Shown: one piece after another, positions 1-64,000 of the stretch | Layout of the letters: every line of letters starts with the position of its first letter | Position numbering within the stretch: the first letter of the stretch is position 1 | DNA from: Cryptosporangium minutisporangium | GTDB lineage: Bacteria > Actinomycetota > Actinomycetes > Mycobacteriales > Cryptosporangiaceae | Direction of reading: 5' to 3' | DNA: 64,000 nucleotides | Assembly (NCBI RefSeq): GCF_039536245.1 | Contig: NZ_BAAAYN010000070.1 | Location: 21,783 to 85,782 of the forward strand | Translations under genes and position numbers: made by a program | Notes under the pieces: generated by a model | Database searches by the model: none | Told to the model about the DNA's origin: nothing | The model's input: only the letters and a program-made list of their open reading frames with translations

Positions 1-1
1 G

Positions 2-976
2 TTACGACCCGAGAGCGGACGGACCCAGGGTCGCCAGCACCGGTCCGAGTAGCCGGTGCGCGGTGGCCGCGTCGACCAGGTCACGCGCGGCCAGGGCCTG
101 TACTGCGCCGCTCAGCAGGTTCCACACCCCGGCGGCCCGCTCGGTGACCGGGATCCCGCTGGTCTCCACTGCCTGCACGAGTAAGAACTGCCCCGCCGCC
201 GCCTCGCGGACCCGCCCGGCGAGGTGGACCGCCCAGGACGCGGAGTGGATCGCGGGCGCCCAGCTCGCCGACTCGCGGCGCCCCGCCTCCGCCGCCTTGT
301 AGAGCCGCGCACCGTCCTGCTGGCCGAGGCTCGCGACCCGGTCGATCAGCGCCCGCATCGACGAGCCGGTGGGCCCGAGCGCCACCTCGCGCTCCGGCAG
401 ACGACGACTCGCCGCCACCCACGGCGCGGCCAGCCGGCGACGAACCTGGGCGTCGAGTTCCTGGCGCAGGTACCCGGCCACGATCGCGTCGCAGATCACC
501 GCGGTCGCTCGCGAGGCGGTATCCGACTGCAGCTTCGCCGGGCGGGGCGTCGGCTCCGCGGCGCGCTGGCCGGGCGGGAACTGGGAAGCCCGCTCCGGCT
601 CGGAGCCGTCGGCCACCGCCCAGGTCCAGTCCAGGACGTCGTAGCGAACGCACTGCAGCAGCCCGTCGACGGTGCCCAGCGGTGCCCGCTGCAGAAGCCC
701 CAGCGCCGCGCTGGCCCGCCGCTCGGCCGGCGTGCCGGGGTCGGTCGCGCGACTCAGCCCGGCGACATCACGGACCGTAGGCTGAACCGTCGTCGCGATC
801 TCCACCGCAGCCCAGAGATCGGCACGCTGCGCGTCGTCGGCGTGATGCTCCGCGAGGATCGCCAAGTCGTCCGGCCCCAGCGCGAGCGCGCGCGTCAGGA
901 CGTCGGAGACGCCAGCCCCACCCTCGATGCGGGTGAGGTCGAAGCCGAGGACTGGGGCGCTGACCAGGCTGTACAC
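2..976 (-). CDS. conserved-looking hypothetical protein, function unknown
   Basis: About 324 residues, Ala/Arg-rich and probably helical; no family recognised. The frame is open back to 1090, but the first 38 residues of that longer version (SAFVDSRIPPVGS and so on) look like translated non-coding DNA. The GTG at 976, giving VYSLVSAPVLGFDLTRIEG, is a more natural start. The stop is at 2-4, so the gene is complete. There is no signal peptide, membrane segment or obvious catalytic motif. It is the last of a minus-strand run after the small gene at 1193-1558, cheW and cheA, but the 216-bp gap suggests it may have its own promoter. A chemotaxis role would be guesswork. Confidence 0.6.
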   Translation of the reverse strand: MYSLVSAPVLGFDLTRIEGGAGVSDVLTRALALGPDDLAILAEHHADDAQRADLWAAVEIATTVQPTVRDVAGLSRATDPGTPAERRASAALGLLQRAPLGTVDGLLQCVRYDVLDWTWAVADGSEPERASQFPPGQRAAEPTPRPAKLQSDTASRATAVICDAIVAGYLRQELDAQVRRRLAAPWVAASRRLPEREVALGPTGSSMRALIDRVASLGQQDGARLYKAAEAGRRESASWAPAIHSASWAVHLAGRVREAAAGQFLLVQAVETSGIPVTERAAGVWNLLSGAVQALAARDLVDAATAHRLLGPVLATLGPSALGS

Positions 977-1192
977 GCAAGCAAGTCTGACACCCGTTCG
1001 CCGGTCCGCCAAGGCTTCGCACGAGCCCACCGGCGGGATTCGACTGTCCACAAAGGCAGAATGCAGGCACGCGCGAACGGCGGTGGTCACTCCACCGCCG
1101 TTCGCTGTGAACTACGACATACCGCTACGCAGCGTGTTGTGCATTCCGGCTCGTACGCACTGCTAGTGCCTGGTTGACCACTGCCGGTGACG

Positions 1193-1558
1193 TCAGGCGG
1201 CTTGCCCTCGTCCACCGAGATCGGTGATCACCTGCTCGGCATCCTGGGCGAACCGAGGGACGACGACCGCGAACGCGTGGAGCGGGTCGTTGCCCGGGAC
1301 GCCCGGGTCCTCCAGCGGACCCAGCGCGCCGATCAGGTCCACCGTGCCGGACGGGGACGTCTCGTCGAGCGCGCCGAAATCGGACCGAACCGATCGGGTC
1401 AGCAGTGCGAGCAGCTCGGCCTGCTGGCTCACCGCCAGCCGTAGCGCCTGTCCCGCGTCCACCGGATCGGTGTCCGGGCGGGTCGCGTCCGCCTCCGCTG
1501 CGCTCCGCTCGGCGGCGGACGCGTTCGGAACCTCGACGTTCGACTGAGATGGACCCAC
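1193..1558 (-). CDS. small hypothetical protein downstream of cheW
   Basis: About 121 residues, no recognised domain. The GTG at 1558 is chosen because a GGAGGGAG Shine-Dalgarno sequence lies just upstream; the frame is open further back to 1693, but that part has no ribosome site and reads as non-coding. The start region is acidic and Ser/Ala-rich. The middle carries a helical stretch (ALRLAVSQQAELLALLTRSVR) and the C-terminus another (DAEQVITDLGG). It follows cheW by about 160 bp in the same direction, so it may be a small accessory of the CheA/CheW cluster. That link rests on position only. Confidence 0.55.
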   Translation of the reverse strand: MGPSQSNVEVPNASAAERSAAEADATRPDTDPVDAGQALRLAVSQQAELLALLTRSVRSDFGALDETSPSGTVDLIGALGPLEDPGVPGNDPLHAFAVVVPRFAQDAEQVITDLGGRGQAA

Positions 1559-1715
1559 GACGGACTCCCTCCGGACTCTGGCGGGCGCCACTCTCCCGCC
1601 AGCGTTCTTATCGCCGTCGCGCTTGCGGACCTGAGGAATCTCGGCAACCGCCTGCAGACACGCCGAACCGGTGACACCGCGCAGCGGTGCCACCGGTCGG
1701 TGCGCCCGGCAAGCC

Positions 1716-2159
1716 TTACCTGGTAGTCGCCTTCGACGCCGAGTCCACCGCGCGCTTCGCGTCCAGCGCGAGCATGAGCCGGCTGTCGAGCTTGAACGCG
1801 CCGATGATCAACTCGCGCAACGGCCCGGCCAGCGTGTCCGGCGGCGGTTCGAACGTGTCGTCCTGCAACTCGACCACGTCGCCGATCTTGTCGACGAGCA
1901 AGCTGATCGGCTCGTCGTTCTCGGAGACGATGACGTTCATCGACGGCTTGGACATGTCCCGGGGTTCCAGCCCCAGCCGCACGCCCAGGTCGACCGCGGC
2001 CATCACCTGACCGCGCAGGTTGATCAGACCACCGACCGATTTGTCCGCCAGCGGAACTCGGGTGTACTCGCTGAACCGCAACACCTCGACGACCTTGGCG
2101 ACGTCGACGCCGAAGAGCTGGTCGGCGACCTCGAACGTCGTGTATTGGCGACTGGTCAT
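1716..2159 (-). CDS. cheW: chemotaxis coupling protein CheW
   Basis: 147 residues forming one CheW domain. CheW bridges chemoreceptors and the CheA kinase at the inner face of the membrane. Visible family features are the opening strand (YTTFEVADQLFGVDVAKVVEV), the loop YTRVPLADKSVGGLINLRGQ, the repeated-hydrophobic strand MAAVDLGVRLGL, and MNVIVSENDEPISLLVDKIGDVVEL in the second sub-barrel. Length is normal. The ATG at 2159 follows a GGAGGTCGA ribosome site. It sits 79 bp downstream of cheA, most likely in one transcript. No receptor, CheR, CheB or CheD is in the window, so the full array must be encoded elsewhere. Confidence 0.93.
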   Translation of the reverse strand: MTSRQYTTFEVADQLFGVDVAKVVEVLRFSEYTRVPLADKSVGGLINLRGQVMAAVDLGVRLGLEPRDMSKPSMNVIVSENDEPISLLVDKIGDVVELQDDTFEPPPDTLAGPLRELIIGAFKLDSRLMLALDAKRAVDSASKATTR

Positions 2160-2238
2160 GAGTCGACCTCCGGAGTGAGCAGCGCAGGGAGCCCTAGCGA
2201 CCGAGCGGCGGAGTCACGGAGACTGACGGGAAGCACGG

Positions 2239-4578
2239 TCATACCGCGCTCATCTCCTCGAGCCCGCCGGTGTAGTTCTCCGCGTACTCGTCCATCGCGT
2301 CGAAGAAGTTGACGTCAGCCGCGAGGATCGCCTGCCGGACGTCGAGCATCTCGGTGACGCGCTGCTGGATGACGGCCGAGCCGGTGAGACCGGAGTCGTC
2401 CAGGTCGCTGTGCGTGGCGAGCGAGTCCTCGACGATGTCGACGATCTTCTCGACCGCGAGCGCGACGCTGCGGCCACGCTCGCTGTAGACCACCACCGGC
2501 ACCGACTCGCCGTCCTCGGCGGGGTAGGCACCGAGGAGGTGCGCCAGCCGGACCAGCGGCAGGATCCGGCCGCGGTACTGCACGACCTCCCGGCTGCCGA
2601 CCCGCTCGATCTTGTCGATCGAGAACTCCTCCAGTCGGGTGACCATGTCCAGCGGCACCGCGACGCGGCGGTCGCCGACACCGGTGATGAGCAGCCGGTT
2701 GCCGCTGCCGGCCCGGCTCTGCGCCTGCTGGTAGTCGGTGGCGAGCCCGGACTTCTCGACGGCCTGGGCGGCCAGCAGCGAACGGCGGGCGAGCGACTGG
2801 ACGTCGAGGATGAGCGCCACCTTCCCGTCGCCGAGGATGGTCGACCCCTGGTAGACGCCGATGTCCTTGAGCAGCGTCGCGAGCGGCTTGACCACGATCT
2901 CCTCGGTGTTCAGGACGCGGTCGACCACCAAGCCGAACCGCCGCCCCTCCGCCTGGAGGACCGCGATGTAGACGTCCTTGTCGTTGGACCCCCTCGGCAG
3001 CCCGAGCGTCTCGTCGAGCCGGACCAGCGGCAGCAGCTTGCCCCGCAGCCGGTAGACCGGTGCGCCCGAGACGTGCTCGATGTTCTTGTCCGACGAGCCG
3101 TCGACGAAGACCAACTCGTCGACCGCGATCTGCGGGATCGCGTACTGCTCGGTGCTGCACTCGATGGTCAGCGCCTGGATGATCGCGAGCGTCAGCGGGA
3201 TCGTCAGCCGCCAGGTCGTCCCCCGGCCGGGCGTCGAGTCGACGTCGACCGTGCCGCCGATCTTTTCGATGTTGGTCTTCACCACGTCCATGCCGACGCC
3301 GCGGCCGGAGACGTTGGTGACCTTCTTCGCGGTCGAGAAGCCGGGCTGGAACAGCAGCTGGAGGATGTCGGATGTCTCCATCCGGCTCAGCTGGTCGCGG
3401 GTGATGACGCCCCGGTCGAGCGCGGTGCTCGCGACCCGGTCGGGGTCGATGCCCGCGCCGTCGTCCGCCACCTCGACGACCACGTGGCCGCCTTCGTGGT
3501 AAGCGCGCAGCGTCAGCGTGCCCTCGGGGTTCTTGCCCGCGGCCCGGCGGACGTCCGGCGGCTCGATGCCGTGGTCGACCGCGTTGCGGACGAGGTGGGT
3601 CAGCGGGTCCTTCACCGACTCCAGGAGGCTCCGGTCGAGCTCGGTCTCCCGGCCCTCCATCGCCAGCTTGATCTGGCGCCCGAGCTGGCTGGACAGGTCG
3701 CGGACGACTCGGGGCAGCTTCGACCAGATCTGGTCGATCGGCTGCATCCGGGTCTTCATCACGCTTTCCTGCAGCTCGGACGTGATGAGGTTCAGTCGCT
3801 GGGTGGTCCTGGTCAGCGCCGGGTCGGACGTCTCGCTCACGCCACGGACCAGCTGGTTACGGGTCAGCACCAGCTCGCCGACCAGCCGCATCAGCGCGTC
3901 GAGCAGGTCGACGTCGACCCGGATGGAGCTCTCCGCCACGCTCCGGCGCTGCGGGACGTTTCCTTCCTCACCGGGCTCCGGACCACCGGCCGGTGGCGTC
4001 GCACCGGCGCGCGGCGCCGGGACCGGCGCCTTCGGCTCCTCGTGGAAGGGCTCCGGCTCGGGCTCCAGGTGGGCCTCGGGCTCGCCGGTGCCGTCCTCGG
4101 CGGTCGGCTCGGGCGCGGTCGCCTCGACTGCCACCGGCTCCGCGGGCGCCTCGTCGGCGGCCGGCGCGGGCTTGGGCTTGGGCTTCGCGGATCCGTCCTC
4201 GATACACGCGGTCACCGCTTCGATGGCGGGCTGGACGTCGATGTCGCCCTCGGCCCCGGTCTCCTCGATCGTGGTGAGCAGGGCCCGCACGCTGTCCACC
4301 ATGCGGAGCAGCGCGTCGGCGCTCTCCACGTTCATCGACTGAGCGCCGTCCCGGAGCCGGGACAGCAGGGACTCCCCCGCGTGCGTCACCGTCTCCAGAC
4401 GGTGGAACGCGAGGAAGCCGCTCGTGCCCTTGATGGTGTGGATCGTGCGGAAGATGCTCGACAGCAACTCGCGGGAGTCGGGGTGCTGCTCCAACGCGAC
4501 CAGGTCCCGGTCGAGCTGATCGAGGTTTTCGTGGCTCTCGACCAGGAACTCTTGAACGATGTCGTCCAACTCGTCCAC
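2239..4578 (-). CDS. cheA: chemotaxis histidine kinase CheA with two CheW-like domains
   Basis: 779 residues from a GTG at 4578, which follows an AGGGAG ribosome site; the longer open frame to 4821 overlaps the divergent receiver gene. Domains in order: Hpt (1-105, phospho-accepting His47 in TIHTIKG), a low-complexity Ala/Pro/Glu linker (130-210) in place of a recognisable P2 domain, the dimerisation helices (220-290), the ATPase (N box LVRNAVDHG at 329-337, DDGAGID at 372-378, GRGVGMD at 425-431), then two CheW-like regulatory folds (about 462-600 and 626-760). Most CheA proteins carry one such domain. It phosphorylates a CheY-type regulator in response to receptor signals. The receiver gene at 4753 is the obvious local candidate partner, although it is transcribed divergently. 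Confidence 0.95.
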   Translation of the reverse strand: MDELDDIVQEFLVESHENLDQLDRDLVALEQHPDSRELLSSIFRTIHTIKGTSGFLAFHRLETVTHAGESLLSRLRDGAQSMNVESADALLRMVDSVRALLTTIEETGAEGDIDVQPAIEAVTACIEDGSAKPKPKPAPAADEAPAEPVAVEATAPEPTAEDGTGEPEAHLEPEPEPFHEEPKAPVPAPRAGATPPAGGPEPGEEGNVPQRRSVAESSIRVDVDLLDALMRLVGELVLTRNQLVRGVSETSDPALTRTTQRLNLITSELQESVMKTRMQPIDQIWSKLPRVVRDLSSQLGRQIKLAMEGRETELDRSLLESVKDPLTHLVRNAVDHGIEPPDVRRAAGKNPEGTLTLRAYHEGGHVVVEVADDGAGIDPDRVASTALDRGVITRDQLSRMETSDILQLLFQPGFSTAKKVTNVSGRGVGMDVVKTNIEKIGGTVDVDSTPGRGTTWRLTIPLTLAIIQALTIECSTEQYAIPQIAVDELVFVDGSSDKNIEHVSGAPVYRLRGKLLPLVRLDETLGLPRGSNDKDVYIAVLQAEGRRFGLVVDRVLNTEEIVVKPLATLLKDIGVYQGSTILGDGKVALILDVQSLARRSLLAAQAVEKSGLATDYQQAQSRAGSGNRLLITGVGDRRVAVPLDMVTRLEEFSIDKIERVGSREVVQYRGRILPLVRLAHLLGAYPAEDGESVPVVVYSERGRSVALAVEKIVDIVEDSLATHSDLDDSGLTGSAVIQQRVTEMLDVRQAILAADVNFFDAMDEYAENYTGGLEEMSAV

Positions 4579-4752
4579 GTCTGTCTCCCTCTGCTCGTCG
4601 CGCCTTTGATCGACGCGATAGGGGTTCACCTGAGGGAAAGGCGCGCCCGGGCACTGACGAGCGACATCTGCACCCGTTTGGCTAGTATTAGGGATGGAAT
4701 GCCCGTTCCCCGTCCAGGTCTGGAACGAGGCTCGACCGGGGGAGCGACGGCT

Positions 4753-5121
4753 ATGAGCACGGTTCTGATCGCCGACGACGATCCGGACATCCTGGCGCTG
4801 GTGACCTTCAAGGTGAAACAAGCCGGTTACACCCTCATCACCGCGACCGACGGCGCCGCGGCGCTGGCCGCGGCCCGCGAGACCACACCCGACCTGGTCG
4901 TGCTGGACGTCTCGATGCCGCGGATGTCCGGGCTCGAGGTGTGCCGCGAGCTGCGCGCGGACGCGGCGACCGCGAAAGTGCCGGTGCTGCTGCTGACCGC
5001 GCGGGCGCAGGAGGCGGACATCGAAGCCGGCTTCGACGTCGGCGCCGACGATTACGTCGTGAAGCCGTTCAGCCCTCGCGAACTGGTAGCCAGAATTGCC
5101 GCCATCCTGGGGCCGGCCTGA
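4753..5121 (+). CDS. single-domain CheY-like response regulator
   Basis: 122 residues comprising one receiver domain and no output domain. The acidic pocket (ADDD at 7-10), phospho-acceptor Asp52 (VVLDVSMPRMSG), the Thr switch (LLLTAR, Thr82) and Lys104 (YVVKPFSP) are all present. The ATG at 4753 follows a GGGGGAG ribosome site. It is divergent from cheA (175 bp between starts) and convergent with the histidine kinase at 5169 (47 bp between stops). It could accept phosphate from CheA, from that kinase, or from both. The DDYVVKPFSPREL ending resembles the receivers of OmpR/PhoB-type proteins more than classical flagellar-motor CheY, so a motor role is not assured. Confidence 0.88.
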   Translation: MSTVLIADDDPDILALVTFKVKQAGYTLITATDGAAALAAARETTPDLVVLDVSMPRMSGLEVCRELRADAATAKVPVLLLTARAQEADIEAGFDVGADDYVVKPFSPRELVARIAAILGPA

Positions 5122-5168
5122 GCGCCGTCCGGCGTGTGCATTTCCTTGTCAACGGCGGTGGAGCCCGC

Positions 5169-7259
5169 TCAGGAGAGCAACGAGCGGGTTAGGGCTCGCG
5201 CTTTGGCGGCTCGGATCGCGGCGTCGCGGGGGTCGGCGTCGGTGGACTCGTCGGGTGCGCCGACGGCGCGGGGCAGCACGAGCGTCAGCGTCGTCCCCTC
5301 CCCCACCGCGGAGCGCAACGTCACCTCCCCGCCGTGCCGCTCGACGATCGAGCGCGCGATCGCCAGCCCCAGCCCGGTGCCCTGGATCGCGCTCGCCACC
5401 GCGTTCGACGCCCGCTGGAACGGCTGGAACAGTTTCCGCTGGTCGTCGGGCGGAATCCCGATCCCGGTGTCCGCGATCTCCACCACGACCCGATCGGTCC
5501 GATCCGCACGCGTGACGACCCGGACGGTGCCCCCGGCCGGCGTGAACTTCACCGCGTTCCCGACGAGGTTCAAGAGGACGCGCTCCAGCTGACGCGCGTC
5601 GCCGGTCACCGCGAGCCCTTCCCCGGCCGCGCAGTCCAGCGTCAAGCCGGCGCCGGCCGCCACCGACGCGAATACACCGCGCACCGACTCGATCAGAGAC
5701 CCGATCTCCACCCTGGTGGCCGTCATCTCCAGACTGCCGGAGCCGATCCGGGACAGCGTGAGCAGGTCGCCGACCAGCTCGCGCAACCGCTCGGCGTTGC
5801 GCTCCACCACGCGCAGGCTGCGTTCCTGTGCCTCGGTGAGCTCGCCCTGGTCACCGGAGAGCAGGATCTCCAGGTAGCCGAGGATGCTGGTCAGCGGCGT
5901 CCGCAGTTCGTGCGACACAGTGGAGATGAAGTCGGTCTTCTGCCGATCCAGGTCCCGGAACCGTTCGGCGAGCTCACGCTGGTGCCCGTACACCTGGGCG
6001 ACGTGCAGCCCACGCCCGGCGTCGGCGGCGACCGCCTCGAGGAGTGCCCGCTCGTCGCTCGTCCAGGACCGCGCGGTGTCGGCCTGGGCCAGGACGAGGA
6101 GGCCGGACGCCTCGCCGTCGACGACGAAACCGGTCAGGAGGCACGACCGGGCACCGCTGGCGGCCAGGACGTCCGCCGCCAGCGCGAGGTCGGGAACGTC
6201 CGACCGGGAGTCGGCCGTCCGGTCCGCCCACACGCTGCCCTGCGGCCACGGCGTCGCCGCGGTCGCGGCCCGGAGCGCCTCGATCGGCGGCGGCGTCCGG
6301 CCTTGCCGGCTCCAGAGCCGATCCACGGAGCCGGCCGTGCCGCCCTCGGCGAGACGCAGGTACACGTGGTCGACGCCGAGCGCCGCACCGAGTCCGGCGA
6401 CGACCACGTCGAGGATCGCGTCGCGGTCGAGCGAGCCGCGGACGTTGGCCCCGAGGTCGTGGGCTTCCTGCCGGATCCGGGCGCGGCCCGATTCGGACGA
6501 GCGCAGCCGCTCGCTCTCGTCGGCCAGGTCGTTGAGCTCCCGGACGACCTCCCGCACCTCCGGCGGGCCGGTCACCCGTCCACGAGCCGACCGGTCACCC
6601 CGGTTGAGGCGCGCGAGCGTCGTCCGGATGTCCTCCAGCGGCGCGACGAAGCGCCGACTGGTCCGGAGGCCCAGGACGAGCGCGACACCGGCGGCCAGCA
6701 CCGTGAGCAGCGCGGTACCGACGTCGCTGATCAGGCTGATCGCTCGGAACCGGTCGACGACGGCCGCCCTCCGCTCGTCCAATTCGGCGCTGACCTGCGC
6801 ATTCGCCGACCGCAGCTGGTCGAAGAGCACCTTGCCCCTGGCTACGGCGGCCGGGGACCGACCGACCGCCGAACTCGTCCCGGCGGCCAGCGGAGCGGCG
6901 AACGCCAGCCAGGCGTCCGCGCGGGCGACCTCGGTCTCGACCAGCGCGCGGAGCGTCTCGGTGTCGGCGGCGTCGAGCACGGCGTCCCGCTCGGCCGGGT
7001 AGCGCGCGACCCCGCTCCGGTAGGGCTCGAGGAACGACGGGTCCCCGGTCAGCTGGTAACCGCGCAGACCCGACTCGGCGTCGGTGAGGGCCTGGAGCAG
7101 TGCGGCGTTCGCCCCGGTAGCGACCGCCGCCCGCACGACCGCCGACTCGACGCTCGTCGCGAGGTACTGGCCGACGGCCAGGCGGGCACCGCCGAGTAGC
7201 AGGAGGAGTGCCACCAGCGCACCGAAGCCGGCTCGGAGGATGCTCGCCGTTGAGGTCAT
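5169..7259 (-). CDS. membrane sensor histidine kinase (CHASE3-HAMP-GAF-HisKA-HATPase)
   Basis: 696 residues from the ATG at 7259. Order: membrane helix (7-28), extracytoplasmic CHASE3-like domain (about 40-180, with the typical DAESGLRGYQLTGDPSFLEPY), second helix (TALLTVLAAGVALVLGL), HAMP linker, GAF domain, HisKA dimerisation helix with the phospho-accepting His in FISTVSHELRTPLTSILGY, and ATPase with N box (NLVGNAVKFTP), G1 (ADTGIGIP) and G2 (GTGLGLAIARS). All catalytic motifs are intact. It converges on the CheY-like receiver with a 47-bp gap, so the receiver is a plausible but unproven partner. The 260 bp upstream contain a locally AT-rich patch near 7305-7325 that could hold the promoter. 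The signal sensed is unknown. Confidence 0.93.
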   Translation of the reverse strand: MTSTASILRAGFGALVALLLLLGGARLAVGQYLATSVESAVVRAAVATGANAALLQALTDAESGLRGYQLTGDPSFLEPYRSGVARYPAERDAVLDAADTETLRALVETEVARADAWLAFAAPLAAGTSSAVGRSPAAVARGKVLFDQLRSANAQVSAELDERRAAVVDRFRAISLISDVGTALLTVLAAGVALVLGLRTSRRFVAPLEDIRTTLARLNRGDRSARGRVTGPPEVREVVRELNDLADESERLRSSESGRARIRQEAHDLGANVRGSLDRDAILDVVVAGLGAALGVDHVYLRLAEGGTAGSVDRLWSRQGRTPPPIEALRAATAATPWPQGSVWADRTADSRSDVPDLALAADVLAASGARSCLLTGFVVDGEASGLLVLAQADTARSWTSDERALLEAVAADAGRGLHVAQVYGHQRELAERFRDLDRQKTDFISTVSHELRTPLTSILGYLEILLSGDQGELTEAQERSLRVVERNAERLRELVGDLLTLSRIGSGSLEMTATRVEIGSLIESVRGVFASVAAGAGLTLDCAAGEGLAVTGDARQLERVLLNLVGNAVKFTPAGGTVRVVTRADRTDRVVVEIADTGIGIPPDDQRKLFQPFQRASNAVASAIQGTGLGLAIARSIVERHGGEVTLRSAVGEGTTLTLVLPRAVGAPDESTDADPRDAAIRAAKARALTRSLLS

Positions 7260-7519
7260 AGGCAGGGTGTTACCGCCCCTTCGTACCCGCGAGTCCGATT
7301 CACTCCATTTTATTATGTAACACGACACTTGCCAGGTGGGCGAGACGTGCCCGCACACTGGTGAGGTGATCTGTCCTGCCTGTCGCGAAGGACGCCACGC
7401 CGAGTGCCGTGGCGGCACTTGGTGTGCGTGTCAACACCGCCCACCCCGCCCACCCCAACGCCCAACAGGCCCCTCGACCGAGTAGTGCACAGCCCGCCCG
7501 AATCCGGGAAGAGCAAGCC

Positions 7520-8560
7520 TCAGCGGAGTGCGTTTCCTTCGCGCGCCAAGGCGCCTAGGCGGCTCAGGGCGCGGAGGTACTTCTTGCGGTAACCGCCGGC
7601 GAGCATCTCCGGCGTGAAGATCTGGTCCACCGGGCAGCCGGACGCGAAGACCGGGAGACTCCGGTCGTAGAGCCGGTCGACGAGGACCACGACCCGGAGT
7701 GCGGTGTTCTGGTCGGGGACGGCCGCCAACCCGGTGAGCCCCACCGCCTCGACGCCGTCGAGCAGCGCGCCGTACCGCGAGGGGTGCAGGCTCGCGAGGT
7801 GGCCGAGCAGCGTCGGCCAGTCGTCGCTGGTCGCCGCCGGATGCGCCTCCACCCGCTCGCGCACGACGTCCTCGTCGAGCGGCTCGGGCGCCTCGACCGC
7901 GTCCCGGTGCCGGTAGTCCGGGCCGTCCACGCGGACGGCGTCGAACTGCTGCGAGAGAGCCTGGATCTCCCGCAGGAAGTCCTCGGCCGCGAAGCGGCCC
8001 TCGCCGAGCTTGTCGGGCAGGGTGTTGGACGTCGCGGCCAGCGCCACTCCGCGCTCAACCAAGCGGGTGAGCAGCGATGACACCAGCACGGTGTCACCCG
8101 GGTCGTCCAGTTCGAACTCGTCCACGCAGAGCAGCCGCAGCGTCCCCAGCGCGTCCACGGTGCCGGCGAATCCGAGGGCCCCGACCAGGTGGGTCAGCTC
8201 CACGAACGTGCCGTACCCGGCGGGTTTCGGCGCGGCGTGCCAGAGCGAGGTGAGCAGGTGCGTCTTGCCGACGCCGAAGCCGCCGTCGAGGTAGATGCCC
8301 GGACGCCCGGCCCGCGCGGGCGCCGACCGCCGGAACAGGCCCTTGCGCGGCGGCGGAGCCGACAGGCGCTCGGCGAACCCGCGCATCGCGGCGAGTGCGG
8401 CGGCCTGCGAGGGCTCCTGGGGGTCCGGCCGGTAGGTCTCGAACCGCGCGGCGGCGAAGCGGGGCGGCGGGACCAGTTCGGCGACGAGCCGCGCGGGCGC
8501 GACCTGCGGCTGCCGGCCGGAGAGCCGGCGGGGGCGGACGTCGACTGCGGGCTCGGACAC
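7520..8560 (-). CDS. zapE: AFG1/ZapE-type AAA ATPase
   Basis: 346 residues of the AFG1-like family; in proteobacteria ZapE is an ATPase at the division site, and in mitochondria AFG1 helps clear membrane proteins. The P-loop GGFGVGKTHL lies at about 93-102, Walker B at LRLLCVDEFELDDPGD, and the sensor-1 Asn in ALAATSNTLPDKLGEGRF. The family signature RFETYRPDPQEPSQ near residue 40 is also seen. The ATG at 8560 is the only sensible start. It is divergent from the RibD-C reductase at 8714, a pairing I recall from other actinobacteria. Its substrate in actinobacteria is not established, so the name reflects homology only. Confidence 0.85.
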   Translation of the reverse strand: MSEPAVDVRPRRLSGRQPQVAPARLVAELVPPPRFAAARFETYRPDPQEPSQAAALAAMRGFAERLSAPPPRKGLFRRSAPARAGRPGIYLDGGFGVGKTHLLTSLWHAAPKPAGYGTFVELTHLVGALGFAGTVDALGTLRLLCVDEFELDDPGDTVLVSSLLTRLVERGVALAATSNTLPDKLGEGRFAAEDFLREIQALSQQFDAVRVDGPDYRHRDAVEAPEPLDEDVVRERVEAHPAATSDDWPTLLGHLASLHPSRYGALLDGVEAVGLTGLAAVPDQNTALRVVVLVDRLYDRSLPVFASGCPVDQIFTPEMLAGGYRKKYLRALSRLGALAREGNALR

Positions 8561-8713
8561 GGTACGAGCCTACGGTCGCGCGCCTTCCCGGCCCACCGGG
8601 CGCCGCGATGACCTCCGGCACAGCCCGGGCCGCCGGAGTTCTGGCGGCCACTTCCCGAAGCGCCCGCAGCATGCGGCGCGGCGCGCAGACCGGGCCGGTG
8701 GTGGGATGGGGGC

Positions 8714-9481
8714 ATGCGCGCGCTCTATACCCACTCCTGCTCGGTCGCCCCGGACGTCGAGTTGGACGGCGAAGCGCTGGAGCGCCTGTACGCGACCGAC
8801 CGGAGCACTCCCCGGCTGCGGATGAACTTCGTCGCCAGCGTGGACGGCGCGGTCAGCGTCGACGGGCTCTCCGGCGGCCTGTCGGGCCCCGCCGACAAGC
8901 GGGCGTTCAAGGTTCTGCGCGGGTGGTGCGACGGGCTCGTCGTCGCGGCCGGCACCGTGCTCGCCGAGGACTACGGCCCGGTGACGCTCGACGCCGACCG
9001 GCGCGCCCGCCGGGTCGCGGCCGGACTAGCGCCCACGCCGACGCTGGTCGTGGTCTCCGGCTCGCTGTCGATCGGCCCTCTGCACGCGTCGCTGGCGCAG
9101 GCGCCGGTCCGGCCGATCGTGGTGACCCGCCCGGACGCCCCGGACGACCGGCGCCGGGCGCTGGCGGAGGTCGCGGACGTCCTCGTGGCCGGCGAGCCGG
9201 GGGGCGGCGTCGACCTCGCGGTTGCTCTGGACGCGCTGCACGAGCGCGGGCTGAGCCAGCTGCTCTGCGAAGGCGGGCCGCAACTGTTCGCCGCTCTCAC
9301 CGCTGTGGACCGCGTCGACGAGATCTGCCTGACGCTGAGCCCGCTGCTGGCCGGCGGCGGTCCGGGACGGATCAGCACCGGGGTCGGAACGGCCGGCGCA
9401 CGTGGGTTGACCTTGGCGCACGTCGTCGAGGACGCGAGCGTGCTTTTGCTGCGCTATTGTCGCCCGTCTCTGCTTCACTGA
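8714..9481 (+). CDS. pyrimidine reductase family protein (RibD C-terminal-like)
   Basis: 255 residues of the RibD C-terminal/dihydrofolate-reductase-like fold, which reduces a phosphoribosyl-aminopyrimidine with NADPH in riboflavin synthesis. Seen: RMNFVASVDGAVSVDG (substrate strand), the GLVVAAGTVLAEDYGP segment, and the glycine-rich NADPH loop LCEGGPQLFAAL near residue 195. It is a stand-alone reductase without the deaminase half, and no rib genes lie nearby, so it may act on a different pyrimidine or a modified cofactor. Start is the ATG at 8714, about 150 bp from divergent zapE. The DNA ligase starts 5 bp after its stop, so the three plus-strand genes here probably share a transcript. Confidence 0.82.
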   Translation: MRALYTHSCSVAPDVELDGEALERLYATDRSTPRLRMNFVASVDGAVSVDGLSGGLSGPADKRAFKVLRGWCDGLVVAAGTVLAEDYGPVTLDADRRARRVAAGLAPTPTLVVVSGSLSIGPLHASLAQAPVRPIVVTRPDAPDDRRRALAEVADVLVAGEPGGGVDLAVALDALHERGLSQLLCEGGPQLFAALTAVDRVDEICLTLSPLLAGGGPGRISTGVGTAGARGLTLAHVVEDASVLLLRYCRPSLLH

Positions 9482-9486
9482 CGGCC

Positions 9487-10659
9487 ATGAGTCCTGGTGC
9501 GGGCAGTGACGACAAACCCATGGACGAGGTACCGGCCGAGCCCTGGTCCCTCCCGGTGCCGCCGCCGGTCGAGCCGATGCTCGCGAGCCCGGCGAAGGGC
9601 ATCCCGGCCGACGAAGGCCTGCACTACGAGCCCAAGTTCGACGGGTTCCGGTGCATCATCTTCCGCGAGGGTGACCGGGTCGTGCTCGGCAGCCGGGGCG
9701 GCAAGGAGCTGCAGCGGTACTTCCCGGAGGTCGTCGAGGAGGTCCGCACCGCGCTACCCGAGCGGTGCGTCGTCGACGGCGAACTGGTCGTGATCGTCGA
9801 CGACCGCCTCGACTTCGACGCGCTGGCGCAGCGCATCCACCCGGCGGCGTCCCGCATCAACCTGCTGGCCGAGCAGACACCGACGCACTTCATCGCGTTC
9901 GACCTGCTCGCGGTCGGCGACGAGGCGCTGATCGAGCTCGGGTACGCACGTCGGCGCGCGCGGCTGGCCGAGCTGTTCCCGCCGGACGGCGGTCCCGCCG
10001 GTCCGCGGACGCACCTGACACCGGTGACCACCGACCCGGAGACCGCCCGCTCGTGGTTCGAGAGGTTCGAGGGCGCCGGGCTCGACGGCCTGATCTGCAA
10101 GGCCGCCGACGGGCCCTACGAGCCGGGCAAGCGCACGATGCGCAAGGTGAAACACACCCGCACGGCCGACTGCGTCGTCGCCGGGTTCCGCTGGCACAAG
10201 TCCGGTCCGGTGGTCGGCTCACTGCTGCTCGCCCTCTACGACGACGACGGTCACCTGCACCACGTCGGGGTCTCCGCGTCGTTCACCGCGAAACGACGTC
10301 AAGAACTGCTGGACGAGCTGGCTCCTTATCGGATGTCCGATCTCTCCGAACATCCGTGGGCCTCGTGGGCGGCGCAGACCGCCCCTGTCCCCGGCGCCCC
10401 GCCGACGCCGGGAGCCGACCCGACCCGGATGCCCGGCGCGCCCAGTCGCTGGACCGGGAAGAAGGATCTGTCCTGGGAGCCGCTGCGGCCCGATCTGGTC
10501 GTGGAGGTGGCCTACGACCACATGGAGGGCGAGCGATTCCGGCATACCGCGCGTTTCGAGCGCTGGCGCCCCGACCGGGAACCCCGTTCATGCACTTATG
10601 CTCAGCTCGACCGTCCTGTCCGGTTTGACCTGGAACGCGTATTGAAGGGTTCCCCGTGA
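9487..10659 (+). CDS. ATP-dependent DNA ligase, LigC type
   Basis: 390 residues containing adenylation and OB-fold domains. The adenylated lysine is K50 in YEPKFDGFR (motif I). Motif III (FIAFDLLAVG), motif IV (GLDGLICK) and motif V (RKVKHTRTADCVV) are present. The ATG at 9487 gives a short Pro-rich leader before VEPMLASPAKG. LigC enzymes in mycobacteria are back-up ligases for end joining and base excision repair. A LigD-type polymerase domain lies 2.6 kb away at 13256, so ligase and polymerase are separate proteins here. No Ku gene is seen. Its stop overlaps the next start by 4 nt (GTGA), implying translational coupling to a secreted hydrolase of unrelated function. Confidence 0.92.
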   Translation: MSPGAGSDDKPMDEVPAEPWSLPVPPPVEPMLASPAKGIPADEGLHYEPKFDGFRCIIFREGDRVVLGSRGGKELQRYFPEVVEEVRTALPERCVVDGELVVIVDDRLDFDALAQRIHPAASRINLLAEQTPTHFIAFDLLAVGDEALIELGYARRRARLAELFPPDGGPAGPRTHLTPVTTDPETARSWFERFEGAGLDGLICKAADGPYEPGKRTMRKVKHTRTADCVVAGFRWHKSGPVVGSLLLALYDDDGHLHHVGVSASFTAKRRQELLDELAPYRMSDLSEHPWASWAAQTAPVPGAPPTPGADPTRMPGAPSRWTGKKDLSWEPLRPDLVVEVAYDHMEGERFRHTARFERWRPDREPRSCTYAQLDRPVRFDLERVLKGSP

Positions 10660-12236
10660 CGCTGCGCCGCGCCCCCCGGCTTCCCCTCCTGATCTTGAGT
10701 CTCGTCGCCGCACTCGGGGTGTCCGCGTGCGGAGCATCGACCGCCGACGGTGAGTGGCGGTCGGTTCCGCGCGCCGACGCGTCGACCGCGGCGAGTCCGC
10801 CGGCGGCTCCGTCGGCGCCGGAAGCCGGCGCCGTGGCGTGGCAGGACTGCAAGGCGGAGATCGAGCGATCGATCGGTACCTCGTTGTCCGGCGTCCGGGT
10901 CGACTGCGGTGCGGTGAAGGTCCCGCAGAACTGGGCGAACCCCACCGGCGAGACGATCGCGATCGCGCTCGTCCGGGTCCGCCGGCTGCAGCAGCGGAAC
11001 CGGATCGGCTCGCTCCTGGTCAACCCCGGCGGCCCCGGGGCGTCCGGCATCGAGCTCGCCGCGCAGACCCCGCTGTTCCTGCCCGGCGAGGTGCTCGAAC
11101 GATTCGACGTCGTGGGGTTCGACCCCCGCGGCGTCGGCCAGTCCGCTCCGATCGACTGTCTCTCCGCGACCAGTAAGGACGCGGTGACCGCGGCCAATCC
11201 CGACCCGGCACCGGCGGCGGAGTTCAACCAGCAGGTCAAGCTCTGGCGCTCGTCGATCGACCCGTGCGCGACGAAGTACGGCCCGAGCCTCGGGTACTAC
11301 AGCACCGAACAGACCGCCCGCGACATGGACGCGATCCGCGCCGCGGTCGGCGACACCAAGATGACCTACCTCGGCTACTCCTACGGGACGCTGCTCGGCG
11401 CGGTCTACGCGCACCTCTACCCGACTCGGGTGCGCGCGTTCGTTCTGGACGGTGCCGTCGATCCGAACCTCGACGGAATCACCGCCTCGGAAGGGCAGGC
11501 GGCCGGGTTCGAGAAGGCGTTCGACAACTTCGTCGCTGCTTGCCGGGCGAAGGGCGCCGGCTGCGCGATCGGTCCGGAGGCCCGGCGGACCGTGCACAAC
11601 GTCCTGATCAACGTGGCGAAGAAGCCGGTGCCCGGCGTCGGTGGCGAGAAGCGCACCGCGACCACCGGGCACGTGCTCTCGGCGGTGACCGCGGCGCTCT
11701 ACGTCAAGGCGCAGTGGCCGACGCTGGAGAAGGCCATCGCGGACATCGCCAAGGGCGACCCGTCGACGGTGTTCTCGCTCAGCGACAGCTTCACCGGCCG
11801 GAACGCGGACGGCACGTACAACAACATGACCGACGCGTTCACCGCGATCGGCTGCACGGACGAGCGGAACCCGCCGACCCTGGACCAGGTCCGGAAGCTG
11901 CAGACGGAGTGGCGGCGGAAGTACCCGCTGTTCGGGGCGCCGCTGGCGATGACGCTGCTCAGCTGCGCGGTCTGGCCCGGTACGCACGACCCGTACCCGG
12001 TCGGTGCGGCGATCGGAGCGCCCCCGATCGTGGTCGTGGGCACCACCGGCGACCCGGCGACGCCCTACGCCAACACCGCGAAGCTGGCGAACGAGATCGG
12101 TACCGCGCACATCGTCACGTGGCAGGGCGAGGGCCACACCGCGTACCCGCAGACCAATTGCGTCCGCGAGAACATCAGCAACTACCTGATCACCACCGCT
12201 CCACCCCCCGACAACCTGACCTGCCCGGCTAACTAG
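10656..12236 (+). CDS. lipoprotein alpha/beta hydrolase, tripeptidyl-aminopeptidase type
   Basis: 526 residues from a GTG that overlaps the ligase stop. The N-terminus is a lipoprotein signal (LLILSLVAALGVSAC, lipid-bearing Cys25), followed by a Ser/Ala/Pro spacer. The hydrolase core has the oxyanion region LVNPGGPGASG (121-131), DPRGVGQS (156-163) and the nucleophile elbow GYSYGT with Ser242. The C-terminal TAP-like part carries the probable catalytic His in GEGHTAYPQ. Family members (Streptomyces SlpD/SlpE and tripeptidyl aminopeptidase) release N-terminal peptides outside the cell. Substrate specificity cannot be read from sequence. A perfect 38-bp palindrome follows as terminator. Confidence 0.9.
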   Translation: MTLRRAPRLPLLILSLVAALGVSACGASTADGEWRSVPRADASTAASPPAAPSAPEAGAVAWQDCKAEIERSIGTSLSGVRVDCGAVKVPQNWANPTGETIAIALVRVRRLQQRNRIGSLLVNPGGPGASGIELAAQTPLFLPGEVLERFDVVGFDPRGVGQSAPIDCLSATSKDAVTAANPDPAPAAEFNQQVKLWRSSIDPCATKYGPSLGYYSTEQTARDMDAIRAAVGDTKMTYLGYSYGTLLGAVYAHLYPTRVRAFVLDGAVDPNLDGITASEGQAAGFEKAFDNFVAACRAKGAGCAIGPEARRTVHNVLINVAKKPVPGVGGEKRTATTGHVLSAVTAALYVKAQWPTLEKAIADIAKGDPSTVFSLSDSFTGRNADGTYNNMTDAFTAIGCTDERNPPTLDQVRKLQTEWRRKYPLFGAPLAMTLLSCAVWPGTHDPYPVGAAIGAPPIVVVGTTGDPATPYANTAKLANEIGTAHIVTWQGEGHTAYPQTNCVRENISNYLITTAPPPDNLTCPAN

Positions 12237-12285
12237 CGCCCGTCCAGGGCGGGCTCCACCGCCGTTGTTCATCGACAGCGCACTC

Positions 12286-12323
12286 GGGATGGGGGTCTCT
12301 GCGGCCGCAGAGACCCCCATCCC
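12286..12323. terminator. perfect 38-bp palindrome, bidirectional terminator
   Basis: Two 19-nt arms with no unpaired loop bases (GGGATGGGGGTCTCTGCGG and its exact complement) meet at a GCGGCCGC centre. It lies between the convergent stops of the lipoprotein hydrolase (12236) and the second hydrolase (12337). No T-tract follows on either side, as is usual for such hairpins in high-GC actinobacteria. Confidence 0.75.
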
Positions 12324-12336
12324 TAGCGCCGCACGG

Positions 12337-13098
12337 TTACAGATGTGTCGTGAACCAGGTCGTGGCGTGGGACGCGACCGCCTCCAGGCAGCCGGGCTCT
12401 TCGAAGAGGTGGGTTGCGCCGGGGACGACTTCGACGCGGGCCAGCCCGCCCAGCGAGTCCGCGGCCTGCCGGTTCAGCTCCAGCACCGGATGGTCGAGCG
12501 CCCCGACCACCAGCAGCGTCGGCGCCGCCACCGTGGTGAGCCAGCTGCTCGCGAGGTCCGGCCGGCCGCCCCGGCTCACGACCGCCCGCACCGTCTCCGG
12601 ACGCTCCGCGGCGGCGGCGAGCGCACCGGCCGCACCGGTGCTGGCCCCGAACAGCCCGAGCGGCAGTCCCTGCGTCTCCGGGTGGGTTATAACCCAGCCG
12701 ACCGCGTCGTCGACCCGGCGGGCCAGCAGGTCGATGTCGAACCGCACCCGGCGGGTGCGCTGGTCTTCCTGCTCCTCGGCCGCGGTGAACAGATCGACGA
12801 GTACCACCGCGAACCCGGCGCGGTAGAGGGCCTTCGCCACCTGGCGGTTCCGCGGGCTGTTCCGCGAGCTCCCGGACCCGTGCGCGAACAATACGACTCC
12901 TCGCGCGGACTCCGGCCGCCCGAGCACCCCCGCCAGTTCGGCGTCGCTGACGCGCACCAGTACCTCGGTGACCCGCTCCTTGACATCCGTCCGGTCGCCG
13001 CCGCTCGCGCCCGATCGTCCGGAGCCGCTCTGCGGGTGGCTGTGCGGGGACAGGGTTCGTTGCGGCCTGGTGAATGGGGTTCGGGCCTGCTCGGGCAT
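12337..13098 (-). CDS. alpha/beta hydrolase, dienelactone-hydrolase-like
   Basis: About 253 residues from the ATG at 13098, chosen for its strong GAGGAGG site 6 nt upstream; an ATG at 13149 would add 17 residues without such a site. The core shows FAHGSGSSRNSPRNR (oxyanion loop), the nucleophile elbow LGLFGASTGAAGAL, the acid strand LLVVGALDHPVLELNRQA and the His in PGATHLFEEPG. The first 50 residues are polar and Pro/Ser/Gly-rich and probably disordered; no signal peptide is seen, so it is cytosolic. Proteins like this often sit with phosphoribosyltransferase or ligase genes in actinobacteria, but the substrate is unknown. It is downstream of the polymerase-domain gene, about 160 bp away. 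Confidence 0.8.
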   Translation of the reverse strand: MPEQARTPFTRPQRTLSPHSHPQSGSGRSGASGGDRTDVKERVTEVLVRVSDAELAGVLGRPESARGVVLFAHGSGSSRNSPRNRQVAKALYRAGFAVVLVDLFTAAEEQEDQRTRRVRFDIDLLARRVDDAVGWVITHPETQGLPLGLFGASTGAAGALAAAAERPETVRAVVSRGGRPDLASSWLTTVAAPTLLVVGALDHPVLELNRQAADSLGGLARVEVVPGATHLFEEPGCLEAVASHATTWFTTHL

Positions 13099-13255
13099 GC
13101 GCGCCTCCTCGAGGGCGGGTCGCACCGGAGTGCCGGTCACCTTGAGCATGACCCGCGACTGTGGCCCGCGTCACCACCCGCGCCCGGAAAACAACCGGGA
13201 CTGGTAAGCACGCGCGCCACCGTCGCGCGGCCCGCGCCGATCAGCGGATGGGTGG

Positions 13256-14305
13256 CTACTCGGCCGCGGAACGCTTCTTCGCGCGACTGGGCTGGACGCG
13301 CATCGGCTCGCCCTCCATCTTCGGGTAGTTCGGGGGGTACGGCGCATCGCCCAGGTCGTGGTCGCGGGCGTCCCGCTCGGCCCACTCCAGCAGCGGCTCG
13401 ATCCCGACCGCGACGTCGTCGATACCTGCGTGCAGGTCACCGAGCTCGGCGAACCGCGGCGGAACCGTGCGGATCGTCAGATCCTCGCTCTCGACGTCCG
13501 ACAACTCGTCCCAGGTGATCGGTGCCGAGACGAGTGCGCCCGGCCGGCCGCGCAGGCTGTAGGCGCTGGCGATCGTGCGGTCGCGGGCGTTCTGGTTGAA
13601 GTCGACGAAGACCCGCTCGCCCCGCTCCTCCTTCCACCACGCGGTGGTGGCCAGGTCGGGCACCCGGCGCTCGATCTCACGGGCGAACGCCAGCGCCGCG
13701 CGTCGTACGTCGGTGAACGTCCAGTCGGGCCGGATCCGGACGTAGATGTGGAGCCCGCGGTTACCGGACGTCTTCGGCCAACCGGTCCAGCCGAGTTCGC
13801 CCAGGACCTCCTGGACGACGCCACCGACCCGGCGCGCCTCGGCGAGACCGGTGCCGGGCTGCGGGTCGAGGTCGATGCGGAGTTCGTCGGGCTGCTCGGT
13901 GTTCGCTCGTCGCGAATGCCACGGATGGAACTCGACGGTCGACATCTGTACCGCCCAGGCCACCGCGGCCAGTTCGGTCACGCAGAGTTCGTCCGCGCTG
14001 CGTCCGCTCGGGAACCGGACCTGGACGCTCTCCACCCAGTCCGGCGCGCCCTTCGGCAGGCGCTTCTGGTAGATCTTCTCGCCCTCGGCGCCGCCGGAGT
14101 AGACGCCGTCCGGGTAACGGTGCAGCATGCAGGGCCGTTCGCGCAGTGCGCGGACGATGCCGTCGCCGACCGACAGGTAGTAGTTGACGATGTCGAGCTT
14201 GGTGACGCGCGGCTCGTCGAAGTAGACCCGGTCGGGGTTGCTGATGCGCACCGCGCGGTCGCCCACCGTGATCTCGACCGCCGGTGACGCTGCTCGGGAC
14301 GCCAT
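13256..14305 (-). CDS. LigD-type polymerase/primase domain protein (stand-alone PolDom)
   Basis: 349 residues of the archaeo-eukaryotic primase-like polymerase domain found at the N-terminus or C-terminus of LigD. Metal-binding Asp145 and Asp147 sit in LRIDLDPQPG; the nucleotide-binding KTSGNRGLHIYV and the third acidic strand RVFVDFNQNARDRTIASAYSLR follow. The ATG at 14305 gives the usual N-terminus; an upstream extension to 14392 reads as non-coding. It adds ribo- or deoxyribonucleotides at broken ends during non-homologous end joining. Neither a ligase nor a nuclease domain is fused, so it resembles mycobacterial PolD1/PolD2, and the LigC-type ligase at 9487 is a plausible partner. The Lys/Arg tail (RAKKRSAAE) may aid DNA binding. 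Confidence 0.92.
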   Translation of the reverse strand: MASRAASPAVEITVGDRAVRISNPDRVYFDEPRVTKLDIVNYYLSVGDGIVRALRERPCMLHRYPDGVYSGGAEGEKIYQKRLPKGAPDWVESVQVRFPSGRSADELCVTELAAVAWAVQMSTVEFHPWHSRRANTEQPDELRIDLDPQPGTGLAEARRVGGVVQEVLGELGWTGWPKTSGNRGLHIYVRIRPDWTFTDVRRAALAFAREIERRVPDLATTAWWKEERGERVFVDFNQNARDRTIASAYSLRGRPGALVSAPITWDELSDVESEDLTIRTVPPRFAELGDLHAGIDDVAVGIEPLLEWAERDARDHDLGDAPYPPNYPKMEGEPMRVQPSRAKKRSAAE

Positions 14306-14636
14306 AGCAGCACGGTACAGGCGGGACAGGCCGCGGGCGGATAACTGGTGTCGATCCGTCTGTTTCGGTGGTACGACTGTGTGCTGACCCACCCGTACGG
14401 CTGCTCCACATCGCTGCCCCGCTGCCTCGGCCCTCCCGGTGCACCCCGCTGGTCCCGCGAAGCCGTTTCGGCCAGGGCCGTGGGCGCGATCACCGGAATT
14501 TTCGGCGCCACCAATCCCCTTTCAGGTGCAGGATCGAAATAAAAAGTTGGTTTAGGCAACCTCATTGCGGAGGCTGCCCGGAAACCTCGTGACTCCACCG
14601 CGTCCTCACGGTGGGTGAGCGGAAGGACAAGCGTCG
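14306..14636. promoter_or_regulatory. divergent intergenic region, PolDom gene / methyltransferase
   Basis: 331 bp between two divergent genes, so it must hold both promoters. The part at 14525-14565 is clearly more AT-rich than the surroundings. It includes GGTT-5 nt-AACC dyad symmetry at 14548-14560 that partly resembles a DtxR/IdeR iron box, with a poor centre. No small open frame with a ribosome site was seen. Confidence 0.4.
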
Positions 14637-15983
14637 ATGAGTTACCTCGTTGCCGACCGATCTACGGTCGCCGACCGGTTACGACCCGTCATCACGACCA
14701 TCTTCGGCACCGAGCCACCCGTGCGGATCCGCACGTGGGACGGCAGCACGCTCGGCCCCTCGGACCGCGACGGCGGCCCGACGTTGGTCGTACGGAACCG
14801 TCGCGCGCTGCGGCGACTGGTCTGGTCGCCGAACGAGGTGGGCATGGCCCGCGCGTTCGTCGCCGGCGACCTGGCCGTCGAGGGCGATTTCATCGCCGCC
14901 CTCGATCAGATGCTCCACCTGTTCGACTCCACCAACGGCATGCACCTGACCAGTCAGGACAAGCGGACGATCGTGGCGGCCGCGCTGCGGCTCGGCGCGA
15001 TCGGCAGCAACCCACCCCCGCCACCGGAGGAGATGCGTCCGACCAGCGGCCTGCTGCACAGCGTCCGCCGGGACGCCGCGGCGATCGGCCACCACTACAA
15101 CGTCGGCAACGATTTCTACCGGCTGGTGCTGGGCGACTCGATGACCTACTCGTGCGCTTACTGGCCACAGCTCGACGACCCGTCCGCCACCACGACGCTC
15201 GAGCAGGCGCAGTGGAACAAATGCGAGCTGATCGCCCGCAAGCTGGGCCTGAAGCCGGGCATGCGGCTCCTCGACGTGGGGTGCGGCTGGGGCACGATGG
15301 CGATCCATGCCGCCCGCGAGTACGGCGTCCAGGTCGTCGGCGTCACCAACTCGCACGAGCAAGCAGTCGGCGCGGCGAAGCGCGCCGCGGCGGCCGGCGT
15401 CGGGGACCTGGTCGAGATCCGCGAGCAGGACTACCGCGACGTCGATGACGGTCCGTACGACGCGATCTCCAGCATCGGCATGGCCGAGCACGTGGGTACC
15501 GACCAGTGGCGGGACTACGCGAGCCTGCTCTACGGCCTGCTCAAGCCGGGCGGCCGGCTGCTCAGCCACCAGATCACCCAGCCGCCGAGGGTCACCGAGA
15601 AGATCGAGTCCCACCGGAAGGGCAAGCCCGAGCGGACGTTCATCACCGCGTACGTCTTCCCCGACGGTGAGCTGCAGTCGGTCGGCTGGATCTCCGACCA
15701 GCTGGAGAGCGTCGGATTCGAGGTCCGCGACGCGGAGTCGCTGCGTGAACACTATGCGCGGACCCTGCGCGCCTGGGTGACCAATCTGGAGGACCACTGG
15801 TCCGAGGCGGTCGAGCTGACCAGCGTCGGCCGGGCTCGGGTCTGGCGCCTGTACATGGCCGGCTCGGCGCTGGCGTTCGAACGCAACCGGATCGCGATCC
15901 ACCAGGTACTCGCCGTCCGTCCGGATCGGAAGGGCCGCAGCCACATGCCGCCCACGCGGGCGTCGTACGCGACCGCGGACTGA
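14637..15983 (+). CDS. cyclopropane-fatty-acyl-phospholipid synthase family methyltransferase
   Basis: 448 residues, close to the usual length for the family. An N-terminal lipid-interacting region (1-140) precedes the SAM-dependent domain. The SAM motif is RLLDVGCGWGTMAIHAA at about residue 210, followed by VVGVTNSHEQ and the catalytic-site segment SSIGMAEHVGTDQW; the HHYNVGNDFYRLVLGDSMTYSCAYW segment is a family hallmark. Such enzymes methylate unsaturated acyl chains of membrane phospholipids to give cyclopropane or methyl-branched lipids. The ATG at 14637 has a GGAAGGA site. It is a single-gene unit; the next gene begins about 110 bp later with a different function. The exact product (cyclopropane or branched methyl) cannot be decided from sequence. 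Confidence 0.9.
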   Translation: MSYLVADRSTVADRLRPVITTIFGTEPPVRIRTWDGSTLGPSDRDGGPTLVVRNRRALRRLVWSPNEVGMARAFVAGDLAVEGDFIAALDQMLHLFDSTNGMHLTSQDKRTIVAAALRLGAIGSNPPPPPEEMRPTSGLLHSVRRDAAAIGHHYNVGNDFYRLVLGDSMTYSCAYWPQLDDPSATTTLEQAQWNKCELIARKLGLKPGMRLLDVGCGWGTMAIHAAREYGVQVVGVTNSHEQAVGAAKRAAAAGVGDLVEIREQDYRDVDDGPYDAISSIGMAEHVGTDQWRDYASLLYGLLKPGGRLLSHQITQPPRVTEKIESHRKGKPERTFITAYVFPDGELQSVGWISDQLESVGFEVRDAESLREHYARTLRAWVTNLEDHWSEAVELTSVGRARVWRLYMAGSALAFERNRIAIHQVLAVRPDRKGRSHMPPTRASYATAD

Positions 15984-16096
15984 GGCACCGCTCGTCCGAT
16001 CGGACCGGGTCCCGGGGCCCCGTTCGGACGACCCGGGGTGGGCGCCTCGTGCGCCCACCCCCGCACCGGTGTGATCCGGAGGTACCGTGTGCGCTC

Positions 16097-18694
16097 GTGG
16101 GACGCAACCGCACGCAGGGGAGGCATGCACACCGGGTGCGCCATGTGCGGACGACGCGTCCCCAGCGACATGTCCGACGCAGCGAGCTCGCACAGCTGTT
16201 ACGGAAGCCGTCGTTCTACCTGCCCTCGGCGGTCCCGGCGTTACTCGTCGCGATCGCGCTGACCGCCACGGCCACCTCGTCGACGGTCGGCACCTCGTCG
16301 CGCCCCGCCGACGTCGTGATCAGCCAGGTCTACGGCGGCGGTGGCGAACCGGGCTCGATCTGGACCGCCGACTTCGTCGAGCTGACGAACCGGGGCGACG
16401 AGCCCGTCGACGTCACCGGCTGGAGCGTGCAGTTCGCCCCGCCGCGCGAGCGCTCCTGGGGCGTCACCCGGCTGTCCGGCCGGATCCCGGCCGGCGGGCG
16501 GTACCTGATCGCCGAGGCCAAGGGAGTGAACGGCTCCACCCGGTTACCGCAGGCCGACGTCGCCGGCTCGCTCGACCTCGGCTCGACCAGCGGCAAGGTG
16601 GCGCTGGTCCACAACACGACGCCGCTACGCTGCGTCGCGAGTTGCACGACCGTCGACGGCGTCCGCGACTTCGTCGGGTACGGCAGCGCTGACGACTCCG
16701 AGGGTCGCCCGGCGCCCGCACTCTCCAGCACCACCGCCGTGGTCCGGCGTGACGTCAAGGTCCCGACCACCGGCGAGAGCACGTCGAGCATCGAGGACGA
16801 CCCGGGCGGTCCGGCGGGCGTCGAGGGCAGCCAGGACCTGGCCGACGACGTCCCCGGCCTCACCAACTCCGGCGGCGTCGACACCGACGACAACGCGGTG
16901 GACTTCGTGGTCGCGACGCCTGCGCCGCCGGGCGGACAGGGTGACTCGGCGGGCCGCACCGCACGCATCGCCGACATCCAAGGCCGCTCGCACATCTCAC
17001 CGCTCGCCGGGCGCCTGGTCGCCGCCGTGCCCGGCCTCGTCACCGCGGTCGGTCGGACCGGGTTCTGGATGCAGGATCCCGAGCCCGACAGGGACCCGGC
17101 GACCAGCGACGGCCTGTTCGTCTTCACCGGCGCCGCGCCGCGCGTGCAGAGTGGGGATACCGTCCGGGTGGCCGGCACCGTCACCGAGTACCGGCCGGGC
17201 GGCACCGCGGGCGCCAACAACCTGACCACGACCGAACTGGTCCGGCCGACGGTCTCCGTGATCTCCGGCGCCGCACGACGGCCGGTCCCGGCGCTGATCG
17301 GCCCCGGTGGCCGGATCCCGCCGACCCAGGTCCGCACCGACGCGCCCGGCGACGTCGAGAACGACGCGCCGTTCGCGCCGACCGCCAACGCTCTCGACTT
17401 CTACGAGTCACTCGAAGGAATGCTCGTCCGGGTGGTCGACCCCGTCGTGGTGGGGCCGACCAGCCTGACCGGGCAGCTGCCGGTTCTGCCCGGCGGGGCC
17501 GGCTCGCCCCGGACGAAGCGCGGCGGGCTCCGCTACACCCCCACCGATCCGAACACCGAACGGGTGCTGCTCGACGACTTGCTCGCACCGCTGCCGGTGG
17601 CGAACGTCGGCGACCGGCTGCGCGGCCCGGTGGACGGCGTCCTCGACTACGGCTTCGGCGACTACCGGCTGGAAGTCCTGACCACGCCGGAGAGCACCAG
17701 CAGCCGGATCACTCCGGAGACCGCGCGGCCGGCGGCGCCGACCGACCTCACGGTCTCCAGCATCGACATCAGCTCGGTGAGCCTCACCGGTACGGCGTCC
17801 CGGGGGCGACAGTTGGCCACCACGGTCGTGCGCGGCCTGCGGTCGCCCGACGTCCTCGCGGTCGAAGAGATGCCGGACGACGACGGCCGCGCCTACGACT
17901 CGCAGGTCGGCGCCGACGACGGCTGGCGTGCACTGGTCGGCGCGATCCGCGCCGCCGGTGGCCCCCGCTACTCGTTCCGGCAGATCGACCCGGTCAGTGG
18001 GCGGGACGGGTCCGGACCGGAGAACCGGCGCCTCGGGTTCCTCTACAACCCGGCCCGAGTGACGTTCGTCGATCGCGGTGCCCCGGACGCCACGACGGCT
18101 ACCCAGGTCACGTCCGTCGGCGGCAAACCCGCGCTGTCGCTCTCCCCCGGGCGGATCGCCACCACCAGCCCGGCGTTCATCGATGCCCGCAAGTCGCTCG
18201 CGGGCGAGTTCCGGTTCCGCGGCCGGACCGTGTTCGTGGTCGCCAACCACTTCGTCTCCGGACGCGACGAGTCGCTGTTCGGACGGCACCAGCCTCCGCA
18301 GCGCATCTCCGAGGAGCAGCGCGGAAGTCAGGCCTCGGTCGTCCGCGCGTTCGTCGACACGCTGCTGAACTCCGATCCGGACGCGGCGGTGGTGGTCGCC
18401 GGTGGCATCGCCGACCGGGAGAACACGCCCACGCTCGGCGTCCTGACGGCCGGCGGCGGTCTGCTGGACCCGGCGGCGAAGCTGACCCCCGCCGACCGGT
18501 ACAGCGCGCTGCTCGAGGGCAATGCGATGCTGCTCGACCACGTCTTGGTGAGCCGCGCGCTGAGCGGTACCGCGGTGGACGTCGTCCATGCGCAGAGCGA
18601 GTTCGCGGCGCGCTGGTCGGATCACGACCCGGTGCTGGGATACGTGCGGTTCCCGGCCGCCCCGCGCGGCCCGGCGCCGCCCGCGACGCCCTGA
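16097..18694 (+). CDS. secreted lamin-tail / EEP nuclease-like protein with altered catalytic motifs
   Basis: About 865 residues from a GTG at 16097; later GTGs near 16140 are also possible. A basic N-terminus and one hydrophobic segment (SFYLPSAVPALLVAIALTAT) suggest export. Next comes a lamin-tail domain (VVISQVYGGGGEPGSIWTADF, VELTNRGDEPVDVTGWSVQF), a long middle part, and a C-terminal endonuclease/exonuclease/phosphatase domain. Of the EEP motifs, the Glu strand (SPDVLAVEEM), NHF and the final SDHDP are kept. The usual GDxN loop reads GGIAD (18401-18415), and the usual NVENL opening has become DISSVSL. Related exonucleases degrade extracellular DNA, but this one may be weakened or inactive. 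It is transcribed alone. Confidence 0.8.
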   Translation: MGRNRTQGRHAHRVRHVRTTRPQRHVRRSELAQLLRKPSFYLPSAVPALLVAIALTATATSSTVGTSSRPADVVISQVYGGGGEPGSIWTADFVELTNRGDEPVDVTGWSVQFAPPRERSWGVTRLSGRIPAGGRYLIAEAKGVNGSTRLPQADVAGSLDLGSTSGKVALVHNTTPLRCVASCTTVDGVRDFVGYGSADDSEGRPAPALSSTTAVVRRDVKVPTTGESTSSIEDDPGGPAGVEGSQDLADDVPGLTNSGGVDTDDNAVDFVVATPAPPGGQGDSAGRTARIADIQGRSHISPLAGRLVAAVPGLVTAVGRTGFWMQDPEPDRDPATSDGLFVFTGAAPRVQSGDTVRVAGTVTEYRPGGTAGANNLTTTELVRPTVSVISGAARRPVPALIGPGGRIPPTQVRTDAPGDVENDAPFAPTANALDFYESLEGMLVRVVDPVVVGPTSLTGQLPVLPGGAGSPRTKRGGLRYTPTDPNTERVLLDDLLAPLPVANVGDRLRGPVDGVLDYGFGDYRLEVLTTPESTSSRITPETARPAAPTDLTVSSIDISSVSLTGTASRGRQLATTVVRGLRSPDVLAVEEMPDDDGRAYDSQVGADDGWRALVGAIRAAGGPRYSFRQIDPVSGRDGSGPENRRLGFLYNPARVTFVDRGAPDATTATQVTSVGGKPALSLSPGRIATTSPAFIDARKSLAGEFRFRGRTVFVVANHFVSGRDESLFGRHQPPQRISEEQRGSQASVVRAFVDTLLNSDPDAAVVVAGGIADRENTPTLGVLTAGGGLLDPAAKLTPADRYSALLEGNAMLLDHVLVSRALSGTAVDVVHAQSEFAARWSDHDPVLGYVRFPAAPRGPAPPATP

Positions 18695-18747
18695 CCGGGA
18701 GGTTCTCGACGCGTCAACGGCGACGCGCGGGAGGTACCGTTGAGGGC

Positions 18748-19167
18748 ATGACTCAGGAGACGCGGCCGACAGTTGTCAAGTCGGAGGCGGAATGGCGCGC
18801 CCAACTCACTCCGCAGGAGTACCAGGTTCTTCGGGAGGCCGGCACCGAGCGGGCCTTCACCGGTGAATACACCGACACCAAGACGACCGGCGTCTACCAC
18901 TGCCGGGCCTGCGGAACCGAGCTGTTCCGCTCCGAGACCAAGTTCGAGTCGCACTGCGGCTGGCCGAGCTTCTACGCGCCGTCGGATGCGAAGAACGTCG
19001 TGCTGATCGAGGACACCACACTCGGGATGCGGCGGGTCGAGGTCCGGTGCGCGGCCTGCGACTCGCACCTCGGTCACGTGTTCCACGGCGAGGGCTACGG
19101 GACGCCCACCGACGACCGGTACTGCATCAACTCGATCTCGCTGACGCTGGAGCCGACCGAGAGCTGA
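18748..19167 (+). CDS. msrB: peptide-methionine (R)-S-oxide reductase MsrB
   Basis: 139 residues covering a complete MsrB domain that reduces methionine-R-sulfoxide in proteins, using thioredoxin. Two zinc CxxC pairs (CRACG near 51 and CAACD near 98), the substrate loop GWPSFY, HLGHVF and the catalytic Cys in RYCINSISL near the C-terminus are all present. The ATG at 18748 follows a GGAGGTACCG site with rather wide spacing. It lies 53 bp after the EEP-like gene and is followed by two hairpins, so it ends its transcript. It is convergent with hemQ. Confidence 0.96.
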   Translation: MTQETRPTVVKSEAEWRAQLTPQEYQVLREAGTERAFTGEYTDTKTTGVYHCRACGTELFRSETKFESHCGWPSFYAPSDAKNVVLIEDTTLGMRRVEVRCAACDSHLGHVFHGEGYGTPTDDRYCINSISLTLEPTES

Positions 19168-19184
19168 GCGGCCACCGCACTCCG

Positions 19185-19205
19185 CCCGCGGCGCACCGCC
19201 GCGGG
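19185..19205 (+). terminator. GC hairpin after msrB
   Basis: Arms CCCGCGGCG and CGCCGCGGG around a 3-nt loop, starting 18 nt after the msrB stop. There is no T-tract. Confidence 0.6.
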
Positions 19206-19291
19206 CGCGACGCGCCGCTGTGGGGCGCCGTGCCGTGCCGTGGGGCGGATTTCCCGAAAATCCGGTGCGCCTGCGCGCCGACGGTAGCGCT

Positions 19292-19324
19292 GAAGGGTCC
19301 CCCTCCAGCGAGCAGGGACCCTTC
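19292..19324. terminator. hairpin between msrB and hemQ
   Basis: A 10-bp perfect stem (GAAGGGTCCC and its complement) with a 13-nt loop, 21 bp from the hemQ stop. Its position fits a terminator for the minus-strand haem genes and a second stop for msrB. Confidence 0.6.
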
Positions 19325-19344
19325 GCCGGCGGGGCGCCCGCGCG

Positions 19345-20061
19345 TTACGGCAGGGACGCGACGATCTCGGCGACCGGCTTGCGGCGACCGGTGTAGAACG
19401 GCGTCTCCTCGCGCACGTGCCGGCGAGCCGTCGACGCCCGCAGGTCACGCATCAGGTCGACCATCCGGTGCAGCTCGTCCGCCTCGAACGCCAGCATCCA
19501 CTCGTAGTCGCCGAGCGCGAACGACGCGACGGTGTTCGCCCGTACGTCCGCGTAGCCGCGCGCCATCTTTCCGTGCTCGGCGAGCATCGCGCGACGCTCC
19601 TCGTCCGGGAGCAGGTACCACTCGTAGGACCGGACGAACGGGTAGACGCACACGTACGCCCGCGGCTCCTCGTCGGCCAGGAACGCCGGGATGTGGCTCC
19701 GGTTGAACTCGGCCGGGCGGTGCAGCGCCAACTGCGACCACACCGGCTGCAGGTGCGCGCCGAGCGCGGTGCGACGCAGCCGCCCGTACGCCTCCTGGAG
19801 CGCGTCCGAGGACGACGCGTGCCACCACACCATCACGTCGGCGTCCGCACGCAGACCGGACACGTCGTAGACGCCGCGCACGACGACGTCCTTCTGGGCC
19901 AGCTGCTCGAACAGCTCCTCGACCTCGGTCCCGATCGGCGTCCGGTCGGCGGGCAGCCGCCCTTCGGCCCGGAACACCGACCACATCGTGTAGCGGATCG
20001 AGTCGTTGAGGTCCCGGATCCGCTGGGCGTTCGGGTTGTTCCCCGCGGCTTGCTCAGCCAT
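19345..20061 (-). CDS. hemQ: coproheme decarboxylase HemQ/ChdC
   Basis: 238 residues of the chlorite-dismutase fold. In Gram-positive bacteria HemQ removes two propionate carboxylates from coproheme to give haem b, the last step of the coproporphyrin pathway. The actinobacterial signature [18 protein letters not shown] carries the reactive Tyr, and the proximal haem His is in [14 protein letters not shown]. The ATG at 20061 overlaps the end of cgoX by 8 nt, so the two are translationally coupled. Length and N-terminus are typical of actinobacterial members. It lies in a minus-strand haem cluster with cgoX and hemE; ferrochelatase is not in the window. Confidence 0.95.
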
Positions 20062-21580
20062 GAACTGGCTCTCCCCTCGTCAGCGCACGCTCCGCTGGAA
20101 CACGGTCGTCGCGCGAGCGCTCATCCGCGAGCGCCGACAGTACCTGGTCAGCGGCGGCCTGGCCGGACCGGATGCAGGCCGGAATGCCGACGCCGTCGTA
20201 CGCGGCCCCGGCCAGGGCCAGGGTCGGTTCCGCGGCCAGCGCCGCGCGGACAGCGGCCACCCGGTCGAGGTGCCCGGGGGCGTACTGCGGCAGCGCGCCA
20301 CCCCACCGGTTCACCCGGACGCCCAGCGGTGCGGGCCAACCACCCGGCAGCGGCACCAGCGTGCCGAGCTCCTCGGTCACCGCGGCGACCAGCGACTCGT
20401 CGTCCCGCTGGAGGACCGCCTCCTCGCCGTGCCTGCCGACCGAGGCCCGCACCACCGTGACCGGCTCGCCGACGTGGCCGTCGAGTACGTGGCCCCACTT
20501 CTGCGAGACGTACGTGACGGCCTTGACCAGGCGTCCGGAGCTGGCGGGCACCAGCGCACCGGTTCCCGGCGGCAGCGGCAACCGGCCCGGCAGGACCAGC
20601 GACACCAGCCCCACACTCGCGTACTCCAGCACACCGACCGTGCGGGCCGCGGTCCCGTCGACGTCGGCCAGCAGCCGGGACGCCGGAGCGGCCGGGACCG
20701 CCAGCACCACCGCGTCGGCGCGGACCGTCGTGCTGCCACCGAGACCGGCAGATCCGACCGTCAGCTGCCAGCCGTCCGGGGTCCGCTGCAGGGCCCGCAC
20801 CGGCATACCGGTCCGGATCGCGGCCTTCGACGCGTGCGCGACGGTGGTGACCAACCGGGACAGTCCACCGCGCACGGTGGCGAAGATCGGACCGGAGGGC
20901 GCCGACGACCCCGGCGTCCCGCGGGCGGCGCGAGCAGCTCGGACCAGCGACGGCTGGTCGGCCAGCCCGGCCGCCAGCGCTGGCATCGTCGCGCGCAGGG
21001 ACAGGTGGCTCGCCCGTCCGGCGTAGACCCCGCCGAGCAACGGCTCGACCAGCCGGTCGACGACCTCGGCGCCGAGCCGGTCGGCGACCAACGCGCCGAC
21101 CGCGACGTCGCCGTCGCCGAGCGGGACGCCCGGACGGCCGGGTTCGGCCCGGACCAGCGTCAGCCCGTCCTCGCTGAGCACGCCGGACGCGGCGGTGGCC
21201 TCCAGGTCGGCCGGGACGCCGAGCATCGTGCCGGCCGGCAGCGCGCGGAGGGTGCCGTCCACCCAGACGGTGGCCCCGGCCGACGAGGGGCTCACCAGGT
21301 CACCCGCGAGCCCGACCCGCTCGGCCAGCGCGCGGGCCTCCGGCACGCGTAGCAGGAACGATTCGGCGCCGTCCTCGACCGGCACGCCGGCCACCCAGCC
21401 GGTGCGCAGCTTCCCGCCGACGCTGCCCGCCTGCTCGATCACGGTGACCGCGGTTCCGTCCGGCGCGGTGTCGCGGATGCGCAGCGCGGCAGCCAGGCCG
21501 GCGATACCACCGCCGACCACGACGACGTGTAGCGGTCGGGTGAATCGGTCCTCGAACAGCACGAACCCATCGTGCCGCAC
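20054..21580 (-). CDS. hemY: coproporphyrinogen III oxidase CgoX (HemY/HemG-type)
   Basis: 508 residues of the FAD-dependent protoporphyrinogen/coproporphyrinogen oxidase family. The dinucleotide motif [16 protein letters not shown] lies at about 19-34, and the C-terminal FAD segment is [24 protein letters not shown]. In actinobacteria the substrate is coproporphyrinogen III, consistent with hemQ directly downstream (8-nt overlap). The start is uncertain: the first codon at 21580 is GTG, and another GTG 18 nt further in is possible. It is separated from hemE by a lipoprotein gene on the other strand, so hemE and cgoX have separate promoters. Confidence 0.93.
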
Positions 21581-21843
21581 CGAACCGGCGTGCGGTCGCT
21601 GCGGAGACCCGCGAACTGCCCGGACGTGGGCAGCGTCACGCGTCCGGATGCCACCGACGGGACCTTCGGCCCGCGGCGAGGGGCTTCGGTCCCGTCACGA
21701 GGCGGCAACGACCGCAGAACAGATGCAACCGACGGGCCCACTCCCACGTCGAACCCGCACAGGCTCGAACTCCGCGATGCCCGGCTCGGAATTCCCGGAG
21801 TCCGGACTCGTCCGTGCTACCGCATGCCAACGAGAGGACCACG

Positions 21844-22938
21844 ATGGACGTCCGCCCGATCGGCTCCCGACGCCGACCACTGCTCGCCGCAGTCCTGCTG
21901 TTCGGGCTGGTAATCGCCGGCTGCAGCGGTGACGGTAGCGAGGACAGCGGCAGCACCTCCGACACCGCCGCCGAGGCGCCGGCCGCCGCTCCCCAGCAGG
22001 GGAACCCCGAGTACAACGCCGACAAGCGCCAAGCCGACCAGCAGGGAAGCCGACCCGAGGCCGCGACGACGCTCGGAAGCCGGAACCGGGCGCTGATCTA
22101 CAAGGGCTCGCTGACCGTCACCGCGAAGGACGTCCCGGACGCCGCCGCACGCGCGATCACCACCGCGCAGGCCGCCGGTGGTTACGTCGCCGCCGACCAG
22201 CGTCGTGTCAACGCCGACGACCGGATCACGGTCACCCTGACGCTGCGGGTGCCCTCCTCCCGGTTCACCACCACGATCGACACCCTGTCCGCGCTGGGTA
22301 CCGAACGCTCACGAGAGCTGGGCACCGAGGACCTGCAGCCCGGTGCGGTCGACCTGGACTCCCGGATCGCCGCCCAGCGAGCCAGCGTCGCCCGGGTACG
22401 AGCCCTGCTCGGCCGCGCGAACTCGATCACCGAGCTCGCCTCGATCGAGCGCGAGCTGACCTCCCGGGAGAGCGAGCTCGCGGCCCTGGAGTCGAGCCGC
22501 CGTACGGTCAACGACCAGGTCAGCCTCTCGACGATCACGCTGAACCTGAGCGAGCCGGCCGACGCCCCCAAGGCCGCGCCGAAGGAGGAGCGCGGGCTGC
22601 TCGTCGGCCTGCGCAACGGCTGGAACGCGTTCGTCGCCACGCTCACCGTGCTGCTGATGGTGCTGGGTTGGCTGGCGCCGTTCCTGGCGGCGGCCGCGCT
22701 GGTCGGCGTCCCGATCTGGCTGCTGGTGCGCCGCTTCCGCCGCCGCTCGGCTCGGCCGACGTCGCCGGCAGCGTCCGCCGGGCCGACCACGCCCAACGGC
22801 CCGGGGCCCAACGGACCCGGGCCCAGCGGACCCGGGCCCAACGGACCAACCGGAACCAACGGTCCGACGGAGCCGACCCGGCCGACCTCACCGACGCAGC
22901 CGACCCAGCCCTCCGAGCCGGTCGGACCGCGCTCCTGA
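21844..22938 (+). CDS. DUF4349 lipoprotein with coiled coil and C-terminal membrane helix
   Basis: 364 residues from the ATG at 21844 (GAGAGGA site). The N-terminal signal ends in a lipobox (LLFGLVIAGC), giving an acylated Cys. A Thr/Ser/Ala spacer leads to the DUF4349 region (RALIYKGSLTVTAKDVPDAA ... VTLTLRVPSSRF), with a coiled-coil part (ASIERELTSRESELAALES). A membrane helix follows (LTVLLMVLGWLAPFLAAAAL), then a basic stop-transfer stretch and a Gly/Pro/Asn-rich tail built from an 18-bp DNA repeat at 22791-22850. Function of the family is unknown; it probably anchors at the outer face of the membrane. It sits inside the haem cluster on the opposite strand. Confidence 0.85.
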   Translation: MDVRPIGSRRRPLLAAVLLFGLVIAGCSGDGSEDSGSTSDTAAEAPAAAPQQGNPEYNADKRQADQQGSRPEAATTLGSRNRALIYKGSLTVTAKDVPDAAARAITTAQAAGGYVAADQRRVNADDRITVTLTLRVPSSRFTTTIDTLSALGTERSRELGTEDLQPGAVDLDSRIAAQRASVARVRALLGRANSITELASIERELTSRESELAALESSRRTVNDQVSLSTITLNLSEPADAPKAAPKEERGLLVGLRNGWNAFVATLTVLLMVLGWLAPFLAAAALVGVPIWLLVRRFRRRSARPTSPAASAGPTTPNGPGPNGPGPSGPGPNGPTGTNGPTEPTRPTSPTQPTQPSEPVGPRS

Positions 22939-22971
22939 TCGGCAGCTCGGCCTGGCGGCTCGGACGTGCCG

Positions 22972-24120
22972 TCAGGCCGAGCGCACGGACCGCTCGTGCA
23001 CCAGCTCGACGACGCGGGTGAGGACGCCCGGATCGGTCTCCGGCAGGACACCGTGCCCCAGGTTGAAGATGTGGCCCGGGGTCGCCGCTCCGTCGGCGAG
23101 CACCCGGTCGACGTGCTCGGCGACCACTGCCGGGCCGGAGAGCAACACGGCCGGGTCGAGGTTGCCCTGTACCGCGCGGTCCGGACCGATCCGGGCGGAC
23201 GTCGCCGCCAGCGGCGTCCGCCAGTCGACGCCGAGCACGTCGGCGCCCGCCTCGCCCATCGCACCGAGCAGTTCCGCCGTGCCGACCCCGAAGTGGATCT
23301 TCGGGACGCCGGTCGCGGCCAGGTCCGCCAGCACGCGGGCGGAGTGCGGCTGGACGTACTTGCGGTAGTCGGCCTCGGACAGCGCGCCGGCCCAGGAGTC
23401 GAACAGCTGCACGGCGGACGCCCCGGCGGCGACCTGCACCTGGAGGAACGCGGACGAGATACCGGCGAGCCGCTCGCAGAGCGCGTGCCACAGCTCCGGA
23501 TCGCCGTACATCAACGCCTTGGTGCGGGCGTGCGTCCGCGACGGCCCGCCCTCGACCAGGTAGCTGGCGAGCGTGAATGGCGCACCCGCGAACCCGATCA
23601 GCGGTACCGCGTCGAGTTCGCCGACGAGCGTTCCGACCGCTTCGGTGACGTAGGGAACGTCGTCGGGCCCCAGCGGCCGCAGCCGATCCAGGTCGGCGGC
23701 GCTCCGGAACGGCTCGTCGACCACCGGGCCGACGCCGGCGACGATGTCCAGCCCGACGCCGACCGCGATCAGCGGCACGACGATGTCAGAGAAGAAGATC
23801 GCGGCATCCACCCCGTGCCGACGAATCGGCTGGAGAGTGATCTCGGTCACAAGGTCGGGCCGCTGGCACGAGTCGAGCATGCCGATTCCCTCGCGGACCT
23901 TCCGGTACTCCGGCAGCGACCGGCCCGCCTGGCGCATGAACCAGACCGGCGTGTGCGACACCGATTCCCGGCGGCAGGCGCGCAGGAACGGTCCGTCCGC
24001 CAGCTCCGCCGGTACCGGCGCACGCCCGGTGACCTGCTCCGCGACGAGCTGCGGGCCGGCGTCGGCATCGGGGCGCGGCGCGGTGCCGCGGGGCGCTGCG
24101 GTGTCGGTCATGACGGTCAT
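22972..24120 (-). CDS. hemE: uroporphyrinogen decarboxylase HemE
   Basis: 382 residues from the ATG at 24120 (another ATG lies 9 nt further in). HemE converts uroporphyrinogen III into coproporphyrinogen III, the substrate of CgoX next door. The signature [17 protein letters not shown], the catalytic Asp region [33 protein letters not shown] and the late GVDWRTPL motif are seen. The first 45 residues are a variable Ala/Pro-rich leader usual in actinobacteria. Its stop is 34 bp from the convergent DUF4349 stop. It is divergent from DUF3000 (134 bp), the arrangement I know from other actinobacteria. Confidence 0.96.
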
Positions 24121-24253
24121 GGTTTCACGGCTCCGCCTCCGGGCAGCACGTCGGCGGCCGGGATCCGCCGTTCGGGGGCCGTCCGTCGCCACCGACCCGC
24201 GACCGGCGCGCCACGCTGCGCGGGCTCCGCCGCTCCCCCTACCCTCTTGAGTC

Positions 24254-24826
24254 ATGGCCCCCACCGGCGCCGGGCCCGACCCGTTCGCACGCGCCGTGGC
24301 GACGTTGCGTGCGGTACGGACGCGTCCGGAAATCCTGCTCGAAGAGGTTCCGGCTCCGCAGCGGCTCGCCCCTCGCAGTCACGCCCTGTCCGGCACCGTC
24401 CTGCGCGGCGACGAGGAGGTGGCGACCGGTCGGCTGATCGTCCTGCACGATCCTTCCGGTCAAGAGGCCTGGGGCGGGCACTGGCGCGTGGTTTCGTACG
24501 TGACCGCGGAGCTCGAAGCCGAGATGGGCACCGACCCGATGCTCGCCGCCGTGGGCTGGAGCTGGCTGTTGGACGCGCTCGATCTGGCCGGTGCCCGCTA
24601 CGCGGCGATCGGCGGAACCGTCACCCAGGTCAGCTCCACCCGTTTCGGTGACCTCGCCGGGCCACCGACCAGCTCAGACGTCGAGGTCCGGGCCTCCTGG
24701 ACGCCGATGCTGAGCAGCTCGGTGGACCTCTCCCCGCACTTGGACGCCTGGTGCGGGCTGCTGGCCTCCACGGCCGGCCTACCGCCGCCGGGTGTCACCG
24801 TGCTGGCGGCGCACCACTCCGCCTGA
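24254..24826 (+). CDS. DUF3000 family protein
   Basis: 190 residues matching the actinobacteria-restricted DUF3000 family, recognisable from [17 protein letters not shown] near the N-terminus, [17 protein letters not shown], and [25 protein letters not shown]. No catalytic motif, signal peptide or helix is apparent. In many actinobacteria this gene lies between hemE and an RNase D-like gene. Here the same partners are kept, but 4.4 kb (sigma factor, membrane proteins, protease) separates it from the exonuclease at 29309. Function is unknown. Confidence 0.85.
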
Positions 24827-24880
24827 AACTCTCGTCCGTGCGACCGGTAACTCTGCGCCGCTTCCGGACAGGGCAGGGGC

Positions 24881-25465
24881 ATGACGAGATCGCTGCGACA
24901 GCGCGTCCGCGACGGCGACCAAGACGCCTTCGCCGAGCTGTTCGAACAGTCCGCGGCGCGGGTCTACAACTACGCGTTCCGGCTGCTCGGTGACTGGGCG
25001 GCCGCCGAAGACGCGGTGTCGCTGACTTTCCTCGAGGCCTGGCGCGGGCGGCACAAGCTCGCGGCCGACGGCGGATCGATCGTGCCGTGGCTGCTCGGCA
25101 TCACCACGAACGTGTGCCGCAACACCGCCCGCACGCGTCGACGCCACGCCGCGGCGATGAAGCGGCTCCCCGAGCCCCGCGCGGTCCCGGACATCGCGGA
25201 CGAGGTCGTCGGGCGCGCGGACACCCTCGACCGGTTATCCGCCATCGAAGCGGCGCTGCGCACGCTGCGCCGTCCGGAACGCGAGGTGATCGCGCTCTGC
25301 GTCTACGCCGAGCTGGACTACGCCGCGGCCGCCGAAGCCCTCGGCGTCCCGGTGGGCACGGTGCGGTCGCGGCTGACCAGGGCCCGAGTCCGACTGCGCG
25401 CCCGCACCGGGGAGCAACCAGCGCCGCCCCCGACCTTCCCGGCGTTCAACCGGAGGACCCGATGA
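24881..25465 (+). CDS. ECF-type RNA polymerase sigma factor
   Basis: 194 residues with sigma-70 region 2 (about 10-80: DAFAELFEQSAARVYNYAFRLLGDWAAAEDAVSLTFLEAWR) and region 4 (about 115-170: LRTLRRPEREVIALCVYAELDYAAAAEALGVPVGTVRSRLTRARVRLR), and no region 3. That is the ECF layout. The ATG at 24881 lies 9 nt after a GGGCAGGGGC stretch. The stop overlaps the ATG of the next gene (ATGA), so the two proteins are made together. The downstream product has the topology of a membrane anti-sigma factor. The signal sensed cannot be deduced. Confidence 0.9.
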   Translation: MTRSLRQRVRDGDQDAFAELFEQSAARVYNYAFRLLGDWAAAEDAVSLTFLEAWRGRHKLAADGGSIVPWLLGITTNVCRNTARTRRRHAAAMKRLPEPRAVPDIADEVVGRADTLDRLSAIEAALRTLRRPEREVIALCVYAELDYAAAAEALGVPVGTVRSRLTRARVRLRARTGEQPAPPPTFPAFNRRTR

Positions 25466-26790
25466 CCACCGACGAACGCGACGCGGTGACCGCCCTGCTC
25501 CCGCCCCGGACGCCCGACGCGCCGCTCCCCCAGGCGACCGCGCAGCTGGCCGCGCTCCGCACCGCGATGACCGACGCACCGCGGCAAGCCACGTACCGCC
25601 GGTTCGTGCCGGTACCCGTGCTTGCCGCCGCCGCGGTGCTGCTCGTACTCCTCGGCGCCGTCCTGCTCGGCCGGACCACCGAGCGTCCGAGCGACGTCGA
25701 CCCGGCGACGTCGCCGGTCACCACGGCCGAGGAACTGCTGGAGCGGGCCGACGCGATGACGCGTGCGACTCCGCCCGTCGACGTGCGAGCCGACCAATAC
25801 GTGTTCACGCGCTCCCGGGCCCGCGACTCCGCTGGGTTCCGTGACGTGTGGCTGTCCGCGGACGCCTCCCGTGGGCTGCTCCGGGAGAGCGGCTCGGACA
25901 CCCCGCTCGACAGTGCGGCGCCACCCGCCGGCTTGTCCGTCACCGAACTGGCGATCGACTACCCGTCCGCGACGTCACTGCGTGCGCTGGCCGACACCGG
26001 CGTCGATCCGAAGACACTGGTCGCCGAGGTCCGGGCGAACATCAACAATCGGCAGAACGTCTTCGACGCCCTGCGCGCGATGCTCGTCGAGGTCGTCGTA
26101 CCGCCGAAGCTGCGGGCGACGATCTACCGAGCCATGCTGCTGGTGGAAAACGTAAGGTTCACGCGCGATGCCCTGGACGGCGCCGGGCGGTCCGGCGTCG
26201 GGCTGGTGCACACCGGCGAGGACCGCACCGTGATCGTCATCGACCCGGTGACGACGGCGTTCCTCGGCACCGACGACAGCGCAGTGATCAGCTCCGCGGT
26301 CGTCGACGAGGTCGCACAGTACCCGGCCGGGATCACCCCGCAGTCCGGCACGGCGAGCCCGCCGCCCCAGTCGACGTCGCTGCGCGACACCGACTGGGAG
26401 AACAGCGCGATCGGCCTGCCGGACGACGGGCGTTTCGGCCCGGCCGCCACCCAGTACATTCGGCTCGACGCCGGGCAGGCCGGCGGCCGTGACCCCGCCG
26501 GACGGCCGGTGCGGTACGTCGTCGACGTCGATCGCTACCCGCCGGCGTTCGGTCCGCTCCTCACCCAGGCCGAGGACGCCGTCCTGGTGCTGGAGATCCG
26601 TCCGGCGTCCGGCCCGTCGTCCTGGGCGGTGATCGCCTACGTCGAAGCCGGTCCCGCCCGGCTGGTGACGTGGATCGAGGGGACCGCACCCCGATCGGTG
26701 ACGTTGCACGACCGGCGCGTCACGGTCCAACTAGACGGCGGCGCACAGCACCATCGCTGGGACGGTGACCAGTTCGTCCGCGCCACCTAG
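25462..26790 (+). CDS. CU044_5270-type membrane protein, possible anti-sigma partner
   Basis: 442 residues from the ATG at 25462, preceded by GGAGGA and overlapping the sigma factor stop. The first 50 residues are cytosolic, followed by one membrane helix (VLAAAAVLLVLLGAVLLG) and a large outer domain containing ADQYVFTRSRARDSAGFRDVWLSAD and a family-typical C-terminal part (VRYVVDVDRYPPAF). The layout (short inner tail, one helix, outer sensor) and the coupling to an ECF sigma factor suggest a regulator of that sigma factor. No zinc-binding HxxxCxxC anti-sigma motif is visible, so this is an inference. It ends before a long intergenic hairpin. Confidence 0.75.
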   Translation: MTTDERDAVTALLPPRTPDAPLPQATAQLAALRTAMTDAPRQATYRRFVPVPVLAAAAVLLVLLGAVLLGRTTERPSDVDPATSPVTTAEELLERADAMTRATPPVDVRADQYVFTRSRARDSAGFRDVWLSADASRGLLRESGSDTPLDSAAPPAGLSVTELAIDYPSATSLRALADTGVDPKTLVAEVRANINNRQNVFDALRAMLVEVVVPPKLRATIYRAMLLVENVRFTRDALDGAGRSGVGLVHTGEDRTVIVIDPVTTAFLGTDDSAVISSAVVDEVAQYPAGITPQSGTASPPPQSTSLRDTDWENSAIGLPDDGRFGPAATQYIRLDAGQAGGRDPAGRPVRYVVDVDRYPPAFGPLLTQAEDAVLVLEIRPASGPSSWAVIAYVEAGPARLVTWIEGTAPRSVTLHDRRVTVQLDGGAQHHRWDGDQFVRAT

Positions 26791-26800
26791 GACTTCTGTA

Positions 26801-26908
26801 CGAACCTGGAGCCCGCTGAGGGCGAGGCTGGCGTCCGCGCGCAACGACGCCGCGTATAAGTGATACTCAAGTCGTTGCGCGCGGCCGTCAGGCTCGCCCT
26901 CAGCGGGC
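26801..26908. repeat. long imperfect hairpin and intergenic repeat copy
   Basis: Two 38-nt arms (26811-26848 and 26871-26908) pair with three mismatches around a 22-nt loop between the convergent stops at 26790 and 26915. The segment 26801-26832 recurs, reverse-complemented and with one mismatch over 32 nt, at 30685-30716. It could work as a bidirectional terminator, but its size and the second copy suggest a dispersed repeat family. Confidence 0.75.
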
Positions 26909-26914
26909 CGCCCG

Positions 26915-27790
26915 CTAAATAAGGGCTTCGGCTTTGGTGCAGGGGGCGTCCAGCTGCTTGATGAGCTGGTCGGTCTTGGCCTGGTCGCCCTTGCCGATCG
27001 CGTCCAGTGCCTCGATCACGAGCTTCAGGCACTGGGAGATGACCTGCTTGTCGGCGTTGGCCGTACCCAGCGAGTCCTTGGTGCCGTTGAGCTGCTGCTC
27101 GGTGTTGGTGAGCTTGGTCTTGGTGTCGGTGAGGTCCTTCTCCAGCGTGGTGATCTTGCTGTCCCGGGCGTCGATCGTGTTCTCGGCCGCGGTGAGCTTG
27201 GCCTGGGTGTCGTTCTGCTCACCGTTCTTCGCGATGAACAGCCCGGTCATCGTCAGCGCCAGCACGAGCAGCAGCGCGGTCGCCGCTCCCAGGATCACGA
27301 CCAGCCGGTTCTTCTTCGGCGCCGCGGGCGACTGCCCGTACCCCGACGGGCCGACCTCCGCACCGGGTAACGGAGCGGTCAGGTGCGGCGCTCCGGGCCC
27401 GGTCGGGATGGGAGCGGTCGGGATCTGCCCGGTGTAACCCGGCGTCGGTCCGTAGCCGGCCGGAGGCCCCGAGGCCGGCGGCATGGACGCCGGCGGAGCG
27501 GACGCGGGCGGTCCCGACGGCGTCACTGCCTCCGGGGCGGGCGCGTAACCGGGCACCGAGTACTCGGCGCCGGACACCGGCGCGGCGTACTCGCTACCCG
27601 AGGTGGGCGTCGCCGGGAACGGGCTGGCCGCCGGCTGCCCCCACGGGTCGGACGGCGGGGTGGACCCGTCCGGCTGGTTCGGCTGACCTTGCTGACTGGG
27701 TTGACCCGGCGAATAGGGCGATGCGCCGCCGCTCCACTGGGGATCGGACGAGTAGGGACTGCCCTGGTTGCCGTAGCCCGGGTTGGACAC
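26915..27790 (-). CDS. Pro/Gln/Gly-rich single-pass membrane protein with coiled coil
   Basis: 291 residues from a GTG at 27790, which has a GGAGGA site. Residues 1-160 are low-complexity (Pro, Gly, Ser, Gln, Tyr) and presumably cytosolic. One helix follows (LVVILGAATALLLVLALTMTGLFI), then a heptad-rich outer coiled coil (ENTIDARDSKITTLEKDLTD and onward) and a short C-terminal domain with two cysteines (ISQCLKLVIEALDA, LDAPCTKAEALI) that could form a disulfide. No family name is recognised. The gene lies 105 bp downstream of the membrane protease in the same direction. The shared layout (disordered N-tail, helix, coil) suggests that the two function at the same membrane site. Confidence 0.7.
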   Translation of the reverse strand: MSNPGYGNQGSPYSSDPQWSGGASPYSPGQPSQQGQPNQPDGSTPPSDPWGQPAASPFPATPTSGSEYAAPVSGAEYSVPGYAPAPEAVTPSGPPASAPPASMPPASGPPAGYGPTPGYTGQIPTAPIPTGPGAPHLTAPLPGAEVGPSGYGQSPAAPKKNRLVVILGAATALLLVLALTMTGLFIAKNGEQNDTQAKLTAAENTIDARDSKITTLEKDLTDTKTKLTNTEQQLNGTKDSLGTANADKQVISQCLKLVIEALDAIGKGDQAKTDQLIKQLDAPCTKAEALI

Positions 27791-27895
27791 CGGAGTTCCT
27801 CCTGGTCGATCGCGTGGCGGGGGGACGGCTCCGCGGGCCTGGAGGTAGTACGAGACCCGGCGGAACGGACGCTGGTACGGGTGGCGAAAGCCTGC

Positions 27896-29074
27896 TCAGC
27901 AGGTGATCAGGCCCTTGCACACCTCGTTGATGGGGATCGCGAGACCGAGCCCGTCGGCTCCCTCGGCGACGATCTTGGCTTGGGCGATGCCGACGACCTC
28001 GCCGTCGGCGTTGATGACCGGGCCACCGGAGTTGCCGGGGTTGATCGCGGCGTCGAACTGGATCACCCGGGTGGACAGGCCCTGGACGTCGTCGCGGACC
28101 GCGCTGACCACACCGGTGGTGACGGTGTCGGTGAGCCCCAGCGGGGCACCGACGACGATCACCGGGTCACCGGGGGCGACCTCGGCGGACGCCTTCTTGA
28201 GCGGAGCGAACTTCGCCGACGTGCGGAGGACGGCGAGGTCCCGGTTCTTGTCGGTGTCCTCGACGGTGGCCGGGTAGCTCTCGGACTCCCGCTGGATCGT
28301 CGCGTTGCGTCCGCCGGAGCTGACCAGCCCCTCCACGACGTGGTAGTTCGTGATCAGCAGCGTGCCGCCCTCGGCGTCCTTGCCGAACGCGAACGCGGTC
28401 CCGGTCGCCTGCCCGGCGCGCACGCTGAACACCGAGGGAAGCACCTGCTTGGCCACCGCGGTGGAGTTGAGCGTGCCCTTGGTGCGCTCCTCCAGCCCTT
28501 GGACCCGCTTGGTGAGGTTGCCGAGGTCTTCCCGGTCCTTGGCCGCCGACGCCTCGGCCCGGTCCTGTGCGGAGCGGGCCTCGTCCACGTCACCGGAGAG
28601 GCCGGCCAGCACCACGGCCTGCACCACGACGACGATCAGCAGGAAGACGGCGAGGCCGAAGCCGATCGGACCGAGCAGGCGGCCCGACGGCCGGGATCCG
28701 GTGGGCGGTAACCCGCCGGGCGACGTGCTGCCGGGAGGACCGGAGACGTGCGAGAGCGGCCCGGTCGGGGCAGGGGCGCCGAATGCGCCGGGCGGCGGAA
28801 GCGGTCCGGGGTATCCGGGCTGGCCCGACTGACCGGGCGACGTGTAGCCGGTACCGAACGGCGGTGCGGAGACGGTGCGGGCCGGTGCGGATGGCGCGCC
28901 GAAGGCTCCGGTGGTCTGCGTCGCTGACGGCGGCGGCACGTTCGGACCGCCGTAGGCGCCGTTCGGCGACTGCTGCGGCCATCCGCTCACCGGTGGCCGG
29001 GGGCCCGGTAACGGACCGGTCGGCGCGCCGGGCCCGACGGGTGCGGCTGAAGTCTCGTCCCCGCGGTCTGACAT
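27896..29074 (-). CDS. membrane-anchored trypsin-like (S1C) serine protease
   Basis: 392 residues from the ATG at 29074 (AGGAAGG site). A Pro/Gly-rich cytosolic tail (1-130), one helix (about 133-158, FGLAVFLLIVVVVQAVVLAG) and a short coiled coil (160-195) precede a chymotrypsin-fold domain with catalytic His245 (TNYHVVEG), Asp279 (NRDLAVL) and Ser349 (PGNSGGP). The domain resembles HtrA/DegP proteases, but no PDZ domain follows. Cys386 and Cys392 at the end may pair. The active site should face outward. Likely roles are extracytoplasmic quality control or regulated cleavage of a membrane partner such as its neighbour at 26915; that is inference. Confidence 0.88.
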   Translation of the reverse strand: MSDRGDETSAAPVGPGAPTGPLPGPRPPVSGWPQQSPNGAYGGPNVPPPSATQTTGAFGAPSAPARTVSAPPFGTGYTSPGQSGQPGYPGPLPPPGAFGAPAPTGPLSHVSGPPGSTSPGGLPPTGSRPSGRLLGPIGFGLAVFLLIVVVVQAVVLAGLSGDVDEARSAQDRAEASAAKDREDLGNLTKRVQGLEERTKGTLNSTAVAKQVLPSVFSVRAGQATGTAFAFGKDAEGGTLLITNYHVVEGLVSSGGRNATIQRESESYPATVEDTDKNRDLAVLRTSAKFAPLKKASAEVAPGDPVIVVGAPLGLTDTVTTGVVSAVRDDVQGLSTRVIQFDAAINPGNSGGPVINADGEVVGIAQAKIVAEGADGLGLAIPINEVCKGLITC

Positions 29075-29308
29075 CTTGTGCTGCCTTCCTGCCCGGTGGA
29101 CCGGTGCCGGTGCTCCGGTCCGACCGCTTCGAGGCCACTGGTGGTTAGAAGTGCACACACAGCTCGTTCCCAGGGCCAGAACTCACCGTAGCGACCGCCG
29201 TCGATGAGGTCGACTGATCGACCGCGTTCTGACGCCCATCCGACGCGGCAGAGCCCCGCAGAGCGTGCCGACACCCACCGGGACCGACCGTCTCGCTACG
29301 GTGAGAGT

Positions 29309-30610
29309 GTGAACGAGGCGGCGAACATGGGTGCAGACGACACGGAGCAGCCGGAAACGCCGGTTAACGACCCCCCTGTCGACGCTTCTGGGCCTTCCGA
29401 GCCGCCCGCTCCGGTGCCGTTGCTGGTTCCGCGCGACGGCACCCCCGAGCCGGTCGACACTGCCGAGGCGCTCGCCGAGGCGGCAGCGGCGCTGGCCGCG
29501 GCCAGCGGACCGGTTGCGGTCGACGCCGAGCGGGCATCCGGCTACCGGTACGGACAGCGCGCCTACCTGGTGCAGCTGCGGCGGGGTGGGGCGCAGGCCG
29601 GCGGCACGGTGCTGATCGACCCGCTGCCGTTCGACGACCTCGCGGTGATCGACGCGGCGATCGTCGACACCGAGTGGGTGCTGCACGCGGCGAGCCAGGA
29701 TCTGCCGTGCCTGGCCGAGTTGGGGCTCCGGCCGCGCAAACTGTTCGATACCGAGCTCGCCGGGCGACTCGCCGGGTTCGAGCGGGTCGGCCTGGGCGCG
29801 ATGACCGAGCGAGTGCTCGGCCGGACGCTGGAGAAGGGCCACTCCGCCGCGGACTGGAGCACGCGTCCGCTTCCGGTGGAGTGGCTGACCTACGCGGCGC
29901 TCGACGTCGAGTTGCTGGTGGAGCTCCGGGACGCACTCGCCGAGGAACTGGAGCGGCAGGGCAAGCAGAGCTGGGCGGAGGAGGAGTTCGCCGCACTGGT
30001 GGCGAGCAAGCCCCCGGCGCCGCGCGCCGAGCCGTGGCGCCGCACGTCCGGGATCCACCGGGTGCGCACCGCGCGCGGGCTGGCCCGGGTGCGGGCGCTC
30101 TGGGAGGCGCGGGACGAGATCGCGCGGCGCCGTGACCTCGCGCCGGGACGGGTGCTGCCGGACTCCGCGATCGTCGCGGCGGCGCAGGCCGACCCGGTCG
30201 ACGAGCGGGCGCTGCTGTCGCTGCCGGTCTACTCCGGCCGGGCCACCCGGCGGCTCGCCGGGACGTGGCTGGACGCCCTGGCGACGGCGCGGGCCATGCC
30301 GCAGGACAAGTTGCCGACCACGGCCACCGGGGGCGACGGGCCGCCACCCGCCCACCGCTGGGCCGACCGCGATCCGTCCGCCGCGGCCCGGCTGGCGGCA
30401 GCGAAGGCCGTCGTGACCGCGCTGGCGACCGAGCACAACCTGCCGGCCGAGAACCTGATCGCCCCGGACACCGTGCGGCGGCTGTGCTGGACACCCCCGG
30501 ACCCGCTCGAGCTGGACGGCGTCGAGCAGGCGCTGCGGACACACGGCGCCCGTGAGTGGCAGATCGGCCTGATCGGCCCCGGCCTCCTAGAGGCCCTAGC
30601 CACCGAGTGA
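29309..30610 (+). CDS. RNase D-like 3'-5' exonuclease with HRDC domain
   Basis: About 433 residues from a GTG at 29309; an ATG at 29327 has a better-placed GAGG and is equally possible. The DEDD exonuclease fold begins with VAVDAERASGYRYGQRAYLVQLR (motif I with Asp and Glu), continues with LHAASQDLPCLAELGL (motif II Asp) and ends with VEWLTYAALDVELLVELRDAL (motif III). An HRDC helical domain follows (about 215-300: LARVRALWEARDEIARRRDLAPGRVLPD). RNase D trims the 3' ends of stable RNAs. It is downstream of DUF3000 in the usual actinobacterial order, though with an insertion between, and converges with glyA. Confidence 0.88.
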   Translation: MNEAANMGADDTEQPETPVNDPPVDASGPSEPPAPVPLLVPRDGTPEPVDTAEALAEAAAALAAASGPVAVDAERASGYRYGQRAYLVQLRRGGAQAGGTVLIDPLPFDDLAVIDAAIVDTEWVLHAASQDLPCLAELGLRPRKLFDTELAGRLAGFERVGLGAMTERVLGRTLEKGHSAADWSTRPLPVEWLTYAALDVELLVELRDALAEELERQGKQSWAEEEFAALVASKPPAPRAEPWRRTSGIHRVRTARGLARVRALWEARDEIARRRDLAPGRVLPDSAIVAAAQADPVDERALLSLPVYSGRATRRLAGTWLDALATARAMPQDKLPTTATGGDGPPPAHRWADRDPSAAARLAAAKAVVTALATEHNLPAENLIAPDTVRRLCWTPPDPLELDGVEQALRTHGAREWQIGLIGPGLLEALATE

Positions 30611-30684
30611 GCGGCCCGACGGACACAGCCGCGTGCGCGCACTGTGCGCGACGAGTAACGACTGGGTTTGCGGCGCGCTCGACT

Positions 30685-30753
30685 GCCAGCCCCGCCCTCA
30701 GCGGGCTCCAGGTTCGAGCGAACTGCGCGCGCCTGGCGGCGCTTCAACCGCAT
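30685..30753. repeat. composite intergenic repeat
   Basis: Positions 30685-30716 match the reverse complement of 26801-26832 (31 of 32 nt). Positions 30721-30753 match 55935-55967 (28 of 33 nt). So this short gap between convergent rnd-like and glyA genes carries parts of two dispersed repeats side by side. Confidence 0.65.
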
Positions 30754-30756
30754 GAA

Positions 30757-30788
30757 GCGGACGCCTCGGCGCGCGCCGAGGCGTCCGC
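30757..30788. terminator. 32-bp perfect palindrome, bidirectional terminator
   Basis: Two 16-nt perfectly complementary arms (GCGGACGCCTCGGCGC and its complement) with no loop lie 9 bp from the glyA stop and about 146 bp after the exonuclease stop. The genes converge, so it can serve both. Confidence 0.7.
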
Positions 30789-30797
30789 CTGGTGCAC

Positions 30798-32054
30798 TCA
30801 GGCGGGCACGGCGAAGTTGGCGAGGAGCGCGCGAACTTCGGCGGCGATCGCGTCGAGCGCGGGCTCGTCGCCCTCGGCCGCGACCGCCCGGTCGATGAAG
30901 TCCGCGATCAGCGGCATCTCCGCGGTCGTCAGCCCTCGCGTGGTCACCGCAGCGGTTCCGATCCGGATGCCCGAGGGGTCGAACGGCTTGCGGGGGTCGA
31001 ACGGCACCGTGTTGTAGTTCAGCTCGATCCCGGCGCGGTCGAGTGCCTTGGCGGCCGGCTTCCCCCCGATGCCCTTCGGCGAGAGGTCCGCCAGGATCAG
31101 GTGGTTGTCGGTGCCACCGGACACCAGGTCGAACCCACGCTCGAGCAGCGCGTCGGCCAGCGCCTTGGCGTTCGCCACGATCTGGTGGGCGTACGCGGAG
31201 AACTCGGGCGTCGACGCCTCCTTCAGCGCGACCGCGATCGCCGCCGTGGTGTGATTGTGCGGCCCGCCCTGCAGACCCGGGAACACCGCCTTGTCCAGCG
31301 GCTTCGCCCACTCCTCGGTGGACATCAGCATCGCGCCGCGCGGACCGCGCAGCGTCTTGTGCGTCGTCGTCGAGATGATGTCGGCGTGCCCGACCGGCGA
31401 CGGGTGCGCGCCGCCGGCGATCAGCCCGGCGATGTGCGCGATGTCCGCGGCCAGCACCGCCCCCACCTCGCGAGCGATCGACGCGAAGCCCGCGAAGTCG
31501 ATCGTCCGCGGGACCGCGGTGCCACCGCAGAAGATCAGCTTGGGCCGCTCGCGCAGCGCCAGCTCGCGCACCTCGTCGAGGTCGACGCGGCCGGTCTCCT
31601 TGCGGACGCCGTAGTGCACCGCGCGGAACCACTTCCCGGTCGCGGACACGTTCCACCCGTGGGTGAGGTGACCACCGTGCGGCAGGCCCATGCCCATCAC
31701 GGTGTCGCCCGGCTGCAGCACGGCGAGGTAGATCGCGAGGTTCGCGGGCGACCCGGAGTACGGCTGCACGTTCGCGTGCTCGACGCCGAACACCGACTTG
31801 GCGCGGGCGATCGCCAGCTCCTCGAGCGGGTCGACGAGCTGCTGGCCCTCGTAGTAACGCTTGCCGGCGTACCCCTCGGAGTACTTGTTCGTGAACACCG
31901 AGCCGGTCGCCTCGAGGACCGCCGCCGACACGTAGTTCTCCGACGCGATGAGCCGGATGGTGTCCTGCTGGCGCTGGGCCTCGGCCTCGACGAGCCGGGC
32001 GACGTCGGGGTCTTCGGCGGTGAGGTGTGGCGTCGGGGGCTGGTTCAGGGTCAT
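30798..32054 (-). CDS. glyA: serine hydroxymethyltransferase
   Basis: 418 residues from the ATG at 32054, which has a GAGGAG site. It interconverts serine and glycine while loading tetrahydrofolate with a one-carbon unit. The N-terminal signature QQDTIRLIASENYVS, the PLP-Lys segment STTTHKTLRGPRGAM and the EGYAGKRYYEGQQLVD loop are all intact. It is a single minus-strand gene. About 60 nt upstream lies a clear ZTP riboswitch, so expression should rise when 10-formyl-folate is short and ZTP accumulates. Actinobacteria often carry this control on glyA. Confidence 0.97.
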   Translation of the reverse strand: MTLNQPPTPHLTAEDPDVARLVEAEAQRQQDTIRLIASENYVSAAVLEATGSVFTNKYSEGYAGKRYYEGQQLVDPLEELAIARAKSVFGVEHANVQPYSGSPANLAIYLAVLQPGDTVMGMGLPHGGHLTHGWNVSATGKWFRAVHYGVRKETGRVDLDEVRELALRERPKLIFCGGTAVPRTIDFAGFASIAREVGAVLAADIAHIAGLIAGGAHPSPVGHADIISTTTHKTLRGPRGAMLMSTEEWAKPLDKAVFPGLQGGPHNHTTAAIAVALKEASTPEFSAYAHQIVANAKALADALLERGFDLVSGGTDNHLILADLSPKGIGGKPAAKALDRAGIELNYNTVPFDPRKPFDPSGIRIGTAAVTTRGLTTAEMPLIADFIDRAVAAEGDEPALDAIAAEVRALLANFAVPA

Positions 32055-32109
32055 CGGGCGGCTCCTCGCTGCTGCGGCCCGGCGGCACCCGCCGGACACA
32101 CTGGTGTCG

Positions 32110-32205
32110 TCAGCCCCGCTCACCCAGGCGCACGGTGTTGGTACGGGTTCGGTGCCGCTCCCCGGTGGTTAGCTCCACCTCGACTACGCCAGTCGCGACG
32201 ACGCG
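32110..32205 (-). promoter_or_regulatory. ZTP riboswitch (pfl motif) controlling glyA
   Basis: Read on the minus strand, this leader shows the conserved blocks of the ZTP/pfl aptamer in order: CGCGACUGGCG (32187-32197), a GGUGG/CCACC hairpin, the invariant ACCACCGGGGAGCG, a variable linker, and GCGCCUGGGU (about 32121-32130). The aptamer ends about 60 nt before the glyA start. The gap contains a GGCGG/CCGCC hairpin (near 32080-32097) and the GAGGAG ribosome site, which could form the expression platform. The aptamer binds ZTP or ZMP, signalling folate stress. The match is by eye; a covariance search would settle it. Confidence 0.9.
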
Positions 32206-32292
32206 AGCCTATCGCGTGGGCGAACGTGCGCGGCCGTCGCTGCGGCCACGACCACCGCCCGACCGCCGCCGCCCAACCGGCGCCGCGCGAAG

Positions 32293-32341
32293 TTACGCCG
32301 AATCCGTCTCCAGGGGACTCCTGGAGACGGATTCGGCGTAA
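32293..32341. repeat. 22-bp perfect inverted repeat in a divergent region
   Basis: Left arm 32293-32314, right arm 32320-32341, perfectly complementary with a 5-nt loop (GGACT). It lies in the 479-bp gap between divergent glyA (start 32054) and the thiolase (start 32534), outside the riboswitch. A terminator is unexpected here because no transcript is known to end in this gap. The rest of the gap (32206-32292 and 32342-32533) shows no small gene. Confidence 0.75.
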
Positions 32342-32533
32342 TTCGGCGTCGAACGCGAGCACGGGGAACGGCGCCGGGTGCGAGCGCGGGGGCGAGGCGC
32401 TCCCGATCCGGCCGAGGTCGGCTTGTTACATGACGGTGTGCCGCGTCACATGCGGCGCCTAGTTACCCGCGAGTATTACCGACGAGTAGCATTCCTCGGT
32501 ATCAGCAGCGTTACCGCCAATCCTGGAGGACCT

Positions 32534-33736
32534 GTGTCCCGTCAGAGCCGTGACGTGGTCTTCGTCGACGGCGTCCGCACCCCGTTCGGCAAGGCCGGGC
32601 CCAAGGGGATCTACGCCGAGACGCGCGCCGACGACCTCGTGATCCGCACCATCCGTGAGCTGCTCCGCCGCAACCCGTCGCTGCCGCCCGAGCGGATCGA
32701 CGAGGTCGCGATCGCGGCGACCACCCAGACCGGCGACCAGGGCCTCACGATCGGCCGGACCGCCGCCCTCCTGGCCGGGCTGCCGAAGTCGGTGCCGGGC
32801 TTCGCCGTCGACCGGATGTGCGCGGGCGCGATGACCGCGGCCACCAGCGTCGCCGGTGGCATCGCGTTCGGGGCGTACGACGTCGCGATCGCCGGCGGCG
32901 TCGAGCACATGGGCCGCCACCCGATGGGCGAAGGCGTCGACCCGAACCCGCGGTTCCTCTCCGAGCGGGTCGTCGACGCGTCCGCGCTGGTGATGGGTCA
33001 GACCGCGGAGAACCTGCACGACCGCTTCCCGCACCTGACCAAGGAGCGGTGCGACGCGTTCGCGCTGGGCAGCCAGCAGAAGTACGCCAAGGCCCTCGCG
33101 GACGGCAAGATCCAGCAGGACCTGGTGACGGTCGCCACCCGCAGCGCCGAGAAGGGCTGGGGCCTGGCCACCGCCGACGAACCGCCGCGTCCGGAGACGA
33201 CGCTGGAGGGCCTCGCCAGCCTGAAGACGCCGTTCCGCCCGCACGGCCGGGTCACCGCCGGTAACGCGGCCGGTCTCAACGACGGCGCGACCGCGAGCAT
33301 CCTGGCCGCCGAGGACGTCGCCCGCGAGCTGGGGCTGCCGATCGGTGCCCGGCTCGTCTCCTACGCCTTCGTCGGCGTCGAGCCCGAGGTGATGGGCGTC
33401 GGTCCGGTGCCGGCCACCGAGAAGGCGCTGGCCAAGGCCGGCCTGAGCATCGACGACATCGGCCTGTTCGAGCTGAACGAGGCGTTCGCCGTCCAGGTGC
33501 TCGCGCTGCTCGACCACTTCGGCATCGCCGACGACGACGAGCGCGTCAACCCGTGGGGTGGCGCGATCGCGATCGGTCACCCGCTGGCGTCCTCCGGCGT
33601 CCGGCTCTTCACCCAGCTCGCGCGGCACTTCGCGGAGCGTCCGCAGGTCCGGTACGGCCTCACCGCGATGTGCATCGGCATCGGCATGGGCGGGGCGGTC
33701 ATCTGGGAGAACCCGAACTGGGAGGGCAACAAGTGA
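32534..33736 (+). CDS. acetyl-CoA C-acyltransferase (thiolase), FadA type
   Basis: 400 residues from a GTG at 32534 with a strong TGGAGGA site. Thiolase cleaves 3-ketoacyl-CoA with CoA at the end of each beta-oxidation round. The nucleophile is Cys96 (VDRMCAGAMTAA), with the catalytic His in GHPLASSGVR and the second Cys in TAMCIGIGMGGA. The order and the 4-nt GTGA overlap with the FadB-type gene indicate one operon and probably a two-subunit trifunctional complex, as in other actinobacteria. The GGGAGGG that ends this gene also serves as ribosome site for the next. Confidence 0.95.
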   Translation: MSRQSRDVVFVDGVRTPFGKAGPKGIYAETRADDLVIRTIRELLRRNPSLPPERIDEVAIAATTQTGDQGLTIGRTAALLAGLPKSVPGFAVDRMCAGAMTAATSVAGGIAFGAYDVAIAGGVEHMGRHPMGEGVDPNPRFLSERVVDASALVMGQTAENLHDRFPHLTKERCDAFALGSQQKYAKALADGKIQQDLVTVATRSAEKGWGLATADEPPRPETTLEGLASLKTPFRPHGRVTAGNAAGLNDGATASILAAEDVARELGLPIGARLVSYAFVGVEPEVMGVGPVPATEKALAKAGLSIDDIGLFELNEAFAVQVLALLDHFGIADDDERVNPWGGAIAIGHPLASSGVRLFTQLARHFAERPQVRYGLTAMCIGIGMGGAVIWENPNWEGNK

Positions 33737-33805
33737 GTTCTTTTCGACCGACCGCTGCGGACGGCGTTCAGCCTGCGGGAACACCTGAGGTTGAAAAGAG
33801 TTCAT
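33733..33805. repeat. 73-bp palindromic element, copy A (5' end of fadB-type gene)
   Basis: Starts exactly with the GTG start codon (GTGAGTTCTTTTCGACC) and ends with GGTTGAAAAGAGTTCAT, whose complement is ATGAACTCTTTTCAACC. It is the same length (73 bp) as the copy at 63390 and matches a slightly longer copy at 51368. It supplies the first 24 codons of the downstream gene in frame. Both strands are open through it. Confidence 0.8.
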
Positions 33806-35898
33806 CGACGACGCCAGAGTTCCCCGACGAGGTCGTCACCAACGCCTACGTCCGCTTCATCTCCCTGCCCGGCCTGGACGGCGAGATCGCGCTGATCACG
33901 CTCGACAACGGTCTCGACCACACCCGGCCGTCGACGTTCGGCCCGGGCGGCCTGGCCGCCCTGAACACCGCGCTGGACGAGATCGAGGCTCACACCCCCG
34001 CCGTGAAGGCGATCGCGGTGACCGGCAAGCCGTTCATCTTCGCGGTCGGCGCCGACCTCTCCGGAGTGGCCCGGATCACCAGCCGTGACCAGGGCCTGGA
34101 GGTCGCGCGGCTCGGCCACGCGGCGTTCGCCCGCCTCCGCAACGCGAGCGTCCCGACGTTCGCGTTCGTCAACGGCGCGGCGATGGGCGGCGGCGTCGAG
34201 ATCGGGCTGCACTGCGACTACCGGACGATCTCGTCCGGCGCCGCGGCCCTCGCGCTGCCCGAGGTGTTCCTCGGCCTCGTACCGGGCTGGGGTGGCACCT
34301 GGCTGCTGCCGAACCTGATCGGCGCGGACGGCGCGGTGAAGGTCATCATCGAGAACGCGCTGAACCAGAACAAGATGCTCAAGCCGAAGGAGTACCTCGG
34401 TCTGGGCATCGGCGACGCACTCTTCGAGCCGGCCGACTTCCTGGAGCGGTCGCTGGAGTGGGCCGCCGGCGTCCTCCGCGGCGACGTGACGGTCTCGCGC
34501 CCCGAGGTGGACCGTGGCCAGGCCTGGGACGACGCCGTCGCCCGCGGCCGGGCGTTCGCCGACGGCAAGGTGCACGGCGCCTCGCCGTCGCCGTACCGGG
34601 CGCTCGAGCTGATCGCGGCCGCGAAGACGTCGACGTTCGAAGAGGGCACCGCCGCCGAGGACGAGGCGCTCGCCGACCTGATCATGGGCGACGAGCTGCG
34701 AGCCGGCCTGTACTCGTTCGACCTGGTCCAGAAGCGCGCCAAGCGGCCGGTCGGTGTCCCGGACCGGTCGCTGGCCCGCAAGGTCACGAAGGTCGGCGTC
34801 GTCGGCGCCGGTCTGATGGCCGGCCAGCTCGCGCTGCTGTTCGCCCGCAAGCTGGAGGTGCCGGTCGTGCTGACCGACCTCGACCAGGCGCGGCTGGACA
34901 AGGGCGTCGGCTACGTGCACGGCGAGATCGACAAGCTGCTGGAGCGCCGCCGGGTCTCCCCCGACAAGGCCAACCGCCTCAAGGCACTGGTCACCGGCTC
35001 GCTGACCAAGGACGCGTTCGCCGACGCCGACTTCGTCATCGAGGCCGTGTTCGAGGAGCTCGGCGTCAAGCAGCAGGTGTTCGCCGACGTCGAGGCCGTG
35101 GTCTCGCCGGAGTGCATTCTGGCGACGAACACCTCGTCGCTGTCGATCACCGAGATGGCGTCGAAGCTGCAGCACCCGGAGCGCGTCGTCGGGTTCCACT
35201 TCTTCAACCCGGTCGCGGTGCTCCCGCTGCTCGAGATCGTCCGCGCCGAGAAGACCGACGACGCCTCGCTGGCCACCGCGTTCGCGGTCGGCAAGACGCT
35301 GGGCAAGTCGTGCGTGCTGGTCAAGGATGCCCCGGCGTTCGTGGTCAACCGACTGCTGACCCGCTTCCTCGGTGAGGTCACGAAGTCGATCGACGAGGGC
35401 ACCGAGTTCCTCGACGCCGACCGGGCGCTGGAGCCGCTGGGCCTGCCGATGAGCCCGCTGCTGCTGCTGCAGCTGGTCGGTCCGGCGATCGCGCTGCACG
35501 TGTCCGAGACCCTGCACGGCGCCTACCCGGACCGGTTCTACGTCTCGGAGAACATGCGGAAGGTCGTCGAGGCCGGCAAGACCGCGTTCCTCGACTGGTC
35601 GACCGGCGCGCCGCAGGTCGACGCCGAGGTCGCCGCGCTCTACGGCCCGCGGAACGGCGGACCCACCGTCGACGAGATCCGTGAGCGCGCGCTCGCGGCC
35701 CTCGCCGAGGAGATCCGGCTCATGCTGGACGAGGGTGTCGTCGCGGCGGCGCAGGACATCGACCTCTGCATGATTCTCGGTGCCGGGTGGCCGTTCCACC
35801 TCGGTGGGATCACGCCGTACCTGGACCGGGTCGGCGTTTCGGAGAAGGTCACCGGTCAGCGGTTCCTGGCGCCGGGTGTGGCCAGCGTTCCGGCCTGA
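33733..35898 (+). CDS. FadB-type enoyl-CoA hydratase / 3-hydroxyacyl-CoA dehydrogenase
   Basis: 721 residues from a GTG overlapping the thiolase stop (GTGA). Residues 1-25 come from the palindromic element (SSFRPTAADG ... EVEKSS) and look foreign to the family; the conserved part starts at FPDEVVTNAYVRFISLPG. An enoyl-CoA hydratase domain follows (about 40-300; FAVGADLSGVARI, NGAAMGGGVEIGLHCDYR), then the NAD-binding dehydrogenase (VGVVGAGLMAGQLALLFA near 355) and its C-terminal part (KDAPAFVVNRLLTRFLGEV). It performs hydration and oxidation in beta-oxidation, together with the thiolase. A clear hairpin terminator follows the stop. Confidence 0.95.
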   Translation: MSSFRPTAADGVQPAGTPEVEKSSSTTPEFPDEVVTNAYVRFISLPGLDGEIALITLDNGLDHTRPSTFGPGGLAALNTALDEIEAHTPAVKAIAVTGKPFIFAVGADLSGVARITSRDQGLEVARLGHAAFARLRNASVPTFAFVNGAAMGGGVEIGLHCDYRTISSGAAALALPEVFLGLVPGWGGTWLLPNLIGADGAVKVIIENALNQNKMLKPKEYLGLGIGDALFEPADFLERSLEWAAGVLRGDVTVSRPEVDRGQAWDDAVARGRAFADGKVHGASPSPYRALELIAAAKTSTFEEGTAAEDEALADLIMGDELRAGLYSFDLVQKRAKRPVGVPDRSLARKVTKVGVVGAGLMAGQLALLFARKLEVPVVLTDLDQARLDKGVGYVHGEIDKLLERRRVSPDKANRLKALVTGSLTKDAFADADFVIEAVFEELGVKQQVFADVEAVVSPECILATNTSSLSITEMASKLQHPERVVGFHFFNPVAVLPLLEIVRAEKTDDASLATAFAVGKTLGKSCVLVKDAPAFVVNRLLTRFLGEVTKSIDEGTEFLDADRALEPLGLPMSPLLLLQLVGPAIALHVSETLHGAYPDRFYVSENMRKVVEAGKTAFLDWSTGAPQVDAEVAALYGPRNGGPTVDEIRERALAALAEEIRLMLDEGVVAAAQDIDLCMILGAGWPFHLGGITPYLDRVGVSEKVTGQRFLAPGVASVPA

Positions 35899-35910
35899 TC
35901 CGTCTCGCCT

Positions 35911-35948
35911 CAGAGGCCCGGTACCCCATTAGGGGTGCCGGGCCTCTG
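35911..35948 (+). terminator. strong hairpin terminator after the beta-oxidation operon
   Basis: A 17-bp stem (CAGAGGCCCGGTACCCC with its complement, one G-T pair) and a 4-nt loop start 13 nt after the stop, followed by TCGTC without a T-tract. Confidence 0.8.
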
Positions 35949-36115
35949 TCGTCAAGAGCTATTCTGCTTCTGTGGATAACGAAGACCCGCCGTTCTGGCA
36001 CAACCCGGAACGAATCGTGTACCGAGCACGGGTTCGCGAAAACATATACCGCTCGCTATCCACAAATTCACTGAGGGATGCCGGCTCGATCGAAGAGCCC
36101 GATAACGTCGATCTC

Positions 36116-36715
36116 ATGTCAGCCACCATCGGTTCCTATGCGTCGCTCGACGACGACGATTCCATCGGGTGGTCCGAGGACGAACTGGACGAGGTTCCGG
36201 AGTACGTCCATTACGAGATCGAGGACGGAACTCTCATCGTGTCGCCCCGGCCAAGCCTTCGACACCAACGCACCGGTGCAAACCTCGCGAGGATGCTCGA
36301 ATACTCGTGTCCGAGTGACCTAGTAGCGGTGCAGGACGCTGAAATCCGCGAGTACGAAGACGGCAAGATCGCCCAATGCCGCTCACCCGACGTCATGCTC
36401 GTGCCGCGCGAGTTGCTCGCCGAGGCCGACGATCAGAACGACGAAACCAAGTGGGTGCAGCCCTCTCAGGTGCTCATGGCGATCGAAGTCGTCTCGCCCC
36501 GCTCTCGCGTCGCCGACCGAATCACCAAGGTCGGACAATACGCCCTGTGGCGAATCCCGTATTACCTCCGCGTCGAAATGCGCCCTACCCGGGCCCTCTA
36601 CGAATACGTCCTCGACGAGACCACCGGCAAGTATCAGACCCCGATCGAGCACACCGACGTCGTCGAGATGGACGATCCCTTCCGCATTCGATTCGACCTC
36701 TCCCGGTTGGTCTGA
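36116..36715 (+). CDS. Uma2-family (DUF820) restriction-fold nuclease, first copy
   Basis: 199 residues from the ATG at 36116; a GTG at 35972 would add 48 residues with no counterpart in the paralogue. The PD-(D/E)xK-like core shows VHYEIEDGTLIVSPRPS, the acidic RSPDVMLVPREL, and IEVVSPRSRVADRITKVGQYALWRIPYYLRVE. These give the usual Asp, Glu and Lys positions. Uma2 proteins occur in large numbers in cyanobacteria and actinobacteria; cellular roles are unproven. The gene at 36885 is a clear paralogue. Base composition is somewhat less GC-rich than neighbours, hinting at transfer. Confidence 0.85.
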   Translation: MSATIGSYASLDDDDSIGWSEDELDEVPEYVHYEIEDGTLIVSPRPSLRHQRTGANLARMLEYSCPSDLVAVQDAEIREYEDGKIAQCRSPDVMLVPRELLAEADDQNDETKWVQPSQVLMAIEVVSPRSRVADRITKVGQYALWRIPYYLRVEMRPTRALYEYVLDETTGKYQTPIEHTDVVEMDDPFRIRFDLSRLV

Positions 36716-36884
36716 CCGTGGCGCCGGCAATTCCCACTCGTTTCTGCGAGAGGCGCGATGGCGCGAGCGGAAATCGATGGTTCGCGGGTGTAGCGCGCGC
36801 GACGCGTCCGGATGATGCATGTGGGACGCGAGCCGATACCCGGAGGGATCCCTGGCGGACACGCCGGTCTCTACGGTGACCGGC

Positions 36885-37454
36885 ATGACAGCCGCGGTAG
36901 GACTCTACGAACCACCGGACGGATGGTCCGATGACGAACTGGTGCAGGTCCCGGAGGGCGTGCACTACGAGATCGAGGACGGCCGGCTGGTCGTCTCACC
37001 CCGGCCGACGTTCTGGCACCAGGAAGCGTGCCGCCGCTTGACGAACGTCCTCGAGGAGCAGTGCCCGAGCCAGTACTGGCCGGTGCAGGAGGGTGAAGTC
37101 CGCATCTACGACGGCAGGGTCGTCGCCGAGCTGCGCGCTCCCGACATCCTCGTCGTGCCGCGGGAGCTGACCCGGCGCGGGGCGTACCGCGGCTGGGCAC
37201 ACCCACACGAGGTCTCGCTCGCCGCGGAGGTGGTCTCCCGCCACTCGTACACGCCCGACCGCACGACGAAAGTCTCGGTGTATGCGGCCTGGGGCATCCC
37301 GCTCTACCTGCGGCTGGAGACCGAGCCCGAGGTCGTGCTCTACGCGTACCGGCTCGGCAGCAACAAGACGTACGAGAAGCCCACCGAGCACCGCGAGCTG
37401 TTCACGATCGAAGAACCATTCCAGATCCAGATCGACCCAGCGCTCTGGACCTGA
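36885..37454 (+). CDS. Uma2-family (DUF820) restriction-fold nuclease, second copy
   Basis: 189 residues from the ATG at 36885. It shares WSDDEL, VHYEIEDG and VSPRP with the copy 170 bp upstream, so the pair arose by duplication and then diverged widely. Catalytic positions are seen in RAPDILVVPREL and AAEVVSRHSYTPDRTTKVSVYAAWGIPLYLRLE; the usual SPxS after Glu reads SRHS. Codon use is more GC-rich than in the first copy. It ends before a hairpin at 37561. Whether the two form a heterodimer or act separately is unknown. Confidence 0.85.
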   Translation: MTAAVGLYEPPDGWSDDELVQVPEGVHYEIEDGRLVVSPRPTFWHQEACRRLTNVLEEQCPSQYWPVQEGEVRIYDGRVVAELRAPDILVVPRELTRRGAYRGWAHPHEVSLAAEVVSRHSYTPDRTTKVSVYAAWGIPLYLRLETEPEVVLYAYRLGSNKTYEKPTEHRELFTIEEPFQIQIDPALWT

Positions 37455-37560
37455 GCTTCCGCGGGGTACCTCCCGTCCCACGGAAAGCTCCTCCGCGCAG
37501 CGGGGCCGACCGGACCGGATCGCGGCGGGGTCGGTCTGGTCGTCGCCGCTGCAGTTGCTG

Positions 37561-37595
37561 CCCGTTGCCCGTGCGACACCCCCACGGGCAACGGG
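37561..37595 (+). terminator. hairpin terminator after the Uma2 pair
   Basis: 13-bp perfect stem (CCCGTTGCCCGTG and its complement), 9-nt loop, then CCAACTGTCTTTAG with a short T-run. It separates the Uma2 genes from the ABC operon. Confidence 0.7.
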
Positions 37596-37658
37596 CCAAC
37601 TGTCTTTAGTAAGTACTGCGCCAGGTCCGACGCCAGGAATTCCCAGGGGGTCGGGTCA

Positions 37659-37697
37659 GGGATTATCCCGATGTGCCGTTGAGGTAGGGATCCCTAC
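37659..37697. promoter_or_regulatory. two related dyads upstream of the ABC operon, possible operator
   Basis: GGGATTATCCC at 37659-37669 and the perfect palindrome GTAGGGATCCCTAC at 37684-37697 share the GGGAT/ATCCC half-site and lie 12-50 bp before the GTG at 37709. That spacing suits a repressor site. No adjacent regulator gene suggests which protein would bind. Confidence 0.4.
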
Positions 37698-37708
37698 AGT
37701 TCGCTGCC

Positions 37709-38641
37709 GTGACCGTCATAACGACTCGATCCCTGGCGAAAGAATACGACGGTGGCGTACGGGCGCTCGACGACCTGTCCGTCACGATCGACTCCTCAGT
37801 GGTGTCCGGTACGGACTCTGCGGGTGGAGTGGTCGGCCTCGTCGGTGCGAACGGTGCCGGGAAGTCGACGTTCCTGAAGATCGTCCTCGGCCTGCTGCCG
37901 CCGTCCAGCGGCAGCATCCAGGTGCTCGGTCTGGACCCCACCGTCGACGGTGACCTGGTGCGCGCCCGGGTGGGCTACATGCCCGAGTACGACTGCCTGC
38001 CGCCTGACCTGTCCGCGGCCGAGCTGGTGACCCACCTGGGGCGGATGAGCGGTCTACCGAAGACGATCGCGCGTGAGCGGGCGTCCGAGACGCTGCGCCA
38101 CGTCGGCCTCTACGAGGAGCGCTACCGGCAGATCGGCGGCTACTCGACCGGCATGAAACAGCGGGTCAAGCTGGCCCAAGCGCTGGTACACGATCCCGAC
38201 CTGCTGCTGCTCGACGAGCCGACGAACGGGCTCGACCCGGCGGGCCGGGACGCGATGCTCGACCTGGTTCGCCGGATCGGTACCGAGTTCGGCATCACGG
38301 TCGTCATCTGCTCGCACCTGCTCGGCGAGATCGAGCGGATCTGCGACTACCTGGTCGCGCTCGACGGTGGCCGGCTGCTGCGCGCCGACCGGGTCGACGC
38401 GATGACCGCTGGTCAGGACGAACTGGCGATCGAGGTCGACACCGGGGCCGCAGGGCTCGTCGAGCTGCTGATGTCCCGCGGTGTCGACGCCCGTCTGGAC
38501 GGCCGGACCGTGCTCGTACCGCTGGTCGACCCCGGCACGTACGACCAGATCCTGGACGCGATCGCCGATCTCCATCTGGCCCTGCACCGGCTGGACCAGC
38601 GGCGTCACCGCGTCGCCGAGCTGTTCGCGAGTGCGTCATGA
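37709..38641 (+). CDS. ABC transporter ATP-binding protein (first of two)
   Basis: 310 residues from a GTG at 37709; no obvious ribosome site. Walker A is VGANGAGKST, the signature reads GGYSTGMKQRVKLAQAL (STGMK for LSGGQ, usual in NatA/drug-type exporters), and Walker B is LLLLDEPTNGLDP, followed by the switch His in VVICSHLLGEIE. The C-terminal 80 residues form an accessory domain. The stop overlaps the next start (ATGA). With the permease at 38638, the second ATPase and the second permease it makes one operon, probably for an ABC-2 type exporter. Substrate unknown. Confidence 0.92.
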   Translation: MTVITTRSLAKEYDGGVRALDDLSVTIDSSVVSGTDSAGGVVGLVGANGAGKSTFLKIVLGLLPPSSGSIQVLGLDPTVDGDLVRARVGYMPEYDCLPPDLSAAELVTHLGRMSGLPKTIARERASETLRHVGLYEERYRQIGGYSTGMKQRVKLAQALVHDPDLLLLDEPTNGLDPAGRDAMLDLVRRIGTEFGITVVICSHLLGEIERICDYLVALDGGRLLRADRVDAMTAGQDELAIEVDTGAAGLVELLMSRGVDARLDGRTVLVPLVDPGTYDQILDAIADLHLALHRLDQRRHRVAELFASAS

Positions 38642-39528
38642 GCGGGGGAACCATGAGTCCGGCGTCAGGCGTCATCCACGACCTGGGATACCAGCGGTAC
38701 ACCGGGCCGCGGCTCGGCCGGGGGTACGCGTTCCGCACCCTGTACGGCCACTCGCTCCGCACCGCGTTCGGCCTGGGACGCGGCGTGAAAGCGAAGATCT
38801 TCAGCTGGTCGATCATCGGCCTGATCGCCATCGTCGGGATCGTGTGCACCGCGATCGAGGCGCAGACCGGCGAAGCGGTGATGACCGGTCCCCAGTTCGT
38901 CGACAACATGGCGACGCTGACGATTCTGCTGGTGGCGGCGATCGCGCCCGAGCTGACGTCGCGGGACCAGCAGACCCGCGTCCTGGGGCTGTACCTGGCC
39001 CGGCCGGTGCGGCGAACGGACTACGCGCTGGCCCGGATGACCGGCACGATCACCGCGCTCTGGCTGGTCCTGGCCGGGCCGCTGGCGCTGATGTTCGCGG
39101 GTGCGGCGCTCTCCAACGACAAGGGCGCCAGCGGCATCGGAGACGCGGGCGTGGACCTGGCCGAGGGCCTCGCCCACGCGGCCACGCAAGCCCTCGTGCT
39201 CGGCACGATCAGCCTGCTGGTCGCCTCACTGATCCGGCGCCGTGCGATCGCCGCCGCGGCCGTGGTCGCGGTGTTCCTGGTGGGCCTACCGGCCGTCGGG
39301 GTGGCCGACGAGCTGAGCGGCAGCCAGGGCACGAACGAGCTGGTCTCGATGGTCAGCCCGCCGACCGCGCTGAGCTACCTGGGCACGTGGCTCTACGCCG
39401 ACGGCGAGTGGGAGTTCAGCACCGGGGACCACGTCGTCCACGGTCCGTGGCTCCTGGTGTACACCCTCGTCCTGATCGCCGTCTGCGCCGCGCTCCTGGT
39501 GGCGCGCTACCGGAAGGTCCCGGCATGA
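38638..39528 (+). CDS. ABC-2 type permease (first of two)
   Basis: 296 residues with about six membrane segments: SWSIIGLIAIVGIVCTAI, MATLTILLVAAIAPEL, LWLVLAGPLALMFAGAAL, LVLGTISLLVASLI, AIAAAAVVAVFLVGLPAVG and LLVYTLVLIAVCAALLVA. The loop TSRDQQTRVLGLYLARPVRRTDYALAR is typical of ABC-2 permeases paired with NatA-like ATPases. An ATG at 38653 has a better GGGGGA site than the overlapping ATG at 38638, so the first five residues are uncertain. It overlaps the next gene by 4 nt. Confidence 0.9.
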   Translation: MSGGTMSPASGVIHDLGYQRYTGPRLGRGYAFRTLYGHSLRTAFGLGRGVKAKIFSWSIIGLIAIVGIVCTAIEAQTGEAVMTGPQFVDNMATLTILLVAAIAPELTSRDQQTRVLGLYLARPVRRTDYALARMTGTITALWLVLAGPLALMFAGAALSNDKGASGIGDAGVDLAEGLAHAATQALVLGTISLLVASLIRRRAIAAAAVVAVFLVGLPAVGVADELSGSQGTNELVSMVSPPTALSYLGTWLYADGEWEFSTGDHVVHGPWLLVYTLVLIAVCAALLVARYRKVPA

Positions 39529-40481
39529 CCGCCCCCACCGTTCCCGACACCCGCCCGGAGACCGCGGCGAGGACCGCCATCGAGGTGCGCGGGGTGTCGC
39601 GCTGGTTCGGCAACGTCGTCGCGGTCAACGACATCACGATGTCGATCGGGAGCGGCGTCACCGGCCTGCTCGGGCCGAACGGCGCCGGGAAGACGACGCT
39701 GCTGCACCTGATGGCGGGCCTGCTCGCACCGTCGCGGGGTGAGATCCGGATCGGGGACGCCCCGGTCTGGCGCAACCCGGAGATCTACCGAGCGCTCGGC
39801 CTGGTCGTCGACCGTGAGGACACGTACGGCTTCCTCTCCGCCCGCGAGCTGGTCGAAGCGACCGCGACCCTGCACCGGCTACCGCAGCCCCGCGCCGCCG
39901 CGGACCGGGCGATCGCGATGGTGGGGCTCGGGAGCGCTGCGGACCGGCGGGTCGACACGTACTCCAAGGGCATGCGCCAACGGGCCCGGGTGGCGGCCGC
40001 GCTCGTCCACGACCCCGCGGTCCTGCTCCTCGACGAGCCGTTCAACGGGATGGACCCGCGGCAGCGGCTGGAGCTGATGGAGCTCCTGCACCAGATGGGC
40101 GAGGCGGGCCGGAGTGTGCTGTTCAGCTCGCACATCCTGGAGGAGGTCGAGCAGGTCTCGCAGTCGATCCAGGTGATGGTGGCCGGGCGGCTCGCCGCGT
40201 CCGGTGACCATCGGGCGATTCGCCGCCTGATGACCCAGCGCCCGCACGAGTTCCGGCTGGCCTCCAGCGACGACCGGCGGCTCGGCGTCGCGCTGCTGGC
40301 CCTGCCGTCCGTCTCGGGTGTGGAGCTCGAGCCGCCGGGGCTGTTGATCCGGGCCAGCGACTACGGCGCGTTCACCCTGGCGCTGCCGGCCGCGGCCCGC
40401 GACGCCGGAGTGCGCCTGTACCAGGTGCTGCCCGCCGACGAGTCCCTGGAAAGCGTCTTCTCGTATCTCATCGCAGGCTGA
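39525..40481 (+). CDS. ABC transporter ATP-binding protein (second of two)
   Basis: 318 residues from an ATG that overlaps the permease stop. Walker A LLGPNGAGKTT, signature VDTYSKGMRQRARVAAAL, Walker B VLLLDEPFNGMDP, switch His in LFSSHILEEVE. It is only distantly similar to the first ATPase of the operon, so the exporter likely works with two different ATPases, or two exporters are co-encoded. The C-terminal domain (about 230-318) resembles the regulatory tail of daunorubicin- and NatA-type proteins. Confidence 0.92.
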   Translation: MTAPTVPDTRPETAARTAIEVRGVSRWFGNVVAVNDITMSIGSGVTGLLGPNGAGKTTLLHLMAGLLAPSRGEIRIGDAPVWRNPEIYRALGLVVDREDTYGFLSARELVEATATLHRLPQPRAAADRAIAMVGLGSAADRRVDTYSKGMRQRARVAAALVHDPAVLLLDEPFNGMDPRQRLELMELLHQMGEAGRSVLFSSHILEEVEQVSQSIQVMVAGRLAASGDHRAIRRLMTQRPHEFRLASSDDRRLGVALLALPSVSGVELEPPGLLIRASDYGAFTLALPAAARDAGVRLYQVLPADESLESVFSYLIAG

Positions 40482-40492
40482 GGGGCCATTTC

Positions 40493-41212
40493 ATGTCCGT
40501 TATCGGAGTTCTCACCCGGATCACCGTCCGGGGGCTGCTCGGCCGGCGCCGGTTCCTCCTGCTGTTCCCGCTCCCGGTGCTGCTGCTCGTCGCGGCGGTC
40601 ATCGGACGGCTCTCCGGGGTGGATCCGGAGCGCTGGGCCGAGCCGGTCCTGACCCAGATCGGGTTCGGAGTGGTGCTGCCGCTCATCGCGATGATCGTCG
40701 GAACCGGCGTGCTCGGGTCCGAGTTGGAGGACGGCAGCGCGGTGACCGTGCTGACCACCCCGGTCCCCCGCCGCACCATCGTCCTGACCAAGCTCGGGGT
40801 AGCGATCGGCCTGACCACCGCGGCGTCCGCGCTGCCGCTGTTCGCCGCCGGAATCATCGTGGACTCGCTCCGGCTCGGCATCGGGCTCGCTATCGGCGGG
40901 TTCGTGGGGTCGGTGGCCTACAGCGGGCTGTTCGTCGCGCTGAGCCTGATGAGCCGCCGTCCGGTCCTGATCGCGCTGGGCTACCTGGTGATTTGGGAGA
41001 GCACGCTGGCGAACATGCTGGCCGGGGTGCGGTGGCTCAGCATCCGGCAGTACGCGGTCGCGGTGGCCGACAAGGCCGCGTCGACCGACCTGATGAGCGC
41101 GAAGCTCGGGGCCGTCTACGCGGTGGTGGCGACCGTGGTGCTGGCGGTGGTGGCGACCGTGTACGCGATCGACCGGCTCAGCGCGTACAGCGTCCGCGGC
41201 GAGACCGGCTGA
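40493..41212 (+). CDS. ABC-2 type permease (second of two)
   Basis: 239 residues, 11 bp after the second ATPase. Six hydrophobic segments are visible, including FLLLFPLPVLLLVAAVIGRL, IGFGVVLPLIAMIVGTGVLG, LGIGLAIGGFVGSVAYSGLF and AVYAVVATVVLAVVATVYAI. The cytosolic loop ELEDGSAVTVLTTPVPRRTIVLTK is the ABC-2 hallmark. It ends the operon, with a strong bidirectional hairpin 16 nt later. Confidence 0.88.
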   Translation: MSVIGVLTRITVRGLLGRRRFLLLFPLPVLLLVAAVIGRLSGVDPERWAEPVLTQIGFGVVLPLIAMIVGTGVLGSELEDGSAVTVLTTPVPRRTIVLTKLGVAIGLTTAASALPLFAAGIIVDSLRLGIGLAIGGFVGSVAYSGLFVALSLMSRRPVLIALGYLVIWESTLANMLAGVRWLSIRQYAVAVADKAASTDLMSAKLGAVYAVVATVVLAVVATVYAIDRLSAYSVRGETG

Positions 41213-41227
41213 GCCGTCCGGAGCGAG

Positions 41228-41273
41228 ACCGTGCACGTGTTCCGCCCCTCCGAGGGCGGAACACGTGCACGGT
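41228..41273. terminator. 20-bp stem bidirectional terminator
   Basis: Perfect 20-nt arms (ACCGTGCACGTGTTCCGCCC and its complement) with a 6-nt loop fill almost the whole gap between the convergent permease and thiN-like stops; the right arm touches the thiN-like stop codon. Confidence 0.85.
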
Positions 41274-41900
41274 TCAGCGTGGCTGGATCGCCAGCAGGAC
41301 GCCGTCGCGGACCGACACCCGGGCGGTGGTATCGCTCAGGACGTTCGAGACGCCGCGGGTCGTGCCGGGCGCCAGCTCCTCGTCGCGGAGCGGGTACTCC
41401 AGCCCCTCGGTCCGGATACCGGCGGCCGGTCCGTGCACCGGCAGCAGCGTGACGACGTCGCCGGGGCGTCCGCTCAGGACGGCGGTGCCCCGTACCACGG
41501 TCATCGTCGCGGACGCCCAGCGGGCCTGGATCTCCACGCCCGCGTAGAGCGGGGACGCGAGCAGGAAGGCAACCGCCAGCCAGTGGTCGAACCGTCCGCC
41601 CGCGCCGCCGAGTACGACGATGCGGTCCGGCCGGCGAACCAGCGCGGCGTCCAGCGCCAGCTCCAGGTCGGTGGCGTCCTTCGCCGGCGGGTGCCGCTCG
41701 ACCCGCCCGCCCGCCGCCTCGACCCGCTCGGCCGCGCCCGGCGATGCCGAATCGAAGTCCCCGATCGCCAGACCGACCCGCAGACCGATCGCCTGCGCTC
41801 CGTCCACGCCGGAGTCGGCGGCCACCACGAACACGTCCGGCGGCAGCCCTTCGAGCGACGACGCGGCCGGCGGCTCGCCCCCGGCCACCACGATGACCAA
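41274..41900 (-). CDS. thiamine pyrophosphokinase-like protein (TPK catalytic domain)
   Basis: 208 residues starting at a TTG (41900), the only usual start codon in frame before the first conserved strand VIVVAGGE. Seen: the FVVAADSGVDGAQAIGL loop, the Mg-binding AIGDFDSASPG, KDATDLELALDAAL and the nucleotide segment LGGAGGRFDHWLA. All are TPK hallmarks. The enzyme would transfer pyrophosphate from ATP to thiamine, giving thiamine diphosphate. It follows tpiA with about 35 bp between stop and start, so it is probably read from the gap-pgk-tpiA transcript. The C-terminal B1-binding part is present (EGLEYPLRDEELAPGTTRGVSN). Confidence 0.82.
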   Translation of the reverse strand: MVIVVAGGEPPAASSLEGLPPDVFVVAADSGVDGAQAIGLRVGLAIGDFDSASPGAAERVEAAGGRVERHPPAKDATDLELALDAALVRRPDRIVVLGGAGGRFDHWLAVAFLLASPLYAGVEIQARWASATMTVVRGTAVLSGRPGDVVTLLPVHGPAAGIRTEGLEYPLRDEELAPGTTRGVSNVLSDTTARVSVRDGVLLAIQPR

Positions 41901-41935
41901 GGACGAACCGCCGGCCGGTTCGTCGTGAGTGCTGC

Positions 41936-42739
41936 TCAGCTCGCCGTCGCGTGCTCGGGGAAACGGCAGATCGTCGCGAACTCGTCCGCGTCGATGCTCG
42001 CGCCACCGACCAGGGCACCGTCCACGTCGGGCTGGGCCATGATGCCGGCGACGTTCTTCGCCTTCACCGAACCGCCGTAGAGGATACGGATACCGTTCGC
42101 GATCTCCGGCGAGTACTTCTCCGCCAGCCGCGCCCGGATCGCCGCGCAGACCTCCTGCGCGTCGTCGGGCGTCGCAACCTTGCCGGTGCCGATCGCCCAG
42201 ACCGGCTCGTAGGCGATGACGATGCTCGCGACCTGCTCGGCCGGGACCTTCGCCAGCGCCGCGTCCAGCTGGGTGGTGCAGTGCGCGACGTGCCCGGCGG
42301 CCTCACGGACGTCGAGCCGCTCACCGATGCACAGGATCGGGGTGAGCCCGTGCTTGTACGCCGCCTTCACCTTGGCGTTGATCAGCGCGTCGTCCTCGTG
42401 GTGGTACTCGCGCCGCTCCGAGTGGCCGATCACCACGTAGGTGCAGCCGAGCTTGGCGAGCATCGCCCCGGAGATGTCGCCGGTGTACGCACCGGCGTCG
42501 TGCGCCGACAGATCCTGCGCCCCGTAGACGAGGTGCAGCTTGTCGCCGTCGATCAGCGTCTGGACGCTTCGCAGGTCGGTGAAGGGCGGGATCACCGCCG
42601 CCTCGACCAGCGCGAGCTGCTCCTCGGTGAGGCTGATCGCGATCTTCTGCGTCAGGGAGATCGCCTCGAGGTGGTTGAGGTTCATCTTCCAGTTGCCCGC
42701 GATCAGCGGACGCCGCTCGAAGCTGACCTTCTTCGCCAT
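41936..42739 (-). CDS. tpiA: triosephosphate isomerase
   Basis: 267 residues; interconverts dihydroxyacetone phosphate and glyceraldehyde-3-phosphate. Catalytic Lys18 (GNWKMN), His in [11 protein letters not shown] and Glu in [11 protein letters not shown] are present, as is the phosphate-binding [11 protein letters not shown]. The ATG at 42739 is only 3 bp after the pgk stop, so the two are translated together. It is the third gene of gap-pgk-tpiA. Confidence 0.97.
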
Positions 42740-42742
42740 CTG

Positions 42743-43942
42743 TCAGGCCCTTTCCAGAGCAGCGACGCCGGGCAGTTCTTTGCCCTCGAGGAACTCCAGC
42801 GAGGCACCGCCGCCGGTGGAGATGTGCCCGAACCGCGCCTCGTCGATGCCCAGCTGACGCACCGCGGCAGCCGAGTCGCCACCGCCGACGATCGTCAGCC
42901 CGTCCACCGACGCGACGGCCTCGGCCACCCCGCGGGTGCCCTCGGCGAACGGCGCCAGCTCGAACACACCCATCGGGCCGTTCCAGAACACGGTCTTCGC
43001 GCCGGCGAGCTTCGAAGCGAACAGCTCTGCCGACGCCGGGCCGATGTCCAGGCCCTTCCAGCCGTCCTCCAGCTTGTCGGCCGGGACGACCTTGGTGTTC
43101 GCGTCCGCGCTGAAGTCGTCGGCGAGCACGATGTCGGTCGGCAGGACGATCTTGTCCCCGGCCTCGGAGAGCAGCCGGCGGCAGGTGTCGACCATCTCCT
43201 GCTCCAGCAGCGAGTCACCCGTGCCGTGCCCCTGCGCGGCCAGGAACGTGAAGCACATGCCGCCGCCGATGAGCAGCGTGTCGACCTTCGGCAGCAGCGC
43301 GTCGATGACGCCGAGCTTGTCGGAGACCTTGCTGCCACCGAGCACGACGACGTACGGCCGCGCCGGGTCCCCGGTCAGCGTCCGCAGCACCTCGAGCTCT
43401 CGGCCGACCAGGCCACCGGCGTACGCGGGCAGCAGCTGGGCCAGGTCGTAGACGCTCGCGTGCTTGCGGTGGACGGCGCCGAACGCGTCGTCCACGTACG
43501 CGCCGTTCTGACCGGCGAAGTGCGACAGTTGCTCGGCGAACGCGCGTCGCTCGGCGTCGTCCTTGCTGGTCTCACCGGCGTTGAACCGCAGGTTCTCCAG
43601 CAGCACGATCCCGCCGTCGCCGAGGCCGGCGGCGGACTCCTGCGCCTGCGGGCCGACGGTGTCGGTCGCGAACGTCACCGGCGCGCCGAGCAGCTGGTCC
43701 AGCCGCTGGGCGACCGGCTCCAGCGAGTACTTCGGGTCCGGCGCGCCCTTGGGGCGGCCGAGGTGCGAGAAGACGATGACCTTCGCGCCGGCGTCGCGGA
43801 GCGCGGTGATCGTCGGGAGGACGGCGCGGATCCGGCCGTCGTCGGTGATCGTCTGCCCGTCGAGCGGGACGTTGAGGTCGGCGCGTACCAGGACGCGCCG
43901 GCCCGCAACGCCCTCGGCGAGCAGGTCGTCGAGGGTCTTCAT
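42743..43942 (-). CDS. pgk: phosphoglycerate kinase
   Basis: 399 residues from the ATG at 43942; the open frame runs on through gap in another phase, but the protein clearly begins [11 protein letters not shown]. Substrate-binding [18 protein letters not shown], the hinge and the nucleotide loop ([28 protein letters not shown]) are complete. It makes ATP from 1,3-bisphosphoglycerate. It follows gap by 14 bp. Confidence 0.97.
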
Positions 43943-43956
43943 GTGTCCGGCGGTCC

Positions 43957-45039
<1,083 letters not shown>

Positions 45040-45181
45040 CTACGGCCGTCGACCGGCGCCGATCTCGCTGTCGAGCCTATCGATGAGCCGCGGGTGACAT
45101 CGTACCGGTCCCGCCGAATCGATTCAGCGGTACATTCGTTCCGGAACCGCCCACGACGTCCCCGCCGCAGGTGACGGTGCG

Positions 45182-47713
45182 TCAGTCGCCCCGGGCCAGG
45201 CTCCACAGCTTGATCGTCTTGTCCTTGTCCGCGCTCGCGCTCGCGAGGTACTTCCCGTCCGCGCTGAACGCCAGGTCGGTGACCTCGTCCTTGTGGCCGG
45301 TGAGCGGCTTGCCGATCGCGCGTCGGCCCTGGACGTCCCAGAGCCGGATGGCGTCCGCTCCTGCGCTCGCCAGGTACTTCCCGTCCGGACTGAACGCCAG
45401 CTCGTCAATGTCCTCGGAGTGGCCGGTGAGGTCAGCGCCGAGCGCGCGGCCGCGCTCGACGTCGAACAAAACGACCGTGTTGTTCACGTTGTCGCCGACC
45501 GCCAGGAGCTTGCCGTTCGAGCTGAATTCCATCCTGTCGAACGAGAAGGAATCCGGGTTCTCGGGCTCGAGCACCCCGGTGATCGGCTTGCTGGTCTCGA
45601 CGTCGTAGACCCGGAGGCCGTCGTTGATCGCGGCGACCCTGCTGCCGTCCGGGCTCAGCGCGTAGTACGACAGGGTCGAGGTCGTACCGGACACCCGATC
45701 GGCGCGGTACTCGAGCTTTCCGTCGCCGGACGCCGCCCACCTGCGCACGGTGGTCGTCTCGTCGAGCGCGAACACCTTCTTTCCGTCGGTGCTGAAGGTG
45801 ATGGCCCTGGTGTAGGTGTCCTCGTTGTCGAGGTCCTCGGTCTCGGCGCGGCGATTCTCGACGTCCCAGACCCGGGCCTCGTGGTTGCTGAGCGATGCGA
45901 CGCGGGTGCCCTCCGTCGGCTCGAACACCACCCGGTCGACACCATAGGTGAAGCTCCTCAGCGGCTGGCCGCTCTCCTCGCGCTTCTCGACGTCCCAGAA
46001 CCGGATCGTCTTGTCAGCGCTCGCGCTGGCCAACAGCGTGCTGTCGGGATGGAATGCAATCGCGCTGACCTCGTCCTGGTGCCCGGTGAGGGTCGCGGCG
46101 AGCGTGGCGCCGGTGAGCGGCTTGTCGGTCAGAGGCGTCGACCACGGCTTGAGGATGACGAGCGTCAGGACGAGGGCGACGACGACCGCCGCGACTCCGC
46201 CGAGCAGGAGAGCCAGTCTCCGTCGCGGGACGCCGGTCGGGCGCGGCGCCGGCGCGACCGGACCGGCGTGCGGTGTCCCGGGGCCCATCGGCGGGCCGGG
46301 ATAGAACGGCGGGCCGGGGCTGATCGGAGAGCCGGGCGCCATCGGAGAGCCTGGGCCCACCGGGGTGCCGGGGCCACCGGAGACCGGGAAGCCCGGCCCA
46401 CCCGAGACCGGAGCGCCCGGACCGCCGGACACGGGAACGCTGGGCACGGGAGCGCCGGAGACGGGTGGTGACTCCGGCCGGGACGGCGTGAACGACTGGG
46501 TCGGGGGCGCTTGCGGACTGCTGGGTAGCGTCGCCGTCGCCGCCGGCGGAAGCACCTGGGTCGGCGGGCCCGCCGGGGATCCGGGTGCGGACGGGCCGGG
46601 CGACAGCACCTCGGTCGGCAGCTCGACCACCGTGGGCGCCGCCGCCGTCACCGCGCGCAGGCTGCCCTCCGCGACGACCAGCTCGGGATAGTCCAGCGCG
46701 GTCGGTGCGATGCGGAGCGTCCGGTGCAGCAGCGTGGCGGCGAGCGGGATCCGCGACGACCCACCGACCAGGAAAACGCCGCCCACCTGCTCCGGCGCGA
46801 TCCCGGCGGTACGCAGGACGCTCAACGTCAGCGCGGACGTGCGGTCCAGCAGCGGCGTCGCGAGTTTCTCGAACTCCTCGCGGGTGAGGCGCACACCGGT
46901 GTTCACCAGCGGCACGTGCAGGTCGGTGGCGGGATGCCGGGACAGCTGCTCCTTCGCCGCCTTCGCGCCCCGCCAGAGCGCGTGCCGCGCCTGTTGGTCT
47001 GCGGGCGTCTGCGGCCAGTCCAGCTGCGCCCACGCGTCGCTCGCGCCGCTGGTCAGCCCGCGCGCGTGCGCGACGACCGCCGCGTCCAGGTCGAGCCCGC
47101 CGACGTCGGACAGACCGGCCGAGGCGACGACCTCGAATCCCGCTCCGACCGGTCGCACCACGCTGACGTCGAACGTGCCCGCGCCCAAGTCGTAGACGAC
47201 GAGGCAGCGCCCACCCGCTAATTGGTGCCCCAGCACCTGCACGAAGTACGCGGCAGCGGCCACCGGCTCCGGGACCAGTTCGACCCGACCCAACCCGGCG
47301 CGCTCGGCCGCGGCCGTCAGCACCCCGAGCCGGGCCTGGCCCCAGGCCGCCGGGTGGGTGAGGACGATCTTCGCGGGCGGTCCACCGGTCACCCGGTACG
47401 CCTCCTCGGCGACGCGCCGGAGCACGACGCCGATCACATCGACGACGCCGATCTCGCGTTCGCCCAGCCAGACCGTGCCGTCGTCGATCCGGCGTTTCGG
47501 GTTCGGCTCCAGACCCGAGGCGTAGCCGAGGCCGGCGCGCTCGGCGTCCGCACCGGTCAGCGGTGTGCCGTCCGGTCCGAGGAACACCGCGGACGACAGC
47601 AGGGGCGACGAGTCGAACAGCAGCGGACGAACCCGGCCGTCCGCACTGAGCAGAACCGCCACGGTGCTGGAGGTTCCGAAGTCAACGCCGAGTCGGTAGG
47701 AGTCCACGGCCAC
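45182..47713 (-). CDS. Hsp70-type ATPase fused to a membrane helix and WD40 propeller
   Basis: 843 residues. An actin-fold Hsp70 ATPase domain (1-350) shows DFGTSSTVAV, VVYDLGAGTFDVSVV and FLVGGSSRIP. A long Pro/Gly/Ser linker with collagen-like repeats (about 370-500) leads to one membrane helix (LALLLGGVAAVVVALVLTLVIL) and then about seven WD40-like repeats (TGHQDEVSAIAFHPD ... LASASADKTIRFWDVE, up to KTIKLWSL). The Hsp70 substrate-binding domain is missing. The ATPase would be cytosolic and the propeller outside. Hsp70-like fusions of this kind occur in actinobacteria, but I know of no assigned function. It is followed by gap and preceded by flavin reductases. Confidence 0.88.
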   Translation of the reverse strand: MAVDSYRLGVDFGTSSTVAVLLSADGRVRPLLFDSSPLLSSAVFLGPDGTPLTGADAERAGLGYASGLEPNPKRRIDDGTVWLGEREIGVVDVIGVVLRRVAEEAYRVTGGPPAKIVLTHPAAWGQARLGVLTAAAERAGLGRVELVPEPVAAAAYFVQVLGHQLAGGRCLVVYDLGAGTFDVSVVRPVGAGFEVVASAGLSDVGGLDLDAAVVAHARGLTSGASDAWAQLDWPQTPADQQARHALWRGAKAAKEQLSRHPATDLHVPLVNTGVRLTREEFEKLATPLLDRTSALTLSVLRTAGIAPEQVGGVFLVGGSSRIPLAATLLHRTLRIAPTALDYPELVVAEGSLRAVTAAAPTVVELPTEVLSPGPSAPGSPAGPPTQVLPPAATATLPSSPQAPPTQSFTPSRPESPPVSGAPVPSVPVSGGPGAPVSGGPGFPVSGGPGTPVGPGSPMAPGSPISPGPPFYPGPPMGPGTPHAGPVAPAPRPTGVPRRRLALLLGGVAAVVVALVLTLVILKPWSTPLTDKPLTGATLAATLTGHQDEVSAIAFHPDSTLLASASADKTIRFWDVEKREESGQPLRSFTYGVDRVVFEPTEGTRVASLSNHEARVWDVENRRAETEDLDNEDTYTRAITFSTDGKKVFALDETTTVRRWAASGDGKLEYRADRVSGTTSTLSYYALSPDGSRVAAINDGLRVYDVETSKPITGVLEPENPDSFSFDRMEFSSNGKLLAVGDNVNNTVVLFDVERGRALGADLTGHSEDIDELAFSPDGKYLASAGADAIRLWDVQGRRAIGKPLTGHKDEVTDLAFSADGKYLASASADKDKTIKLWSLARGD

Positions 47714-47764
47714 TCCGCCACCCTAGTGTCGGGTGTCAGAGGTTCGTCACCGGCACAGCCGGGC

Positions 47765-48253
47765 TCAGGCCGAGAGCCGGCGGAAGCCGCTGGAGTGGAA
47801 CACCAGCGGCGCCACGGCGGGCCGCACCTCGAACGCTTCGATCCGCAGCAGCACGATGTCGTGGTCGCCGGCCGGGACCTCCCGCTCCACCGCGCACTCC
47901 AGCCACGCGCTCGCTCCCTCGATCAGCACCGCTCCGCCCCCGGTGGTGCCGATCGTCAGCCCTTCGAACCGGTCACCGGTCTTCGCGGCCAGCCGCCGGG
48001 CGGCGAGGTCGTGGGACTCCCCCAGCACGCTCACCCCGACGAACGGCCGGTCGCGCAGCCGCGGCCAGGTCGTCGACGTGTTCTGGACGCAGACCGCGAC
48101 CAGCGCCGGCTCCAGCGACACCGCGACGAAGCTGCTCGCCGCCATGCCGACCGGGACGTCGTCCACGACCGCGCACAACCCCACGACGCCGCTCGGGAAA
48201 GCCCCGTAGACGTCGCGCAGATCTCGGGGCGCCGCCCCAGCGACCGCTTTCAT
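47765..48253 (-). CDS. flavin reductase family protein (FMN-binding split barrel)
   Basis: 162 residues from the ATG at 48253, with a GAGGACG site; a GTG at 48259 is too close to it. The fold is recognised from LRDVYGAFPSGVVGLCAVVDDVPVGMAASSF, the FMN-binding SLEPALVAVCVQNTSTTWP, and GDHDIVLLRIEAF. Members reduce FMN or FAD with NAD(P)H and feed flavin monooxygenases. The start lies 13 bp after the stop of the FMN reductase gene. No monooxygenase component is nearby, so the partner is unknown. Confidence 0.85.
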   Translation of the reverse strand: MKAVAGAAPRDLRDVYGAFPSGVVGLCAVVDDVPVGMAASSFVAVSLEPALVAVCVQNTSTTWPRLRDRPFVGVSVLGESHDLAARRLAAKTGDRFEGLTIGTTGGGAVLIEGASAWLECAVEREVPAGDHDIVLLRIEAFEVRPAVAPLVFHSSGFRRLSA

Positions 48254-48266
48254 TTCCACACCGTCC

Positions 48267-48767
48267 TCATCGCAGGCCGGATACGGTGCCGGTCACCGCA
48301 CCCGACCACCGCGCGGCGTAATTCGCGATCACGGAGCTCTCGGTGTAGGTGGAGTCGATCAAGTACAGACCCGGCGTCGGGCAGGACGCGCCGAGCTCGA
48401 CGAGCACCGGCTTGAGCAGCAGGTCGGGCGCCATCGCGTGGCCGGGGCCGGCACCGAGCATCACCGGCACCGCGACCACACCGGCCAGGCCCTCGGCGGT
48501 GGCGAACTGGTCGAGGAACAGTTTGAGCACGCCGGTGTAGGTGGCCTTGAACGTGGGGCTGGCGATCACGGCGAGCTCCGCCGACCGCACCGACTCCACC
48601 GCCGCCGCGACGCCGGCGTCACCCCAGCCGAGCAAGCCGGCGCCGAGCGTGACGACGTCCACGACGACGTCCGGCTCCTGGCCGGTCAGTTCCCGGGCGA
48701 CCCGGGTCGCCGCGTCGAGCGTCCGCGACTGCGGCTTCGGATTGCCCGCGACAACCGCCACCTTCAT
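48267..48767 (-). CDS. NADPH-dependent FMN reductase (flavodoxin fold)
   Basis: 166 residues; opens with KVAVVAGNPKPQSRT, the FMN phosphate loop, followed by ELAVIASPTFKATYTGVLKLFLDQF, typical of the SsuE/MsuE/NADPH-FMN reductase group. The ATG at 48767 is clear. It forms a two-gene unit with the split-barrel reductase. Having two different flavin reductases together suggests supply of reduced flavin for sulfonate or aromatic oxygenases encoded elsewhere. Confidence 0.87.
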   Translation of the reverse strand: MKVAVVAGNPKPQSRTLDAATRVARELTGQEPDVVVDVVTLGAGLLGWGDAGVAAAVESVRSAELAVIASPTFKATYTGVLKLFLDQFATAEGLAGVVAVPVMLGAGPGHAMAPDLLLKPVLVELGASCPTPGLYLIDSTYTESSVIANYAARWSGAVTGTVSGLR

Positions 48768-48985
48768 GCACGTCTCCCTACCGCGCTGCCCTACCGACGA
48801 CCGGTCGGTTGGGCGACGGCCGTGCGCCGTCCCCCCATCGGTACCCGATCGACCGGGCTCCGTGGGTTACGTGGCCTCGACACTTCTGCGAGGTTCGTCA
48901 TGACGTGCGGGCCGGTGGGACTGCGCAGTGCGGTCTGAGTACTAGGACTCACGACGGGCGAACCGCCGCGAGCGATGCTGACGGC

Positions 48986-49282
48986 ATGCGAATTCTTCGT
49001 CTCGCCTTCGACAACTGGTTCTCCCGCGCCTACCTGGCCGGGGTCGCGGTCGTCACCGCGTTGGTCACCGTCAGCCTGGTCACCTGGGACCAGCCGGACG
49101 CCAACCTGGCGGGTATCTGGGTCATCCTGGTGACGCTGCCGTTCTCGTTGCTCGGCATAGTGGCCACGGACTCCGCGGCCGGACCGGCCGTGCTGATGGC
49201 CGCCGTCGTCCTCGGAGCCGTGATCAACGCGACCGCGATCGGCGGCCTGGTCGCCCTGGTCCGCCGCCGCCCCGCACGCTGA
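48986..49282 (+). CDS. small membrane protein, SCO4225-like
   Basis: 98 residues with three hydrophobic segments (YLAGVAVVTALVTVSLV, LAGIWVILVTLPFSLLGIVA, AVLMAAVVLGAVINATAIGGLVALV) and a basic C-terminus. It resembles the small SCO4225-type membrane proteins of streptomycetes; no function is known. It is the only plus-strand gene between the flavin reductases and whiA, 74 bp from the convergent whiA stop. Confidence 0.7.
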   Translation: MRILRLAFDNWFSRAYLAGVAVVTALVTVSLVTWDQPDANLAGIWVILVTLPFSLLGIVATDSAAGPAVLMAAVVLGAVINATAIGGLVALVRRRPAR

Positions 49283-49355
49283 CCCGCGGGCCTTCCGGCC
49301 GGCGCGGGCGCGCCGGCGAACCCGGCGCGCCCGCCGGCCTGCTGGCCCCAGTGGC

Positions 49356-50336
49356 CTACGGCGCGAGCATCTCCGGCGTCACGCTGGCCTCGGTGTCCGG
49401 GATACCGGTGTCGTGCGCACGCTTGTCGGCCAGCGCGAGCAGCCGCCGGATCCGGCCGGCCACCGCGTCCTTGGTCAGCGGCGGGTCGGCCAGCGACCCG
49501 AGCTCTTCCAGCGACGCCTGGCCGTGCGCCAGCCGCAACCGCCCGGCGGCCAGGAGGTGCTCCGGAGCGTCGCCGCCCAGGATCTCCATCGCCCGCTCCA
49601 CGCGGGCACCCGCGGCGACCGCCGCCCGCGCCGACCGCCGCAGGTTCGCGTCGTCGAAGTTCGCGAGCCGGTTCGCGGTGGCCCGCACCTCGCGCCGCAT
49701 CCGCCGCTCCTCCCACGCCAGCACGCTCGCGTGGGCACCGATCCGGGTGAGCAGCGCACCGATCGCGTCGCCGTCCCGGACGACGACCCGGTCGACGCCG
49801 CGAACCTCCCGCGCCTTGGCGGTGACGCCGATCCGCCGTGCCGCACCCACCAGCGCCAAGGCCGCTTCCGGACCGGGGCAGGTGATCTCCAGCGCCGCCG
49901 AGCGTCCGGGCTCGGTGAGCGAGCCGTGGGCCAGGAACGCTCCGCGCCACGCCGCTTCGGAGCAGCACGCCGCCGCAGACACGACCTGCGGCGGCAGCCC
50001 GCGCACCGGCCGCCCCCGGACGTCCAGCAATCCGGTCTGCCGCGCCAGCGAGTCACCCTCACGGACCACCCGCACGATGTAGCGGCTGGTCTTGCGCAGG
50101 CCGCCCGCGGTGAGCACGTGCACCTCGCTGCCGTGCCCGTAAACCTCGGCGATGCTCTGCCGCAGTCGGCGCGCCGCGTTGCCGGTGTCGAGTTCCGCTT
50201 CGACCACGACCCGCCCCGCGACGATGTGCAGACCGCCGGCGAACCGGAGTAGCGCCGCCATCTCGGATTTACGGCAACAGGGTTTGGTGACCGCGACCCG
50301 GCTCAACTCGTCCTTCACCGCGGCCGTCATCGCCAT
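49356..50336 (-). CDS. whiA: sporulation/cell-division regulator WhiA
   Basis: 326 residues from the ATG at 50336, the normal start ([14 protein letters not shown]). The N-terminal LAGLIDADG-like domain shows [19 protein letters not shown] and the C-terminal helix-turn-helix [31 protein letters not shown]. WhiA is a DNA-binding factor, required with WhiB in Streptomyces for sporulation septation and conserved in nearly all Gram-positive bacteria. It follows yvcK by 73 bp in the usual uvrC-rapZ-yvcK-whiA order. Confidence 0.97.
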
Positions 50337-50409
50337 CGCGCTGCTCCAGTCGTCTCGCTCTGCCCCCGTTACGGCACGCCGGGCTCTGCACCCACCCGTC
50401 ACCGGCGTT

Positions 50410-51351
50410 TCAACCGGTGCCGAGCACTCCGCGTAGTGCGGCGGCGAGAGCCTGCTGATCGTGCCGCGGACTCCCGTCGGACGCCGCTACCGGCGCCACA
50501 ACCAGACGTCCCCCCAGGGATTCTGCCGCACGGGACAGACCGGTGTGGTCCCCAACGATGTGTGGATCTGCCAGCACGACGTCTACCTTCAACGCCGGAG
50601 CGTGTTCGGCCAGCGCGTGGAGATGCCCTTCGAACGGCATTCCCTTGGTCTCACCGTCCGTGCTGAGGTTCAGCACGAGGATCCGGCGGGCCGGCGAGCT
50701 GACGATCGCGTTCGCGAGATCGGGCACCAGGAAGTGCGGCAACACGCTGGTGAACCAGGAGCCGGGGCCGAGAACCAACGCATCGGCCATCGCCACCGCC
50801 TCGACCGCCTCCGGGCAGGCCGGCGCATCCGCCGGGTTGACCCGGACCCGGCGCACCTGCCCGCGCGTCGTGGCCACCTCGTGCTGGCCGTGGATCGTCA
50901 CGACGTTGCCCAGTGCACCGGCGACGTCGGCCTCGATGTCCAGCGGCTGGGCCGCCATCGGCAGCACCCGGCCCCGGCAGCCCAAAACGCGGGCCGCGTG
51001 GTCCAGCGCGGGGATCGTGCCGCCGAGGATGTCGGTGAGGCCGGCCAGGATCAGGTTGCCGATCGCGTGACCACCGAGGTCGCCGCCGCCGGGGAAGCGG
51101 TGCTGGAACACCGCGGCGGTCACCGGATCGGCGGGGTTCGCCAGCGCCACCAGTGCCTGGCGGAGGTCACCGGGCGGAATCCCGCCGAACTCCCGCCGCA
51201 GCCGACCGCTGGAGCCGCCGTCGTCGGCGACCGTGACCACGGCGGTCGGGTCGATCCCCAGCAGACACAAGGCCTTGAGCGAGGCGAACAGCCCGTGCCC
51301 GCCTCCGAAGGCCACCACCCGCGGAGGTCGCTCGGTGTCCCAACCGATCAC
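50410..51351 (-). CDS. yvcK: YvcK/CofD-like gluconeogenesis factor
   Basis: 313 residues from a GTG at 51351. It shows [17 protein letters not shown] at the N-terminus, [33 protein letters not shown] and the [12 protein letters not shown] motif. YvcK binds UDP-sugars and is linked to cell-wall synthesis and growth on gluconeogenic carbon sources. The start codon overlaps the stop of a 31-codon leader ORF made by palindromic element B, so its translation may depend on that ORF. In relatives the gap to rapZ is short; here it is 234 bp. Confidence 0.95.
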
Positions 51352-51443
51352 GCCTCTCGCCTTCCCACGGAATTCTTTTCGACCGACCCCTGCGCAGGTC
51401 GCTCAGCCTGCCGCCGGGATACGGGAGGTGGAGAAGAGTTCAC
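51348..51443 (-). CDS. possible 31-aa leader ORF coupled to yvcK
   Basis: Reading the minus strand, GTG at 51443 opens a frame (NSSPPPVSRRQAERPAQG, then [12 protein letters not shown]) that ends with TGA at 51348-51350. This TGA overlaps the yvcK GTG by the usual 4 nt. The frame consists almost wholly of palindromic element B plus 18 nt. A GAGGGG stretch lies 11 nt before the GTG. No homology to known leader peptides is evident; it may be coincidental. Confidence 0.35.
   Translation of the reverse strand: MNSSPPPVSRRQAERPAQGSVEKNSVGRREA
51368..51443. repeat. palindromic element, copy B (5' of yvcK)
   Basis: About 76 bp; reads GGAATTCTTTTCGACCGAC at the left and GGTGGAGAAGAGTTCAC at the right. 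It aligns along its length with copies A (33733) and C (63390), with 3 nt extra in the middle. The left terminus has CG before GAATTC rather than the RT of copies A and C, so only the right terminus keeps a start codon, facing yvcK. Confidence 0.75.
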
Positions 51444-51585
51444 TGCCGTCCGCCCCTCTGCCGCACGCTGCCATCCGGACACCGCACGTCCGCATTGACA
51501 TGCTCTGCGCCGTAGATGCCCCGCACTGCATGGATCGACTGCAACGCGTGGCGGAGGCGGACGGTACCGTGCCTCGCGGCGGCCG

Positions 51586-52509
51586 TCACTCCCGGCCCAG
51601 GTCCCGGTGGCTCACAGTGGTGGGGATACCCCGGGCTTCCAGTCTCGACGCCAACGCGATCGCGCTGGCGACGCTCCGGTGCTTACCGCCCGTGCACCCC
51701 ACCGCGATCGTGAGGTAACGCTTACCCTCCCGTTTGTACCCGTCGGTGGCCATCGCGACGACAGCCGCGTACTGATCGAGGAACTCCACGGCGCCCGGCT
51801 GCGCCATCACGTAGTCGCTGACCGCCTCGTCCTTACCGCTGAACGGCCGCAACTCCGGAACCCAGTGCGGGTTGGGCAACCAGCGCATGTCGACGACGAG
51901 ATCCGCGTCGGCGGGCAGCCCGTACTTGAAGCCGAAGGAGAGCGTGGTCACGTGCAGCGTCTGCTCGGGGGTGACGAACAGTTCCTCGATCCGGCCGCGG
52001 AGCTGGTTGCCGTTGAGCAGGCTGGTGTCGATGATCACATCGGAGACCTCGCGCGCGTTCGCCAGTAGCACCCGCTCTGCCGCGATGCCGTCGGCGAGCC
52101 GCCCGTCACCCTGCAGCGGATGCGGACGCCGCACGCTCTCGAAGCGGCGGATCAGCACGTCGTCGGACGCGTCGACGAACACGACGCGGGGATTGAAGCC
52201 GCGCACCCGCAGATCGGCGACCGCGCCGAGCAGGTCGGTGGAGAACGCCCGGCTCCGGACGTCGAGCGTCATCGCGGTGCGGCGACCCGCGCCCCCGGAC
52301 GCGAACGCCAGCTCGGCCATCGTCACCATCAGCGTCTGCGGGAGGTTGTCGACGACGTAATAGCCGACGTTCTCCAGCGCCCTGGCCACCGTGCTCCGCC
52401 CGGCCCCGGACAGGCCGGTCACTACGACGAGATCCATTTCGGCCCGTGCCGCGGCGATGCCGTCGACGTCCGACAGGTCGTCCGCGTCCGACCGCTCCCC
52501 GATCGTCAT
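51586..52509 (-). CDS. rapZ: RNase adapter / nucleotide-binding protein RapZ
   Basis: 307 residues. The P-loop reads [18 protein letters not shown], with Arg in place of the usual Lys as in other actinobacteria, and Walker B follows in [28 protein letters not shown]. The C-terminal domain contains [26 protein letters not shown] and [14 protein letters not shown]. In E. coli RapZ controls a small RNA for glucosamine-6-phosphate synthase; the actinobacterial role is not settled. The ATG at 52509 overlaps the uvrC stop (ATGA). Confidence 0.95.
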
Positions 52510-54839
52510 CGGTGCTCGTGTCCCCCCGCTCGGAGGGCGGCGGCAAGGCCGTCCGCCCCGTCTCCGGCTGTGCTCGTGGGTTGCCCGCTGGTTGGTGCTG
52601 CGGGTCCGCCGGCCGCCGATGGTGCCGCTGGTACGCCCGGTTCGCTCGCTATCCCTGATTCTGCTGCGCTAACAGCGGGTTGTGCAGCCCTCGTGGCCGA
52701 CTTTCCGGACGCCTCCCGCCGATCGGACGCCGGCTGCTGCCCGGACGACTCCGGCGCGGTGCGGGCCGCGGGCACCACGTCGCCGGCTCCTGCGCCGGGA
52801 CTGACGTCACCGGCCAGGGCCGCCACGATCGCCTCGGCCGTGCGTCGGCCGATGCCGGGCACCGTGACCAGCTCGTCGGCCGACGCCTGCCGCAGCCGCT
52901 TGAGCGACCCGAACTGCCGCAGCAGCGCCTTCCGCCGCGCTTCCCCGAGCCCCGGGACGTCGTCCAGCGCGGACTCGGTCATCCGCTTCGACCGCTTCTG
53001 CCGGTGATAGGTGATTGCGAACCGGTGTGCCTCGTCCCGGACGCGCTGCAGCAAGTACAACCCCTCGCTGGTGCGCGGCAGCACGAGCGGGAAGTCGTCG
53101 CCCGGCAGCCAGACCTCCTCCAGCCGCTTCGCCAGCCCGCAGAGCGCCACGTCGTCGATGCCGAGTTCGGCCAGCACGCGCGCGGCGGCCGCCACTTGGG
53201 GCGCACCACCGTCGACCACGACCAGATTCGGCGGGTAGGCGAACTTCCGCGGACGGCCGGTGGTCGGGTCGATGCCGACCGGCACTCCCCGATCGGGCTG
53301 CCGTTCACCCGGGACCTCGGCCGGGGTGGTCGCATCCGCGGCCACGACCTGGACCTGGCCGGCGAGGGAGTCGGCCTCCCCGGGCTCGGCGTCCGGGGTC
53401 GAGGCCTCGGGCACCAGGTCGCCGGTCTCGGCATGAGCGTCCAGGTACCGGTTGAACCGGCGACGCAGCACCTGGGCGAGCGCGGCCGTGTCGTCCGGCG
53501 GCCCGTCCGGGCCGGAGCGCACCGCGAACCGGCGGTACTCCGACTTGCGAGCCAGCCCGTCCTCGAACACCACCATGCTGCCGACGATGTCGGTGCCGCT
53601 GACGTGGGAGATGTCGTAACACTCGATCCGTAGCGGCGCCTCGTCGAGCAGCAGTGCGTCCTGGATCTCTTGGAGCGCCTTCGACCGAGCGGTGAGGTCG
53701 CTGGCCCGCTTGAGCTTGTGCTGCACGAAGGCCTGCTCGGCGTTGCGCTTGACGGTCTCCATCAGCGTCTTCTTGTCGCCACGCTGGGGGACCCGGAGCG
53801 CGACCCGGCTGCCCCGCAGCTCGGAGAGCAGATCCTCGACGACGGGGGCGTCGGTCGGCAGCTCCGGGACCAGCACCTCCTTCGGCACCGCCTCGCTCGC
53901 GTCGTCGCCGCCGTAGATCTGCAGGCAGAACTGTTCGACCAGGTCGCCCACGCCGAGGTCTTCGACCTTCTCGACCACCCAGCCGCGCTGGCCCCGGACC
54001 CGGCCACCGCGGACGTGGAAGACCTGGACAGCGGCCTCGAGCCCGTCGTCGGCGAACGCGATGACGTCGGCGTCGGTGCCGTCACCGAAGACGACGGCCT
54101 GCTTCTCCATCGCCCGCCGTAGCGCACCGATGTCGTCCCGGAGCCGGGCCGCCCGCTCGAACTCCAGCTCGGTGCTGGCCTGCTGCATCTCCCGTTCGAG
54201 GCGGCGGAGCATCTGGTCGGTCTTGCCGGCCATGAAGTCGCAGAAGTCCTCGACGATCTCCCGGTGCTCCTCGGCGGAGACCCGGCCGACGCACGGCGCG
54301 GAGCACTTGTCGATGTAGCCGAGCAGGCACGGCCGCCCGATCTGCCCCGCCCGCTTGAACACACCGCTCGAGCAGGTGCGCGCCGGGAACACCCGGAGCA
54401 GCAGGTCGAGGGTTTCGCGGATCGCCCAGGCGTGGGCGTACGGCCCGAAGTACCGCACACCTTTCTTCTTCGGGCCCCGCATCACCCGCAGCTGGGGGTA
54501 CTCCTCGTAGAGGGTGACCGCCAGGCTCGGGTAGCTCTTGTCGTCGCGGTACCGGACGTTGAAGCGCGGGTCGTACTCCTTGATCCAGGAGTACTCCAGC
54601 TGCAGCGCCTCCACCTCCGTGCTGACCACTACCCAGTCGACCTTGGCCGCGGTGGTCACCATCTGGTAGGTACGCGGATGGAGGCCGGCCGGATCGGCGA
54701 AGTAGGAGTTCAGACGGTTGCGGAGGTTCTTCGCTTTCCCGACGTAGATGACCGTGCCGCGAGAATCCCGGAAACGGTAGACACCAGGAGACTCCGGGAT
54801 CGTCCCCGGAGATGGGCGGTACGTGGACGGGTCGGGCAC
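52506..54839 (-). CDS. uvrC: excinuclease ABC subunit C
   Basis: 777 residues from the GTG at 54839 ([23 protein letters not shown]). The frame stays open upstream through four 24-bp tandem repeats to 55073, but those residues (RFATAPPV repeated) are unlikely to be translated. Domains: GIY-YIG nuclease ([23 protein letters not shown]), a UVR motif, the RNase H-like C-terminal nuclease ([32 protein letters not shown]), tandem helix-hairpin-helix ([28 protein letters not shown]), and an unusual 85-residue Ala/Pro/Gly tail. It makes both incisions in nucleotide excision repair with UvrA and UvrB. It heads the rapZ-yvcK-whiA cluster. Confidence 0.95.
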
Positions 54840-54872
54840 GGTGGAAAGCCTAGTCGGCCGTGCCGACACTTT

Positions 54873-54968
54873 CGCGAAGCGAACAGGCGGTGCGGTCGCG
54901 AAGCGAACAGGCGGTGCGGTCGCGAAGCGAACAGGCGGTGCGGTCGCGAAGCGAACAGGCGGTGCGGT
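54873..54968. repeat. four perfect 24-bp tandem repeats between uvrC and the crp-like gene
   Basis: CGCGAAGCGAACAGGCGGTG plus CGGT repeats four times without change at 54873, 54897, 54921 and 54945, with a partial unit after. As 24 is a multiple of three, all frames stay open through it (RFATAPPV on the minus strand, RSEQAVRS on the plus strand). It lies 34 bp before uvrC in the 365-bp divergent region. The remaining 236 bp before the crp-like start contain an AT-richer stretch near 55000-55055 suitable for a promoter; no small gene is evident. Confidence 0.9.
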
Positions 54969-55204
54969 CGCGAGGCCAACGAGGGTCACTGGATCGTCCC
55001 AATACCGCTTTTCGGCCGGTCCCACTGTCAGACATACGACAAGACACGGCATCATGGGGCGCCAGATGCCCAATGACGCCCCAGCGGCACTCCATGGGCC
55101 GAGCAGGACTTCGAACGAACGTCGATGACGCGAACACGGAACGAGGCGACCGGGAAGATGCAGGCCGGGGACACAGCAGGGCGAACCGACGGCGGGGGGC
55201 GGCG

Positions 55205-55894
55205 ATGACCGTACCGGCGAGCCCGCAGGCGGACGACCCGTTGGCCGGTGTCGACCTGTTCGCCGGGCTGGCGCCCGCGGTACGCAGCCGGGTGGCCGCC
55301 GCTGCGGTGCCCCGCAGCTACCGGCGGGGCCAGCTGCTGTTCCTCGAGAAGGACCCGGGCGACTCGCTGATCATGGTGCGCCGGGGCGCGGTCTCGGTGT
55401 TCCGCACGGCGCCGACCGGCGACCGGGCGCTGCTCTACGTCGTCCGGCCGCCCGGCGTCCTGGGTGAGTTGTCGCTGCTCGACGGCGGCACGCGGTCCGC
55501 GTCGGCGGAGGCGCTCGAGGAGACGCACGTGCTCGCGCTCTCCCGCGGAGCGTTCCTGGAGCTGGTGCGGACCCAGCCACCGATCCTGGACGGCGTGATG
55601 CGGTCGTTCGGAGCGCTGATCCGGCGCCTGACCGATCAGACGTCCGACCACATCTTCCTCGACCTGCCCGGACGCGTGGCGAAGACGTTGATCCGGCTGG
55701 TCGGCGACAACCGCTCGCCGGTCGTGACGATCGACCTGAACCAGACCCAGCTGGCCGAGATGGCCGGTGGGTCGCGCCAGAGCGTCAACCAGGCGCTGGG
55801 GACGTTCGCGACCCGCGGCTGGCTCCACACCGAGGGACGCAAGATCGTCGTCACGGACATCCCCGCCCTCCGCCGCCGCGCCGGCATGACGTAA
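55205..55894 (+). CDS. CRP/FNR-family transcriptional regulator
   Basis: 229 residues from the ATG at 55205; open sequence upstream runs into the tandem repeats and has no counterpart. The cyclic-nucleotide-binding fold covers 10-130, with the phosphate-binding cassette [15 protein letters not shown] (Glu88, Arg97, Ser98), which is compatible with cAMP. The C-terminal winged helix shows [26 protein letters not shown]. No cysteine cluster is present, so it is not an FNR-type oxygen sensor. A predicted adenylyl cyclase gene begins 0.9 kb downstream on the same strand, a natural source of ligand. Confidence 0.92.
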
Positions 55895-55934
55895 ATCGGG
55901 CGGCCTGGACACGGTCACCCGCCGTACCAAGTAC

Positions 55935-56349
55935 AACTACGCGCGCCTAGCGGCGTTTGAACAGCATCCGCGGCCAGTGGATGCTGGCCTATGGTTGTCG
56001 CGCCTTCGGGTGGCGCGCGGAGTCGTTGTCGCGCCTCCCGGGCTATGGCACGGGTATCGCGACATTCATCGCGCAAGGCGTCCGGAGAGCGCGACACCCA
56101 TCGCGCTGGCACCCGGAGGGCGTGACTTTCATGTCGCCGGGCACCCGGGAAGCGCAACAACCACGTCGCCGGGCACCCAGGAAGCGCAACATCTGACCTG
56201 GAGCCCGGCGAGCGCGGGCCGACGCCCGAGGGGCCCGCGATCAGGAGCCTCCCCTGATCCGCGGCGCCGTTCGAACAAGCAACTACGCGCGGTGGGTGCC
56301 GTCCGCGAACGTGAATCTGGACGGCACATGGTCACGTTGGGTCATCAAC
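55935..56349. repeat. repeat-rich intergenic region with degenerate 31-32-bp tandem units
   Basis: 55935-55967 matches the repeat at 30721 (28 of 33 nt). From about 55996 to 56192 degenerate units of 31-32 bp follow one another; the clearest are 56091-56121, 56122-56153 and 56154-56185, sharing TCGCCGGGCACCC and GGAAGCGCAACA. The end (56193-56225) resembles the repeat at 26801. No gene with a ribosome site was seen on either strand. There are no regular spacers, so this is not a CRISPR array. Confidence 0.6.
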
Positions 56350-56526
56350 TCACTCACATGTGACCCAATTCTCAGTATCATCGGTAACGATGACACCGGT
56401 GCACACGAGCTCGTCGAGTTGTGTCTCGGGAACGCGGACGGTCGACCCCGCCGGATGGCCGATCCCCGTGGAATCGGTCCATGCGGTCCGCAAGGTCACG
56501 GTGACCATACTCGACATTCCGGGCAT
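56350..56526 (-). CDS. 58-aa orphan protein, phage-accessory-like pattern
   Basis: ATG at 56526 (further ATGs at 56517 and 56508) to TGA at 56350. The product reads MVTVTLRTAWTDSTGIGHPA from the third Met, continuing GSTVRVPETQLDELVCTGVIV. It has the pattern seen in short proteins of phage and integrated elements: a strand, TD.G..H.AG, a strand, then L..LV..GV. I cannot name a family. Base composition here is less GC-rich than the chromosome, and the flanks are repeat-rich, which fits a remnant of a mobile element. The GGGAGG upstream is 12 nt from the first ATG. Confidence 0.5.
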   Translation of the reverse strand: MPGMSSMVTVTLRTAWTDSTGIGHPAGSTVRVPETQLDELVCTGVIVTDDTENWVTCE

Positions 56527-56814
56527 TACGGGATTTCGCCTCCCACCAGGCTAGGAACACTGTCGGCCTGGTACTCCGGACGCGCCGGACCCCACCGCTC
56601 AAGTCGCCACACACCGTAGTCGGGCCTCATCCGGACGTGTCAGCGAACCGTCCGGTAGACGACTGAGAAAGCCGCCGACCGGATGAATATTGCCCGGATG
56701 GGTGGCTCCTAGCCATCCTCGCTGAGACGATTCACAGCAAATAGCCGACACTAGGTCCGAGCACGTGAGCGGGGTGAACGTCCCATCGACACGCACTGTG
56801 CACGCTGCGCCGCG

Positions 56815-59800
56815 GTGGGCCGCCCCGGCGACCGTTTCTGCGGCCGCTGCGGCTCGCCCCTGCTGCGCAAGTGCCCCAGCTGCACAGCCGGCGTCGACCT
56901 GAGCGCCGCGGCCTGCCCGAACTGCGCCGCCGACCTCGACCCGGCCGGCCGCGGGCTGCCCGTCGCCGGTACCGCACCGCGGGAGGAGCGCCGGGTCGTC
57001 ACGATCCTGTTCGTCGACCTCACCGGCTTCACCAACCTCGGCGAGCGCCTGGACCCGGAGGACCTCCGAGCGCTCCAGCAGCGGTATTTCGACACGGTCG
57101 CCCGCGCGATCCGCCGCCGCGGCGGCGTCGTCGAGAAGTACATCGGCGACGCGGTGATGGCGGTGTTCGGCGCCCCGGTCACCCAGGAGGACGACGCGGT
57201 CCGGGCGGTCCGCGTCGGGCTCGAGCTGCAGGCCGACCTGGACGGCCGGATCATCGGTCCGGCCGGGCCGCTCCGTGCCCGGGTGGGCATCGCGACCGGC
57301 GAGGTCGTCGTCGACCTGGACGCGATCCGCGACGGCGGCCAGGCGCTGGTCGCCGGTGACGTGGTGAACGTGGCGTCCCGGCTGCAGTCGCACGCGCCGG
57401 TCGGCGGCATCGTCGTGTCGTCGGCGACCTGGCGGGCCAGCCGGGAGTACGTCGAGTACGCCGAGATGCCGCCGGTGATGGTCAAGGGCAAGGCCGGCCC
57501 GGTGCCGGTCTGGCGTCCGCTGCGGCTGGTGCAGCGCCGGTGGGACCGGCACCGCGACCACGGCCCGTTCGTCGGACGCGGCCCCTACCTGGACCACCTG
57601 GCCGGCCTGCTCCGCGCGACGATCGACGACCGGGCGCCGCGCATGGTGACGGTCGTCGGGCCGGCGGGTGTCGGGAAGAGCCGCCTGGTGCGCGAGCTGA
57701 ACCGGCACGCCGAGCAGGCGATGCCGGTCGGCGTCCGCTGGGTGGGCGGCCGCTGCCTGGCCGGTGGCGAGGGTGGTCCGTTCGCCGCGATCGCCGAGGT
57801 CGTCACCGGGTACGCGGGGGTGCTGGAGTCCGACAGCGCCGACACCGCACGGCGCAAGGTCGTCGACTCGCTGCACGGTCTGCTCACCACCGCCGAGCGG
57901 GCCAGCGTCGTGGACGCACTCGCCCCGCTGGTCGGTTACGCGGCCCCGCCGGTCGAGGCGGACGAGGCCCAGGCCGCCTGGCGGATGTTCTTCGGTCGGC
58001 TCGCCGCCCGGCGTCCGCTGGTCGTGGTGATCGAGGACCTGGCGCTCGCCGAACCTCCGCTGCTGGACTTCCTGCGCCAGCTCGTCGACACCGTCGACGG
58101 GCCGCTGCTGGTCGTCGCCACCGCCCGGCCGGAGATCCTCGGTCACGGGCGGATCCCCTGGTACGACGCCACCCACCCCCGGCACGCGCTGGTGGAGCTG
58201 CCGCCGCTCGACCCGCACGACACGCTGACGCTCTTCCGCGCCCTCTCCGGGGACTCGCCGATCCCGGAGAGCGCGCTCGAGCACCTCACCGTGCTCGCCG
58301 CCGGCACGCCGCTCTACGCCCACGAGTACGTCCGGATGCTGGCCGACCAGCGCCCGGACGGCGATCCCGAAGACCCCGATGACGCGCTGCCGCTACCCGA
58401 TTCGGTCCGCGCGGTCGTCGCCAGCCGTGTCGATCTGCTCGGCCCGCGCAGCCAGCGCGCCCTGCAGGCCGCCGCGGTGATCGGCGAGGTGTTCTGGCCC
58501 GGTGCGGTGGCCACCGTGGCCGAGCTGGCCCGCGACGAGGTCGAGGCGCTGCTGGCCGAGCTGCGCGCCAAGGCGTTCATCCGCCCGGCCACCGGCCACG
58601 TGCTGGCCGGGGAGCCCGCGCTGGCGTTCTCCCACGCGGTCGTCCGTGACCTGGCCTACCGCAGGCAGCCCCGCGCGCTGCGCGTCGTCCGGCACCAGCG
58701 GGCGGCCCGCTGGCTGCAGTCGCACGTCACCGGCCGTACCACCGAGGCCGTCGACGCGGTCGCCCATCACCGGGTCGCCGCTCTCGAGCTGGCCCGGACG
58801 CTGCACATGGACGTCCGCCCGTTCCTCCAGCCGGCGCGCACCGCGCTGGTGGCCGCCGCCGAGCGCGCCGCCAGCCTGCACGCCGCCCCGACCGCGGTCG
58901 ACCTGCTCGACAAAGCCCTCGCACTGTGGGACGACTCGTCGACGAGCGTCACGCTCGACGACCTGGCGGCCCTGGAACACCCCGCCGCCCGGGACGACGA
59001 GGTCGCCCGGCTCACCGCGCTCGTGCTGCGGTGGCGGCTGCGTTTCGGCACGGACGCCGACCAGTTCCACGCGACCGGCGGTGCCGCCGAGGTCGCGCGG
59101 TGCGCCAGCCAGCTCGAGGTGCTCGGCGCCCGGGACGCCGCCGCGTCGGCCCGCACGCTGCTCAGCCAGGTGGCGTGGGCCCGCGGTGACCGTACGGCGG
59201 CCCTGGCCCACCTCGACCGGGCCCTGGCACCCTACGGCGCCGGCGACGAGAGTCCGGTGCGCGCCGCCGCCCACGCCGAACTGGCCCGGCTGCGGATGAT
59301 GAGCTACGAGGTGGACGAGGCGACCACCGCCGCCAAGACCGCCGGCGACCTGGCCCGTCGGCTCGGCCTGCCCGAGCTGGAGGTCAACGCGCAGATCACC
59401 GAAGGCGCGGCCCGGTACCTGGCCGGCGACCTCTCCGGGCTCACGCTGCTGGAGCGGGCCGTCGACCGGAGCCGCACCGACCACCTGCGGTCGCTGCGCC
59501 GGGCGTCGGAGAACCTGGCGAGCGCGCTGCAGGAGGAGGGCGAGATCGCCCGGAGCTTCGCCCTGCTGGACGAGGCCGCCGCGACCACGCTCGCCTACCG
59601 CGGCAAGCCGCACCCCGGCCACACCCCGATGCGGGCCTACTTCGACGGCGACTGGGACGCCACGCTGGCCTCGGCCGACGCCGCGTTCACCGGCGACGAG
59701 ACGCTGGACGCCGAGTGGGCCCACCTGCGGACGCTGGCGGCCTGGCTGCGGGCGCTGCGGGGCGAGGACACCGGCTTCAACCCGGAGCTGATCGTCGTCA

Positions 59801-60456
59801 CCGCGGCCCGCCACGGCACCCGGCTGGCGCTCGCCAACGCGCTCGCACACGGTGCGCTCTACCGCGCGGTCACCGGCGCCTCCGAGCAGGCCACGGTCGC
59901 GCTGCGCCGGTTGGAGGCCGAGCACGCCGCCGAGCCGCTGGCGCCGCGGGAGTGGCTGGCCGCCGCAGCGCACGCGGCGGTGCTCACCGGCGTCCGCTGT
60001 GGCGCGCGTGCGGAGGAGTCCGCGGGGTGGCTGAAGGGTGTCCTGGACGCCGCGCCGCGGGAGACGCTCTGGGTCCGGGCGGCACGCTCGGTGGTGAACG
60101 GCGGGCTGGCCGCACACGGCGGTGACCACGGCACCGCGGCGCTGCACCACGCGGTCGCCGCCTCGGTCTACGAGCGGATGGGTGACGCGACCGACGCCGC
60201 GCTCGCCACCGCGTGGTCGTTGCGGGCCGCGCGGGCGGGCGAGGTCGCGCCGGTGCCGGAGCTCACCACCCGGCTGACGACGTTCGGCCTCCGCAACCGG
60301 GCGCGTCTGCTGCTCCGCTTCGCGACCACGGGCCCGCTCGACACCCCGACGGACTCTTCGGAGGCCGACGAGGTGCCGGACGATCCGGGGCCGCTGACCG
60401 ACCCGAAGGCGCTGACTGATCAAGCGCCCTCGTCGAGGCCCGCCTCGATCGCGTAG
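56815..60456 (+). CDS. zinc-ribbon / class III adenylyl cyclase / AAA ATPase protein
   Basis: 1213 residues if started at the GTG 56815, but the reading frame clearly begins earlier: the codons before it encode a CARC pair that completes a double zinc ribbon (CARC ... CGRC, CPSC ... CPNC). Next are the cyclase domain (60-235) with metal-binding Asp68 (FVDLTGF) and Asp112 (EKYIGDAVMAVFG), Lys108 and Asp182 (GDVVNVASRLQ) favouring ATP, a P-loop ATPase (GPAGVGKSRL, 282-291; Walker B LVVVIEDLALAEPPLL) and a long TPR-like helical C-terminus. It probably makes cAMP under control of a bound signal or partner. Its end overlaps the end of convergent macR by 37 nt. Confidence 0.9.
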   Translation: MGRPGDRFCGRCGSPLLRKCPSCTAGVDLSAAACPNCAADLDPAGRGLPVAGTAPREERRVVTILFVDLTGFTNLGERLDPEDLRALQQRYFDTVARAIRRRGGVVEKYIGDAVMAVFGAPVTQEDDAVRAVRVGLELQADLDGRIIGPAGPLRARVGIATGEVVVDLDAIRDGGQALVAGDVVNVASRLQSHAPVGGIVVSSATWRASREYVEYAEMPPVMVKGKAGPVPVWRPLRLVQRRWDRHRDHGPFVGRGPYLDHLAGLLRATIDDRAPRMVTVVGPAGVGKSRLVRELNRHAEQAMPVGVRWVGGRCLAGGEGGPFAAIAEVVTGYAGVLESDSADTARRKVVDSLHGLLTTAERASVVDALAPLVGYAAPPVEADEAQAAWRMFFGRLAARRPLVVVIEDLALAEPPLLDFLRQLVDTVDGPLLVVATARPEILGHGRIPWYDATHPRHALVELPPLDPHDTLTLFRALSGDSPIPESALEHLTVLAAGTPLYAHEYVRMLADQRPDGDPEDPDDALPLPDSVRAVVASRVDLLGPRSQRALQAAAVIGEVFWPGAVATVAELARDEVEALLAELRAKAFIRPATGHVLAGEPALAFSHAVVRDLAYRRQPRALRVVRHQRAARWLQSHVTGRTTEAVDAVAHHRVAALELARTLHMDVRPFLQPARTALVAAAERAASLHAAPTAVDLLDKALALWDDSSTSVTLDDLAALEHPAARDDEVARLTALVLRWRLRFGTDADQFHATGGAAEVARCASQLEVLGARDAAASARTLLSQVAWARGDRTAALAHLDRALAPYGAGDESPVRAAAHAELARLRMMSYEVDEATTAAKTAGDLARRLGLPELEVNAQITEGAARYLAGDLSGLTLLERAVDRSRTDHLRSLRRASENLASALQEEGEIARSFALLDEAAATTLAYRGKPHPGHTPMRAYFDGDWDATLASADAAFTGDETLDAEWAHLRTLAAWLRALRGEDTGFNPELIVVTAARHGTRLALANALAHGALYRAVTGASEQATVALRRLEAEHAAEPLAPREWLAAAAHAAVLTGVRCGARAEESAGWLKGVLDAAPRETLWVRAARSVVNGGLAAHGGDHGTAALHHAVAASVYERMGDATDAALATAWSLRAARAGEVAPVPELTTRLTTFGLRNRARLLLRFATTGPLDTPTDSSEADEVPDDPGPLTDPKALTDQAPSSRPASIA

Positions 60457-61148
60457 CGCACCAGCCCGGCCCGGTTGTGCACCTGCAGCTTGTCCATGAC
60501 GTTCTGCAGATGGTTCTGGACCGTGCGGACCGAGAGGCTCAGCCGGGTGGCCACCTGCTTCGCGGTCAGCCCCCTGGCCACCAGCCGGAGCACCTCGGTC
60601 TCGCGTCCGGTCAGCGCCGGTCCGGCGGCCGGTTCCGGTCCCGCCGCCAGCCGCCGGTACTCGCCGAGCACGAGCCCGGCCAGGCCCGCGGTGAAGGCCG
60701 CCTCGCCCCGCGCCGTCCGGGCGACGGCGTCCACCAGCTCTCCGGCGCCGGCCGACTTCACCAGGTAGCCGGTCGCACCGGCCCGGATCGCCTCCAGGAC
60801 GTCCGGCCGCTCCGCGCTGGCCGAGAGCACCAGCACGCGGCAGGAGGGATCGGCCGCGAGGATCCGCGCGGTCGCCTCGACGCCGGACAGCTCCGGCAAC
60901 TGGAGGTCCATCACGACCACCTGCGGACGGCTGGCGGCGGCGATCCGCACCGCGGCGGCACCGTCTCCCGCGGTGGCCACCACGTCGAATCCGGCCGAGG
61001 CCAGGTCACGGGCCACGGCGTCGCGCCAGAGCGGATGGTCGTCGACGATCATCACTCGTACCCCGCGGGTACCGGGCTCGGAAGCGCCGGGCGACTCCGG
61101 GGACTCCGGCCCTCCCTCGTTCGGAGTGAGTCCCTCACCGGGGTACAT
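60420..61148 (-). CDS. macR: LuxR/NarL-type response regulator MacR
   Basis: 242 residues from the ATG at 61148, which overlaps the kinase gene by 14 nt. After a variable Pro/Glu-rich leader, the receiver domain has DDHPLWRDAV (acidic pocket), phospho-acceptor Asp81 (VVMDLQLPELSG) and Lys in YLVKSAGAGEL. The LuxR-type helix-turn-helix is LTGRETEVLRLVARGLTAKQVATRLSLSVRTVQNHLQNVMDKL. With the DUF5931-type kinase upstream it matches the MacRS system, which in Streptomyces affects development and antibiotic production. The last 37 nt overlap the cyclase gene tail to tail. Confidence 0.88.
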   Translation of the reverse strand: MYPGEGLTPNEGGPESPESPGASEPGTRGVRVMIVDDHPLWRDAVARDLASAGFDVVATAGDGAAAVRIAAASRPQVVVMDLQLPELSGVEATARILAADPSCRVLVLSASAERPDVLEAIRAGATGYLVKSAGAGELVDAVARTARGEAAFTAGLAGLVLGEYRRLAAGPEPAAGPALTGRETEVLRLVARGLTAKQVATRLSLSVRTVQNHLQNVMDKLQVHNRAGLVRYAIEAGLDEGA

Positions 61149-62292
61149 GGAGCTCCACCTCTGTTCCCTCACCGGGCTGACCGGTGATCGTCACCGTGCC
61201 GCCGAGTGTCCGGATCCGACCGCGGATCGACTGAATCACACCGAGTCGCCCTTCGGCGGCGGCCTCGGCCAGTCGGCCGGGCGGCAGCCCCGGGCCGTCG
61301 TCCCGGACCGTGACCAGGACCGCGTCCGGCTCCTCCTCGATGACGACCCAGGCGTGCGCACCCGGCGCGTGCTCACCGACGTTGTGCAGCGCCGCGCCGA
61401 CCGCCGCCGCCACCTCGGACGCGACCGCCGCCGGGAGTAACACCGGCTCGGCGGGGGCGACCAGCTCCACCCCCGGTGTCGCCGTCGCCGGGGCGACCAG
61501 CGCGGTCAGGTCGACCTCGCCGTGCGCGGGCGCCGACGAGCCACCGGTCATCAACGCCCGGAGCGCGGCTTCCTGCTCACCGGCGAGCTCCGCCAGTTCG
61601 CGGCCCGGCCCGTCCAGCTCCGCGCCGCGTCGCTTCACCAGCGCGAGCACCTGCAGGACGCCGTCGTGGATCTGCCGCGCGAGCCGGTCACGTTCGGCGA
61701 CGGCACCCTGCTCGCGCCAGGTGTCGACCATGATCCGGTCGACTTGCCGGAGCACCTCCGCCACGTAGCCGATCACGATCGCGGCGAGCAGCACGAGAAT
61801 CATGTTGTGCACGGTTCCGCGGGTCGGCTGACCGTCGACGACCAGGACGTTCGCCGCGCCCAGGGCGAGCGTCGCCAGCATGCCCCCGACGACCTCCCAG
61901 CGCAGCGCCCACGCCATCACCGCGCTCGCCGCCCACACCGTCGGCACGGTGTACTCGCCGTCGGCGATCCGTTCCGGCGTCTCGACCAGCAGGGTCGCCA
62001 GGACCGTCGCGAGCGTGATCAGGAGATCCACCGCGAGCAGGACCGGCGTCCGTAGGCGGGGCCGTGCGTAGCAGTACGTCGCGACGACGCTCCAGACCGT
62101 CATCCCGACGAGCGTCGCGATGCACCAGGCCGGGCTGCGCACCCGACCCAGGTCGTCCAGGTTGAGCGCGACCGCGTAGACCAGCGTCAGGAACCGGAAC
62201 GCGGCAAGCCCACGCCAACCGGTGACCTCGACGGTGAACCCCGCCGGGCGCCGGTCACCCGACGTCGGACGAGTCCGTGTTTCAGGCAGCAA
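61135..62292 (-). CDS. macS: MacS-family sensor histidine kinase
   Basis: 385 residues from a TTG at 62292 that overlaps the acyltransferase stop. The N-terminal half has about five membrane segments (FRFLTLVYAVALNLDDLG, WCIATLVGMTVWSVVATYCY, LAVDLLITLATVLATLLV and others), as in DUF5931. The dimerisation helix carries the phospho-accepting His in ERDRLARQIHDGVLQVLALV, and the ATPase shows ALHNVGEHAPG and VRDDGPGLPPGRL. It is the partner of the response regulator downstream. The TTG start with tight overlap suggests low, coupled expression. Confidence 0.88.
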   Translation of the reverse strand: MLPETRTRPTSGDRRPAGFTVEVTGWRGLAAFRFLTLVYAVALNLDDLGRVRSPAWCIATLVGMTVWSVVATYCYARPRLRTPVLLAVDLLITLATVLATLLVETPERIADGEYTVPTVWAASAVMAWALRWEVVGGMLATLALGAANVLVVDGQPTRGTVHNMILVLLAAIVIGYVAEVLRQVDRIMVDTWREQGAVAERDRLARQIHDGVLQVLALVKRRGAELDGPGRELAELAGEQEAALRALMTGGSSAPAHGEVDLTALVAPATATPGVELVAPAEPVLLPAAVASEVAAAVGAALHNVGEHAPGAHAWVVIEEEPDAVLVTVRDDGPGLPPGRLAEAAAEGRLGVIQSIRGRIRTLGGTVTITGQPGEGTEVELHVPR

Positions 62293-62992
62293 CGGGCTCC
62301 GCCGCGGGACGGTCGGCCGCGACGCCGCTCTTGACCGACGCCGCGTACACGTCGCGGTACTCCTGGCCGGACAGTTGCAGCAGCTCGTACATGATCTGAT
62401 CGGTCACCGACCGCTCCACGAAGCGGTTGCCGGCCATCCCCGCGTAACGGGAGAAGTCCAGCGGCTTCCCGACCCGCATCCGGACCCGCATGACCTTGGG
62501 GATCAGCTGCCCGATCGGCTGCACCTGGTCGGTGTTGATCATCGCCACCGGGATGACCGGGACGCCGGTCTCCAGCGCGAGCCGGGCCACGCCGGTCTTC
62601 CCCCGGTACAGCTTGCCGTCCGGCGACCGGGTGCCCTCGGGATAGATGCCGAGCAGGTGCCCCTCCCCGAGTACGCGGGCGCCGGTCGTCAGCGCGGCCT
62701 CGGCGGCGGAGCCGGACGTCCGGTCGATCGGAACGCACCCGGCCGCGCTGAAGAACAGCCGGGAGAACATGCCCTTGAAGCCCTTACCGGTGAAGTACTC
62801 CGCCTTGGCGAGGAACGTGATGCGGCGCGGAACCATCAGCGGGAGGAAGAACGAGTCGCTGAACGACAGGTGGTTGCTGGCCAGGATCGCCGGGCCGTGC
62901 GCCGGGATCTGCTCGACGCCCTCCAGCACCGGCCGGAAGAGCACTCGGAGAAAAGGCCCGATCAGGATGTATTTGCACACCCAGTAGAACAC
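62282..62992 (-). CDS. 1-acyl-glycerol-3-phosphate acyltransferase family protein (PlsC-like)
   Basis: 236 residues from a GTG at 62992 with a GAGGAGG site. The acyltransferase HX4D motif is SNHLSFSDSFFLP near residue 41, followed by GVFSRL-type core residues, IPEGTRSPDGKLYRGKTG (motif III with the EGTR box) and VIPVAMINT (motif IV). It would transfer an acyl chain to lysophosphatidate in membrane lipid synthesis. It is the first gene of the run plsC-like, macS, macR, with overlaps throughout. The same linkage is seen in other actinobacteria. Confidence 0.9.
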   Translation of the reverse strand: MFYWVCKYILIGPFLRVLFRPVLEGVEQIPAHGPAILASNHLSFSDSFFLPLMVPRRITFLAKAEYFTGKGFKGMFSRLFFSAAGCVPIDRTSGSAAEAALTTGARVLGEGHLLGIYPEGTRSPDGKLYRGKTGVARLALETGVPVIPVAMINTDQVQPIGQLIPKVMRVRMRVGKPLDFSRYAGMAGNRFVERSVTDQIMYELLQLSGQEYRDVYAASVKSGVAADRPAAEPVAA

Positions 62993-63389
62993 CAGACCTC
63001 CTCGTTGGCCGTGCGGGTCGAGCGTACCGGCGACGAGACGGTCGACGGCCCACCCGAACTCTCCTCCCCGGTTTACCCATAGTGGCGTTCACCACGCTCG
63101 TCGACGCCGACTCGCAGCGGGGCATCCCGGGCCGAATACCCCCTTCCCGGGCCGGTGGGACGCAGGTTGTCTCAACTGCCACTTCTGACTCAGTGGTCCG
63201 CACGGTGTCGAGGTGCTCCGAACGCGAGGCCGATGACGCCGCCTCGTGTCACGATGGGGGCCGACGCTCGCCGCGCCGCTCCGGCCGCGGCCGGCCGACG
63301 ATGACCGTGCGTACCGCACACGGACGGTTGACACGACCGCTCGGCGCTGCCCGGACCGGGTGCTGGGCGGAGTTCCTGGGAGGTTGGGG
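62993..63389. promoter_or_regulatory. divergent intergenic region, acyltransferase / hydrolase
   Basis: 397 bp that must contain promoters for both directions. A TTGACA at 63328-63333 is a possible -35 for the plus-strand hydrolase, without a convincing -10. No small gene with a ribosome site was recognised. Confidence 0.35.
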
Positions 63390-63462
63390 ATGAATTCTTT
63401 TCGACCGACTCCTGCAGACGGCGATCAGCCTGCAGGAATCGGTGAGGTTGAAAAGAGTTCAC
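63390..63462. repeat. 73-bp palindromic element, copy C (start of terminal hydrolase)
   Basis: Begins with the ATG start codon (ATGAATTCTTTTCGACC) and ends GGTTGAAAAGAGTTCAC, complement GTGAACTCTTTTCAACC. An inner stem pairs CCTGCAG with CTGCAGG. It is identical in length to copy A. Both strands are open, each beginning with a start codon. Confidence 0.8.
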
Positions 63463-64000
63463 CGTCCGTGCTGCCCGGCGCAGAACCTTTCCTTTTCGAC
63501 GCTGGGTCCGACGCGCCCGCGGGCGTTCTGCTGAGCCACGGCTTCACCGGCACTCCGCAGTCGATCCGCCCGTGGGGCGAGGCGCTGCACGCCGCCGGGT
63601 ACACGGTGGCGTGCCCCCTGCTGCCCGGACACGGCACCCGCTGGCAGGACATGAATCGCACGACGTGGCGCGACTGGTACGCGACGGTGGAGCAGGAGTA
63701 CCTGGCGCTGCGCGACCGGCTCCCCCAGGGCGCACCGGTCGTGGTCGGTGGCCTCTCCATGGGCGGCACGCTCGTCACTCGCCTGGTCCAGGAGCATGCC
63801 GGACGCGATACCGAGCCGGCCGGCCTCTTGCTGGTCAACCCGTCCTACCTCACGCTGCGCAAGGACGCTGCCCTGCTGCCGGTCGTCAGCCGTGTCCTGG
63901 GGTCGTTCCCCGGGATCAGCGACGACATCAAGAAGCCGGGCGCGCACGAGCTCGCCTACGACCGGCTGCCGCTCAAGGCCGCGGCGTCGCTGAGCCAGCT
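63390..64000 (+). CDS. alpha/beta hydrolase (carboxylesterase type), 3'-truncated by window end
   Basis: 203 residues are visible before the window ends. ATG at 63390 with GGGAGG 6 nt before. Residues 1-24 are encoded by the palindromic element (NSFRPTPADGDQPAG, then EVEKSS); the family-like part begins SVLPGAEPFLFDAG. The core shows LLSHGFTGTPQSIRPWG (oxyanion loop), LLPGHGTRWQDM and the nucleophile elbow VVGGLSMGGTLV. It resembles monoacylglycerol-lipase or carboxylesterase proteins often linked to plsC-type genes in actinobacteria. The catalytic Asp and His lie beyond the window. Confidence 0.88.
   Translation, partial: MNSFRPTPADGDQPAGIGEVEKSSPSVLPGAEPFLFDAGSDAPAGVLLSHGFTGTPQSIRPWGEALHAAGYTVACPLLPGHGTRWQDMNRTTWRDWYATVEQEYLALRDRLPQGAPVVVGGLSMGGTLVTRLVQEHAGRDTEPAGLLLVNPSYLTLRKDAALLPVVSRVLGSFPGISDDIKKPGAHELAYDRLPLKAAASLSQ

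Follow-up and report, generated by a model that had tools for sequence, protein, structure and literature searches.

A very probably mobile 71-bp palindrome extends the start of a hydrolase gene in Cryptosporangium minutisporangium

How does an alpha/beta hydrolase come to begin with a peptide that also opens an unrelated protein? The question is raised by a 64,000-nt stretch of the C. minutisporangium genome (the window; contig NZ_BAAAYN010000070.1, positions 21,783 to 85,782), in which the predicted N-terminus of the hydrolase reads NSFRPTPADGDQPAGIGEVEKSS joined to SVLPGAEPF. A reading of the sequence alone had attributed this block to a DNA element, copy C, followed directly by the family-like part of the protein, and copy C does encode the peptide MNSFRPTPADGDQPAGIGEVEKSSP immediately before SVLPGAEPF. 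The good ribosome site that it had placed 6 nt before the ATG is present as well, and the two proteins with similar first residues are indeed unrelated, a Hydrolase_4 protein for copy C and an enoyl-CoA hydratase / 3-hydroxyacyl-CoA dehydrogenase (ECH/3HCDH) for another copy, copy A. The parts of the locus are as follows, in window coordinates.

63378-63383, + strand: ribosome-binding site GGGAGG, with a 6-nt spacer to the ATG; found also before the start in the congeners G003 and G001
63390-63392, + strand: start codon ATG, corresponding to the ancestral start of the empty site (ATG in G003, GTG in G001)
63391-63461, + strand: copy C, a 71-bp palindromic element (TGAATTC...GAGTTCA), from DNA search, arm pairing and fold
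63391-63406, + strand: left arm of copy C, TGAATTCTTTTCGACC, from arm pairing and covariation
63446-63461, + strand: right arm of copy C, GGTTGAAAAGAGTTCA, from arm pairing and covariation
63393-63464, + strand: net gain of 72 nt (24 codons) over the empty sites of G003 and G001, with a boundary that may slide by a base
63390-64000, + strand, continuing beyond the window to about 64259: alpha/beta hydrolase gene (Hydrolase_4, 289 aa), from Pfam

The T and G of the hydrolase ATG double as the first two letters of copy C as drawn. In a DNA alignment of the start region from four congeners, the window's own genome (G000) and G002 are filled and G003 and G001 are empty; this comparison rests on MAFFT, unlike the scripted comparison used for the other copies. 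The empty site of G003 reads GGGAATG-TCCGTGCTGCCC, the window GGGGATG-(72 nt)-TCCGTGCTGCCC, and the empty-site proteins of G003 and G001 start with M-SVLPGAEPF. Ribosome site, start codon and frame are all retained in the filled gene, which is longer by 24 codons. The earlier idea that the element replaces the start has to be given up, as the ancestral start codon is kept, with a matching ribosome site in G003; since exactly 72 nt lie directly behind it, copy C extends the start. The insertion took place before G000 and G002 split or is held by shared descent, and it added 24 codons in frame. The two filled copies differ at 2 of 71 sites, both at third codon positions, which is too few to use.

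These empty sites bear directly on the reading in which copies A and C share the N-terminal block by protein homology, as a genuinely conserved segment or signal. That reading would account for the likeness of the peptides at the start of both proteins, and it now deserves hardly any credence, since the empty sites lack precisely the block and thereby already refute it. The 24 residues are absent from 39 of 41 hydrolase loci (11 from one search and 30 from a search of 101 genomes) and present in G000 and G002, both of which carry the element elsewhere, and copies of the element also sit between genes or, within genes, in any of three frames. In the orthologue comparison proposed earlier as a check, the first 24 residues are thus confined to these two genomes among the 41 loci, and none of the loci shows the block in a genome that lacks the element elsewhere, so that the attribution to a DNA element stands. 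In most of the other hydrolase loci a start only a few residues from a VLPGAEPF-like motif is a possible reading. The hydrolase was found in 78 of the 101 genomes, and its named relatives are actinomycetes and their MAGs (one MAG labelled Bifidobacterium breve).

The element belongs to a family. In G000, a draft of 9.23 Mb in 152 contigs, a plain DNA search returned 20 places at E <= 1e-3, and a covariance model built from them gave 109 rows at E <= 1, many of which are one place on both strands. Across the genus 90 places were tabulated at E <= 1e-5, namely 63 in G000, 22 in G002, 4 in G003 and 1 in G001, from 87 fetched loci after 29 opposite-strand duplicate rows had been dropped (4 of 26 places counted in G002 are absent from the fetched set); 64 of the 90 copies are exactly 71 nt long. 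Of the 101 genomes selected as relatives, the 4 that match belong to a single genus, and 97 are without a match among the best 46 candidates scored per genome under stricter filters; of 396 genomes across the phylum, with the best 11 candidates per genome scored under such filters, only the window's own matched. Because few candidates were scored per genome and the filters were stricter, weak families elsewhere could be missed. G000 and G002 have three copies in common, with flanks that match (L016/L127, L096/L122 and the hydrolase pair L001/L043), the first two pairs being far more diverged than the hydrolase pair. Two further copies lie in the window.

33734-33804, + strand: copy A; empty in G001, G002 and G003, net +72
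51369-51442, + strand: copy B, an intergenic copy of 74 nt; the site is empty in G002 (net +77) and in G003 (net +74)

A second, more diverged sequence type (for example L072, L077 and L126), CGACCGGCG...GAGGTCGCTCGACCTC...GCCGGAGGT, has another inner hairpin with the same length and ends, and probably comprises older copies; assignment to subfamilies I and II used a rough motif criterion and is wrong for some copies (such as L006). A single-copy variant of 174 bp in G003 (L181:2988-3161) has the ends of the 71-bp element around an unrelated, longer interior.

The exact size of the hydrolase insertion is not peculiar to that gene. For ten further 71-nt copies, at least one comparison with an empty relative yields a net gain of exactly 72 nt, and for most of them every relative tested does so, as listed here by relatives with net +72 out of relatives tested.

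3 of 3: L005, L003, L100b, L120, L080
2 of 2: L072
2 of 3: L002
1 of 1: L036, L019
1 of 3: L119

Other sizes occur with diverged flanks (L002 once 83, L119 twice 75, L011 90 and 99, and copy B as given above). Eight of the ten copies lie in frame inside genes or at their very start, the Pfam hosts being ECH/3HCDH (copy A), an arabinofuranosidase C-domain, a glycosyltransferase 2, QueA, a TROVE/VWA protein, an HTH_3 protein, riboflavin synthase and a PAS-GGDEF-EAL protein; the last two have the insert within the domain match itself. In a DNA search that scored the best 40 candidates per genome, the matches listed for G000 include no duplicate of the stretch in riboflavin synthase or in QueA. 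At copy A the upstream gene ends with the element's first TGA, while the ECH/3HCDH gene begins with GTG at 33733, runs through the element and keeps its frame. Judged by element-free orthologues, in-frame insertion has therefore occurred in unrelated protein genes, the hydrolase and the eight others. The best explanation, in which high confidence is placed, is that copy C is a non-autonomous mobile palindrome of 71 bp (net 72 bp) spreading within one genus, inserted in frame behind the ancestral start of the hydrolase and likewise in other genes.

With a length gain divisible by three and open frames in the element, insertions into genes would often be survivable. Most of them have nevertheless probably been lost, since 14 of 85 copies are intragenic compared with 83% of the TG sites in the same loci; the set of 85, used for the flank and gene-position statistics, is the 90 minus three orthologous duplicates and two weak copies. 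Outside genes, 18 of 71 copies adjoin a start or stop codon compared with 8.5% of TG sites (p 2e-5). Selection would leave insertions at starts, at stops and in tolerant genes. These gene contexts rest on a home-made codon-usage caller, which missed the hydrolase start by putting it at GTG 63468, so that copy C itself was counted as intergenic. All 14 copies called intragenic are 71 nt long, as against 50 of 76 others (p 0.008), a result that calling genes across the copies favours. Of these 14 among the 90, 5 are read in the forward frame NTG-AAT, 6 in the reverse frame NTG-AAC and 3 in a third frame.

In all likelihood the inserted peptide serves no selected function. The sequence-only reading had noticed that many differences between copies A and C fall at third codon positions and had considered coding constraint possible; in fact 2 differences fall at first, 4 at second and 4 at third codon positions, and third positions account for 41% in five forward-frame intragenic copies compared with 38% in 17 others. 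Coding constraint on the peptide was therefore rejected, as codon-position counts are alike within and outside genes and open frames exceed the expectation from shuffles only slightly, at 51 of 64 in the forward direction (74% expected) and 59 of 64 in the reverse (78%).

What has been conserved is the hairpin. The outer arms of copy C, 16 nt each, are 88% complementary, and its fold has a z of -5.7, with none of 200 shuffles folding as well. In an alignment of 62 copies 95.6% of the arm cells are paired, double changes are found at 11 of the 16 arm pairs with far lower values in slid controls, and 25 cells are changed on both sides compared with 4.6 (sd 1.9) in shuffles, none of 500 being as high. 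The arms keep pairing through double changes, which supports the view that the hairpin matters to the element, through mobility or through hairpin-templated repair, and such repair could be what keeps the arms paired. In 82 of 90 copies the better fold is that of the forward strand. Arm cells with G.T outnumber those with A.C by 122 to 19 in the 62 copies, but three pairs, possibly shared by descent, supply 96 of the 122 (26 to 18 without them), so that the claim of a preferred strand rests more on the fold energies.

A stable, covarying hairpin that folds better on one strand, with an excess next to starts and stops, is also what would be expected of a regulatory RNA leader kept at gene starts for translation control. 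Such a role is quite improbable for this family, since the host genes are unrelated, both orientations are present, some copies are intragenic, orthologues do without the element, and the predicted accessibility of the start region does not differ clearly between filled and empty genes.

Read by eye, the insertion junction is T^G at 8 of 11 sites (L001, L002, L003, L005, L036, L080, L100b and L119) and not T^G in relatives for the other three (L019, L072 and L120), with TG making up 4.7% of background dinucleotides on both strands. Ahead of the T, the flanks of the 85 copies favour A at -2 and G at -1; past the right end, the third base is preferentially G. The two bases between TTCA and the target G are far more variable than the arms, mostly T followed by C or T, with TC commonest. 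The base at +1 shows a weak dependence on the one to the left of the element: when the flanks were examined for pairing or guide-like contacts, their mutual information had p 0.004 at -1/+1, the lowest of 16 tests, with two others below 0.05. No fixed target duplication was found at the resolved empty sites.

This last result weighs on the classical alternative of a MITE, a shrunken IS whose 16-bp terminal inverted repeats are recognised by a DDE transposase and which makes a short target duplication (2 nt, XT). The 16-bp arms, the small size and the many copies fit such an origin, as does a 2-nt direct repeat at the ends of 17 of 85 copies compared with 8.7 expected, which is the single flagged offset among 96 combinations of offset and length. 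At the resolved empty sites, however, the right-hand dinucleotide (TC, TT, CC or GC) does not repeat the left one. In the four genomes a search with the arm pattern (up to 2 mismatches) found no paired ends at an IS-like distance among the matches listed, and 12 regions with apparently lone ends held no autonomous carrier and were mostly truncated or decayed copies; L190 is a shortened copy, and one region in G003 is the 174-bp variant L181. A MITE of this kind is accordingly considered unlikely.

The strand asymmetry, the lack of a clear target duplication and the short flanking target would also suit a REP or an IS200/IS605-type element moved by a Y1 transposase (RAYT). Y1_Tnp has no match in any of the four genomes and does match in 5 of 14 control genomes, and the element consensus has no GTAG or CGTC tag, which makes this origin very improbable. 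Two other candidates were tried and rejected. Reverse transcriptase (PF00078, RVT_1) is found in none of the four genomes (3 of 14 controls matched), which speaks against a retro-element. Mobilisation by IS110 is not supported, as the transposase numbers run against copy number, with 1 match in G000, 11 in G001, 2 in G002 (one under the cut-off) and 0 in G003 for 63, 1, 22 and 4 element places, respectively.

For the mobile palindrome it is envisaged that an enzyme acting in trans would recognise the hairpin on one particular strand and join it in at T^G, leaving no fixed target duplication. A more specific version can be put forward tentatively: the mobile unit may be a 72-nt single-stranded hairpin, of DNA or RNA, inserted at T^G without target duplication by an enzyme outside the Y1, IS110 and reverse transcriptase families, with two element-coded variable bases kept at the right end. 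Since start codons (RTG), TGA stops and overlaps of the two all contain the target, such an element would be steered to gene boundaries and would build new in-frame protein termini there.

The nearest parallel is provided by the Rickettsia palindromic elements (RPE), reportedly described by Ogata et al. in 2000 and 2002. Passages of PMC2229807 and PMC10969869 present RPE as small palindromic repeats of 105-146 bp in the small genomes of intracellular bacteria, located between genes and in frame inside unrelated conserved protein genes, with host proteins that apparently tolerate the inserts and no known enzyme. The family described here is likewise a dispersed palindromic repeat found between genes and in frame in unrelated protein genes, and it is set apart from those descriptions by its 71-bp length in a 9.2-Mb genome, its net gain of exactly 72 nt and its T^G preference. 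By analogy, on a comparison of descriptions, it would work like RPE yet form a separate family of fixed length with a T^G preference, and an RPE-like insert is predicted to be a translated, tolerated protein segment.

Other palindromes offer partial likenesses. Wolbachia palindromic repeats and those of Methanocaldococcus jannaschii, as cited in the reference lists of PMC2229807 and PMC3733652, are likewise palindromic with coding potential in other hosts, and palindromes inside genes are also discussed in part of PMC6649704. REPs, which a section of PMC3733652 gives as 20-40 bp, GTAG/CGTC-tagged and tied to RAYT transposases, share with the 71-bp element hairpins near genes, ends that often give a stop codon, G-T pairing in the stem and some intragenic copies; the present element differs from them in size, in the missing tag and in the lack of a RAYT match in the four genomes. 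The MITEs RUP, ERIC and QMITE1, according to passages of PMC10969869 and PMC2229807, are similarly non-autonomous, with terminal inverted repeats and occasional in-frame fusions, whereas the 71-bp element has no clear target duplication and no partner IS among the matches listed. An earlier description of the 71-bp family was not found in the open-access literature.

With its short target, an exact insertion size that is a multiple of three and numerous filled and empty sites to compare among a few congeners, the family makes the chemistry of insertion and its cost to host proteins directly testable. To our knowledge the enzyme and target of RPE are unknown, and palindromes in frame within working genes have been an open question since RPE. 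For annotation, predicted N-terminal extensions in this genus can be mobile DNA and not protein evolution.

Two minor observations concern RNA structures. One copy in G000 (contig C26, L012:2272-2341) lies in the apparent loop of an intrinsic terminator (CCCCTC ... GAGGGG, then T's), which may or may not still work. In the window itself the only Rfam match, above the gathering score, is a ZTP (pfl) riboswitch aptamer at 32115-32206 on the - strand.
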